Assembly (NCBI GenBank): GCA_937981555.1
Contig: CALJOK010000033.1
Location: 1 to 50,010 of the forward strand
Direction: 5' to 3'
Origin: an uncultured Saprospiraceae bacterium
GTDB lineage: Bacteria > Bacteroidota > Bacteroidia > Chitinophagales > Saprospiraceae
Length of the DNA: 50,010 bases
Below, one piece after another: positions 1-50,010 of the stretch. The notes below the pieces were generated by a model. That model was not told where the DNA came from. It ran no database searches and was given only the letters and a program-made list of their open reading frames with translations. The stretch's first letter is position 1, and each line of letters begins with the position of its first letter. The position numbers were made by a program, and so were the translations under genes.

Positions 1-503
1 CCTACAATTTTTGTTTCTAGTTTTTTAGGAACATTGGCTTTTTTTAGAATACCTAAAACAGCAATCGGGTCAGTTGGAGAAATCAATGCGCCAAATAATA
101 AACAATGAATAAATTCAACATGTAGTCCCATCGCACCTAACAAAAAGTATGAAGCCCCACCAACTAAAAATGTGGAAACCAAAATACCCATTGTTGCAAA
201 CATCAAAATCGGATAGCGCTGGACTTTCAATTGATCAAAATTAGTATGCATCGCTCCTGCAAAAAGTAGGAAACTCAACATCACATCCAAGAGTACGGTC
301 TTAAAGTCAATTTGGGAAATTAGATTCCTCGCAATATCATGAAGAGTAGAATTAAAATAACTAGAAGCAATAATCCCTAATGTGAAAATGATCGCAATCA
401 CCATCAGACCAATCGTATCAGGCAGTTTTAAATACCGAACATTGATGTAACCGAACAAAGCGGAAAGGACGGTGAGGATTGTAATAATTGAAAATAAGTC
501 CAT
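1..503 (-). CDS. Cation:proton antiporter, CPA1/NhaP-type (partial, N-terminal part)
   Basis: The gene starts at the ATG complementary to 501-503 and runs off the left edge of the window, so only about 167 N-terminal residues are present. The translation is strongly hydrophobic, with several membrane helices starting from residue 1. It carries ALISPTDPIAVLG near the window edge, the conserved acidic 'PTDP' motif in the membrane core of CPA1 Na+(K+)/H+ antiporters. The family exchanges cytoplasmic cations for protons at the inner membrane for pH and salt homeostasis. The next gene, also on the minus strand, ends only 40 bp upstream of this start, so co-transcription is possible. Ion specificity cannot be read from the fragment. 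Confidence 0.85.
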   Translation of the reverse strand, partial: MDLFSIITILTVLSALFGYINVRYLKLPDTIGLMVIAIIFTLGIIASSYFNSTLHDIARNLISQIDFKTVLLDVMLSFLLFAGAMHTNFDQLKVQRYPILMFATMGILVSTFLVGGASYFLLGAMGLHVEFIHCLLFGALISPTDPIAVLGILKKANVPKKLETKIV

Positions 504-542
504 TTTTTATTTTGTTTTAATTATCACAATGATAGGTTTTTT

Positions 543-2144
543 TTATTCTTTATTTACTCCAACAAAAAACATCTCCACTTCTCCTCTGTTTTTTATGGCA
601 ACTTTCCCTCTTGAGGTACATTTGTATTTTCCTTTAATCAAGTTATAAGTTGTAGAAGAAATATTGACTTTTCCAACTTCTCCACTAGCTTCTAGTCTTG
701 CTGCAACATTAACGGTGTCTCCCCATATATCGTAAGCGAATTTTTTGGAACCAACTACACCAGCGATTAACGGGCCGGTGTGTAGTCCTATCCTTGCTTC
801 AAAAAATGGTTCGTTATTTTTTGTCTTTTCTATTTTTAACTTTTGGAGAAATGATTGAATCTCGAGTGCAGCCTTCAACATTTCCATCGCATTATTAGCG
901 TCTTCTTCCGGCAACCCGCTGACGCACATATAAGCATCTCCAATTGTTTTAATTTTTTCGATATTATATTTTCCAATAATTTTGTCAAAAGCTTTAAAAT
1001 AATAATCCAACTCATGCACTAACTTTTCGGGAGAAAGAGACTTGGCGATTCCACTAAAATTTTTAAAATCAGAAAAGAAGACAGTAGCATTGTCAAATCT
1101 TTTAGCTTGAGCTGTACCATTTATTTTCAATTCATTCGCAACGACTGCGGGCAAAATATTGAGTAATAATTCTTCTGCTTTATTTCTTTCCAATTCAATC
1201 ATTTTATTCTTAGAACTCAAAATGGTGAAATGTTTTTTGCTTTCCAAATACCTTGCAATTGCTCCAATGGCAAGAATTCCGATAATGGCAACTAAAGCAA
1301 ATCCGAAATTTCGTTGACTAGTGTGTAGATCAATTTGACTCTCTTGTAAATCAATTTGACTTTTTTGCAACTCTAGTTTAGAAGCTTGCTCGGCAAGTAC
1401 CAATTCACTTTGATGAAGTAAAAGAGAATCCGTCATATTTTTATATCGAAAAGAATCAACTTGATTTTTTTGCAAAGCGATCACTAATTGAGATTCCAAT
1501 TGAGCTTGAGTTAAAGAATTTACTCTTTGAGTTAGCGCTTCTCTTTGGAGAGTTAATATTTCTGTTTTGTCTGCTAGTTGAGTGACTTGTCCTTCTAGTT
1601 TTTCTTTTTTTAATTCGAGTGATTGATTTTGTTGTTGAGCGTAGTTGATGTTTTTTATTTTTTCAATTTGAGCATTGAACATCGTAGCCTTTGGAATATC
1701 ATTTTGTTGCTGAGCAATCAACTTGAGTTGTTCTAAAACTTCTATTTTTAAAGATGAATTTTTAGAGTTAGTTAAAAGGTATAAGCATTCTGAAAAATTT
1801 TCTTCGGCAAGTTTTCTATTTCTTTTTACTCGTTTGGTTTTTTTTAATAATGATTCGCCTTCCTTGCTTAATGCTTTCGCCATTAATTCTTTTTGGTTAT
1901 TTTTTTCTGCGATTAAAAATGCTTTTTCTGCCTGTTCGATAGCTCGATTGTAATCTTTCTTATCTTGAAAGTGTTCCCAATTTTGAAAATGTATATCGTA
2001 TTCGTTTTTCCAATCATTCTGAGCAAAGATGAATGAGGAATGGAAGATGATCAGAAGGAATAAAAGAAATAACTTTTGAAAAATGAAGCGCGAATATTGC
2101 TTAGTCAAGCATTTTAGAGATGGACGCATAATTAAATAAATCAT
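543..2144 (-). CDS. Membrane-anchored class III adenylate cyclase with N-terminal TPR-like/coiled-coil sensor region
   Basis: 533 residues. A signal peptide ends near FIFAQ (39-42), followed by a helical TPR-like region (about 45-165), a long Q/L/E/K-rich coiled coil (165-275), one membrane helix (about 281-298) and a class III nucleotide cyclase domain (about 345-530). The catalytic set is complete: metal-binding D359 (FFSDF) and D403 (IGDAY), adenine-selecting K399 and D472 (YDIWGDTVN), and transition-state N479 and R483. K/D at the specificity positions favours ATP and hence cAMP over cGMP. The domain order implies a periplasmic sensor region and a cytoplasmic homodimeric cyclase. Translation could instead start at Met6 (2129), which gives a more standard signal peptide. 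The signal sensed is unknown. Confidence 0.9.
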   Translation of the reverse strand: MIYLIMRPSLKCLTKQYSRFIFQKLFLLFLLIIFHSSFIFAQNDWKNEYDIHFQNWEHFQDKKDYNRAIEQAEKAFLIAEKNNQKELMAKALSKEGESLLKKTKRVKRNRKLAEENFSECLYLLTNSKNSSLKIEVLEQLKLIAQQQNDIPKATMFNAQIEKIKNINYAQQQNQSLELKKEKLEGQVTQLADKTEILTLQREALTQRVNSLTQAQLESQLVIALQKNQVDSFRYKNMTDSLLLHQSELVLAEQASKLELQKSQIDLQESQIDLHTSQRNFGFALVAIIGILAIGAIARYLESKKHFTILSSKNKMIELERNKAEELLLNILPAVVANELKINGTAQAKRFDNATVFFSDFKNFSGIAKSLSPEKLVHELDYYFKAFDKIIGKYNIEKIKTIGDAYMCVSGLPEEDANNAMEMLKAALEIQSFLQKLKIEKTKNNEPFFEARIGLHTGPLIAGVVGSKKFAYDIWGDTVNVAARLEASGEVGKVNISSTTYNLIKGKYKCTSRGKVAIKNRGEVEMFFVGVNKE

Positions 2145-2427
2145 TGGTTTTATGTATTAAGGGGTATGTAGAAATGTCTTATATAGTTTTTCTAAATTAA
2201 AAATACAACAATTTTAAATAACTTGAATTTTTAATAAAGAAAAAAATCCAATAGCATTTTATGTTTACTATTTTAGCTTTTCATTTAAGTTGTTTTAGCA
2301 GACATTTTTAAATAATTTAAATAGACTTTATTCGATGGGCGTTGAAGATTAGAGGATTTCGTTTCGAATAAACTTTATTGGAAATGTAATTTTATCAACA
2401 GGTACTACTTAACAATAAAAAATTAAA

Positions 2428-3078
2428 ATGATGTCAAAAAACGTTCTCCTTTTTAGTTTAGTTTTTTTTCTATTTAGCTGCGGGAATGCAGAGGAAGAAA
2501 TCAAAACAACCTTTAGCTCTATTCAAAATTATCAAGCAGCAGCACCCTTGATCAAAATGTTGGACGAAGGATCAGTAAATTATTTTTCAGAAATGGGAAG
2601 AGTTGCAGCTTCAAGAAAAAAAAATGATATCCGAAATTACTGCAATAGTTCACTTTATCCACTTTCTACCAGATATATGGTTCAGGTTTTAGAAATGATG
2701 GGGCCGAGTGATTCTACATCGATTATTGAATTGGAAGATGTGATTTCGATAGCTAATCTCGCTGATTTTGGACCGATCGGGGTGGATAACCGAAAGCGAT
2801 ATAAATTCCACAAATTGGAAAGAGCGAATGATCGAATCGCGACTGCGATCATTAACTATAAAGTCAATCCAAATGCACATACTTATGTTCAATCTAGCGT
2901 TCAATTTTCCAAAAAAGAAGGAGAAGGTTGGAAAATGAATTTTCAAGAAACGCTTTCTTTTTTTGAAAAATACTTGACTAGATTGAAGAGCGAAAGTGGT
3001 GCGATGAGTGATGAAGATTTTATCCAAAATTTTATTATCAATGGTGGAAAAGAAATTGAATTTAAGTATCGACAGTAA
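2428..3078 (+). CDS. Putative lipoprotein of unknown function
   Basis: 216 residues starting with tandem Met codons; either could be the start. The hydrophobic leader ends in LFSC, so Cys18 is a likely lipidation site after signal peptidase II cleavage. The mature part is hydrophilic, has no cysteine-rich, catalytic or repeat motif that I recognise, and ends in a charged tail. It converges on uvrA and the two share a strong bidirectional terminator. I cannot assign a family. It would be anchored in the inner or outer membrane facing the periplasm. Confidence 0.75.
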   Translation: MMSKNVLLFSLVFFLFSCGNAEEEIKTTFSSIQNYQAAAPLIKMLDEGSVNYFSEMGRVAASRKKNDIRNYCNSSLYPLSTRYMVQVLEMMGPSDSTSIIELEDVISIANLADFGPIGVDNRKRYKFHKLERANDRIATAIINYKVNPNAHTYVQSSVQFSKKEGEGWKMNFQETLSFFEKYLTRLKSESGAMSDEDFIQNFIINGGKEIEFKYRQ

Positions 3079-3094
3079 AATTTTACCAAATAAA

Positions 3095-3130
3095 AAAAGC
3101 GCATTTCTTTTGCTAAAGAAATGCGCTTTT
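3095..3130. terminator. Bidirectional intrinsic terminator between the lipoprotein gene and uvrA
   Basis: A perfect 16-bp inverted repeat (3095-3110 and 3115-3130, 4-nt loop) with core GCGCATTTCTTT. A-runs on one side become U-runs on the other strand, so it can stop both convergent genes. Confidence 0.9.
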
Positions 3131-3151
3131 AATTTTTTTGAAAAAAGAAAT

Positions 3152-6001
3152 CTACAATTTCTCCTTCAAATAATGTCCAGTAAAACTTTCTTTTACTTTT
3201 ACCAGATCCTCAGGTATTCCTTGAAAGACTAAATTTCCACCTTCCTTACCACCACCAGGTCCAAGGTCAATTACCCAATCTGCAGATTTGATAATTTCCA
3301 TATTATGCTCGACAACAAGAACAGTATGACCTTTTTCTACCAAAGCATTAAGGGCGTCCAATAATTTTTGAATATCATGAAAATGCAAACCAGTTGTCGG
3401 TTCATCAAAAATAAAAAGAATCTTTTCCGTCGTTCTTTCTTTCGTTAAAAAAGAAGCCAACTTTACTCGTTGTGCTTCTCCTCCTGAAAGGGTAGAGGAG
3501 GACTGTCCCAATTTAATATATCCTAGACCGACATTAAAAAGTGGTCGAATCTTTTTCACCACATCTTTTGCTTCCGCAAAAAAGTCGAGTGCTTCTTCAA
3601 TACTTAAATTGAGGATTTCAAAAATGTTTTTATCCTTATATCTGACGTCCAATATTTCTGCTTTAAATCGTTGGCCTTTGCACTCTTCGCACTCCAATCG
3701 AACATCAGCTAAGAATTGCATCTCTACGACTTGCTCGCCATCGCCGCTACAAGTTTCGCAACGTCCTGCATCCACGTTGAATGAGAAATGTTTCGGGAGG
3801 TAACCTCGGATTTTTGACAATTGCTGGTTGGACATCAACGCTCGAATAGTATCGTAAGCTTTGACGTAAGTAACGGGATTGGAACGAGAAGATTTACCAA
3901 TTGGATTTTGATTCACCATCTCGACTTGAGTAATTCTTTTCAAACTTCCAGTCAACTCATCATGAACACCAGGTGCAATTGGATAAGGTTCGCCCAAATG
4001 TCTTTTCAAGGCAGGATACAAAATTTGTTTAACCAAAGTCGTTTTTCCAGAACCTGAAACGCCACTCACGACAGTCAAAGTATTGAGTGGGAATTTCGCA
4101 TTTACATTTTGCAAGTTATTTTGACGCGCTCCTTTGATTTCGATTGCATCGGTAAATTTCCGACGAATCTTTGGAACTGGAATTTCCATTCGACCACTCA
4201 TATATGCTGTGGTCAAACTGTCCTTGGCTAATTTAAAGATATCTTTATAATCACCTGCGAAAACAACTTCACCACCATGAATTCCAGCCTCTGGGCCCAT
4301 GTCAATTAAGTAATCGCAATTTTTGATGATGTCTTCTTCATGCTCCACCACGACCACAGTATTTCCTAAATCTCGCAGCGACTTCAACACCTTGACTAAA
4401 CGACCCGTATCTCTTGGATGCAAACCAACACTCGGCTCATCCAAAATATAAAGCGAACTCGTCAAGTTACTTCCCAGGGTTCGAGTCAAATTAATTCGTT
4501 GCGTTTCTCCACCACTTAGTGTTGCAGAATTTCTACTCAACGTCAAATATCCCAGTCCAACATCGAGCATAAATTGCAATCGATTTTCTACTTCAACTAA
4601 AAGTCGTTTCGCGATTTCTTTATCGTTAGCGTTGAGTTTTAATTTTTGGAAAAAAACTAATAATTCATCGAGTGGAATGTCGGTTAATTCTGAAATTGAA
4701 ATGCCGCCAACTTTTACATAAGTTGCTTCGGGGCGTAACCGACCACCATCACAATTATGGCAAGTTGTTTTTCCTCGGTAGCGAGCCAACATAACTCGGT
4801 TTTGAATTTTATAAGTTTTCGCTTCTAGTTCCGCAAAGAATTCATGGATGCCATTGAAGTATTCATTTCCATCCCAAACTAATTTCTTTTGCTCCTTTGT
4901 CAAATCTTGCCAAGGGCGATGAACGGGGAAATTAAATTTGTGCGCAGCACTTAAAAACAAGTCCAACCATCGTCCTAATTTTTCTCCTTTCCAACAAGCC
5001 ACCGCTCCATCAAAAACAGAAAGTGACGGATTAGGAATAACTTTATTTCTATCCACGCCCATCGTTTTTCCAAAACCTTCACAGACTGGACAAGCACCGT
5101 AAGGATTATTGGAATTGAATAATTGATGCGTCGGTTCCAAGAAAATCATTCCATCCAACTCGAAACGATTGTTAAATTCTTTTTTCTTTTTCCCCATCAC
5201 ATCGACGATGCACTCTCCTTCACTTTCGGAAAAAGCAGTTTGTACCGAATCACCAATCCTTTGCACATGCTCAATATCATCATCAGCTCTAATGGCAAAT
5301 CTATCGATCAAAATTCTAACATCTTTTTTGATGAAAAAATCAACCGTCTTGTCGAGTTTGATTTTTTTATCTTCTAAGATATCTTCGATTCGTTTGAGTT
5401 CTTTGTTATAATATATTCGGGTAAAACCTTTTTGCAATAAAAAAGAAAGTTCTTGTTTCAAGGTTCGGTCTTTATACTTTTGTTGCAAAGGAATAAAGAG
5501 TTGTACTTTTTCTCCTTCATCATTGCTTTGAATAAAATCGACCACATCTTGCACTTCATGCTTTCTAACTTCCTTTCCGCTAACTGGCGAAATGGTTTTT
5601 CCAATCCGAGCATATAATAATCTCAGGTAGTCAAAAATTTCAGTTAAGGAACCAACCGTAGATCGAGAATTTCGAGTACTTACTTTTTGTGAAATGGCAA
5701 TGGCTGGACAAATCCCTTTGATATAGTCCACCTCCGGCTTTTTCATTCGCATCAAAAACTGCCTTGCATAACTCGACAAACTTTCCACATATCGTCGCTG
5801 ACCTTCGGCATACAATGTATCCATGGTAATGGAAGATTTCCCAGAACCAGAAACGCCAGTCACGACAACCAATTTGTCGCGAGGAATCATCAAATCCACA
5901 TTTTTCAGATTATTGCCACGAGCACCTTTGATATAAATACCATCCAATTGTTTGGATGTTGTAGGTTTTCTAAGAACAGCAGCAGCTTTTTTGGTCGCCA
6001 T
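3152..6001 (-). CDS. uvrA: Excinuclease ABC subunit A (UvrA)
   Basis: 949 residues, the usual UvrA length. UvrA is the DNA damage sensor of nucleotide excision repair: a dimer scans DNA and loads UvrB. Two ABC ATPase modules are visible, with Walker [10 protein letters not shown] at residues 49-57 and GVSGSGKTT near 645-653, and signature motifs TLSGGETQR (near 495) and TLSGGEAQR (near 840). The second zinc module is intact (CETC...CEEC, about 745-775). In the first zinc module only the second pair (CPVC, near 303) is present; the place of the first CxxC reads [11 protein letters not shown]. That loss may be a lineage trait, and Bacteroidota often carry more than one UvrA paralogue. The gene stands alone and converges on a lipoprotein gene. 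Confidence 0.97.
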
Positions 6002-6500
6002 AAAGTGAGGAAGTTTTGATCAAATTTATTATAAAAATAAGGAAGCTAAATTAGGGCTTTTTCATGGGAAAAAATAAGATCATGAAAAGTTAGTTTTACT
6101 CATTTAATGAAATAGTAATTTTGGGAAAAGGTTTAAATAAAAAGAGATGTTTCATTTTTTTCTCTCGCAACACCTTTTGGTAGAGGAAGTTTATAATTAA
6201 AAAAAGATGGGCATGCATATTTTTTATTTGTATGCCCAAATGTTTTTTAAAAGTAAAAAGTAAGACAGGATGTTTATGCAAAAGGATTAAATCATTATGC
6301 GAAAGTATTCATTGGGCGGGCAAATATTTTTTGAAAGCAAAAAGTAAGACAGGATGCTTATGTAAAAGGATTTAGTTGCTATGTGAAAAATCTCATTAGT
6401 AGATTTAAAGATTTATATGGAGGTACAATGTTTTTTTATAAATACTTGAAAATTCTGAATGTCGCTGCGCAGAGCCTTAGGCATTTTTTTTTCCAAAAAA
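6002..6500. other. AT-rich intergenic region with an imperfect direct repeat
   Basis: No convincing gene lies here; a 61-codon minus-strand frame has a low-complexity Lys/Phe-rich translation and no context. A roughly 65-bp imperfect direct repeat is visible, with AAAGTAAGACAGGATG near 6257 and again near 6342 (period about 85 bp), both followed by TTATG(C/T)AAAAGGATT. Its function is unknown; it could be a decayed duplication. Confidence 0.5.
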
Positions 6501-7019
6501 CTACTTCGCAAAAAAGTTAAAATCCAATCTCATCTCAATCGTCTCAGGCGAAATATCTCTTAACCTCAACTCTATCCGAATACCAAAATCATCTTTTTCT
6601 AAATAACTTTTTGCATCTACCAAAGTTCCAATCAATCCTAAATCACCCGATGCATTAAGTGCGATCTGATCTCGATAAAATACTTCTCTTTCAATCGTCG
6701 GATCTTCTTTCGAAAATATCTTTACCGAAACATCTTGAATGTATCCATTATCAGGAGTAGCAAAAATACCTCGTAAAACGGCTGTTCCAGGATTGATTGC
6801 ATTAAGCTCTTCTGCTGTTTTTCCATTCTGACTAAACAACGCATCGGACAAAGATGGAATGTCTGAAATCTCAAAAAAATGAGTTCCTGAAAGTGGACCC
6901 AACCCAGCTCTAATCTCAAAATCATAGAAATATTCCATTTCAAATAAGATGTTATCGTCTTTTTTACAATTAGAAAAAAGAAAAATAAATGGAAGAACTA
7001 GTAGGAATATTTTTTTCAT
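6501..7019 (-). CDS. Putative lipoprotein, paralogue of its upstream neighbour (downstream copy)
   Basis: 172 residues beginning with a short basic hydrophobic leader ending FSNC, so lipidation at Cys19 is likely. The body is beta-rich with no recognised catalytic motif. It is a close paralogue of the gene at 7088-7606: the last ~65 residues differ at essentially one position, while the segment after the lipobox is more variable. The two genes are tandem on the same strand with 68 bp between them and probably form one operon. The domain and function are unknown. Confidence 0.8.
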   Translation of the reverse strand: MKKIFLLVLPFIFLFSNCKKDDNILFEMEYFYDFEIRAGLGPLSGTHFFEISDIPSLSDALFSQNGKTAEELNAINPGTAVLRGIFATPDNGYIQDVSVKIFSKEDPTIEREVFYRDQIALNASGDLGLIGTLVDAKSYLEKDDFGIRIELRLRDISPETIEMRLDFNFFAK

Positions 7020-7087
7020 GTCAATTATTTTTCAAAACAAAACCAACTAAGCTAAGTGGTTGCCCCTTTTATTTTTTCCAAAAAAAA

Positions 7088-7606
7088 CTACTTCGCAAAA
7101 AAGTTAAAATCCAATCTCATCTCAATCGTCTCAGGCGAAATATCTCTTAACCTCAACTCTATTCGAATACCAAAATCATCTTTTTCTAAATAACTTTTTG
7201 CATCCACCAAAGTTCCAATCAATCCTAAATCTCCAGAAGCATTAAGCGAAATTTGATCTCGATAAAAAACTTCTCGTTCAATCGTCGGATCTTCCTTAGA
7301 AAATATTTTCACAGAAACTTCTTGAATATAACCGTTCTCAGGATTAGCAAAAACCCCTCGCAGAACTGCCGTTCCAGGATTGATGGCACTAAGTTCTTCA
7401 GCTGTTATTCCATTTTGATTAAAAAGAGCATCAGACAAAGATGGAATATCTGTCACTTCAAAAATATGAGTTCCCGAAAATGGATTTAACCCTGCAGTAA
7501 TTGTAAAATCATAGAAGTATTCCATTTCAAATAGAATATTTTCATCCTTTTTACAATTAGAAAAAAGGAAAACAAATGGAAGAACAAGCCAAAATATTTT
7601 TTTCAT
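7088..7606 (-). CDS. Putative lipoprotein, paralogue of its downstream neighbour (upstream copy)
   Basis: 172 residues if started at the Met at 7606, which gives a lipoprotein leader ending FSNC that matches the sister gene residue for residue at its start. A 13-codon upstream in-frame extension to 7645 would spoil the signal peptide and is rejected. The protein differs from its paralogue mainly between residues 20 and 110. The duplication includes flanking bases: both genes are preceded by the same ATTGACATG-type context and end in the same FNFFAK codons followed by similar T-rich sequence. The 157-bp palindromic element lies about 95 bp upstream of this start, so it may affect expression. 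Function unknown. Confidence 0.8.
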   Translation of the reverse strand: MKKIFWLVLPFVFLFSNCKKDENILFEMEYFYDFTITAGLNPFSGTHIFEVTDIPSLSDALFNQNGITAEELSAINPGTAVLRGVFANPENGYIQEVSVKIFSKEDPTIEREVFYRDQISLNASGDLGLIGTLVDAKSYLEKDDFGIRIELRLRDISPETIEMRLDFNFFAK

Positions 7607-7701
7607 GTCAATTATTTTTAACAACTTTATTACCTTAACGTACAAACTTACGATTTGTGCAACAATAATAGAATGTTAAGACTAAATTGTATAGCAACAA
7701 T

Positions 7702-7858
7702 CACGTGGCGGTCTGCTTTAGCTGACCTAAAAAAGGAGCGCAGCGAATTTTTCTTCAAAAGAAAAGATGAATTATTATTGACGATTACTCAATAATTTTA
7801 AGAAAAATAAATTCGCTGTGCTCACATTTCCAGGTCAGCTAAAGCAGACCACCACGTG
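7702..7858. mobile_element. 157-bp palindromic element (MITE- or REP-like), no coding capacity
   Basis: Both ends carry CACGTG. The outer ~27 bp form a near-perfect inverted repeat (7702-7728 and 7832-7858, core GTCTGCTTTAGCTGACC). The pairing continues inward through GCGCAGCGAATTTTT-like arms (about 7737-7753 opposite 7803-7823), leaving an AT-rich loop. Transcribed, it would fold into one long hairpin. No transposase is encoded, so it would need to be moved in trans, or it is a structural repeat. It occupies the divergent promoter region between a lipoprotein pair and the GCS2-CBS gene. A shorter relative occurs at 25603-25632. Confidence 0.65.
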
Positions 7859-7890
7859 TTAATTTATCAAAATAAAACCAACTAACCACA

Positions 7891-9813
7891 ATGGGTGAAC
7901 AAAAAGTATCCTTACTTCAAGACGACGCGCAAATGCAAAACTTTGTGCGCTTACTTCTAAATGATGTTCGAGCAATGGAATATATGCTCGAAAATGATTG
8001 GTTCGAAACTGGAATCACTCGTATCGGTGCTGAGCAAGAAATGTGCATGGTGCATGATAAAACTTTAAAACCCGCTTGTATCGCAGTCGAGGCTTTGGAG
8101 AAAATGAAAAAGTTTCCTTGGGTCGAAACGGAACTTGCTCGATTTAATTTGGAAACCAACTTGACGCCACGAGAATTTAAAGGGAAATGTTTAAGTCTGT
8201 TGGAAAATGAAAATAATAAAAACTTAGCAGCCATCCGAAAGGTCGTGAATAAAATGGGTGCTGATATTATCCTCACCGGAATCCTTCCGACGTTAAATAA
8301 AGACGATTTAGGTTTTCATAATTTGACTCCCCAAAAAAGATATTTTGCACTCATGGAAGCCATGAAGCAACAATTGATTGGAAATGATTTTGAGTTGCGC
8401 TTGACTGGAATTGATGAGTTGTTGGTGCGGCATGATTCACCCTTGTTGGAAGCGGTGAATACGAGTTTTCAAGTTCACTTGCAGATTGAACCAAAGGATT
8501 TTGTCAAGATGTATAATATATCTCAAGCGTTAGCAGCACCGATTTTGGCAATGGCTGCTAACTCTCCGATTGTGTTTGGTCGAAGGCTGTGGCATGAAAG
8601 TAGAATTGCGATGTTCCAACAAGCGATTGATACTAGAACGACGCATGATCATATGCGGGAAAGATATCCGCGAGTAAGTTTTGGAAATGGTTGGTTGAAA
8701 GATTCTGTGTTGAATATTCACCGAGAAGATATTGCTCGATTTAGAGTGTTGATTAGTAGCGATGTGGAGGAAGATGCATTTGAAATGATTTCGAAAAAGA
8801 TTGCTCCGAAATTGCGAGCGTTGCAAGTTCACAACTCCACGGTTTATCGTTGGAACCGACCTTGCTATGGAATTTCGCCAAATGGAAAACCACATTTAAG
8901 AATAGAGAATCGAGTGATTCCTGCAGGTCCAACGGTGTTGGATGAAGTAGCGAATGCTGCATTTTGGTTAGGTGCAATGATGGGGATGGCTGATAAGGTG
9001 GATGATGTGACCGAACATATTTCGTGGTCAGATGTGCGAGATAATTTTGGGAAAGCGGCTCGATTTGGAATTGATTCTAACTTCACTTGGTTCAAGGATA
9101 AAAAAATTGGGGTGTGCGAATTAGTGCGTAAAGAATTAATTCCAATTGCACGAGCTGGTTTGAAAAAAATGAAAGTGGTGCAAAAAGATATTGATCGATA
9201 TATGGACGTGATAGAAGGAAGGGCTAAGGCTCACATGAATGGAGCAAGATGGCAGTTACGTGCCTTTACCAAACTAAAAGAAGAGACAACTCGTGACGAA
9301 GCATTAAGTGTATTGACTGCATCAATTATTGAAAATCAAAATAAAGGTCTTCCGGGACACAAATGGAAAATGCCAGAACTAACTGATCTCAAAGAATACC
9401 GACCTTCCAAAATCAAGGTGGAAGAATTTATGCAAACCGATTTATTTACAGTCCAAAAAGATGACATCATTGAGTTGGTGGCAGAGATGATGGATTGGCG
9501 AGAAATTAGTTTTACTCCTGTCGAAGATACTAAAGGTAACTTGGTAGGATTGGTGAGTTCGAAAATGATTTTGCGACACCTTGTCAAAGGGAATCGAATG
9601 AATGAAAAAGGGAAAGGAACGGTTAAAGATATTATGCTTAAAAAGCCAACTACGATTACTCCCAACGCAACTATCTTAGAAGCAATGGCTGTGATGAGAG
9701 ATGCGAAGGTTGGATGCCTTCCGGTGATAAAAGGAAAGGAGTTAATAGGGTTAATTACGCAGATGGATTTTTTAAGAGTTTCGGGAAGATTGATTGAAAG
9801 ATTAGAACCTTAG
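7891..9813 (+). CDS. Glutamate-cysteine-ligase family 2 (carboxylate-amine ligase) fused to a CBS-domain pair
   Basis: 640 residues. Residues 1 to ~480 form a GCS2/YbdK-type ATP-dependent carboxylate-amine ligase domain; the substrate-binding signature TRIGAEQE lies at 43-50, with later conserved segments such as NTSFQVHLQ and RIENRVIPAGP. Known members make gamma-glutamyl-cysteine or related gamma-glutamyl amides, the first step of glutathione-type thiol synthesis. Residues ~500-640 form two CBS motifs (VEEFMQTDLFTV... and VKDIMLKKPTTI...), an adenosine-nucleotide-binding Bateman module. The fusion suggests allosteric control of the ligase by AMP/ATP or SAM. No gshB partner lies nearby. The exact substrate is not provable from sequence. 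The start follows the palindromic element by about 30 bp. Confidence 0.85.
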   Translation: MGEQKVSLLQDDAQMQNFVRLLLNDVRAMEYMLENDWFETGITRIGAEQEMCMVHDKTLKPACIAVEALEKMKKFPWVETELARFNLETNLTPREFKGKCLSLLENENNKNLAAIRKVVNKMGADIILTGILPTLNKDDLGFHNLTPQKRYFALMEAMKQQLIGNDFELRLTGIDELLVRHDSPLLEAVNTSFQVHLQIEPKDFVKMYNISQALAAPILAMAANSPIVFGRRLWHESRIAMFQQAIDTRTTHDHMRERYPRVSFGNGWLKDSVLNIHREDIARFRVLISSDVEEDAFEMISKKIAPKLRALQVHNSTVYRWNRPCYGISPNGKPHLRIENRVIPAGPTVLDEVANAAFWLGAMMGMADKVDDVTEHISWSDVRDNFGKAARFGIDSNFTWFKDKKIGVCELVRKELIPIARAGLKKMKVVQKDIDRYMDVIEGRAKAHMNGARWQLRAFTKLKEETTRDEALSVLTASIIENQNKGLPGHKWKMPELTDLKEYRPSKIKVEEFMQTDLFTVQKDDIIELVAEMMDWREISFTPVEDTKGNLVGLVSSKMILRHLVKGNRMNEKGKGTVKDIMLKKPTTITPNATILEAMAVMRDAKVGCLPVIKGKELIGLITQMDFLRVSGRLIERLEP

Positions 9814-9876
9814 TAAATGATGTATTCAAAGAGGCAAAAATTGAATAAGTCAAATTGAAAAATAGTATAAAAAAAG

Positions 9877-9909
9877 AGTGGATTGTTTTAAAACTTAAAA
9901 CAATCCACT
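9877..9909. terminator. Bidirectional intrinsic terminator
   Basis: A 15-bp perfect stem (9877-9891 and 9895-9909, 3-nt loop; core GTGGATTGTTTTAA) flanked by A- and T-runs. It serves the GCS2-CBS gene and the convergent secreted-protein gene. Confidence 0.9.
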
Positions 9910-9956
9910 TTTTTTTGTTAAATCTATCTCATAGTAAGAGTATGTTTCAATTCAAT

Positions 9957-12269
9957 CTATTGTCTTTTTACAAGAATTGGCAAATGTCTATTCATGTAAA
10001 CTTTCTTACAAGGGCATTGAACTGTAATGCCACTATCGAGGACATCAGAAGTGATGGCTTGTCCTCCTGCAACCAATAATGGCACTCCCGCAGGATCTTC
10101 TCCTCCTAAAATTTGCCCAAAACTGTTTAGTTGTGTTATTAGTACATTATTAGCTCCTTCAATAGCGTCGGGGCAGTTGTCTGCATCTGAATCATTATCT
10201 AGGTGATCAAAAATTCCATCATTATCAGAATCAATTCCTGTTACATTTTGAGATAGAATTTCAAAACTATTTCCCTCAAAAAGGAGCCATGAATCAAATG
10301 CATTATCACCTCCATCTGCAATACCTATTTTGACAATATTATTTCCAGCATTAAGAGTCGCAGTAAAATTGAGAACGGTAGAGAAACCATCTGCTTCCAC
10401 ATTAACCGCTGTCGGATCAGTAGCATTGTCTATAAAATAGGCTGATTCGGAAGTATTATTAATAGTATTGATACTGACAGGTATATTGTTAGGGGTAACA
10501 GCATAATCTACTCCATTCACTAATATTTGGGCATTATCATTATAGATACCTCCCACGTATTCTAAGTATTCGTCAGATGCAAGAATAAATCGGCCTGAAA
10601 TGGTTGCAGGGTAAGGAACATTGACGTTAAAACTAAGAGAGGCTACGTCAAATTCGCCAACTCCCGTATCAAAATCTGGATCTCCTCCTCCTCCTCCAAT
10701 TCCTGAAAGCCCAGTACTATTATTGCTAAGTGCATCATCAAAAAGATCAACATTACCAGTACTAAAAATTAGCCCTGTACTGAAATCAGTAAAAGCTTCG
10801 GTAACATTACTCGAATTAGTAATTTGATTAGCATCGTTGAAAGTTGCGATTTGATTAACAGAACCATCTCCCATATTGATCGACTCTCCACTAATGGTAA
10901 GATTAGAATTAGGACTAAATAAAAAAGCGGCTAATTGTGAGGCATTGGTATTGGGAGTAACTTGAAAGATCAGATCAGGATCTTCAAAAAGTGCAGATCC
11001 ATAGCTTCCAGGGATAACAGACATCCCCTCATCAATATCTAAAATTCCGTCATTATCATCATCTAAATCACTAACATCAGGAATACCATCTCCATCTGTA
11101 TCAAAATTTAAATTACAGCGAGCTGCAAATTCTATTTCATCAAGTGCAAAATCATTTCCACTTTCAACAGCCATATTATTTTTTAAGGATAAATCTGCAG
11201 TAGTGGCGGTGGCTGTCCAATAAAAAGTATAAATAGTCCAACTTGAAGCACCTGAACCTGCAGGTGTTATTGCAGCTCCAACTGATATTCCATTTATAAA
11301 TGGTTCTATCTGAGCATTATTAGTTGTACTTAGATTTGCCATAGCAAATTGAAAACTATAAGTTTCTCCTATTACTACATCGATAGGAGTAGTCGTTCCC
11401 CATACCTCCATTCCTGAAGTGTATGTGCCACCAGTTGTATTGTAAAGAGCATAATTGGCATTGGTTACTCCAGCACCATCCACACCTAATGCGTTAGACT
11501 GTTGACCATTTTGTGAAATCCCAGGTTGGTATATTGGATCAGAATCATAAGTAAAAGGTGTCGTTTCAAAATTTTCTGAGAGTAGCAGAGGATCATCTCC
11601 TAATATTTCAATTTGAACTTCCGCAAGAGATAAAATTCGATTAGTTCCTTCCAATCTTATCCGAACATATCTACCCGTAGTATTAATGTTATTAATATTC
11701 GTTGAGATTGCAGCAGTACCTGAATGGGTATAAGTATAAATCACCGTAGAAGATTCATCAAGTACTTCTACTATGAAATTATCAAGTCGATTTGTACAGC
11801 AATCTGTTCTATTCCAAATAGTAATATTTTGTATTGTTTCATTGGAAGACATGTCTAGTTGCCACCAAGGATTTGCTTCTGAAAGAGTATGAGATACAGA
11901 ACTATTTGAATAAATACCACTTGTATTTCCATCATGTGCTCTTTCAGGAATACCACCCCAGCCCATAGAGCTTTGAGAAGCTGTTCCTTCTTTAAAAATA
12001 AGATTGTATTGACATCCTTGAGAATTAAAAAATACATCCTCATCTAAATTAATGAGATCTTCATGGTCATTATTTGAAATGAGATCGACATAATTATTAG
12101 AAGTGTTTGTATCAATGAAAGGAGTATAGGCAGTAGAATTATTCTTGAAATCCACAATATTATTGTAGTTAAGTACATAGCTACTTTTCGGAGTCAGAGT
12201 TATTTTTTCATGTCCGTCAGAAATTGGTATAAAAAATAAAGCGAAGCACAAGGTTCTAAATATGGTCAT
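9957..12269 (-). CDS. Secreted protein: fucolectin-like F5/8 domain, TSP3 repeats and choice-of-anchor-L-like domain
   Basis: 770 residues with an N-terminal hydrophobic leader. Residues ~92-222 resemble the fucolectin/tachylectin-4 branch of F5/8 type C domains: SVSHT (H127), NPWWQLDM, and NRTDCCTNRL with R154, vicinal C157/C158 and R161, matching the His/Arg/Arg sugar-binding set of eel fucolectin. A beta-sandwich-like region follows (~225-385), then Ca2+-binding TSP3 repeats (DTDGDGIPD, DDDNDGILD), a ~240-residue region of the choice-of-anchor-L type (FILASDEYLEYVGG, DGGDNAFDSWLLFEGNSF) and more TSP3 units (DSDNDGIFD). It ends abruptly in a basic tail after TVQCPCKK without a type IX sorting domain, unlike the other large secreted proteins here, so it may be 3'-truncated. 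Likely role: glycan binding at the cell surface. Confidence 0.8.
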   Translation of the reverse strand: MTIFRTLCFALFFIPISDGHEKITLTPKSSYVLNYNNIVDFKNNSTAYTPFIDTNTSNNYVDLISNNDHEDLINLDEDVFFNSQGCQYNLIFKEGTASQSSMGWGGIPERAHDGNTSGIYSNSSVSHTLSEANPWWQLDMSSNETIQNITIWNRTDCCTNRLDNFIVEVLDESSTVIYTYTHSGTAAISTNINNINTTGRYVRIRLEGTNRILSLAEVQIEILGDDPLLLSENFETTPFTYDSDPIYQPGISQNGQQSNALGVDGAGVTNANYALYNTTGGTYTSGMEVWGTTTPIDVVIGETYSFQFAMANLSTTNNAQIEPFINGISVGAAITPAGSGASSWTIYTFYWTATATTADLSLKNNMAVESGNDFALDEIEFAARCNLNFDTDGDGIPDVSDLDDDNDGILDIDEGMSVIPGSYGSALFEDPDLIFQVTPNTNASQLAAFLFSPNSNLTISGESINMGDGSVNQIATFNDANQITNSSNVTEAFTDFSTGLIFSTGNVDLFDDALSNNSTGLSGIGGGGGDPDFDTGVGEFDVASLSFNVNVPYPATISGRFILASDEYLEYVGGIYNDNAQILVNGVDYAVTPNNIPVSINTINNTSESAYFIDNATDPTAVNVEADGFSTVLNFTATLNAGNNIVKIGIADGGDNAFDSWLLFEGNSFEILSQNVTGIDSDNDGIFDHLDNDSDADNCPDAIEGANNVLITQLNSFGQILGGEDPAGVPLLVAGGQAITSDVLDSGITVQCPCKKVYMNRHLPILVKRQ

Positions 12270-12786
12270 GCTATAGTTTTTTTATTCTGTTGTAATTAAG
12301 AGAGATTAAGGCAATACTAATATTGGATAATAAATATTATTAAAATAAAATTGATTGAGGAGTATAAAATTCCATCAGTTCAATTTAATATTTCGAATCT
12401 TAATTTGATATTTGATTTCTTTCAAAGACTACTTTATTAACTAAATACTTAATAGTAAATATTTAGCATTACAATTTGTTAAATTGATACTTCGGAAATC
12501 ATTATTAGGGTGTGGGAATATTGTATTAATTGAAGAAGTGGTCTGCTATATTTTTGAAGAGAAAAAGAAATATAGATTTAATTATTCTATAATTAAAATG
12601 GTTAAAACTGGGCTTGTATTTCTTTTAAGATGATGGGTGTTAATAAATAATAATAGAGATTGATTTTCAATTAAATATGATCATTAATTTTTTAGAGCGT
12701 TTTTAATATTTAATTTTCCTTTGTCTAGTTTATACGTACAAAAAAGAAAAAAGATTTACAAATAATGGGGTATTAAAAAAAAAAAT
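12270..12786. other. AT-rich intergenic region, no gene seen
   Basis: About 515 bp, very A+T rich, with no open frame that looks coding on either strand and no recognisable RNA. It contains the promoter region of the secreted lectin-like gene at its left end. Confidence 0.6.
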
Positions 12787-12813
12787 AATGGTGGCCTAAA
12801 AAAGACCACCATT
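12787..12813 (-). terminator. Intrinsic terminator of the MDR/YgiN operon
   Basis: An 8-bp stem AATGGTGG/CCACCATT with an 11-nt loop, with a long A-run on the plus strand that gives a U-run for minus-strand transcripts. Confidence 0.8.
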
Positions 12814-12830
12814 TTTTTTAGCATTTAGTT

Positions 12831-13127
12831 TTAGCCTAAAACCGTCATTTCATTTAATGTAAATTCTTCAACTGCTCCGTCCGTCGCTTTCATGTATTCG
12901 GCTAAGTTTTCATTGCCCATATGCTTTTGCCACAGTTCTCGACTCGTCCAGTTTTCATAAAACAAAAATAAATTTTCATTTTCATTATCTTGATGGAGGT
13001 CATAATTGATACAACCTTCTTCTGCTCTCGTACTTTCAATTAGCTTGAGTAATTCTATTTTTACTAATTCTCTTTTTTCTTTCTTGGCTAAGATTCTAGC
13101 TACGATGGTTAATTTTTGACTTGACAT
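12831..13127 (-). CDS. YgiN-like quinol monooxygenase (antibiotic biosynthesis monooxygenase, ABM domain)
   Basis: 98 residues, the normal size for a single ABM domain (dimeric ferredoxin-like fold). Typical features are the N-terminal beta strand LTIVARILAKKEK, the central EEGCINYDLHQD, the strand FLFYENWTSRELWQKHM and the C-terminal strand. E. coli YgiN oxidises menadiol to menadione in a quinone redox cycle; other ABM proteins act on polyketides or heme. It lies 20 bp downstream of a quinone-oxidoreductase-like gene on the same strand, so the pair is very likely one operon, which supports the quinone reading. Substrate unproven. Confidence 0.85.
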   Translation of the reverse strand: MSSQKLTIVARILAKKEKRELVKIELLKLIESTRAEEGCINYDLHQDNENENLFLFYENWTSRELWQKHMGNENLAEYMKATDGAVEEFTLNEMTVLG

Positions 13128-13147
13128 TTCTTTGATTTTAATTTTTT

Positions 13148-14161
13148 CTAAAATTGGATAACTGTTTTACCTATAGTTTTTCCTGATTCTTGCATCTGAT
13201 GCGCTTCCTTAAGATTCTCCACCGTAAACCCTTCCAAGGTGGTAGTCAAAGTTGTTTGAAGCGTTCCATCATCAAGTAAGTTGGCTATTTTATTTAAAAT
13301 ATGATGTTGTTGATCCATATCATCAGTTGTAAACATAGAACGAGTGTACATCAATTCCCAAGAGAAAGTGATACTCTTCGCTTTGAGTATATTCAAATCT
13401 AATGGTTGTTTACTTCCTGTGATAGAAACAATGTGTCCTTGTGGTTTAATAATCTCAGCAGCAGTTTCCCAGTATCCTTCTAGGTCTACAAAATCTAAAA
13501 TATAGTCTACTTGATTATGACCAATTTTTTCTAATTCAGTTTTTAGTTCGTAGTGATTGACGACAAAGTCAGCGCCTAATTTTTTGCACCAGTTGGCAGT
13601 TTCAGGACGAGATGCCGTAGCGATTACAGTTAATTTTCCTACCTTCTTGGCAAGTTGGATTGCTATGGAACCTACGCCACCAGCGCCTGCAAGTATTAAA
13701 ACCGTTTTCCCTTTGTCCGTTTCAGGATTAACTTTGATTCGGTCGAATAAAGATTCCCAAGCAGTCAAACCAGTTAGTGGTATTGCAGCTGCTTCAGCGA
13801 TCGTCAAGTTCTTAGGTTTGTGCCCAACGATTCGTTCATCAATTAGTTGGTACTCCGCGTTGCTTCCGCTTCGAGTGAGGTCTCCAGCATAATACACTTC
13901 ATCGCCAACTTTGAATCTTGAAGTTTTGTCACCGACGGCTTCGACGATTCCGACTGCATCCCAACCAATAATTTTTGGCGTGTCAAGAGTAGTATCTTTT
14001 GCTGCAGTTTGTCTAATTTTAAAATCTACGGGGTTAACTGAAATGGCAACTATTTTTACCAAAAGATCATAGCCAGTTGGCGCTGCTTTTTCCATTTCAA
14101 ATTCAATAAAACTATTGTCCTCTGAAATGGGTAATGATTGTTTAAAACCGATTGCTTTCAT
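13148..14161 (-). CDS. Zinc-type alcohol dehydrogenase-like / quinone oxidoreductase (MDR superfamily)
   Basis: 337 residues, the usual length for MDR enzymes. It has an N-terminal GroES-like domain (NPVDFKIRQ, GWDAVGIVEAVG, VGDEVYY) and a Rossmann NADPH-binding domain with AGAGGVGSIAIQLAK. Despite the family name, the catalytic-zinc ligands of true alcohol dehydrogenases are not evident, fitting the zinc-independent quinone oxidoreductase branch, which reduces quinones or enones with NADPH. It is first in an operon with the YgiN-like gene and diverges from an HxlR-family regulator with 117 bp between the starts. That layout is typical of electrophile or quinone stress regulons such as YodB or QorR. 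Confidence 0.9.
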   Translation of the reverse strand: MKAIGFKQSLPISEDNSFIEFEMEKAAPTGYDLLVKIVAISVNPVDFKIRQTAAKDTTLDTPKIIGWDAVGIVEAVGDKTSRFKVGDEVYYAGDLTRSGSNAEYQLIDERIVGHKPKNLTIAEAAAIPLTGLTAWESLFDRIKVNPETDKGKTVLILAGAGGVGSIAIQLAKKVGKLTVIATASRPETANWCKKLGADFVVNHYELKTELEKIGHNQVDYILDFVDLEGYWETAAEIIKPQGHIVSITGSKQPLDLNILKAKSITFSWELMYTRSMFTTDDMDQQHHILNKIANLLDDGTLQTTLTTTLEGFTVENLKEAHQMQESGKTIGKTVIQF

Positions 14162-14181
14162 TATTTTTGTTTTACATTTAC

Positions 14182-14253
14182 ACTATAATTTTTATAGTTG
14201 CAAACCTAAGTATAGTTTTGTAACTAAACAATAACGGTCAAAAAGTATAGTTT
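14182..14253. promoter_or_regulatory. Candidate HxlR operators in the divergent promoter
   Basis: A perfect 7-3-7 inverted repeat ACTATAA-TTT-TTATAGT lies at 14182-14198. Two copies of AAGTATAGTTT, sharing the TATAGT half-site, lie at 14208-14218 and 14243-14253. All are between the divergent starts of the MDR gene and the HxlR regulator. HxlR dimers bind such palindromes, so this is the expected site of control of both transcription units. Binding is inferred. Confidence 0.65.
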
Positions 14254-14278
14254 AAATTTTTAATGAGAAAAGGAAAAA

Positions 14279-14623
14279 ATGCATAAAATAAAAGGAAAAG
14301 AATATCCTTGTTGCACAAGTGTTACGATGGGGATTATTGGTGGGAAATGGAAAACGGTTATCTTATTTCATTTGATCGAAGGCCCTTTGAGATATAATGA
14401 ATTAAGGAGGAAAATAGAAAGTGTAACGGAGCGAGCTTTAAGTTTGCAATTAAAAAAACTAGAAGAGGATGGCGTTATTCAAAGAAAGGTGTTTACTAAA
14501 AAACCTCCTTTAAAAGTCGAATATTCTTTAACTGATTTTGGTAAAACACTTATTCCTCTTTTGCATGCTATCGCAGAATGGGGAGATTATGTGGTGGAAA
14601 ATTATGCAGAACCTAAAACTTAA
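14279..14623 (+). CDS. HxlR-family winged-helix transcriptional regulator
   Basis: 114 residues, standard for HxlR. The core motifs are IGGKWKTVILFHL, LRYNELRRKIESVTERALSLQLKKLEEDGVI (recognition region) and the wing VEYSLTDFGKTLIPLL. Cysteines 12 and 13 sit immediately before the winged helix, where YodB, QorR and related regulators carry the redox or electrophile-sensing cysteine. The adjacent vicinal pair suggests sensing by disulfide formation or quinone adduction. Divergent from the MDR/YgiN operon and followed 2 bp later by an ACT-domain gene. Confidence 0.92.
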   Translation: MHKIKGKEYPCCTSVTMGIIGGKWKTVILFHLIEGPLRYNELRRKIESVTERALSLQLKKLEEDGVIQRKVFTKKPPLKVEYSLTDFGKTLIPLLHAIAEWGDYVVENYAEPKT

Positions 14624-14625
14624 AT

Positions 14626-15030
14626 ATGGAAAAATCAAAAGGCGAAACGAACCTAAATAATCTAATCAAAAACATGGAGCCGATCCTCAACGATGGAGAA
14701 TATGTTTTTGCAAGTGTCTCAAATGTAACATCTATTCCGAGAGACATCACTATTTGTGAAATAAAAGAGAAAGAAGGAATTACCGTTGTTTTGTCAAAAA
14801 AAGATGCAGAGGAACTTGAATTAACATTTGAATTTGTCGCAGCTTGGATAACGTTGAATATTCATTCTTCGCTAGAGGCAGTTGGATTGACCGCAGCTTT
14901 TGCTTCAGAATTAGGAAAGCATAATATCAGTTGCAATGTCATTGCAGGCTATTATCATGATCATATTTTTGTAGATAAAAAAGATGAGGAGAAGGCAATG
15001 AAAGTACTTTGGAATATGACCAAAAAATAA
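14626..15030 (+). CDS. ACT-domain protein (COG3602-type, small ligand binding)
   Basis: 134 residues. The N-terminal half (LIKNMEPILNDGEYVFASVS) and C-terminal half (AAFASELGKHNISCNVIAGYYHDHIFV) match stand-alone double-ACT proteins of the ACT_3/ACT_7 type, which bind amino acids or similar small molecules. No enzyme domain is attached. The ATG begins 2 bp after the HxlR stop codon, so the two genes are almost certainly translated from one mRNA. Its role in the operon is unknown; it could act as a ligand sensor. Confidence 0.8.
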   Translation: MEKSKGETNLNNLIKNMEPILNDGEYVFASVSNVTSIPRDITICEIKEKEGITVVLSKKDAEELELTFEFVAAWITLNIHSSLEAVGLTAAFASELGKHNISCNVIAGYYHDHIFVDKKDEEKAMKVLWNMTKK

Positions 15031-15124
15031 ATGCTAACTTTTCCGAATATTATATTTTGTAGTTGATGGCTTAGAGTTGTTATGTATCTTAAATTTAAAA
15101 TAAGATTAAAAAAAGTATAAACAA

Positions 15125-16003
15125 ATGGGGGATGTCAGGCTTCACGAAGTAAAAAAAGAATTGAAGCAACTGCTAGAATCTATCAAATATAATCCTGATG
15201 CTCGATTAAAATCAAGAGAAGTTTATTATAAAAAGTATGATAAAACTAGTTCGGAAGAAGGATATGGATATGGGAATTCTGAATTAGCTTTTTTGAAATG
15301 GGAATTGGATCGAGTACTTCGGATCGACGATGGACAAGAAGTTAAAAGTGAATGGTGGAGTGAAATTAATTTAAGATTTATTTATCTATCTGAATTGGGG
15401 GCAAAAGCAAAAGAGAGAGGAATTGTAAAAAGTGAATTACCAATTCCTAGTCAATTTTGGTATGAGTTTATTGAGAACCCAAATGAAACATCTTGGTACA
15501 AGGCGCATAATTCGTCTATAATTAATGCTTATTTAAGACATGTCGATCTTGCAAAAAAAGAATCCTCCTTTGAACAGATTTTTATTAATATAGTACTCTA
15601 TCGTTTACTTTTTGCTCAAGCAATGGTGGAAGGAAAAGGTTTTGCTTTTGGTAGATTAGGGAAAATATTTGCTAACCCAAATGGGGGTGCTGTGAATTTG
15701 ATTACACAGATGGAAGATTTTTATCCAGCAAATTATCCTATGATTCAAGAGGAAATAAATGATTTGTTAGGGAAGTCTCATTGTCTCTCAGCATTAGGAA
15801 TGAAGTTATTGGATGATGTGATTATTGAGCCAGAATTTTTTCAACTTTACCAAGATGCAAGCAAATGGAATAAAGAACCTCAATTAGTATCTTTATTGGT
15901 AGAGAATAAACCAGCTTATCCTGATGGTGTTCCAAAATCCGAAGGGGAGAAAAAATGGTTAGTTAAATTTTTGTTGAGAATTAGGAATTTCTTTGGGAAA
16001 TAA
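15125..16003 (+). CDS. Hypothetical protein, no family recognised
   Basis: 292 residues, mostly alpha-helical and charged, without signal peptide or membrane helix, so probably cytoplasmic. Aromatic-rich patches (PSQFWYEFIE, MEDFYPANYP) and a short basic C-terminus (FLLRIRNFFGK) are visible but match no motif I know. It begins 94 bp after the ACT-domain gene on the same strand and is followed by the degenerate katG 3' end, whose hairpin may serve as its terminator. Base composition resembles its neighbours. Confidence 0.65.
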   Translation: MGDVRLHEVKKELKQLLESIKYNPDARLKSREVYYKKYDKTSSEEGYGYGNSELAFLKWELDRVLRIDDGQEVKSEWWSEINLRFIYLSELGAKAKERGIVKSELPIPSQFWYEFIENPNETSWYKAHNSSIINAYLRHVDLAKKESSFEQIFINIVLYRLLFAQAMVEGKGFAFGRLGKIFANPNGGAVNLITQMEDFYPANYPMIQEEINDLLGKSHCLSALGMKLLDDVIIEPEFFQLYQDASKWNKEPQLVSLLVENKPAYPDGVPKSEGEKKWLVKFLLRIRNFFGK

Positions 16004-16031
16004 ATTATGAGAGATAAACAAAAAAACAAAA

Positions 16032-16130
16032 TGTAGCCTGTTGCCAAGCTACCTTTCTTTATTTAAAATTTTGTTTGGCAATGTTAAACAAGACTGACTT
16101 TATCCTAAATTAAATCGATCCTGCTGACCT
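16032..16130 (-). pseudogene. Remnant of a second katG 3' end with its terminator
   Basis: About 95 bp align with the 3' end of the intact katG (18181-18278) at roughly three-quarters identity, including the terminator hairpin, a shared TT(T/A)GGCAAT-like block and the last codons. On the minus strand it reads QQDRFNLG-stop (stop at 16100-16102), where intact katG ends NLDRFDLV-stop. The hairpin stem differs by compensating changes (GTAGC/GCTAC here, GGTGG/CCACC at katG). No upstream katG sequence remains. Confidence 0.7.
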
Positions 16131-16161
16131 ATTACATTCATCTTTCAACTATTAATTTATT

Positions 16162-17958
16162 TTATCTAATCAGGGTAACATCACCACTTTCTTTATTAGT
16201 TACCCCCAATTCAGTTTCGTAAATTAATATATAAACATAGACATCTGAAACAGCGGCTTTCCCATTATGTTGGCCATTCCATTTGGCAGTCCTATCATGG
16301 GTAAAAAAAACTAAATTTCCCCAACGATTATAAATTTTAAGTGTAGCATTTTTTAATTTACAATTATAACTAGGTGAAAAGGAATCATTCAATCCATCAC
16401 CATCTGGAGTAAAAGCATTTGGAATATCTACACAATTACAACCTGCATCCAAGACTGTAATTGTCTTTGTAATTACATTGTTACAAAAGGCAATTTCTAC
16501 TTCGTAAATTCCAGGTTCGGTGATTTCGATGATTGGTTCAGTAGAGCCATCTTGCCAAAGAAAACTTTCTGCGTTATAAAAATCGACATTAAATGCTAAT
16601 AGATCTCCTCTACACATAAAAGTGTCAATTGATTCATTTTGAATATTATCACAAATATGTTCAAGGAATATTTCAGGTTCAGAAATGATGACTTCTTTTT
16701 GTATGAGTAGGACATCTACCTCGGAAATGCTAACTGATGAAGCGGGCAGTACAGATATATTTACGGAGTCTTTTTGAGGAACTACAATGGAATCCCTACA
16801 TGCTAAATGTTGTAAAGTGTCGGTTCTAGAAATATAATTTATAGAATTCCAACTTATTATTCCATTCAAAAGAATCAAAGAATTATCTGGAAACACATCG
16901 AAAGAGAACCCAGTTACCAAAGTATCAGTACTTATTCTTTGTTCTAAAATTTTTCCTGATGGAGATATCTTTGTTCTTAGAATTCTAGGAGACGTAGTAA
17001 TAAAGGGAGTAGTAGTAGTCATTATTACATTGCTAGTGCGGGTCATAACATAGTAGTTCTTATCTGGAAGTTCCTTAATAATACTAGATGAAAAACCAGG
17101 TTGGTCATTATCAATAGGTTCTCCTATCCATACCACGTTTCCATCAAAATCTAACTTGTAAGTACAATAATGGTGAATTCCAATTCCAGAATTATTAATC
17201 AAATAATTATAATTATGTACAGAAGCAAGACATAAATATCCATCATCCATTTCTATCATATCGCCAGTATATACTTTTGAATCAAATTCTTTGTGCCAAA
17301 CTTCTTGACCTTCAGCATTTAATTTTAGAATAGTATTTTGAGGAAAATGATGATTAAAAAGCATAAATCCACCATCGGAAGTAACCATTATTTCATAAGG
17401 ATCAGCTTCCTCATAATAACGCTTACCCCATAGTAAGGATCCATCGGTATTTATTTTTGTAATGAATTGAAAACGACCATAATATAAACCAGGGTCAATC
17501 AAAGCGGAAATAAGGTATTTGCCATCAGAAGTAATTTCTAGGTTGTGAAAAATATAGCTGTAAAAAGGAAGATTATCAATTTCAAAATTTTTGGACCAAA
17601 TAAATTCACCGTTTTTATTTAACTTGGTTAAGGAAAGTATACTTTCTCAGTTACTGATTGAGTCAAGTCGAGAAGCACCTAGCAATAAAATATTTCCCTC
17701 TAAATCAATCTTTATTTGAGTATTGAATAATACTTCATCATTGAATTCGTATTTTTTATTCCATTCTAAATCTCCGCAAGAATTAAATTTTAATATTTCA
17801 TCACTAAGTCCTCCTACAAGCCAACCTCCATCATCAGTAATTTTGATGTGGTTAGCATAGAAATAGTCATCTGAAATAATTTCTTTGGTAAAACTTCCTT
17901 GAGAAAACATGGAAGTTGTAATAGCGAAAAGGTAGAATAGTGTTAGGTGAAATTTCAT
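16162..17958 (-). pseudogene. Secreted protein with CHU_C (gliding-motility type B) C-terminal domain, interrupted by an in-frame TGA
   Basis: The N-terminal part (start at 17958, leader ending MFSQG) ends at a TGA at 17647-17649. Translation in the same frame continues without another stop to 16162, so the whole unit is ~598 codons broken by one nonsense codon. The sequence on both sides is the same kind: repeated DGG(W/F)L(V/M) and W.K.Y/F beta-propeller-like units (TDDGGWLVGG, TSDGGFMLF, LNKNGEFIWSKNF, DGSLLWGKRY). The C-terminus (PNAFTPDGDGLND, IYNRWGNLVF, WNGQHNGK) is the CHU_C domain used for type IX secretion and surface attachment. The stop may be a real mutation, a sequencing error or readthrough; TGA is a normal stop elsewhere here (gene ending 30424). 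Confidence 0.85.
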
Positions 17959-18180
17959 GCTTTAGTTTTTTATATTTTTATAAAAATAACGAAAAATTTA
18001 ATATTTCTTTTTTCATTAGCCTTTGTCTCAGCATGAGCATATATTTCACGATCAATTGGTAATCGTAAAATTATTTCTTTTTTCATCCAATATTTAGAAA
18101 AAGAGAGTAGGTATAAAAAACTTGAGATAATTGATTAGTAAGCATAACCAAATAACTGAATTCACTTAGAATAAAAAAAA

Positions 18181-18202
18181 GGTGGCCTGTTACCAGACCA
18201 CC
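18181..18202 (-). terminator. katG terminator hairpin
   Basis: GGTGG/CCACC stem extended by CTG/CAG around TTAC, with an A-run upstream on the plus strand (U-run in the minus-strand transcript). Same design as the remnant copy near 16032. Confidence 0.7.
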
Positions 18203-18255
18203 TTTATATATTCTATATTTTATTTAGCAATATTAATCAGCCAAACAAACTAAAT

Positions 18256-21279
<3,024 letters not shown>

Positions 21280-23880
21280 ATGAGTAAAGTCAATATTAAT
21301 AATTTTTTTAATTCTCAATTTAACTCCACATCCTTTCTTGGAATTTTTCTTTTCTTTTCCATTTTTATGATTAATCCATTTATAGCTTTTAGTCAAGATA
21401 CTGACGGAGATGGCATTGCTGATATTAATGATTTGGATGATGATAATGATGGTATTCCTGATGAATTAGAATGTTTGAGATTTAATTCTGTCATCGTAAA
21501 TGGAGGATTTGAAGACCCAGGGGATTTCTCAAATTATGTAATACGTAGTGCTAGTGTAATTCCAGGATGGGAAACTACCGCATCTGATAATAAAATTGAA
21601 TTATGGAAATCAGGGTTTAATAGTGTACCCTCTTCTGAAGGTGGATTTTTTGCAGAGTTAAATTCAAATCAAGCATCTGCATTATATCAATCTTTTGCTA
21701 CTGAACCTGGAAGTTTGATCAAATGGTCATTAGATCATAGAGGTAGATCAGGAACAGATGTCGCAGATGTAAAGATTGGAGGCTCTGTTGTTACCGCTAC
21801 TTCTCAACAAATCATGTCGGATGGCACTTCCGCTTGGGGAAGTTATTCAGGAATCTATACTGTACCTGCTGGACAAACAACTACTTACTTTGTTTTTGAA
21901 GCAATTTCTGCTGCAGGGGGAATAAGTGTAGGTAATTTTTTAGATGACATTCAAATTGCAACGCTGACCTGTTACGAAGAATTAGATACAGATAATGATG
22001 GTATTCCAGATAGCAGAGATCTTGATTCAGATAATGACGGTATTCCAGATCTAGTTGAAGCAGGTGGAATAGATACTAACGGGGATGGAGAAATTGATTA
22101 CCCGATAGCAAATGATCCAACCAGTATGATAGATTTAGATGGAGATGGAATAGCGGATGTTTATGATGATACGGACGATGGTGCAGGTGGTACATCAGGA
22201 TGGATTGCAGGATCTCCATTAGGGGAACAAGATTCAGATAATGATGGTATTCCAGATGCGGTAGATTTAGATTCAGATAATGATGGTATTCCAGATATCA
22301 TTGAAGCAGGAGGAATCACTCCAAATAATAATGGAATGGTTGACATTTTTGCATCTCCTTGGGATGTAGATGGAGATGGATTAGCAGATATTTATGATGG
22401 AAATAGTTCAGGTACGCCATTGATTATAACAACTGCAGATACTAATTCAGATGGAATAGTAAATGCTACCGAAAGTGTGATTGCAGGAGGAGCCAATAAC
22501 ATTGATGCTGATGGAGATGGTTATCCAAATCATTTAGATTTAGATTCTGACAATGATGGAATAACAGACGTTGTAGAAAATGGGGGAGGCGTAACTTCAG
22601 CGGATGATACTTCTGGGAACTTAGATGGAATTGTTGGAAATAATCCAGTCGTAATTGATTCAAATTATGATGGTTGGTATGATCCAAGTACAACAACTAT
22701 TTTAGACACAGATGGAGATGGAATAGCAGATTATTTAGATATTGATTCAGATAATGATGGGATTGTAGATTATTTGGAAGGGGTTTGTTCAACGTGTCCA
22801 ACATTTACTACACCAACAGGAAATGATACCAATGGCAATGGAATATTAGATATGTATGAAAATCTAACTTCAGCAAATGGGACAGGTGGAACGAATATAG
22901 GAACTACTCCGAATACGGATGACAATGCTTCAAATACAACTCCGGACTATTTAGATACGGATACAGATAATGATGGATCTCATGATTGGACGGAAGGGTT
23001 TGATGCTAATAATAATGGAAATGCTTCAGATGATTTGATGATGATGGCTACTAATTATGAATCAGCAACAAGTAATGGATATTATGTAAATGCAACTGAT
23101 ACAGATAATGATGGTATTCCAGATTGGTTGGATAATCAACCATCTATTTCAGGGCATGATGAATCAAGTCGACCACCATTCTTAAATCCAGCTTCAGCAT
23201 TTTGGTACGATGAAGATAATGATGGATTAGTTGATTTATTAGATGCTAGTCAAAATGGAACAGCAGCACCAACACCTGATAATAATGGAGGAAATGATTT
23301 GGATTGGAGAGATATGACTTCTCTAGTGAGTTTGCCGGTGGAGTTAACATCTTTCAATGTGTATGAAAAAAATTGTGCATCACATTTAAAATGGTCAACA
23401 GCAAGCGAAAAAGATTTTGATTATTTCTTGATTGAGCGAAGTGGAAATGGGAGTGAATTTACGAGAGTTGAGGTAGTATTAAGTTCAGGGAATGTGAATG
23501 GAGAGACCTATAGTTTTATAGATGAAGATGCTTTGTTCTCTAATTACTATCGTTTGAAGATGGTTGATTTGGATGGATCAGTTGAATACTCATCAGTTGT
23601 TTATGTAGAAATTAATTGTGAAGATTTGGAAGAAGAGGTGATTGCATTTCCAAATCCAATTACGTTTGGAGAAAACTTAATGCTTGAATTTACCTCAGAT
23701 AGGAATGACGAAATTTTAGTGGTAGTTGATATGTTAGGAAGAGTAGTAAAACGGATGTCACTTGAAACAGAAAAAGGGATAAACATATTGGAGATGGATA
23801 TCTCAGATCTTTCTGTGGGGAATTACTATGTACAATTCCTTGGAAGAAAATCATCTAAGATGATTTCGATTCAGGAATAA
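21280..23880 (+). CDS. Large secreted Ca2+-binding TSP3-repeat protein with type IX (type A) sorting domain
   Basis: 866 residues. A long signal peptide ends near FIAFSQ (34-39). TSP3 units start at once (DTDGDGIAD, DDDNDGIPD), interrupted by a ~150-residue beta-sandwich domain (about 68-225; NGGFEDPG, PGWETT, GGFFAELNS, GNFLDDIQ) of the carbohydrate-binding-like kind found in such proteins. A long array of D.D.DGI.D motifs runs from ~230 to ~665; each Asp-rich unit should coordinate calcium and stiffen the stalk. After a PVELTSFNVYEKN... beta domain, the last ~80 residues (IAFPNPITFGENL, VVDMLGRVVK, GNYYVQFLGRK) form the T9SS type A sorting signal. A cell-surface adhesin or matrix protein is the likely role. 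A strong terminator follows. Confidence 0.9.
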   Translation: MSKVNINNFFNSQFNSTSFLGIFLFFSIFMINPFIAFSQDTDGDGIADINDLDDDNDGIPDELECLRFNSVIVNGGFEDPGDFSNYVIRSASVIPGWETTASDNKIELWKSGFNSVPSSEGGFFAELNSNQASALYQSFATEPGSLIKWSLDHRGRSGTDVADVKIGGSVVTATSQQIMSDGTSAWGSYSGIYTVPAGQTTTYFVFEAISAAGGISVGNFLDDIQIATLTCYEELDTDNDGIPDSRDLDSDNDGIPDLVEAGGIDTNGDGEIDYPIANDPTSMIDLDGDGIADVYDDTDDGAGGTSGWIAGSPLGEQDSDNDGIPDAVDLDSDNDGIPDIIEAGGITPNNNGMVDIFASPWDVDGDGLADIYDGNSSGTPLIITTADTNSDGIVNATESVIAGGANNIDADGDGYPNHLDLDSDNDGITDVVENGGGVTSADDTSGNLDGIVGNNPVVIDSNYDGWYDPSTTTILDTDGDGIADYLDIDSDNDGIVDYLEGVCSTCPTFTTPTGNDTNGNGILDMYENLTSANGTGGTNIGTTPNTDDNASNTTPDYLDTDTDNDGSHDWTEGFDANNNGNASDDLMMMATNYESATSNGYYVNATDTDNDGIPDWLDNQPSISGHDESSRPPFLNPASAFWYDEDNDGLVDLLDASQNGTAAPTPDNNGGNDLDWRDMTSLVSLPVELTSFNVYEKNCASHLKWSTASEKDFDYFLIERSGNGSEFTRVEVVLSSGNVNGETYSFIDEDALFSNYYRLKMVDLDGSVEYSSVVYVEINCEDLEEEVIAFPNPITFGENLMLEFTSDRNDEILVVVDMLGRVVKRMSLETEKGINILEMDISDLSVGNYYVQFLGRKSSKMISIQE

Positions 23881-23897
23881 GTCTTTGAATAAAAAAT

Positions 23898-23938
23898 AAA
23901 AATCCCGGATCTTGACATGTTCAAAATTCGGGATTTTT
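23898..23938 (+). terminator. Intrinsic terminator of the TSP3-repeat gene
   Basis: A 10-bp stem AAAAATCCCG/CGGGATTTTT, extendable by three pairs including one G-U, followed by T7. Confidence 0.85.
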
Positions 23939-24023
23939 TTATTCCTAAAACATTTAAGAATATGGTGAATTGAAAGTTTTATATTGTGAGTGTTTTTTTA
24001 TTTATCAATAGAAAACTAAAGTC

Positions 24024-25058
24024 ATGAAAGCTTACTTAAATATTATAGTCATAACATTATTACTCCTAATGACAAATACATTGCTTGGTCAAGAGATGGA
24101 AATCATGTTGGGAAAAAATGATTTCGTTAAAGTTCAAATTTTAGATTTTGAACGGTTTGAAAACATAAAAGAAACAGATTCTCTTTCTCGAATCCCGACC
24201 ATAAAAAGATATGCGGCATCTCGAACATTTAAAAATGAAAAGGAAGAAATATTCATTGAGTTTTTTAATTGGGCAGTAGTTCATGTAAAGAGTGAAGGTG
24301 ATTTACTAAGACTTAAAAATGTACATTTTGACACTCGTATAAACTGGAAGTTAAGAGTACCGATCTTTTCAATTGCTGATGTCGATGAAAATATTTTTAA
24401 TGAATTAAAAGAGGAAGCCAAGTTGATCGAAGATGTTGGAGACTTATCTCACATTGCTGAATTTTATCAATTACCAAATGGATTTGTTATTTTAAAATGG
24501 ACAAGCCCTTATTACAACCTAAATAAATATTCAATTATTGAAGATATTAGAAATGCCAATGGACTAGATTTAGAATTTTATTATAAAGGATTTTTTAAGG
24601 AAGGAGAATTGGATCAACCATTGATGGAAAATTTTAGAAAGAAAAAAATAGTTTTCGACGAAAATTTTGATAGCGAATTATGGGAAGGAGGGAAAGAAAA
24701 TTTAGATAAGTTAATCAACTTATTATCCGAAAGTTTAAATATAGATAAAAATGAATTGGACTTTTCTGAAAAGAGTTTTGATAAACTGGATGAATCTTTA
24801 CATTGGAATTATAACAGCCCTTATGAATTAGTCAACCCTCTTTCGGCTTATGTTGGACTTGCCTTGACTCGAAATCATCAGGAAATTAAATGGGATATTG
24901 AGGGTTATCGGATTGGTCTAAAATCTGAAGAGGGAGAAGTTACAGATCTTATTGGAGAGGTCAGTACTTATTTAATTGATACAGATTATATGTGGCCACA
25001 GATCAAACCTGCGATGCAAAATATCTTGCAAGAATTGAATAAGAGGAGGAGAGAGTAA
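24024..25058 (+). CDS. Exported hypothetical protein
   Basis: 344 residues. A signal peptide (IIVITLLLLMTNTLLGQ, cleavage near residue 22) directs it to the periplasm or outer membrane. The mature part is acidic, with mixed alpha/beta composition, and has no motif that I can match. It lacks a type IX sorting domain and a lipobox. It is 71 bp upstream of the next lipoprotein start on the same strand, so the two may form an operon. Confidence 0.7.
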   Translation: MKAYLNIIVITLLLLMTNTLLGQEMEIMLGKNDFVKVQILDFERFENIKETDSLSRIPTIKRYAASRTFKNEKEEIFIEFFNWAVVHVKSEGDLLRLKNVHFDTRINWKLRVPIFSIADVDENIFNELKEEAKLIEDVGDLSHIAEFYQLPNGFVILKWTSPYYNLNKYSIIEDIRNANGLDLEFYYKGFFKEGELDQPLMENFRKKKIVFDENFDSELWEGGKENLDKLINLLSESLNIDKNELDFSEKSFDKLDESLHWNYNSPYELVNPLSAYVGLALTRNHQEIKWDIEGYRIGLKSEEGEVTDLIGEVSTYLIDTDYMWPQIKPAMQNILQELNKRRRE

Positions 25059-25129
25059 TCAGAGCGTTATCATAAAGTCATCTGAGTTTGTACCTTCAGC
25101 AAAATTTTCAAAACTTAAACTTTACCGAA

Positions 25130-25588
25130 ATGAACAAAGTACTTTTCCTATTTATTTTATTATTTGCTTTTGGGTGTAACCAAGATAGCCCACAATTGCA
25201 AACGGAAATTGATAACCTAAAAGAAAGGTTAGCTACCTCCCAAAGAGCTTTAAATGAATTAGATAATGTAGATGAAACTGAATTTATCCATACCGTATTT
25301 TTTTGGATGAATAAAAAAGTAACAGATGAACAAAAGGCTGATTTCACAAAAAATGGATTAGGGGAATTAGTGAAAGTGTCTTCTATTTATAAATCATATT
25401 TTGGACCACCAGCAATGACTCCTCGTGATGTGGTGGATAATAGTTACTCCTTTGCGCTAGTTTGTCATTTTAAAAATAAAGCCGATCAGGATAAATATCA
25501 GATTGATCCAATTCATTTGAAATTTATTGAGGACTATAAAGGCTTGTGGGAGAAGGTGCAGGTTTATGATAATTTGGTGATGAAGTAG
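25130..25588 (+). CDS. Dabb-like (stress-responsive alpha/beta barrel) lipoprotein
   Basis: 152 residues when started at the ATG at 25130, which gives a short lipoprotein leader MNKVLFLFILLFAFGC with Cys16 as lipid site. A TTG 42 bp upstream would add a non-signal extension and is rejected. A short coiled coil (LQTEIDNLKERLATSQRALNEL region) links the lipid anchor to a ~95-residue ferredoxin-like domain with the Dabb pattern (EFIHTVFFWMNKKVT, SYSFALVCHFKNKADQDKYQ, HLKFIEDYKGLWEKVQVYD). Dabb proteins are usually cytoplasmic dimers of uncertain function, so a lipid-anchored form is less usual. Confidence 0.8.
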   Translation: MNKVLFLFILLFAFGCNQDSPQLQTEIDNLKERLATSQRALNELDNVDETEFIHTVFFWMNKKVTDEQKADFTKNGLGELVKVSSIYKSYFGPPAMTPRDVVDNSYSFALVCHFKNKADQDKYQIDPIHLKFIEDYKGLWEKVQVYDNLVMK

Positions 25589-25602
25589 ATCGTTACATAG
25601 TT

Positions 25603-25632
25603 GACTGCTTTAGCGTAAGCGCAGCGAATTTT
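25603..25632 (+). repeat. Solo relative of the palindromic element at 7702-7858
   Basis: CTGCTTTAGC (25605-25614) and GCGCAGCGAATTTT (25619-25632) match the two conserved blocks of the element's arm, with a shorter spacer. No opposing arm is visible. Confidence 0.5.
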
Positions 25633-25663
25633 AGCAAATCAAACCAAGAGATTTATAAAAGAG

Positions 25664-25694
25664 CAAAAGCCATTCATTATTTGAATGGCTTTTG
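25664..25694. terminator. Bidirectional intrinsic terminator
   Basis: A 13-bp perfect stem CAAAAGCCATTCA/TGAATGGCTTTTG with a 5-nt loop, between the Dabb lipoprotein and the convergent metallophosphoesterase gene. Confidence 0.85.
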
Positions 25695-25756
25695 TTGTTT
25701 TATGCAAAAAATAATAATGATGTTTTGACTGTCTGCTAAATAGGCAATTACGTTAA

Positions 25757-28627
25757 TTACTTTTTGATAAACCTCTTTACTTCCATTTTTCCATTTTTAT
25801 TTTCCAAAATCAAAAAGAAAAGTCCGGTGTGTAAATCATGAACAGGAATTTCTACAACTGATTCATCACTAAAATGTATTGCTGTTCTTCGGATCACTTT
25901 TCCAGTACTATCCAAAATTTGAATAGAGAGTGGTGCATTATTTTTAGCTATATTTTTCACAAAAAGAATATCATCAGCAGGGTTAGGGTAGATGATTATT
26001 TCGTTTGTAAGTGTATTGTTTTTTTCTATGGAAATATTATTCAAATTAAGATCCACAAAGTTTTCAGGCAAAGAAACATCTATAACTTGTGAGCAAATAT
26101 TTCCCCAAGTGGCATCAAAGAAATGAAACTCAATATGATAAACACCACTTGATAAATTTGTTTCTGTGATCGTACTTGGGCAATTATTATTACACTCAAA
26201 AATCAAAGACCAACTCGAATCATAAATTTTTACAATAGCGATGGGGACATTGATGTTTTCGATGGTCAAACTATTTGAACTTGACGTAATCGTTACCTCG
26301 TCGCAAGGGGAGTTACTTAAAATAGGCGTTCCCTCACAAGTGCAACCATCAGCTTGAATCACATCATTTTCGGTATCCTCGTTTTCGTCATCACAACTTG
26401 TTCCAGGTAGAGTAGGGAAGTTAGGATTGTTTGGTTCGCAATCTTGATTATCACAAATTCCATCACCATCGGAATCACCACCTTGAGTTGAGCAATCATC
26501 CGTTGAACAGATTTTTTCCAAAATAAATCTTCGATAAGCATTTCCTCCTTCGGTACCCCAATTTACATTTGCGGTAGGATTCCATTTTCGAAGGGTGGTG
26601 AAATTTCCAGAAGGAGGAATACTTCCTCCTTCCCATGGAGAAGCATTATAATTATTTTCATTAAAAAAAGAACCATCACTTGTCCAAACAAAATCCTCGT
26701 CTTGATTTCTATTCAAACCGATATAGAAAACTTTGTCATCCCCTTCGCCAGGAATAAAAGGATCAATAAAATCTTTTTCCGCCTGATTTTCAATGGAGAC
26801 TAAATATCCATCAAGTGCCAGACATTGATCTTGAGCATTCTGCCAACCTGCGGCATTGTTATCCGCTAAAAAGTATCCATGATTATTGAATTCGCCAAGT
26901 TTAACAAATCCGTCTATTTCATTACAATCACCATTTTGAATAATAGGCGTTCCTGCACAAGTGCAACCATCAGCTTGAATCACATCATTTTCGGTATCCT
27001 CGTTTTCATCATCACAACTTGTTCCAGGTAGAGTTGGGAAATTAGGATTGTTAGGTTCGCAGTCTTGATTATCACAAATTCCATCACCATCGGAATCACC
27101 ACCTTGAGTTGAGCAATCATCCGTTGAACAGGTTTTTTCCAAAATAAATCTTCGATAAGCGTTCCCACCTTCGGTACCCCAATTTACATTTGCGGTAGGA
27201 TTCCATTTTCGAAGTGTGGTGAAGTTTCCAGAAGGAGGAATACTTCCTCCTTCCCATGGAGAAGCATTATAATTATTTTCATTAAAGAGGGAACCGTCAC
27301 TTGTCCAGATAAAGTCTTCGTCTTGATTTCTATTTAAACCGATATAAAAAACTCGACCATCTCCTTCACCAGAAATAAAAGGATCAATAAAATCTTTTTC
27401 CATCTGATTTTCTAAAGAGACTAAATATCCATCAAGTGCCAGACATTGATCTTGAGCATTTTGCCAGCCAGCGGCATTGTTATCCGCTAAGAAATATCCA
27501 TGATTATTGAATTCGCCAAGCTTAACAAATCCATCTATTTCATTGCAATCATTATTTTGAATAAGCGTTCCTTCGCAAGTGCAACCATCAGCTTGAATCA
27601 CATCATTTTCAGTATTCTCATTTTCGTCATCACAACTTGTTCCAGCTGAAGTAGGGAGATTGGGATTGTTTGGTTGACAGTCTTGATCATCACAAACTCC
27701 ATCACCATCGGAATCACCTCCTTGATTTTCACAATCACCATCTATGGTTATCGTGTAGTCATCAATCGTCTGATCATCAATATTTATAAATTTAAAATTC
27801 GCTTCCGTTGCTGAAAAAGTCATTTGCATGGCGCCATGTTTTTCGTTGTACAATAGTTGACTTCCAGGAATTTGAGGATTGAGAACATGAAGGTCCGTTC
27901 CTCCTGACCCATTTACAAAATAGGCTAATCCATCAATTTCCAACCGTTCATAATAATGGTAATGTCCTCCAATGACTGCAGTCGCTCCCCAATCTTTAAA
28001 GTCCCATCGCAAAGTTCCGATTCCATCATTATCTGGGCCAGAGGTGTAAGGAGCATGGTGGAAGTAAACAATTTTCCAAGGAGCGGTTGAATTGGTCATA
28101 GTCGCTTCTAGCCAGTCAGCTTGTTCGGAAAAAACACTAGCACCAGCTGGCTGATGACAATCACTATCGAGTACAAAAAAATGAACATTTCCAATCACAT
28201 AGTCAAAGTATAATTCATTCCCTGGTAAATTATAATAATTCAAATGAGGCTCAGGAGTACCTGGTAAATTACAATCAGAGGTACCATAATCATGATTTCC
28301 AATGGCAGGAATAAAACGATTATCGCCTCCCAAAAAATCAGGATGTCCATCAATGTATCCACCATAAAATTGTCCAACGTTGGTTTCAATATCGACTTGC
28401 AAACCATCTGGATAATTATTGTCACCTACCGTCAAAATAGCGTCGAGTTGGTTGTTAGGTTCATCCCAACTTTTGACCAAGTCGGCTACTGCTCCTTCAT
28501 TGATTTCATAAGTTGGTCCTAAAGCTGCTGCGCCAAAATCTCCAATAAGTGCCACTTTGACTTGTTGCGAAAATGATAAATGGAATAGGAAAATAAAAGA
28601 TAGGGATAGAGGTAGTTTTAGTTTCAT
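25757..28627 (-). CDS. Secreted metallophosphoesterase with duplicated C-type-lectin and metal-binding modules and T9SS type A domain
   Basis: 956 residues. Signal peptide ends near LSFSQ (20-21). Residues ~22-290 form a calcineurin-like/purple-acid-phosphatase-type phosphoesterase with a full two-metal set: D30 (GDFG), D69 (GDNNY), N111/H112 (GNHD), H190/H191 (FHHAP) and H222/H224 (GGHYHYYE). Then come three copies of a Cys/Asp-rich MopE-like unit (DSDGDG.CD.QDC.PNNPN, SCDDEN, DGCTCEGT) alternating with two almost identical C-type-lectin-like domains (~372-500 and ~579-706; YFLADNNAAGWQNAQDQC, FYIGLNRNQDEDF, RRFILEK). The C-terminus (YPNPADDILFVKN, HTGLFFLILENKNGK) is a type A T9SS sorting signal. 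Likely a surface-attached phosphatase with carbohydrate and Ca2+ binding, for phosphorus scavenging; substrate unknown. Confidence 0.92.
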   Translation of the reverse strand: MKLKLPLSLSFIFLFHLSFSQQVKVALIGDFGAAALGPTYEINEGAVADLVKSWDEPNNQLDAILTVGDNNYPDGLQVDIETNVGQFYGGYIDGHPDFLGGDNRFIPAIGNHDYGTSDCNLPGTPEPHLNYYNLPGNELYFDYVIGNVHFFVLDSDCHQPAGASVFSEQADWLEATMTNSTAPWKIVYFHHAPYTSGPDNDGIGTLRWDFKDWGATAVIGGHYHYYERLEIDGLAYFVNGSGGTDLHVLNPQIPGSQLLYNEKHGAMQMTFSATEANFKFINIDDQTIDDYTITIDGDCENQGGDSDGDGVCDDQDCQPNNPNLPTSAGTSCDDENENTENDVIQADGCTCEGTLIQNNDCNEIDGFVKLGEFNNHGYFLADNNAAGWQNAQDQCLALDGYLVSLENQMEKDFIDPFISGEGDGRVFYIGLNRNQDEDFIWTSDGSLFNENNYNASPWEGGSIPPSGNFTTLRKWNPTANVNWGTEGGNAYRRFILEKTCSTDDCSTQGGDSDGDGICDNQDCEPNNPNFPTLPGTSCDDENEDTENDVIQADGCTCAGTPIIQNGDCNEIDGFVKLGEFNNHGYFLADNNAAGWQNAQDQCLALDGYLVSIENQAEKDFIDPFIPGEGDDKVFYIGLNRNQDEDFVWTSDGSFFNENNYNASPWEGGSIPPSGNFTTLRKWNPTANVNWGTEGGNAYRRFILEKICSTDDCSTQGGDSDGDGICDNQDCEPNNPNFPTLPGTSCDDENEDTENDVIQADGCTCEGTPILSNSPCDEVTITSSSNSLTIENINVPIAIVKIYDSSWSLIFECNNNCPSTITETNLSSGVYHIEFHFFDATWGNICSQVIDVSLPENFVDLNLNNISIEKNNTLTNEIIIYPNPADDILFVKNIAKNNAPLSIQILDSTGKVIRRTAIHFSDESVVEIPVHDLHTGLFFLILENKNGKMEVKRFIKK
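26341..27580 (-). repeat. Two tandem ~620-bp coding repeats (C-type-lectin plus MopE-like unit)
   Basis: The landmark TGCAACCATCAGCTTGAATC occurs at 26341, 26962 and 27580, giving periods of 621 and 618 bp, both whole codons. DNA identity between units is very high, so the internal duplication is recent or kept uniform by gene conversion. Copy number could change by recombination. Confidence 0.9.
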
Positions 28628-28734
28628 ATTGAATCGCTTTAAGTTTTTATTAAACTTAAGGATAATTTATCATATTCTAAAATTGAAGATGAGCGCAGAT
28701 ATTCAATGTGGAAATTACTGACGAATGAAAGAGA

Positions 28735-28758
28735 GGAGGAGGAGGAGGAGGAGGAGGA
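28735..28758. repeat. GGA trinucleotide microsatellite (8 units)
   Basis: Eight perfect GGA repeats lie 13 bp beyond the 3' end of the DUF1853 gene and outside any coding region. Confidence 0.9.
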
Positions 28759-28771
28759 ATTTTTTCACCAC

Positions 28772-29587
28772 CTACCACCAAACCACAAAGAGTTTTTCAA
28801 ATTCACCATTAGCATTTTTCAGCCAAACCATAGGCGCACGTTCTTTGACCAATCTTAAATTGATCTCCATCATAATTTCAACATGTGATTTCCAGGCTAC
28901 GTGATCGTTTGGTTCGATGATCCATTCTGATTTAGTCGGCAGATAAAATTGAGCGTTTGCGAATTCGGATTTATTAAAATCATCAAACCGCAACCAATAG
29001 CCCACCAAGCAATCTTTATTTAAAGGCCCAATATTGACAGAGTTGCTACCATAGGGTTGAAATAATTGAGCTTTAAAGCAGCATTGATGTTCAAGTTGTA
29101 AATGATCTATATGGCGATTCGCTAATGCTTGAGCTCCTGCTTCTGAGTGTAATAATGGAAATTGTTTATGCTTTATTTTTCCCATTTTGATGAAGAACGT
29201 ATCTCGCCTATTAGGCCCTATTAAGCGATGGATCGGCTCCAGAATTTCAGGATCGATCAGGTAGAATTTGTAGGTTAGTTCTACGTGGATTAATTGGTCG
29301 GTTATTTTATTCTTTAAAATAAAATCAATTTCTCCAAGCGTATTTTTTTCTTGTCTGATGGGTAGGTTGTATAATACTATATTGTACGCATCTGAATATT
29401 CCACCAATTGCTTAAAGACATATTCCATTTGATGTCCTAAGCGAATATTCCCTGGAATGGATTTCGGTTGAAACGAGTGCAATACCAAATCCGGAAACTC
29501 AAATTGCTGAATATCAAATTGTTCTTTTTCCCAAAGGGGAGGAGTATCTAAAAAACCGATACATTGCGCTTTAATCATTGATGACAA
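28772..29587 (-). CDS. DUF1853 family protein, possible PD-(D/E)XK-like fold
   Basis: 271 residues, no signal peptide. Family-typical segments are LGHQMEYVFKQLVEY, NTLGEIDFILK, IHVELTYKFYL, RLIGPNRRDTFFIKMGKI and the C-terminal APMVWLKNAN. The spacing of an upstream Glu, GEIDF and ELTYK resembles the E-D-ExK core of PD-(D/E)XK nucleases; family function is not established and catalysis here is inference. Start at 29587 or at Met4 (29578). It is transcribed away from the AraC regulator and stands alone. Confidence 0.7.
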   Translation of the reverse strand: MSSMIKAQCIGFLDTPPLWEKEQFDIQQFEFPDLVLHSFQPKSIPGNIRLGHQMEYVFKQLVEYSDAYNIVLYNLPIRQEKNTLGEIDFILKNKITDQLIHVELTYKFYLIDPEILEPIHRLIGPNRRDTFFIKMGKIKHKQFPLLHSEAGAQALANRHIDHLQLEHQCCFKAQLFQPYGSNSVNIGPLNKDCLVGYWLRFDDFNKSEFANAQFYLPTKSEWIIEPNDHVAWKSHVEIMMEINLRLVKERAPMVWLKNANGEFEKLFVVWW

Positions 29588-29742
29588 AGGTAAAACAAAG
29601 GGGTAGTAAAAGAAGAAGATTTTGTATAGTCAGGTAGAAAATAATTTAGTGGTTTGAGAAATATAGACTTAAATTAACAACAGATATTTTTGAAATACAA
29701 GACACCTGCCAATAGATTCTACGAGATTGGGAGATAACAACG

Positions 29743-30495
29743 TGGAAAACATGTGATATGTGTAAGTATCTACTCCACATTTGTAACACTTTACATTTTT
29801 AATACTTGATCTTAGCATTTGTATTTAAACTCTCTTAAATAAATCATTTAATACCCCAAGATGGAGAAACTATTCATCAAATACATGGTTAGCTTACGAT
29901 GTAAGTTAATGGTAAAAGAAGAGCTAACAAAATTAGGATTTCACTATGTCATAGTGGAATTGGGCATGGTTGAAATTTTAGAAAACATTACTCCCGAGCA
30001 ACGAGATCAGTTCAGCAAGAATTTATTGAAATTAGGTTTAGAACTTTTAGAGACTAAAAAGAGTATTCTGATTGAAAAGATAAAAAATGTCATTACTGAA
30101 ATGATTCAGTATTCCGATGAATTACCCAAAGTAAATTACTCTGACTACATAAGCGAAAAATTAAATTACGATTACACTTATTTAGCTAATATATTTTCAG
30201 AGGTCAAAGGAATTACGATACAGCAATATATTATTATTCATAAAATAGAAAGGGTAAAAGAATTGATATTATACGATGAACTTAGCCTTTCGGAGATTTC
30301 TCATAAACTACATTATAGTAGCCCTGCCCATCTATCCAACCAATTTAAAAAAGTAACGGGTCTTACTCCGTCTTTCTACAAAAAGATGAAACGAAAAAGA
30401 GATGAAAATTTGGAAAACATGTGATATGTGTAAACACAAACTTCTTATGTGTAATGTTTTACATTTTTAATAGTTGATCTTGCCTTTGTATTTAA
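29743..30495. repeat. Direct repeat (~85 bp) flanking the AraC-type gene
   Basis: Copy 1 is 29743-29828 and copy 2 is 30411-30495. Both begin TGGAAAACATGTGATATGTGTAA and share TTTACATTTTTAATA(C/G)TTGATCTT and TTTGTATTTAA. Copy 2 includes the last four codons and stop of the regulator; copy 1 carries the same codons (VENM-stop) with no gene in front, so it looks like the 3' scar of a lost tandem copy. Confidence 0.85.
29861..30424 (+). CDS. AraC-type helix-turn-helix transcriptional regulator (short)
   Basis: 187 residues. The C-terminal ~95 residues contain two HTH units of the AraC DNA-binding domain: the first around SEKLNYDYTYLANIFSEVKG, the second LSLSEISHKLHYSSPAHLSNQFKKVTGLTPSFYKK. The N-terminal ~90 residues (KLMVKEELTKLGFHYVIVELG) are the small helical domain common to this Bacteroidota subgroup and contain no cupin sensor. 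The start follows a repeat holding a promoter-like sequence, and the same sequence recurs just after the stop, so autoregulation through both copies is possible. The gene ends in TGA. Target genes are unknown. Confidence 0.9.
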   Translation: MEKLFIKYMVSLRCKLMVKEELTKLGFHYVIVELGMVEILENITPEQRDQFSKNLLKLGLELLETKKSILIEKIKNVITEMIQYSDELPKVNYSDYISEKLNYDYTYLANIFSEVKGITIQQYIIIHKIERVKELILYDELSLSEISHKLHYSSPAHLSNQFKKVTGLTPSFYKKMKRKRDENLENM

Positions 30496-30583
30496 TTTGT
30501 TAGATATTGACTATTTACCACATGTATAAGATGGGCAAAATTACATCACTAGACTCGCCTCTTTTATATTAGGTTGTAATTAA

Positions 30584-30706
30584 CAGTCTCAAAAAACCAA
30601 TGAACAATTTGGCTCCTTACATTATGAACACCTAACCTTTGAAGTAAGTGCGGAAAATGACCTGCTTGATCGTCTATGTATGAGATTAAATAAAACGCTT
30701 TCATAA
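30584..30706 (+). pseudogene. C-terminal remnant of an unidentified gene
   Basis: A 40-codon open frame directly after a stop codon and without a start codon; it includes EQFGSLHYEHLTFEVSAEND and ends NKTLS-stop. The composition looks protein-like, unlike the neighbouring DNA. It lies between two copies of GTTGTAATTAACA (near 30574 and 30734). I cannot name the family. Confidence 0.4.
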
Positions 30707-30754
30707 AACATTAGTTTTTTTTAAAAACTTAAAGTTGTAATTAACACACGCTAG

Positions 30755-30860
30755 GTTCTCTCTCAGAACAGGAACTGTACGTCTTAATAAGTCGTGCGAT
30801 TACGATCTGGAGATACCTAAATGTAGAGGACAGGTATACAAAACCTGTCTTCTTTTTTTT
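30755..30860 (+). ncRNA. Possible structured small RNA ending in an intrinsic terminator
   Basis: No open frame, yet a series of hairpins: GTTCT/AGAAC (30755-30769, alternative ACAG-GAA-CTGT at about 30768-30778), GTACGTCTT-AAT-AAGTCGTGC (30777-30797, one mismatch) and a terminator GACAGGT/ACCTGTC (30829-30849) followed by a T-rich run. Local G+C is higher than the surrounding intergenic DNA. It does not match tmRNA, 6S, SRP or RNase P RNA as far as I can tell. It might instead be a leader or the 3' end of the remnant transcript. Confidence 0.35.
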
Positions 30861-31209
30861 GTTTAAAAGGAGATTGCTTCTGTGAGTTTGGAAACTTTAG
30901 AATAGTTTCTAGTTAGCAACTAAGAGGTTTTTGAAATGTGACACCCGAGCCAATAGACTTTGGGCGAGCGGTGTTTAGTGCATATGGTGGTTTCAACTAA
31001 TGTTTTACGGAGCAAATTAAGTAAGCGAAAACATTTCATCTACTTGACGAAAACATTTTTCCAAATAAAATAACCTAATTCAACTCAACTCTACTACCTT
31101 TTCTCCCAACTAATTCCTTTCTAAACCGTTTAAATGTAAAGAAAAAGCGCTTTTTTGCTTAAAAAAGCCCCCTTTTTCCAATTTTCGCTAATTTTTTCGC
31201 GGAAAAAAC
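30861..31209. other. Intergenic region upstream of aconitase
   Basis: No gene is supported. A less AT-rich block at about 30938-31020 (ACACCCGAGCCAATAGACTT, GGTGGTTTCAACTAATG) contrasts with its surroundings and may be a gene remnant, but neither strand gives a recognisable protein. The aconitase promoter region begins at the right end. Confidence 0.4.
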
Positions 31210-31218
31210 TAAATTTGC
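31210..31218 (+). promoter_or_regulatory. Aconitase promoter, -7 element
   Basis: TAAATTTGC matches the Bacteroidota -7 box TAnnTTTG and lies 48 bp before the ATG. A good -33 TTTG at the ideal distance is not obvious. Confidence 0.55.
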
Positions 31219-31265
31219 AACCTATTTGAAATTTGATTAAATCACCAATAAAAATATGACCTACC

Positions 31266-33545
31266 ATGGCAAATAAAGTATTTGACAAGGACATGTTGAA
31301 AGCTCACTATGAGAGTTTCTCAGAGAGAGTAGCAGCAGCTAGGAAAGTGCTCAATCGCCCGATGAGCCTTACTGAAAAAATCCTTTACTCACACCTTCAC
31401 GCAGAATCTCCACTTAAAGAGTATACCCGAGGAGAAGATTATGTAATGTTTCAACCAGACCGAGTAGCGATGCAAGATGCAACTGCTCAAATGGCGTTGT
31501 TGCAATTTATGATGGCTGGAAAGGAAACCACAGCGGTACCTTCGACAGTACATTGTGATCACTTGATCCAAGCAAAAGATGGTTCTGATAAAGATATGGT
31601 TACGGCTTTGGATGTGAATTCAGAAGTATATGATTTCCTTCAAAATGTTTCTAAAAAATATGGAATTGGTTTTTGGAAGCCAGGTGCAGGAATTATTCAC
31701 CAAACAGTTTTGGAAAATTATGCTTTCCCTGGAGGAATGATGATTGGAACAGATTCGCATACCGTTAATGCAGGTGGATTAGGAATGGTCGCTATCGGAG
31801 TAGGAGGAGCAGATGCAGTTGACGTGATGGCTGGAATGGCTTGGGAATTAAAAATGCCAAAAATCATTGGTGTTAAATTAACTGGAAAATTAAGTGGATG
31901 GACTTCTTCTAAAGATGTCATTCTTAAAGTAGCAGGTATCATCGGAGCAAAAGGTGGAACTGGTTACATCGTAGAATATTTCGGATCAGGTGCGAAGAGT
32001 TTGTCTTGTACTGGAAAAGGAACGATCTGTAATATGGGTGCTGAGATTGGAGCAACAACTTCTAATTTTGGTTACGACAAATCTATGGACAGATACCTTC
32101 GAGCAACTAATCGAGCAAGTGTTGCAAGATTAGCGAACCGAGTGAAAAAAGATTTGACAGGAGATCCTGAAGTTTATAAGGATCCTAAAGATTATTTTGA
32201 CCAAGTAATCACAATCAACTTGTCAAAATTAGAACCGCATATCAATGGTCCTTATACGCCAGATTTAGCATACCCAATTTCTAAATTTGCAGCAGCAGTT
32301 GAGAAAGAAGGTTACCCTGCAAAATTGGAAGTAGGATTGATTGGTTCATGTACGAACTCTTCTTACGAAGATTTGGACAGAGCAGCTTCTTTGGCTCAAC
32401 AAGCCGTTGATAAAAAATTAACAGCGAAATCAGAATTTACGATTACGCCAGGATCAGAGATGATTCGATATACCGTTGAGCGAGATGGTATTTTAGAGAC
32501 GTTTGAAAAAATGGGTGGAGTTGTATTAGCCAATGCATGTGGACCATGTATCGGACAATGGGCAAGACACACCGATGATCCAAATAGAAAAAATTCAATC
32601 ATCACTTCTTTCAATAGAAACTTTGCGAAGCGAAATGATGGAAATCCAAATACACATGGATTCGTTGCATCTCCTGAGATCGTAACAGCAATGGCAATCG
32701 CAGGTGATTTAAGATTTAATCCGTTGACAGATACGTTGACCAATGCAGATGGAGAACAAGTAAAATTGGATCCACCTACAGGAGTTGAATTACCACCAAA
32801 CGGATTTGACGTAGAAGACATGGGTTACATCAAGCCTCCTCGAAGTGCTAAAAATGTAAAAATAAAAGTTAATCCAAAATCTAATCGTATTCAATTATTG
32901 ACTCCATTCACACCGATTACTTCAAAGCAATTGGAAGGAATGAGAATCTTAATTAAGGCGAAAGGAAAATGTACAACAGATCATATTTCTATGGCTGGGC
33001 CTTGGTTAAAATTCCGTGGACACTTAGAAAATATTTCTAACAACTGTTACATCGGAGCAATCAATGCTTTTAATGATTCAGCGAACAATGTGTTGAATGC
33101 AGAAACTGGAGAGTATGGTGCAGTTCCAGATTTGGGAGCTTACTACAGAGACAATGGAATCGGTTCTGTGGTATTCGGAGAGGAAAACTTAGGAGAAGGA
33201 TCTTCTCGTGAGCATGCTGCGATGGAGCCAAGATTCTTAGGTGTTCATGCGGTGATTGTAAAATCATTTGCAAGAATTCATGAGACGAACTTGAAGAAAC
33301 AAGGAATGTTAGCGTTGACTTTTGTTGACAAAAGTTCTTATGACTTGGTTCGACAAGATGACAAAGTTGCGATCAAAGGTTTTGAAAGTTTTGCTCCAAG
33401 CAAAAACTTGACAGTAGAGTTAACTCATGCTGACGGAACTAAAGATTCATTTGAAGTAGCACATACTTATAATCAAGCTCAAATTGATTGGGTGCGAGCA
33501 GGATCTGCTTTGAATAAAATTAGAGAAGAAGAAGGCGTAGCTTAA
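31266..33545 (+). CDS. Aconitate hydratase
   Basis: 759 residues, of the type shared with mitochondrial aconitase rather than the longer AcnA/IRP form. The three cysteine ligands of the [4Fe-4S] cluster are C362 (GSCTNS), C425 and C428 (ACGPCIGQW). Other conserved segments are [34 protein letters not shown] and [17 protein letters not shown] in the swivel domain. It interconverts citrate and isocitrate through cis-aconitate in the TCA cycle, in the cytoplasm. Monocistronic, with its own promoter box and terminator. Confidence 0.97.
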
Positions 33546-33568
33546 TTCTTTTTAGAAAAATAAATGCG

Positions 33569-33602
33569 AAAGCCACTTAGGAGTAAAATCCTGAGTGGCT
33601 TT
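33569..33602 (+). terminator. Aconitase terminator
   Basis: A 14-bp stem AAAGCCACTTAGGA/TCCTGAGTGGCTTT with one T-G wobble, 6-nt loop, followed by a T-run. Confidence 0.9.
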
Positions 33603-33706
33603 TTTTTTATTTTTTCAAAAAAAACGTGACATTATTAGTTATATTCGTCAAATAAGAGGTTAGGATTTCTTAACCATTTTTTTCTAACAAACAAAACAGT
33701 TTAATC

Positions 33707-34108
33707 ATGTTTAAAGAATTTAAAGATTTTATAATGACGGGGAACGTCATTGATTTTGCTATCGCAGTAATTTTAGCAGGAGCAGTTGGACTTGTAGTGA
33801 ATGGATTTGTAAATGATATTATGATGCCAATCGTAGGTCATTTTTCAGGAGGAATAGATTTCTCTGCAATGGCGATGGAATTATCTCCTGCAGTAGGAGT
33901 GGAAGGAGAGGCAGGTTACAAAGCGGCTAATTCTATTCGATATGGAGCATGGATTAATACAATTATCAGCTTGATTATAGTTGGATTTGTATTATTTATG
34001 ATGGCAAGATCTGCAGCTAAATATAAAGAAGCACCAGCACCAGAAGCACCAGCTGGACCTTCACAAGAAGATCTTTTAGCAGAAATTCGTGATTTGTTGA
34101 GAAAATAA
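33707..34108 (+). CDS. mscL: Large-conductance mechanosensitive channel MscL
   Basis: 133 residues, the usual MscL length. It has the N-terminal amphipathic helix MFKEFKDFIMTGNVIDFAI, pore-lining TM1 (AVILAGAVGLVVNGFVNDIMMP), a periplasmic loop that is fairly rich in acidic residues, TM2 (WINTIISLIIVGFVLFMMA) and the C-terminal bundle SQEDLLAEIRDLL preceded by an Ala/Pro-rich linker. It forms a homopentamer in the inner membrane that opens under hypo-osmotic shock. Monocistronic, with its own terminator. Confidence 0.97.
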   Translation: MFKEFKDFIMTGNVIDFAIAVILAGAVGLVVNGFVNDIMMPIVGHFSGGIDFSAMAMELSPAVGVEGEAGYKAANSIRYGAWINTIISLIIVGFVLFMMARSAAKYKEAPAPEAPAGPSQEDLLAEIRDLLRK

Positions 34109-34142
34109 TAAATAACGAACTGAACAAAAATCTAAATTAAGG

Positions 34143-34172
34143 AAGTCCTTTCGAAGTAATTCGGAAGGACTT
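34143..34172 (+). terminator. mscL terminator
   Basis: A 13-bp stem AAGTCCTTTCGAA/TTCGGAAGGACTT with a GTAA loop and one wobble pair, followed by T9. Confidence 0.9.
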
Positions 34173-34296
34173 TTTTTTTTGAAAAAAAACTTACTTCCCT
34201 ATTTACCTTTTTTAATGTTCCTGCATATCTAAGTGATTATGTGTTTAAAAAACATTTTGAAATCATTTTACTTATAAAAACATTAAAAATTAAAAC

Positions 34297-34908
34297 ATGA
34301 AAAAATTAATCTTATCAGTAGCTATGTTGGCTTTCTTCTTTACCTCTTCTCACGCTCAATTTGATATCGAAAAACTTTTTGGAGGAGCGAATATTGCATT
34401 TGTAAAACCAATCGGTGATTTCTCTGACGTTGCGAATGGAGGTATTTCAGTTAACCTTTTTGGAGGATACCAATTGACTGACAAATTAGGAGTAGGTCTT
34501 GAATATGGAGAAGGAATTACTGCAGGAATTGAAAGAGATTCAAATGGAGTAGATATTACAAGTGGAATCTTTGGCGCTCAATTATTTAGCTTACGATCTA
34601 TTCAAGCTAAAAGTTGGTATCGATTTACAACAGGAACGGTACGACCGTATGTAGGGGTAGGAATAGGTGCTGCTCAGGTGGGAGAACCAGATGCTACAGA
34701 CATAAATGGAGATGTAACTTTAGCAGGAGCTAAACGATGGGGACTTGGAGTTAGCGCTGAATTAGGTATTAGTATTAATGGTTTCAGTTTATCTTATAGT
34801 TTCAACGTAAATGGAAAAGGACCAGAGGAACCAGTCTTTAACGCAAACATAAAAGATTTATCTGTGAATTTTCACAGATTTGCAGCAGGTTATATTTATA
34901 ACTTCTAA
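34297..34908 (+). CDS. Outer-membrane beta-barrel protein
   Basis: 203 residues. Signal peptide ends SSHAQ (about residue 20). The mature part alternates glycine-rich amphipathic strands (GGISVNLFGGYQLTDKLGVGLEYG, GTVRPYVGVGIGAAQVG, GLGVSAELGISINGFSLSYSF) and ends with aromatic YIYNF, the usual C-terminal signal for outer-membrane insertion. Size and pattern fit an 8-stranded OmpW/OmpA-like barrel. No ligand or transport role can be assigned. Confidence 0.85.
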   Translation: MKKLILSVAMLAFFFTSSHAQFDIEKLFGGANIAFVKPIGDFSDVANGGISVNLFGGYQLTDKLGVGLEYGEGITAGIERDSNGVDITSGIFGAQLFSLRSIQAKSWYRFTTGTVRPYVGVGIGAAQVGEPDATDINGDVTLAGAKRWGLGVSAELGISINGFSLSYSFNVNGKGPEEPVFNANIKDLSVNFHRFAAGYIYNF

Positions 34909-34913
34909 AATAA

Positions 34914-34941
34914 CTTTCAACTTTCAACTTTCAACTTTCAA
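34914..34941. repeat. Heptanucleotide tandem repeat (CTTTCAA x4)
   Basis: Four perfect CTTTCAA units just after the beta-barrel gene stop; the array ends CTTAAAA. Confidence 0.95.
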
Positions 34942-34963
34942 CTTAAAATATAAAACTATACCT

Positions 34964-34991
34964 AGCCTCTTCGGATTTCTTCGAAGGGGCT
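34964..34991 (+). terminator. Terminator after the beta-barrel gene
   Basis: A 10-bp stem AGCCTCTTCG/CGAAGGGGCT with one T-G wobble and an 8-nt loop, followed by a T-rich run. Confidence 0.85.
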
Positions 34992-35109
34992 TTTTTCTTT
35001 TTTATAAAAAAAAATACTAATTTAGTTTGAACAAATTTTCCTATCTACTTATCTCTCCCTATCAACGAAGCAAAGCAAAACGAATTTCTTAATTTTAAAA
35101 ATCAACATT

Positions 35110-35652
35110 ATGAACAAACAATTAGTTGGTACTTTGGTAGCAGGAGTAATTCTTTTTATGTGGCAATTCATTTCTTGGAATCTGCTAAATCTTCATCAAG
35201 CAGAAATGCAGTACACACCTAAGCAAGACCAAATAATGGAAGCTTTAAGTCAGCTTGACTTGGAAGAAGGACATTACATGATTCCAACTGTAGCTAGTGA
35301 TGCTTCGATGGAAGAGAAAGAAAAATTAATGGAAAGTATGATTGGAAAACCATGGGCTACCGTTTCTTATCACAAAGCTTTCGAAGTGAATATGGGAATG
35401 AATATGACAAGAGGATTTTTGCTTGATTTGTTTTCTGCATTTTTACTAGTTTGGGTCTTAATGAAATTTCGAGAAAATGATTTTATGACTAGTCTGCTAG
35501 CATCTTTGGCCGTTGGAGCGATTGGTTATTTGACGATTCCATATTTACATCAAGTGTGGATGGAAACGGATAGTACAGGATATTTGATAGATACAGTTGT
35601 TGCGTGGGGATTGGTTGGCGCGTGGTTAGGTTGGTGGTTGAATCGGAAGTAA
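35110..35652 (+). CDS. Inner-membrane protein of unknown function
   Basis: 180 residues. One membrane helix at the N-terminus (LVAGVILFMWQFISWNLL), a ~75-residue extracytoplasmic segment rich in Met and Glu, then three helices (RGFLLDLFSAFLLVWVLM, SLLASLAVGAIGYLTIPYL, VVAWGLVGAWLGWWLN). No signature residues that suggest an enzyme or transporter are visible. Monocistronic with its own terminator. Confidence 0.7.
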   Translation: MNKQLVGTLVAGVILFMWQFISWNLLNLHQAEMQYTPKQDQIMEALSQLDLEEGHYMIPTVASDASMEEKEKLMESMIGKPWATVSYHKAFEVNMGMNMTRGFLLDLFSAFLLVWVLMKFRENDFMTSLLASLAVGAIGYLTIPYLHQVWMETDSTGYLIDTVVAWGLVGAWLGWWLNRK

Positions 35653-35671
35653 AACTATATAAATAGTGATC

Positions 35672-35704
35672 AGCGGTGTTAGGACTTCAAGCCCTAACAC
35701 CGCT
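35672..35704. terminator. Bidirectional intrinsic terminator
   Basis: A 12-bp perfect stem AGCGGTGTTAGG/CCTAACACCGCT with a 9-nt loop and a T-run, between the membrane-protein gene and the convergent outer-membrane gene. Confidence 0.85.
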
Positions 35705-35709
35705 TTTTT

Positions 35710-36576
35710 TTATTTTGATTTTTTCTTGAAATAAAAAATTCCTCCAAATTGAAACGTCGTTTGCAAAAAGAAAAAGTCTTGTTTCGCTTTATTGTTTCCT
35801 ACCGAAGAGGTCAAGATATCGAAGAGATTAATATACCCACCTTTGATTTCTCCATGAATAAAATAATGTTTAAAAAGAGTCAAATGCAGACCCGTTTTTA
35901 GCGAAGCTCCCCAACCTGCAAAATGATAAACATTAATATCATCTTGTCGAAGCAAAGTAATATCTGATCTTGGAATCAAAGGTCCCGTTTCAAAACCTTC
36001 GATGATTTGCAATTCAATTTTATTTTTTGCCCACGCCTTTTTTTGGAAAAGATTATCTGCACGGCTGATTCCAAAATTAAAATAATTTAATCCATCGGTA
36101 TGTTCCATTTGCAAAAGGGAAGGTCTGATTATGATATTGTCATTAGAATATTCTCCATCATAAAAATCATGCATCTCCTGAATGGAGCCATCAATTTTTA
36201 CCTCTTGAGCATCTTGCACTACATATTTCATATGATCCATGGACATAGTTAAAATCCATTTGTCTCGTAAATAATAACCCATTCCAAAATTAGTTTGAGG
36301 AACGGTTAGACTACTTGGTTTAAAATAAGTTTCGAAAGAGAAATCAGATTGTCGATCTTTTGCTACTACTTCAGATAAGGTGAAATCGTAAGTGTCTCCT
36401 TTAAAATGAATATCAGATTTAGAATAAAATCCACGATTCCATCCCCAGTAAACATAGAAGCGCCCTTTGTTTGATCGAACTTCTTCTTTGACTATTTCAT
36501 TTTGCGCAAAAGTATTTTGGGAAAATGAAAAGAGTAAAAAGAAGAGACTAATAATTTTTAGAAAATTGAATATCAT
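35710..36576 (-). CDS. Putative outer-membrane beta-barrel protein
   Basis: 288 residues. Signal peptide ends NTFAQ (about 25). The mature protein alternates aromatic amphipathic strands (RFYVYWGWNRGFY, NFGMGYYLRDKWILTMSMDHMKY, YHFAGWGASLKTGLHLTLFKHYFIHGEIKGGY) and ends FQFGGIFYFKKKSK, consistent with a barrel of 10-12 strands. No specific function can be assigned. It is downstream of fadD on the same strand, but a strong terminator separates them. Confidence 0.75.
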   Translation of the reverse strand: MIFNFLKIISLFFLLFSFSQNTFAQNEIVKEEVRSNKGRFYVYWGWNRGFYSKSDIHFKGDTYDFTLSEVVAKDRQSDFSFETYFKPSSLTVPQTNFGMGYYLRDKWILTMSMDHMKYVVQDAQEVKIDGSIQEMHDFYDGEYSNDNIIIRPSLLQMEHTDGLNYFNFGISRADNLFQKKAWAKNKIELQIIEGFETGPLIPRSDITLLRQDDINVYHFAGWGASLKTGLHLTLFKHYFIHGEIKGGYINLFDILTSSVGNNKAKQDFFFLQTTFQFGGIFYFKKKSK

Positions 36577-36625
36577 TGTTTTCTTTTTAGTTGAAAATCA
36601 TAACTTTAAAATTCGATGCTAAAGT

Positions 36626-36663
36626 AAAAAATCTCATTTGAAATAAACCAAATGAGATTTTTT
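36626..36663 (-). terminator. fadD terminator
   Basis: A 15-bp perfect stem AAAAAATCTCATTTG/CAAATGAGATTTTTT with an 8-nt loop, placed just past the stop of the long-chain acyl-CoA ligase gene. Confidence 0.9.
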
Positions 36664-36693
36664 TAACAAAAGAAAAACTGAATAACAATGCTT

Positions 36694-38364
36694 TTACGTT
36701 TTTTCGTCACGCAAGGCACGTCGTAATATTTTTCCAACATTGGTCTTAGGAAGTTCATCTCTGAAGACAATATGTTTTGGTTTTTTATAACCTGTAAATT
36801 GTTCTGTGCAATATTCTCGCACTTCTTTTTCCGTCAATGATTTATCTTTTTTTACAATAAAAACTTTAACCGCTTCTGTTGATTTTTCGTCAGGCACTCC
36901 AATAGCAGCTACTTCTAAAATTTTTGGATGCATCGCCAATACATCTTCAATTTCATTTGGATAAACATTAAAACCTGAAACCAAAATCATATCTTTTTTA
37001 CGATCTACTATTTTGAAAAACCCATCAGGTTGCATCAATCCAATATCGCCAGTTCGCAACCAACCATCAGATGAAATAGTTTTGCGAGTTTCCTCAGGAC
37101 GATTGTAATACCCTTTCATTATTTGAGGCCCTTTGATTTGAATTTCACCGATTTCACCGACAGCAAGCGGGTGATCTTGATCGTTGGCAATTCTCATATC
37201 AGTAGAAGGAACAGGGATTCCAATCGTCCCAATTTGTCCTTTATCATCAATCGGATTAACCGTCGCTACAGGGGATGATTCCGTCAATCCGTAACCTTCT
37301 GATAAGTTACAACCAGTTACTTCTTTCCATTTTTCAGCGACTACTTTTTGAACTGCCATCCCGCCACCTGCCGTTGCTTTTAAGGAACTAAAATCAAGTG
37401 ACGCAAAATTCTTATGATTGAGCATTGCATTAAATAATGTATTGACACCTGTCAGAATAGTTATTTTATTATTTTTAAATTCCTTGAGAATTGAACCGAT
37501 ATCACGAGCATTGGTAATTAGAATGGTTCGACTTCCTATACTCATCAAAGCTAATGCATTGACTGAAAAAGCAAAAATATGATACATCGGTAAAGGAGAC
37601 AAAGCGATCTCTTCTTTCTCATTTAGAAAAGGTCTGATCATTGCTCGAAACTGTAGCATATTGGAAATAAGATTTCGATTAGTCAACATGGCACCTTTGG
37701 AAACTCCTGTTGTTCCACCGGTGTATTGCAAGACAATTACATCTTCTGGTTTTCCTTGCAAGTCTGGAAGAGTGAATTTTTTTCCTTGCGACAAAGCCTC
37801 TTTAAAAGTTACCGTATTGGCAATGTTATATTTCGGAACCATTCGTTTGACAGAACGCACGACGAAGTTGGTTAACGTGCCTTTGACTGCTCCAAGTAAT
37901 TCTCCGATGCTGGTGACGATAACGGTTTTGATGGACGTATCATGAATTATTTTTTCCAAATTACCCGCAAAATTTTCAGCGATGACAATTGCTTTCGCTC
38001 CCGAATCTGAAAACTGATGTTTCATCTCACGAGGTGTATAAAGTGGATTTGTATTAACGATTACAAGTCCTGCACGTAGCGCTCCAAACAAGGCAATTGG
38101 ATATTGCAAAAGGTTGGGCATCATCAAAGCCACTTTGTCTCCAGGTTCCAGACCTCTCGACAAAAGATATGAACCAAACTGTTTTGACATTTTATCCAAT
38201 TGATCGAAAGTGATGCTTTTTCCCATACAAGTAAAGGCAGGTAACTTTCGATACTTCTCAAAAGTCTCTTCAAACATTTCCACTAAATTCTGATATTCTT
38301 CTGGGTTGATATTGGCAGGAACTCCACTAGGGTAGTTTTTTAGCCATGGACGATCTTCGCTCAT
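36694..38364 (-). CDS. fadD: Long-chain fatty-acid-CoA ligase
   Basis: 556 residues, normal for FadD. ANL-superfamily motifs: P-loop YTGGTTGVSKG (214-224), GYGLTESSP (357-365), GWLRTGDIG with D440 for the ribose, the hinge DRKKDMILVSGFNVYPNEIE (454-473; FadD signature) and catalytic Lys547 in PKTNVGKIL. It activates long-chain fatty acids with ATP and CoA for beta-oxidation or lipid synthesis at the inner face of the cytoplasmic membrane. Monocistronic, with a terminator just past its stop. Confidence 0.95.
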   Translation of the reverse strand: MSEDRPWLKNYPSGVPANINPEEYQNLVEMFEETFEKYRKLPAFTCMGKSITFDQLDKMSKQFGSYLLSRGLEPGDKVALMMPNLLQYPIALFGALRAGLVIVNTNPLYTPREMKHQFSDSGAKAIVIAENFAGNLEKIIHDTSIKTVIVTSIGELLGAVKGTLTNFVVRSVKRMVPKYNIANTVTFKEALSQGKKFTLPDLQGKPEDVIVLQYTGGTTGVSKGAMLTNRNLISNMLQFRAMIRPFLNEKEEIALSPLPMYHIFAFSVNALALMSIGSRTILITNARDIGSILKEFKNNKITILTGVNTLFNAMLNHKNFASLDFSSLKATAGGGMAVQKVVAEKWKEVTGCNLSEGYGLTESSPVATVNPIDDKGQIGTIGIPVPSTDMRIANDQDHPLAVGEIGEIQIKGPQIMKGYYNRPEETRKTISSDGWLRTGDIGLMQPDGFFKIVDRKKDMILVSGFNVYPNEIEDVLAMHPKILEVAAIGVPDEKSTEAVKVFIVKKDKSLTEKEVREYCTEQFTGYKKPKHIVFRDELPKTNVGKILRRALRDEKT

Positions 38365-38629
38365 TTTTTTATTTTATTTTTTGGAAAAAATACGTTGATA
38401 AAAGTAGTTTATTTTGGAAGGATGTGCAATTATTTGAAGCGTGAAATTTGGTAGGATTGTTTTTATGAGAATCTGCGAATTACTTATCTATGCTTATTTC
38501 ATTGTTTTTGAGTCAAAAAAAAAATGTAAAATATTATCTCAATTGTTGATTGTTGTTTTTTGAAAAAAATAAAATGGTGGTAATCTCGTTTTCTAAAAAC
38601 TATTAACAAGTCCCCCAAAAAAAAATACC

Positions 38630-39469
38630 ATGAGAAAGTCAATCATTCTATCTTTTCTATGCCTTTTTTCCATTTCTTTTCTTCAGGCAAAAAGTATGTT
38701 ATTAACCGAAGCGGTCAAAAAAGGCTACATAGAAATTTCTGCGGAGGGCGGAGGAGGACACACGGGTAAATGCCTAAAGTTGAAAATCAGAAACCTTCAA
38801 AAGAAGAAACTAGATATCCAAATATCGGCGGGTTTAATTTTTAAATCCAATGATCCAACTCAGCAAGACTTGATGATCACGGAAGAGAAGACTTTAGCGA
38901 TCGAAGGTAATAAGAGACGAGTTACAAAAATGTATGCAGCATGTATTCAAGCGTCGAATGGTTCGCCGTCTGTGGGGAGTGGATTCAATATGAGTCTATT
39001 AGCTTCGGGACATTTGTTGCAAGTTGCGCAGTACTTGGCGAAGGAAAAGTTATATAAAAACGAGGCTTCACAATATGCAGTTTGGGCAGTCAGCAATGGC
39101 AAAAGAATAGAAAATATTGATCACGGAAAGCTGGCAAATTACGTCGCTGATTTGTTAGGGAAAGCTCGACCAGAATATGTAGTCCTTCATAAAACAACTA
39201 GTTTGCCTGGAGAACCTGCCTATCGAGAAGCACCCTCGATTCTTAAAGGAAGATGGAAGTTCAAAACGGAAGAAGATAAAATAATGACTTTCGGATTGTA
39301 CACTAAAGAAGGAGAATTGAAATATGCTTTTTTTGAAAATAAGAAAAAAATAAAAGGATTACACAAATTTAGTTTTACTTTCAAAATTTTCAATATGCCG
39401 CAAGGAGAATACTTCGTTCGATTGATGAGTGGAGATGAAGTGATAGAGGAGAAGGAGATTCAATTTTAA
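38630..39469 (+). CDS. Exported hypothetical protein
   Basis: 279 residues. Signal peptide ends SFLQAK (about 21). Two regions are visible: residues ~30-205 with a glycine motif (EGGGGHTGKCLKLKI) followed by beta-rich sequence and a helical stretch (HLLQVAQYLAKEKLYKN), and a short C-terminal beta-sandwich-like domain (KGRWKFKTEEDKIMTFGLYTKEG...GEYFVRLMSG). Two cysteines (about 48 and 104) could pair in the periplasm. No family recognised, no type IX sorting domain. About 265 bp of AT-rich DNA precede it. Confidence 0.65.
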   Translation: MRKSIILSFLCLFSISFLQAKSMLLTEAVKKGYIEISAEGGGGHTGKCLKLKIRNLQKKKLDIQISAGLIFKSNDPTQQDLMITEEKTLAIEGNKRRVTKMYAACIQASNGSPSVGSGFNMSLLASGHLLQVAQYLAKEKLYKNEASQYAVWAVSNGKRIENIDHGKLANYVADLLGKARPEYVVLHKTTSLPGEPAYREAPSILKGRWKFKTEEDKIMTFGLYTKEGELKYAFFENKKKIKGLHKFSFTFKIFNMPQGEYFVRLMSGDEVIEEKEIQF

Positions 39470-39475
39470 AAAAAG

Positions 39476-39507
39476 AAACAAAGCAACTCAAGTAAGTTGC
39501 TTTGTTT
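39476..39507. terminator. Bidirectional intrinsic terminator
   Basis: A 13-bp perfect stem AAACAAAGCAACT/AGTTGCTTTGTTT with a 6-nt loop and flanking A/T runs, between convergent genes. Confidence 0.9.
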
Positions 39508-39529
39508 TTTCCAAAAAGTAAATTAGGTT

Positions 39530-42079
39530 TTAAAAACTCCAATTCCTTTTCCAAGTATCAATAATGTCAAAGGAAACTTTAAATGCTGTATCCGTTTTCG
39601 AATAACTTGATTTGGCTAAAACTCCATACAGTCCAACTCGTAATCTCCTTCTCGCACCTAGTCGAAATACTCGTTCCAAACCTGCAAATAATTCCTCGTG
39701 GTGAAAATTATTTTCTAAAACATACAATGCACCTGCACCTGCGACAACTCTAACTTTTGTTTTTTTGATCAAAGGAATATTATTAATTAGTGCGCCATTA
39801 AAATGATGAATATGATGCGCTTCGATAAATAAATTTGTGGTGGCAAAAGCAGTATCCAAAGATTGAAATGAATGTAAAGGATCAGAATATAAAATAGGAT
39901 CGGACTGACGGAATCTTTTTAAATCTACAATTTCTAAACTTTTGGTATTTAAGTATTTTCCCATCTTGATATTGTATTTAGAATTTCCGAAAAATCCTAA
40001 AATCACATCCTGCGAAATAGAAAATGAAGCGAAGTCAAAATCAACATCACTACCCAAAATTCCTTTCCATCCTTTTCGGTAGGAGAGAGTAAATGTTGGA
40101 AATTTACTACCCAAGACTAACTTACGATTTGGCTCCGTCATATACTTCTGATGAGGAGTATAACTCAAAGAAAAAGTACTCAAGAATGCTTGATAACCTT
40201 CAAATTCCAATGCAGGTTCATTGTCATTGAATAAGCTGTCGATAACGGTTTCGGCATCATAATCTTGAATAGATTGACGATTGGCCAAACTACTTTGTGC
40301 GTAAAAATATAAGCCGTTCACTAATTCAATTCGATGGTCAACGGTAAAGTAATCATGTAAAATATAATTAGAAGTTTTGAGCTGATTGAGATAAGCATCA
40401 TAACTATTGATCGAGTAAAATGAACGCCCTCCACTAAAACTCATGGAAGCTTGCCGATGCGGATTATAATAAAACCAAGCCCAAGCTGAACCTTGTGGAT
40501 CTTGATTCTTTACACCAATGTTGAAATTGCCAGAAGTGTTTAGAATTCGCCCATTTTCCCAACGTTTAAAGTAAGATGCGTAAGGACCGATTCGAAGACC
40601 GCCCACCAATTCGAAGTCAATTAAACTGGGAATTGAGCTGACGTAAATACGTTGTTTTTTTTCATGATTTCTAAATCCAACTCCATCCCAAGCAAGATCC
40701 ATAAAAGTGACTTTGTTAAACTTATTTTGAATCGAATCTTGGTAAACTTTACTGTTGTGAACAGCACGAATACTATCTGTGCGATGAACGATTATTTGTT
40801 GCTCTTTAGTAAGTGGCTCAGGGCGTAGATTCTTCCAATAGGTTGTATCTCGTTTGTAAGCTTCTCTTGTGGTCACCGCGATCTCACTTCCAAAAAATTT
40901 AGGAGGGAAAGCATAATCTTTTTCAAATTCAGAATACAAAATCATAGTATTTCCTTTAAAAGAAATTCGTTTGTTTTGCTTTGCTTCATAAGCAAATTCA
41001 ATACGATCTGGAATCCAAATATTATCTTCTAATTGTTGGTACCGTTGTTTTAATTGAAAATTATCGAATAACATTAAAGCATCTTTATTCAATGTTAAAT
41101 CTAAACGATTGATATTCCACAAACCATCATTGATGTATAAAAAACCTTTGCAAGTTGAGTTGCCTGATTTACGTGGAATAACTTTTATTTTATGAACGAG
41201 TTGATCGTTTTCGACTTTGCTTGAAATTAATTTATATTTATAAGATAAGATTGCCGTTCTGCTAATCGGAGAAATTACAGGTGCTTCTGCGATGCCTTTT
41301 AAGTGTACCATGTTTCGATAAAAATTAAAATCAGTTTCATCAAATCTAGGAACAAAAAGTCCAGATGCACTTCCGTAACTTTTGTAAGCGGTGCGCTCTT
41401 CTTTGTATTTTTTAGGGTATTGATAATTGAGGGTAAGCTCCATTTCCACCATGTTGATTTGTGGAATTTTCGCTTGAGCAGATTTAGCGTCTTGCGCTAA
41501 AACATCATTCCCTGAATTACCCATTCCCATTTCAGTTGGATCTTCTGAGTTGGCTTGGATAGTTACTTTTGTTTTTCTATTCTTCTTTCGTTTTTTTTCT
41601 TTGACTTCTTTTCGTTCAGCTGCTTTTATGTAGACTTTACTTTTAAAAGATTGGATTTGGGAGAGATATTTTTTTTTATTCTCTTGGACGTTTTTGATAA
41701 TAGCATAGGCTGGATCTTTCTTCGATGCTTTGACGACTATTTCATCAAGCGCACTTTCGGAGGAAGTCAACCAAATATTTTTTTTAATGTCTTTTTCTCG
41801 AAGAATTATTTTAATTTTTTTAGTGGTGTAGCCTAAGGAAGAAACGATCATTTCATATTCTCCTTCGACAGTAATAGTCATAAAGTACTTTCCATTTTGG
41901 TCAGAGGAAGTTCCTGTTTGTAATTCGGTGAAATAAATATTGGCGTAGGGGATAGGTTGATTTTCTTCATTCAAGATATATCCGCTGATGGATTGAGCCG
42001 AAGTTTGTAAATATATTGTTATAAAAAAAAGAGAAGCAACGAGTCGAAATGAATTTTGAAGAAGAAATGAGGGAGTCAT
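39530..42079 (-). CDS. DUF5686 family outer-membrane protein with carboxypeptidase-like regulatory domain
   Basis: 849 residues. Signal peptide ends LQTSAQ. Residues ~30-115 form a carboxypeptidase-regulatory-like/CNA-B-type beta domain (ISGYILNEENQPIPYANIYF, DQNGKYFM), the fold found at the N-terminus of SusC-like receptors. The rest matches DUF5686: DEIVVKA, a basic stretch (KEVKEKKRKKNRKTK, ~158-172) and a long run of amphipathic strands ending in TWKRNWSF with C-terminal Phe, an outer-membrane insertion signal. No TonB plug domain is present, so it is not a typical TonB receptor. The family is widespread in Bacteroidota and of unknown function. Confidence 0.88.
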   Translation of the reverse strand: MTPSFLLQNSFRLVASLFFITIYLQTSAQSISGYILNEENQPIPYANIYFTELQTGTSSDQNGKYFMTITVEGEYEMIVSSLGYTTKKIKIILREKDIKKNIWLTSSESALDEIVVKASKKDPAYAIIKNVQENKKKYLSQIQSFKSKVYIKAAERKEVKEKKRKKNRKTKVTIQANSEDPTEMGMGNSGNDVLAQDAKSAQAKIPQINMVEMELTLNYQYPKKYKEERTAYKSYGSASGLFVPRFDETDFNFYRNMVHLKGIAEAPVISPISRTAILSYKYKLISSKVENDQLVHKIKVIPRKSGNSTCKGFLYINDGLWNINRLDLTLNKDALMLFDNFQLKQRYQQLEDNIWIPDRIEFAYEAKQNKRISFKGNTMILYSEFEKDYAFPPKFFGSEIAVTTREAYKRDTTYWKNLRPEPLTKEQQIIVHRTDSIRAVHNSKVYQDSIQNKFNKVTFMDLAWDGVGFRNHEKKQRIYVSSIPSLIDFELVGGLRIGPYASYFKRWENGRILNTSGNFNIGVKNQDPQGSAWAWFYYNPHRQASMSFSGGRSFYSINSYDAYLNQLKTSNYILHDYFTVDHRIELVNGLYFYAQSSLANRQSIQDYDAETVIDSLFNDNEPALEFEGYQAFLSTFSLSYTPHQKYMTEPNRKLVLGSKFPTFTLSYRKGWKGILGSDVDFDFASFSISQDVILGFFGNSKYNIKMGKYLNTKSLEIVDLKRFRQSDPILYSDPLHSFQSLDTAFATTNLFIEAHHIHHFNGALINNIPLIKKTKVRVVAGAGALYVLENNFHHEELFAGLERVFRLGARRRLRVGLYGVLAKSSYSKTDTAFKVSFDIIDTWKRNWSF

Positions 42080-42422
42080 ATTTAGGTTTTATATTTTTTG
42101 AGAAAAACGGGAATAGGAAAAAAAGAGTTGGTTTATTTAAAAGGTAAGTGTTTTGTTTTCTTGAAAAGTTACAGGGAGGGCTATATGAATATTTAATTTT
42201 TTATTATTGAAGAATGTGAAATATTATTACATTTATATTTTTTAATTTTATATGTTTGAGCAGCCTTGATAAAATGTATATTTTATTTTTAAAGATATAA
42301 TATACCCTGTACTTTGTATTTCCTTGGTTTTCAGATAATTACCTGTCTTTTTTCTCAAAAAAAAATTATCTTGTAAAATCATGGCAAACTCCAATTTTTA
42401 AAGCGTAATCAAGAAGGCACTT
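42080..42422. other. Divergent AT-rich intergenic region
   Basis: About 340 bp between the DUF5686 gene and the hybrid sensor gene. No gene, repeat or structured RNA stands out; it must hold both promoters. Confidence 0.5.
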
Positions 42423-45125
42423 ATGAAATTTCTATTTTCACTTCTTTTAATAATTTTTGTGGCTAACTATAGTTTAGCTCAGGCAACCTCCCGAACGGAT
42501 TCTATTTTATTGACGATAGAGCAAACTCCAGATGATAAAAAATTAAAAGCATGGAGAAGTTGGTTCTCCGAGCTTTCAATAGAGGAACTTCCTGTTGCTT
42601 ATGAAGCATTGGATCAAGCTTATAACGATGCAATAAATATAGTTGGGCAAGATTCAGCTTTACTGTGGCTTTTTTATAGACAATCTAATTTCGTGGTTAA
42701 GTTTCAAAGATATGGAAAAGGTAATGTTAGTGTTCAGATTTTAGATAAAATGAAAAAAACGGCTGATTCTTTATCAAAAGAATCACCTCATTGGACTTTG
42801 ATGAAATGGTATTATCGATTAGCTCATTTCCATTATATGCAAGTAGATATGGATAAGGCGGAAGAGTATTATAATAAAGCTTTGGAACTATGTAAAGAAT
42901 CGGGCGATATTAAGATGTCATTTATTATAAATAAAAACATGGGACTCATGAAATCTTTCATGGATGATACTGAAGCAGCAGCTATGTATTTAGATGTTGC
43001 AGATTCGTTGTTACAATATATCACCATTTCAGATATTGACAAGTATTCTTTTTATTACAGTAAAGCATATGTGCATAAAAATGCAGAACAGAATGAATTG
43101 GCCGATAGTTATTTTTCTCAAGTTTTAGATAGTTTACATCTTTTCACAAAAAGTTTTCAAGATCGAGTTCATACAGATTACGCTGCAAATCTATGCAGCA
43201 TGGGAAAAGTAGATGAATGTGTAAGATACCTTGAGAAATTAAAACCAATCTTTGAAGAAGATAACTTAGATGCTACCATGTTAACTTTTGGGGAAGAATA
43301 TACAGAAGCGTTAATGCTGGCAGGAAGGTTTGAAGAAGGGAAAGAATGGGCTGTCAAAACTCGAATTTACTATATGAACATTCAAGAAGCTCGTCGGAAT
43401 GATCAGATTCAAGAATGGCAAACTAAATATGAAACCAAAAAGAAAGAGAATCAAATCCAACTTTTAGAACAAGAGCAAACGATTTCTCAAACTCGATTAG
43501 TTATAATATCATTGATTGCGCTTTTTGGAATAGGTATTCTATCTTTCTTTATTTATCGAAATAAAAATAAACGAAAACAACTCGCTCTTCAATTAGATTT
43601 AGATCGGCAAGTAGCTGAAAACCGAGATCGACTTTTTTCTTCTATTACTCATGATATTCGTACTCCTTTAGCGCTGATGTTGGCTCCCTTAGAAAGAGCG
43701 GAAAATAATGTTATTGATCAGGGAACCAAATCAGATATTCAATTGGCAAGAAGAAATGGAAAACGATTAATGGAGCTTTTTAATCAAATTTTAGATTGGA
43801 ACAAAGCAGAGGCAAAAGCATTAAGATTAAATCCACAAGTTGGCCAATTAGATTTTACCTTTAAATCCTTATGTGAACGATACGAACAACAAGCGATTGA
43901 GCAAGGAATTATTTTTAATCAAAAAGTAAAAATGCCAAAAGGACAATTTCTTTTGGATTATGATAAGTTGGATAAAATTCTTTCTAACCTTGTTGGTAAT
44001 GCTATCAAATTTTGTGATACTGGACAAGGGGTAACTTTGAATGCAGATTTTGAGAAAAAAGATAATCAATACTCTTTATCCTTAATTGTTAGTGACCAAG
44101 GACCAGGAATTGCTGCCGATGAACAAGAAGGACTTTTTGAAAGATATGTTCAAGGAACTCAAGGAAAACTGAAAGGAGGAACTGGAATCGGACTGGCTTT
44201 GGTCAAAGAGCTAGTCGAAATGATGAAAGGAAATATCGAACTTCAATCTGAAATTGGAAAAGGAGCAACCTTTAAAGTTAATCTTCCAATTGAAATGCTC
44301 GATGAAATGCCAGTGAGTGTTTTACCCAATCAAGAGGATTTATTATCAGATGAAAGTTCTGATAAAACTTTAATTCTTGTCGTAGAAGATGAACCTGAGT
44401 TATTAGAATTTTTAAGGTCAGCACTTTCCAGCGATTATGATGTAGAAATTGCGAATTCTACTTCTACAGGTTTGAATATAGCAATTAACCGAATCCCCGA
44501 AATTATTATTTCAGATTGGACATTACCTGACCAGAACGGTGGATGGTTATGCCGACAAGTAGCTAAAAATGAATTGACTGCACATATCCCAGTCATGATC
44601 TTGACTGCACATAATAGTGATACCAACCAAAAAGAAGCATTTGACTCGGGGGCAGTTGCTTGGATGAATAAGCCATTTCAAATTGATACACTTAAAAGGC
44701 AATTAAAAACCATTCTCCTTCAACAACAACGAGCACAAAATTTATGGAAAAATACTGTTACTCCTGAAAATGTAAGTGATAAACAAATAGAACAAGTCGA
44801 AACTGTCGATCCATTTATGCAAAAAGTGCTCGATGTGATTGAAGAAAACTATACAGATGAAAAATTTTCAGTTGAGAAAATGGCGGAGGCGCTTTTTTTA
44901 AGTAGAGTTCAACTATTTCGCAAGATAAAAAGTATAACCGGTAGTAGTGCGAGCAAAATGATTAATGAATTTAGATTAAAAAAAGCTCGAAAGCTTTTGC
45001 AAGAATCTGGAAAATCAGTTTCTGAGGTAACTTTCTTAGTAGGATTTGCAGATCCAAGCTATTTTGGAAAAGCTTACAAGCAATATTTTAGTGTTTCTCC
45101 ATCTCAAGATTTAGGAAGTCGCTAA
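42423..45125 (+). CDS. Hybrid two-component sensor kinase / response regulator with AraC output (HTCS-like)
   Basis: 900 residues. Signal peptide ends YSLAQ (20). A TPR-rich periplasmic domain (~40-340) takes the place of the usual beta-propeller sensor, followed by a coiled coil, one membrane helix (~359-378), HisKA with H410 (SSITHDIRTPLALML), HATPase_c (N526 in NLVGNAIKF, DQGPGIA, GTGIGLALVKEL), a receiver domain (E655/D656, phospho-acceptor D698 in IISDWTLPD, K750) and an AraC HTH domain (~815-895; VEKMAEALFLSRVQLFRKI, VSEVTFLVGFADPSYFGKAYKQYF). All signalling residues are intact. It should sense a periplasmic signal, possibly a peptide given the TPR domain, and control nearby promoters. 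The two GG-leader peptide genes begin 470 bp downstream on the same strand. Confidence 0.93.
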   Translation: MKFLFSLLLIIFVANYSLAQATSRTDSILLTIEQTPDDKKLKAWRSWFSELSIEELPVAYEALDQAYNDAINIVGQDSALLWLFYRQSNFVVKFQRYGKGNVSVQILDKMKKTADSLSKESPHWTLMKWYYRLAHFHYMQVDMDKAEEYYNKALELCKESGDIKMSFIINKNMGLMKSFMDDTEAAAMYLDVADSLLQYITISDIDKYSFYYSKAYVHKNAEQNELADSYFSQVLDSLHLFTKSFQDRVHTDYAANLCSMGKVDECVRYLEKLKPIFEEDNLDATMLTFGEEYTEALMLAGRFEEGKEWAVKTRIYYMNIQEARRNDQIQEWQTKYETKKKENQIQLLEQEQTISQTRLVIISLIALFGIGILSFFIYRNKNKRKQLALQLDLDRQVAENRDRLFSSITHDIRTPLALMLAPLERAENNVIDQGTKSDIQLARRNGKRLMELFNQILDWNKAEAKALRLNPQVGQLDFTFKSLCERYEQQAIEQGIIFNQKVKMPKGQFLLDYDKLDKILSNLVGNAIKFCDTGQGVTLNADFEKKDNQYSLSLIVSDQGPGIAADEQEGLFERYVQGTQGKLKGGTGIGLALVKELVEMMKGNIELQSEIGKGATFKVNLPIEMLDEMPVSVLPNQEDLLSDESSDKTLILVVEDEPELLEFLRSALSSDYDVEIANSTSTGLNIAINRIPEIIISDWTLPDQNGGWLCRQVAKNELTAHIPVMILTAHNSDTNQKEAFDSGAVAWMNKPFQIDTLKRQLKTILLQQQRAQNLWKNTVTPENVSDKQIEQVETVDPFMQKVLDVIEENYTDEKFSVEKMAEALFLSRVQLFRKIKSITGSSASKMINEFRLKKARKLLQESGKSVSEVTFLVGFADPSYFGKAYKQYFSVSPSQDLGSR

Positions 45126-45162
45126 TTCTTTTTGAAAAAAACGATTATTTAATCCTCAGAAG

Positions 45163-45197
45163 GGTTTCTTTTTTTGATAAATCAGAAAAAAGAAACC
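45163..45197 (+). terminator. Terminator of the hybrid sensor gene
   Basis: GGTTTCTTTTTTTGAT pairs with ATCAGAAAAAAGAAACC (one mismatch, 2-nt loop region), then a T-run. It makes direct readthrough into the peptide genes unlikely. Confidence 0.75.
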
Positions 45198-45286
45198 TTT
45201 TTTTTTATTTTTTTTTGAAAAAAAAGAAATTTCCTCTTCATTTTTTGTCTCTATATTTTGCAAAATCTATTCCTCAAAGAAGAGCT

Positions 45287-45330
45287 GGTAAATACGTTAC
45301 ATTTCACAGGTAAAATAGTTACATCTCTTC
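45287..45330. promoter_or_regulatory. Tandem 22-bp direct repeat, candidate activator site
   Basis: GGTAAATACGTTACATTTCACA (first unit, 45287-45308) is followed without gap by GGTAAAATAGTTACATCTCTTC (45309-45330); the shared core is GGTAAA-TA-GTTACAT. A 22-bp spacing puts both halves on one face of the helix, as in AraC- and LytTR-type sites. It lies between the HTCS gene and the peptide genes. Binding by the neighbouring regulator is inferred. Confidence 0.5.
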
Positions 45331-45355
45331 CGTAAAATGGCTTCAAATCCTTGAA

Positions 45356-45376
45356 ACATGAGTACTAAACTCATGT
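45356..45376. terminator. Hairpin upstream of the peptide genes
   Basis: An 8-bp perfect stem ACATGAGT/ACTCATGT with a 5-nt loop followed by a T-rich run (ATTTTTCTTTTTT). It could be a second terminator or an attenuator between the 22-bp repeats and the peptide genes. Confidence 0.5.
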
Positions 45377-45592
45377 ATTTTTCTTTTTTATTTAAAAAAT
45401 ATTTTCTTTTTTATAAAATTTTTAATTTCCAATTTATTGATAATCAACGATTTATGTTTTTATTTTTATTGTTGTAACCATTTTTCTACTTATTGAAACC
45501 TATCTACCTAAGGAATTTTACATCCCGTTCTATATTTACATCGTACTTAGGAACAAACATTGAATTTTTACAAACACTAAAAAAATAATAAG

Positions 45593-45739
45593 ATGAATAA
45601 TACAATCAAAAAATTCGCAAACAAATTAAACGCGACACAAATAATTAATAAAAAAGGATTAGCAAGTATCAAAGGAGGAGCAAGTGATCCACCACCATTT
45701 GGATTAGGAGTAAAAAGCGATCCACCACCATTCGGATAA
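45593..45739 (+). CDS. Double-glycine-leader peptide precursor, copy 1 (48 aa)
   Basis: The protein starts MNNTIKKFANKLNATQIINK; the leader ends GLASIKGG at residue 29 and the core is ASDPPPFGLGVKSDPPPFG (19 residues). The leader is amphipathic and basic with the -2/-1 GlyGly cleaved by C39-peptidase (PCAT) transporters, as in bacteriocin and ComC-like precursors. The core has no Cys, Ser-rich or Thr-rich ring-forming pattern; its two SDPPPFG units make it a Pro-rich repeat peptide. Expression is supported by the second copy, in which leader codons vary silently or conservatively while the core is unchanged. A TATATTTAC box (45531-45539) is a weak -7 candidate. No exporter lies in the window. 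Confidence 0.75.
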   Translation: MNNTIKKFANKLNATQIINKKGLASIKGGASDPPPFGLGVKSDPPPFG

Positions 45740-45799
45740 ACCTACTCTTATATAAAAGAAAGTAATTAAATTTCTTACAAACACTAAAAAAACAAAAAA

Positions 45800-45943
45800 A
45801 TGAAAAATATATCAAAATTCGCAAGCAAATTAAATGCGACACAAGTAATCAATAAGAAAGGATTAGCAAGTATCAAAGGAGGAGCAAGTGATCCACCACC
45901 ATTTGGATTAGGAGTAAAAAGCGATCCACCACCATTCGGATAA
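45800..45943 (+). CDS. Double-glycine-leader peptide precursor, copy 2 (47 aa)
   Basis: The protein starts MKNISKFASKLNATQVINKK; the leader ends GLASIKGG at residue 28 and the 19-residue core is identical to that of copy 1. The last ~85 bp of the two genes are identical, while the 5' ~60 bp of coding sequence differ at many sites yet keep the leader pattern K-F-A-x-K-L-N-A-T-Q-(I/V)-I-N-K-K-G-L-A-S-I-K-G-G. The duplicated unit includes the 5' flank TTACAAACACTAAAAAA. The gap between the genes is 60 bp, and a very strong terminator follows at 46059, so both may be on one mRNA. Confidence 0.75.
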   Translation: MKNISKFASKLNATQVINKKGLASIKGGASDPPPFGLGVKSDPPPFG

Positions 45944-46058
45944 AATTAGATTGTTAAAAAATTAAATTACCGAACAAGTGGTCTTATACTTCAAAAGTAT
46001 CGAGGCTTAAGAACAGAAAAATAAGCGCTATAATCATAAAATTATTTTAAACCTAGAA

Positions 46059-46106
46059 CAACATAAAAACCTCTGTAGTCATTTGATTGCAGAGGTTTTT
46101 ATGTTG
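46059..46106. terminator. Strong hairpin terminator after the peptide genes
   Basis: A 17-bp perfect stem CAACATAAAAACCTCTG/CAGAGGTTTTTATGTTG with a 14-nt loop. The U-run is inside the stem, which also works for the opposite strand. Confidence 0.85.
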
Positions 46107-46137
46107 ACAAACAGATCATGTTTTTAAAATGAATTAG

Positions 46138-46458
46138 ATGATGAATAACTTACTTAGAACAGTAATCCTATTTTTATTGATTTACTCTTGCCACGGAATG
46201 AGTGAATTAGAAAGTCTTGGTGAACATTATCAAAAACATAATGACTTTAAAAGTCTTCAAAAAGTAGTCAATTTAATAGAGATGAATTCTGATACCTTAT
46301 TTATAAAACAAATATTAGGAGAGCCCATTGACATGGGATTTGATTATCGCTATTTGATTGATTCAGTAGGAGAGAATGGTTGTGCTTTTGGAGCAGTTTT
46401 TCATATAAATGAATTTGGAAAAATAGATCAAAAATGGATTGATGAAATTTGTGAATAA
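46138..46458 (+). CDS. Small lipoprotein, possibly BamE/SmpA-like
   Basis: 106 residues; leader LRTVILFLLIYSC gives Cys18 as lipid site. The mature part (DTLFIKQILGEPIDMGFDYRYLID...AVFHINEFGKI) has the order helix, LGEP turn, YxYL strand and FxxxGKI strand seen in the BamE/SmpA/OmlA fold, and ends CE. The resemblance is weak and the function is open. Start could be Met1 or Met2. It begins 32 bp after the terminator behind the peptide genes, so it is likely a separate unit. Confidence 0.65.
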   Translation: MMNNLLRTVILFLLIYSCHGMSELESLGEHYQKHNDFKSLQKVVNLIEMNSDTLFIKQILGEPIDMGFDYRYLIDSVGENGCAFGAVFHINEFGKIDQKWIDEICE

Positions 46459-46531
46459 ATTTAAGTAAATCGTATTCGCTTCAAAGTATAAAAAAATGTT
46501 TACGGCTTCTTTTCCAAAGATAATTTCCTTA

Positions 46532-46540
46532 CCTTTGCGC
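46532..46540 (+). promoter_or_regulatory. rpsA promoter, -7 element
   Basis: TACCTTTGC matches TAnnTTTG and lies 93 bp before the rpsA ATG, leaving an ~85-nt 5' leader. The -33 element is not clear. Confidence 0.65.
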
Positions 46541-46633
46541 CGCTAAAATAATTACTTAACCGCATACCGTTGATTTTCAATGATTTATAAAAAATCAGAA
46601 AAACAATAGGTATTACAAATTTAAGATTCAAAT

Positions 46634-48952
46634 ATGTCAGATGACAAGAATCTAAAAGAAACTTCAGAAGAAGTTAAAGACGTAGTGGTAGAATCGACAG
46701 AAGATACCAGCGTTGATAAGATTGCATTAGAAGAATTGGTAGAAAAAAAGGCAGACCAATTCAGTACTCCTCACGATGACTTCGATTGGGAATTAGGAAA
46801 CGGTCTTGCGTCTCCATACTCTGACGAAGAAAAAGCAAAATACTTAGCAGAATACGAAGCAACTTTAACCTCGGTTTTAGAAAATGAAATCGTAAAGGGA
46901 AAAGTATCATCTATTAATAGTGGTGATGTTGTATTGGACATTAATTACAAATCTGATGGTTTGTTATCATTGTCAGAATTCCGAGATATGCCAGATTTGG
47001 CTATTGGAGATATGGTAGAGGTATATGTGGAGCAGCAAGAAGATATGAGAGGTCAATTAATTCTTTCTCGAAGAAAAGCTAAGTTATTACGCGCTTGGGA
47101 GAGTATTGTTGATTCGTATAAAAACGGTACTATTATTAAAGGTAGCGTTGTTAGTAAAACTAAAGGTGGATTAATTGTAGATGCAGGTGGATTGGAGACA
47201 TTCCTTCCAGGATCTCAAATTGATATCAAACCTATCATTGATTACGATGCATACGTTGGTAAAACAATGGAATTCAAAGTTGTTAAAATCAATGAAGTAA
47301 TTAAAAACGCGGTTGTATCTCACAAAGCATTGATCGAAAGTGATTTAGCTGAGCAAAGAGATGCAATTATCGGAAGCTTAGAAAAAGGACAAGTGTTAGA
47401 AGGTTTAGTGAAAAATATCACAGACTTTGGAGCATTCTTGGACTTAGGTGGTGTAGATGGTTTATTGTATATCACAGATATTTCATGGGGACGTATTTCA
47501 CACCCAAGCGAAATTTTAGCATTGAACCAAAAAATCAATGTTGTAGTATTAGACTTTGATGAAAATAAAAAACGTATTTCATTAGGTTTGAAACAATTAC
47601 AACCACACCCGTGGGAAGTATTGGATGCTGCAGTTGCTGAAGGTTCTTCAGTTAAAGGTAAGATCGTTAATATTGAAGACTATGGTGCATTCCTTGAAAT
47701 TCAACCGGGAGTTGAAGGTTTGATCCACGTATCTGAGGTTACTTGGAGTAATCAGCCAGTTAACGCAAGAGATTTCTTCAAATTAGGTCAAGAGTATGAA
47801 GCAAAAGTAGTTACTATAGACCGAGAAGATCGAAAAATGTCATTATCTGTTAAGCAATTAACTGATGATCCATGGAGTGTAATCGAAAAACAATTCCCTA
47901 AAGAAAGCCGTCATACAGGTAAAGTGAAAAACTTAACTCCTTACGGTGTATTTGTTGAATTGGAAGAAGGTATTGGAGGAATGGTTCACATTTCTGATTT
48001 ATCTTGGACAAAACGATTCTCACACCCATCTGAATTCACAAAAATCGGAAACGATATTGAAGTAGTGATTTTAGATATCGATAAAGATCATCGTAAACTC
48101 TCTCTTGGGCACAAGCAAATTGAGGAAAATCCATGGGACACATTCGAAAATGTATTCCCAATTGGTTCTTACCATGAAGCTACAGTTGTAAGAAGAGATG
48201 ATAGAGGTGCTATCGTTCAGTTGCCATATGGTTTGGAAGCATTTGCTCCAATTAAGCATGTAAGAAAAGATGATGGAAAATTGGCAAATGTTGAAGAAGC
48301 ATTAACTGTAAAAGTGATCGAGTTCAACCGTGATGATAAACGAATTTTAGTTTCTCATTTACGTTACTTAGAAGATATCAGAAGAGAAGCTGATGAATCT
48401 GTACGCCAAGAGAAACAACAAGTACGTAAAGAAACATCTCAAGCGATTCAAAAACAACAATCAAAAGTAGAAAGAGCAACTTTAGGTGAGTTGGCTGGTT
48501 TTGATGCGTTGAAACAACAATTGGCTGGAGATACTGTAAACTTTACTCCTCCGCCATTGAAAAAGGAAGAAGAAACTCCTGCTGTTGAAGAAGTAGTTGA
48601 AGCGCCAGTTGCTGAAGTTACACCTGAACCAGTTGTTGAAGAAACGCCTGCTCCAGAAGCAGTTGTTGAAACTCCAGCTCCAGCGGCTGAAGAAACTGCA
48701 GAAGATGATTTGAAAAAAATCGAGGGCGTTGGTCCAAAGATTGAATCATTGATGAAAGAAGGTGGTTTGAAAACGTGGGCAGCAGTAGCTGCTGCATCTC
48801 CTGAATCAATCAAAGAGATTTTGGTTGCAGCGGGAAGCCGTTATCAAATGCACGATCCAACTTCTTGGCCTTTACAAGCTGGAATGGCTGCTGAAGGAAA
48901 ATGGGAAGAATTGGATAAGTGGCAAGATGAGCACAAAGGTGGTAAAATGTAA
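46634..48952 (+). CDS. rpsA: 30S ribosomal protein S1 with C-terminal helix-hairpin-helix extension
   Basis: 772 residues. Six S1 RNA-binding repeats span ~65-570; clear ones are GLVKNITDFGAFLDLGGVDG, GKIVNIEDYGAFLEIQPGVEG and GKVKNLTPYGVFVELEEGIGG, each followed by a LSLG.KQL-type end. S1 holds mRNA on the 30S subunit, important in Bacteroidota where Shine-Dalgarno motifs are rare. Beyond the S1 core lie a charged helix (~580-620), a Pro/Glu/Ala-rich linker (~640-690) and a ~75-residue domain (DLKKIEGVGPKIESLMKEGG...WPLQAGMAAEGKWEEL) with a helix-hairpin-helix motif, of the same kind as the C-terminal extension of Bacteroidota ribosomal protein L21. The acidic N-terminal ~60 residues are also extra. 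Confidence 0.95.
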   Translation: MSDDKNLKETSEEVKDVVVESTEDTSVDKIALEELVEKKADQFSTPHDDFDWELGNGLASPYSDEEKAKYLAEYEATLTSVLENEIVKGKVSSINSGDVVLDINYKSDGLLSLSEFRDMPDLAIGDMVEVYVEQQEDMRGQLILSRRKAKLLRAWESIVDSYKNGTIIKGSVVSKTKGGLIVDAGGLETFLPGSQIDIKPIIDYDAYVGKTMEFKVVKINEVIKNAVVSHKALIESDLAEQRDAIIGSLEKGQVLEGLVKNITDFGAFLDLGGVDGLLYITDISWGRISHPSEILALNQKINVVVLDFDENKKRISLGLKQLQPHPWEVLDAAVAEGSSVKGKIVNIEDYGAFLEIQPGVEGLIHVSEVTWSNQPVNARDFFKLGQEYEAKVVTIDREDRKMSLSVKQLTDDPWSVIEKQFPKESRHTGKVKNLTPYGVFVELEEGIGGMVHISDLSWTKRFSHPSEFTKIGNDIEVVILDIDKDHRKLSLGHKQIEENPWDTFENVFPIGSYHEATVVRRDDRGAIVQLPYGLEAFAPIKHVRKDDGKLANVEEALTVKVIEFNRDDKRILVSHLRYLEDIRREADESVRQEKQQVRKETSQAIQKQQSKVERATLGELAGFDALKQQLAGDTVNFTPPPLKKEEETPAVEEVVEAPVAEVTPEPVVEETPAPEAVVETPAPAAEETAEDDLKKIEGVGPKIESLMKEGGLKTWAAVAAASPESIKEILVAAGSRYQMHDPTSWPLQAGMAAEGKWEELDKWQDEHKGGKM

Positions 48953-48988
48953 TCAACTTGAGGAATCAAGTTATTAAATAAAATTTTT

Positions 48989-49022
48989 AATCCTCAGTTG
49001 ACTTTTAGGTTGACTGGGGATT
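48989..49022 (+). terminator. rpsA terminator
   Basis: AATCCTCAGT/ACTGGGGATT, 10 bp with one T-G wobble, 14-nt loop, then T8. Confidence 0.85.
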
Positions 49023-49053
49023 TTTTTTATTAACGTCATAAAATAAAATTATA

Positions 49054-49440
49054 ATGAAAAGTATGATTTACATGTTGTTCTCAATCTTAATGATTTCAGC
49101 TTGTCAAAACAATTCAATTGAAAGTCAAACAGGTAATGGGGTTTTTGAAACCATATCTAAAACTGAATTTGAGGGAAAGATGAAAGAAAAGACAGATCAC
49201 ATTCTAATAGATGTTCGAACACCTTCTGAGTATCAAGTTGGGACAATTGGAAATGCAAAAAATATCAACTGGAACGACGCAAATTTTGCTACAGAAATCT
49301 CAAAATTAGATAAAACCAAACCTACATTTATTTTTTGTCAAAGAGGAGGGCGTAGTGGGAAGGCATTAAAGAAGATGAAAGGACTTGGTTTTCAAGAAGT
49401 TTATGACCTTGCAGTAGGCTATGGAGGGTGGAAAAACTAG
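49054..49440 (+). CDS. Rhodanese-domain lipoprotein
   Basis: 128 residues. The leader MLFSILMISAC gives Cys17 as the lipid site. A single rhodanese domain follows: entry motif ILIDVRTPSEYQVGTIGNAKNI, catalytic Cys in the loop CQRGGRSGKA and the C-terminal VYDLAVGYGGWKN. Family members transfer sulfane sulfur to cyanide, thiols or protein partners; a lipidated form would act in the periplasm, for example in sulfide or thiosulfate handling. The natural acceptor is unknown. It lies between rpsA and the tandem promoters and is monocistronic. Confidence 0.9.
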   Translation: MKSMIYMLFSILMISACQNNSIESQTGNGVFETISKTEFEGKMKEKTDHILIDVRTPSEYQVGTIGNAKNINWNDANFATEISKLDKTKPTFIFCQRGGRSGKALKKMKGLGFQEVYDLAVGYGGWKN

Positions 49441-49518
49441 AGAATATTAGAGTTCACGTTGCGATTAGGGTAAAAGTTTCATTTTTTTTAAAAAAAGATT
49501 CAATTTTTTTTAAAAACA

Positions 49519-49549
49519 TTTGGAAATAGAAAAAATGCTTGTATATTTG
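49519..49549 (+). promoter_or_regulatory. Tandem promoter P1
   Basis: TTTG (49519-49522), 19-nt spacer, TATATTTG (49542-49549): a full consensus Bacteroidota promoter. Confidence 0.8.
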
Positions 49550-49647
49550 CAGCCGCTTAACAAGGAAGAGGTATTAAAGGAGGAAAAAGAGTTGAGTGAA
49601 TACCATACCGAAGTGCTGATTTTTATTGAAAAATATCGACTTCAAAA

Positions 49648-49679
49648 TTTGGTAAAAGAATTGAAAACGCATACATTTG
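49648..49679 (+). promoter_or_regulatory. Tandem promoter P2
   Basis: TTTG (49648-49651), 20-nt spacer, TACATTTG (49672-49679), then CGTCCCG. Sequence upstream (ATACCGAAGTGCTGATTTTT, ATATCGACTTCAAAATTTGG) is repeated before P3. Confidence 0.8.
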
Positions 49680-49816
49680 CGTCCCGATTGAGAGAGGTCA
49701 TAAAGATGTTTTTTTTCTAAAGAACACACCTCAAGAGCTCGATAAATTACCACTCCGAAATGCTGATTTTTTATTTTTCTTTTTTAAGAAAAAACTAAAA
49801 AATATCGGTTTCAAAA

Positions 49817-49848
49817 CTTGGTTAGTAAAAATAAGTTTTATACATTTG
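49817..49848 (+). promoter_or_regulatory. Tandem promoter P3
   Basis: CTTG (49817-49820), 20-nt spacer, TACATTTG (49841-49848), then CGCCCCG. It is a near copy of the P2 segment including its upstream flank. Confidence 0.78.
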
Positions 49849-50010
49849 CGCCCCGTTAGAAAGTAGCGGAAAGTTAAATAGTAAATATGATTATCAATTT
49901 TGGAAGATTCAAAATGTTGAATTGGAAGGGATTATAAAGATAAGTCTGCGGCAAACCGCTGTTCATTCGAGTTGATTGAATGAGATAAGTTAGCGTTAAG
50001 TTAGACAAAA
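49849..50010 (+). other. Transcribed leader of a stable-RNA (probably rRNA) operon
   Basis: No open frame of note. Two hairpins are visible: GCGG-CAAA-CCGC (near 49947-49958) and TCATTC-N9-GAATGA (near 49963-49983). Three stacked strong promoters with no coding gene fit an rRNA leader; the RNA gene itself would lie past the right edge and is not seen. Confidence 0.5.

Follow-up and report, generated by a model that had tools for sequence, protein, structure and literature searches.

A double-glycine-leader peptide pair beside a TPR-histidine kinase: a candidate peptide signalling system in Saprospiraceae

Two adjacent small genes of an uncultured Saprospiraceae bacterium may encode precursors of an exported peptide signal that is sensed by a TPR-histidine kinase and is probably autoinducing, an account in which we place slightly more belief than doubt. 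The genes lie in a stretch of 50,010 nucleotides (the window) on contig C33 of a 7.25-Mb genome in 117 contigs (G000). In the proposed mechanism, a C39-peptidase ABC exporter from elsewhere in the genome would, together with HlyD- and TolC-type partners, cut the proline-rich precursors after a double glycine (GG) and release a 19-residue core in which SDPPPFG occurs twice. This peptide would be sensed by a histidine-kinase TPR domain outside the inner membrane, the sensor here most likely being the hybrid kinase encoded just upstream, and the receiver and AraC-type domain of that kinase would act on a promoter block of the peptide genes to give autoinduction.

Results

Both window genes are intact and lie on the + strand. 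The first (45593..45739) encodes a 48-residue precursor with leader MNNTIKKFANKLNATQIINKKGLASIKGG, and the second (45800..45943) encodes a 47-residue precursor with leader MKNISKFASKLNATQVINKKGLASIKGG. In each, the core ASDPPPFGLGVKSDPPPFG directly follows GLASIKGG, in agreement with an original prediction that there are two adjacent small ORFs with an identical core at this place. The 19-residue core comprises SDPPPFG twice with LGVK as spacer, and the DNA of the two cores is identical. Because the genes are 87% identical to each other and have a 17-nt upstream element in common, they are, as judged by sequence, tandem duplicates rather than the pair of different but converging leaders that had been described. 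The window pair gave no NCBIfam match at E values up to 10 and no Pfam family above its cut-off; weak, sub-cut-off NCBIfam matches were found for 6 of 10 relatives.

Codons were compared among ten genus members, which form 45 pairs, with the 33 pairs of unequal core length left out. In the 12 remaining comparisons the cores differed by 0-6 synonymous codons and by at most one replacement (V/I), whereas the leaders of the same pairs showed roughly 0-8 synonymous differences and as many as 10 replacements. With few replacements in the cores and many in the leaders, the genes look translated and their core looks constrained. The cores of one congener, G001, differ in sequence from those of G000 and of a second congener, G003. 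Opposite both leaders, on the minus strand, lie hydrophobic ORFs (45577-45672 and 45784-45876), which are probably a by-product of lysine-rich leader codons.

Two other readings of the peptides were considered and set aside. Relatives were absent from the viral contigs, phages and plasmids searched, which speaks against a mobile element. As for anti-phage defence, the peptides had no PADLOC match; the window kinase matched a single PADLOC model, PDC-M43B, through residues 501-610, which are its ATPase domain.

A terminator-like hairpin (45356..45376, + strand) separates the kinase gene from the peptide genes (consensus scan; one found versus 0.3 in shuffles). It is followed by a promoter block, AACCTATCTACCTAAGGAATTTT ... 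TATATTTACATCGTA (45497..45545, + strand), which was delineated by alignment of 10 upstream regions and a genome search. The 17-nt 5' element TTACAAACACTAAAAAA precedes gene 1 (45568..45584) and gene 2 (45775..45791), in both cases on the + strand and ending 8 nt before the start codon; these are two exact matches in the window, where 0.07 would be expected at ≤2 mismatches. Downstream, a strong hairpin with a T run (46059..46106, no strand assigned) has a stability of -31.8 kcal/mol, reached in 0 of 200 shuffles, and is likely to be the end of the transcription unit. A strong hairpin is also present at the peptide copy on contig C28 of G003.

The promoter block is common to the first peptide gene of each array, namely in the window, twice in G003 and twice in G001, at loci that otherwise lie in different surroundings, and inner array copies carry the 5' element without the block. 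These five sites were combined into a pattern, and the genomes of five genus members (G000-G004) were searched with it. G000, G001 and G003 each contain two exact copies, and G002 and G004 contain none. Five of the six exact copies are the sites from which the pattern was built; the one new copy, on contig C5 of G000, lies ∼66 nt from where the retrieved locus breaks off, within the 5' element and ahead of the expected start codon, and may be the missing front of a second array in the same genome, on contig C93. A wider regulon was rejected, in that beyond the exact copies the five genomes held two matches with 3 mismatches, compared with 13 at ≤3 mismatches for the reversed control. The motif TANNTTTG, which we take to be the Bacteroidota -7 box, is not found at the peptide promoter. 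The occurrence of one sequence block before several arrays is only suggestive as a hint of peptide-driven autoregulation.

The gene upstream of the peptides (42423..45125, + strand) encodes a hybrid histidine kinase of 900 residues, the proposed sensor, characterized by Pfam, hydropathy, AlphaFold2 modelling and its conserved place in G003 and G001. Its order is an N-terminal hydrophobic segment, TPR, a transmembrane segment (residues 359-377), HisKA, HATPase_c, a receiver and HTH_18/AraC. By hydropathy there is one transmembrane segment besides the N-terminal one, and the protein is not polytopic in the manner of ComD. Since the N-terminal segment precedes the TPR part and the transmembrane segment follows it, the TPR domain would lie outside the inner membrane. 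AlphaFold2, supplied with three alignment rows, predicted an all-helical superhelix for residues 20-358 (pLDDT 88, pTM 0.73). The nearest solved folds were consensus TPRs, LGN and kinesin light chain, some of them peptide-bound, with RapF at rank 39; this proximity of the predicted fold to peptide-binding TPRs (LGN, kinesin light chain and RapF) counts in favour of peptide sensing.

G003 and G001 retain the order kinase, peptides, S1-like gene (the last assigned by inspection), so the neighbourhood is recurrent. Relatives of the sensor part were found at ≥57% identity in G001 and G003; G002 gave a 24% match and G004, which is 66% complete, gave none. Close sensor orthologues are thus confined, among the five congeners, to exactly the window genome, G001 and G003, and both peptide-bearing congeners have an orthologue of the window kinase beside the peptides. 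Outside the genus, strong relatives of the sensor part occurred only in G211 and G121, at 27-29%. In G121, consecutive genes for two hybrid kinases (908 and 895 residues) are followed by two tandem CPPP peptides with core IGGNSCPPPCCHDITGNGNGLLP, the second cut by the contig end. On sequence grounds this locus (L216) is the window layout in another genus; the sensor part of its second kinase is 22% identical to that of the window kinase, and Pfam detected no TPR at 1e-4 in either of its kinases. Two further hybrid homologues, L214 and L215, had no PPP-type GG peptide nearby.

Relatives of the window peptides were sought in 60 genomes, 10 of which gave any match at E 1. In the own genome, a second pair stands at the start of contig C93, the first gene being cut by the contig end with three units visible, and contig C15 carries a single-unit relative whose core after KGG is GKSDPPPFCLGGCS. 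G001 has arrays of three and two, with cores like QGDPPPWGDAKVKSDPPPFGHQEN, and one single-unit gene; G003 has two single peptide genes. Relatives with the same leader/core split were found in all three genomes, and the claim of a GG-leader peptide family is upheld by this conservation. Contigs break inside or beside peptide arrays at G000 C5 (end) and C93 (start) and at G121 C188 and C298, so the arrays are probably larger than these draft genomes show.

All 14 rows of a 14-member profile (A1) carry KGG. At E 0.1, A1 matched 45 of 298 family genomes, although several of the weaker rows, in long frames, are surely chance. The cores of the clear members are GDPPPWPEDDDD, SEPPPFG once or twice, GDPPPIG, AEPPPWG or CPPPF. 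By sequence, the window peptides belong to a Saprospiraceae family with DPPPF/W, EPPPF and CPPP cores in one to three units. Spread beyond the family found no footing, A1 having matched 2 of 247 phylum genomes at E 0.01, namely the own genome and G416. Four named records encode a close relative, all of them Saprospiraceae. Outside the family-first sets, 0 of 28 kinase loci had a GG ORF upstream, most of these loci having matched through the kinase domain only.

Linkage between peptides and kinases was examined from both directions. Starting from the peptides, a PPP-type GG peptide was present in 35 of 36 loci, and a histidine kinase lay within 6 kb in 14 of these 35. The other 21 had no kinase within that distance, some being on short contigs or ending at contig edges; among them are the SEPPPFG and GDPPPIG loci, the three-gene array of G001 and the own copies on C93 and C15. 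Of ten GG-DPPPW loci, one is cut off at a contig edge; the nine with intact flanks, from 6 genera, all had a TPR-kinase as the next gene on the same strand at a distance of 67-345 nt. The DPPPW-linked kinases share 27-42% identity, one close pair excepted, yet DPPPW is retained.

For the reverse direction, a profile of 11 peptide-linked kinases (A2) was searched against 150 family genomes and further loci were fetched. The resulting 61 loci comprised 21 of the best A2-search loci and 40 hand-picked regions from A2 matches; A2 members and L132 were left out of the test, and genes with <400 nt on either side were dropped. The window kinase falls outside the kinase group of these statistics, its G003 orthologue scoring 143 bits with A2 compared with ≥276 bits for all the rest but one. 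Of 60 TPR-kinases, 15 had a same-strand GG-leader ORF ≤400 nt upstream, as did 1 of 54 other genes (Fisher 2.8e-4; P values are descriptive because the genomes are related), and the three other positions around the TPR-kinases held 0, 1 and 1 GG-leader ORFs. The PP[PDW] motif was found for 9 of 22 kinases scoring >550 bits, 0 of 38 at 300-550 bits and 0 of 54 other genes (3.5e-6 and 3.4e-5), where the GG pattern, the motif and the 550-bit cut were fixed after the first results had been seen, and where a high A2 score still means closeness to linked kinases because A2 was built from them. This second test used a widened leader pattern, GG or GK (any such leader, 17/60 versus 2/54), and its nine positive cases include one with GKG (L159), one pair of orthologues (L157/L163) and one close pair (L142/L144).

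Cores recovered from the kinase side were GNPPDWDVH or GNPPDWDLH in 4 and 5 units, CPPPDPED-type ends and, in the own genome, LPPPTGG; cores of the CCxRNxW type (own genome too) and the RxRP type lay beside lower-scoring kinases. The precursors with 4 and 5 GNPPDWD units (L142, 1213-1407; L144, 3642-3863) stand right before a TPR-kinase. Four GG-leader peptides with a conserved CCxRNxW core (GAYFCCTRNRWIQY, GYWCCVRNKWIH, GQYYCCARNKWITY and TAFYYCCTRNQWYQN) were seen at L158 (own genome C44, upstream of 2849-4912), L183, L180 and L092, directly before TPR-kinases that form one clade. At L159 (own genome C26) and L085, GKG replaces GG before a CPPP-type core upstream of kinases. On contig C97 of G060 (L178 and L145), four GG peptides lie between and before two TPR-kinases; three of the peptides share the ending CPPPDPED although the spacers ahead of it differ greatly. 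Own-genome contig C80 (L010) carries two GG-leader-like ORFs with unrelated cores (578-751 and 9402-9524), the second near a TPR-CHAT protein.

No peptide was recognized for 46 of the 78 TPR-kinases with enough upstream sequence (before three hand relabels). A tree was made from 80 sensor regions. Its 28 labelled rows show 7 changes of core type, compared with at least 12 in 200 shuffles; peptide presence changes 8 times among 78 rows, compared with at least 19. Labels were partly set by hand (L150 and L187 to none, L117 to CPP), and the core count left out two rows short of upstream sequence as well as the 'other GG' rows. The shuffles take no account of common descent, and common descent of linked genes explains part of the clustering.

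As regards export, the own genome encodes two full C39-ABC exporters and their HlyD-type partners, in one case together with a divergent TolC-type gene, which answers the suggestion that such an exporter be looked for elsewhere in the genome. From this and the GG leaders, we infer secretion and the cleavage site. All 22 family genomes that A1 matched at E 1e-3 contain C39, as do 21 of 36 examined genomes without a listed match (Fisher 3.5e-4); peptide-bearing genomes may be larger, which would bias this comparison, and the 36 include G035 and G060, carriers of NPPDW or CPPP peptides. Left out were G308 (E 0.0011, no PPP core) and G002 and G020 (weak matches), all three of which have C39. A dedicated exporter beside the peptides was discounted, none being seen at the loci, and at 8 exporter loci of three genomes there was no GG-leader ORF among those shown. 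A lone C39-peptidase protein of 170 residues without an ABC transporter is encoded on own-genome contig C29 (L051, 7051-7563), and short C39 frames occur in other genomes too.

Discussion

Linkage alone fits a ligand and a regulated output alike. The kinase could respond to some other cue and, without binding the peptide, control its expression, the peptide then being an exported effector such as a modulator or a narrow bacteriocin. We consider this unlikely, though it is the strongest of the alternatives: an identical gene neighbourhood would result, many peptide loci have no kinase, and GG-leader export is common to bacteriocins (PMC6363468). Set against it, core type follows sensor-domain phylogeny, which is likelier for a ligand even if common descent of linked genes would also yield it, and by inspection no immunity-like gene stood out in the ORFs beside the window pair. 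Because TPR-histidine kinases recur beside this peptide class, a signal is now favoured over an antimicrobial, between which the original prediction had not chosen. Its interpretation thus holds in part; it overlooked the kinase, the promoter block, the variation in repeat number and the family-wide kinase link.

That the precursor is a RiPP, the active compound being an enzymatically modified core with whatever target, appears improbable. In its favour, GG precursors of Bacteroidota are often RiPPs (PMC10352776); TIGR04149 gives a sub-cut-off match (1.2e-4) to one kinase-linked relative, and the window core does contain Ser, Asp and Lys. By eye, no modification enzyme was recognized in the ORF lists around the window pair, and none of nine DPPPW cores checked has Ser, Thr or Lys, 7 of the 9 also being free of Cys. 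Ester, lanthionine and thioether chemistry is therefore rejected as a general feature of the family. The kinase link could also be a by-product of numerous TPR-kinases (up to 9 strong matches per genome, with 7 candidates scored per genome), the peptides acting in an unrelated way, but the specificity of strand, side and motif relative to controls and the clustering of peptide presence and core type on the sensor tree make this the least probable reading.

Counting against the preferred reading are the 21 of 35 peptide loci with no kinase in range, the 46 of 78 TPR-kinases with no recognized peptide, the position of the window kinase outside the A2 group, and L214 and L215 with no PPP-type peptide close by. 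This reading, an exported signal sensed by a TPR-kinase, is proposed to work like the ComC/ComD pheromone systems while differing in ligand, sensor and phylum. ComC/ComD, BlpC/BlpH and plantaricin systems are Gram-positive and have a polytopic membrane sensor. The likeness lies in a GG-leader precursor, a C39 exporter, a nearby histidine kinase and proposed autoinduction; the differences are that the window system is from Bacteroidota, has a TPR sensor and a repeated proline-aromatic core, and has no exporter beside the peptide. With RRNPP receptors (Rap/PlcR), which are cytoplasmic and fed by peptide import, it would have in common a TPR superhelix as the proposed peptide receptor, although here the superhelix is predicted to lie on the outer side of the inner membrane, ahead of HisKA in a histidine-kinase chain. 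Bacteroidota hybrid two-component systems, used mainly for glycan sensing through other sensor domains, likewise combine a sensor, a kinase, a receiver and an AraC-type domain within a single protein; the window kinase departs from them in its TPR sensor beside peptide genes. GG-leader RiPP precursors of Bacteroidota (TIGR04149 and kin) resemble the window peptides in GG leader, PCAT export and phylum. The window peptides differ from TIGR04149, lanthipeptide leaders and grasp-with-spasm in matching no curated leader model, and no maturase was recognized by eye in the nearby ORFs.

The repeats look like those of a multi-unit precursor or a multivalent ligand; that the LGVK spacer is a second cleavage site is speculation. 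Taken more broadly, we infer, as a proposition that could equally go either way, that Saprospiraceae possess diversified pheromone systems, in which GG-leader precursors with one to five copies of a proline-aromatic ligand are paired with TPR-superhelix kinases outside the inner membrane, at least six core types tracking receptor phylogeny. Peptide quorum sensing is well known in Gram-positive bacteria, and we know of no characterized Bacteroidota counterpart. If the reading is true, it would be a Bacteroidota form of peptide quorum sensing in which a two-component kinase carries a TPR peptide receptor, and it would turn how a Gram-negative bacterium reads an exported peptide into a testable question. 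The peptide-kinase pairs are ready ligand-receptor candidates with peptides short enough to synthesize, and would supply a ligand for some of the many orphan TPR-kinases of Saprospiraceae.

Within the open-access literature, with subscription journals and preprints outside that scope, neither GG peptides of the DPPPF/W type nor a pairing of GG peptides with TPR-kinases was found. Related elements appear in two papers: Bacteroidales clusters that contain GG precursors and PCATs, with an HK/RR pair present in one cluster and TPR genes in two, together with a mention of pheromone-binding TPRs (PMC10352776, the closest paper), and TPR proteins of unclear role near graspetide loci, with a citation of Dirix 2004 on GG peptides of Gram-negatives (PMC8939145). 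PMC6214655 describes the kinesin light chain TPR channel as binding short W-acidic or Y-acidic peptides, in which an aromatic residue is flanked by acids. Such ligands are like the DPPPWPEDDD and NPPDWD of the relatives and unlike the window core, which has F and little acid, and the likeness, to eukaryotic cargo recognition, is offered as an analogy only. The GNPPDWD unit, too, is similar to eukaryotic W-acidic motifs.
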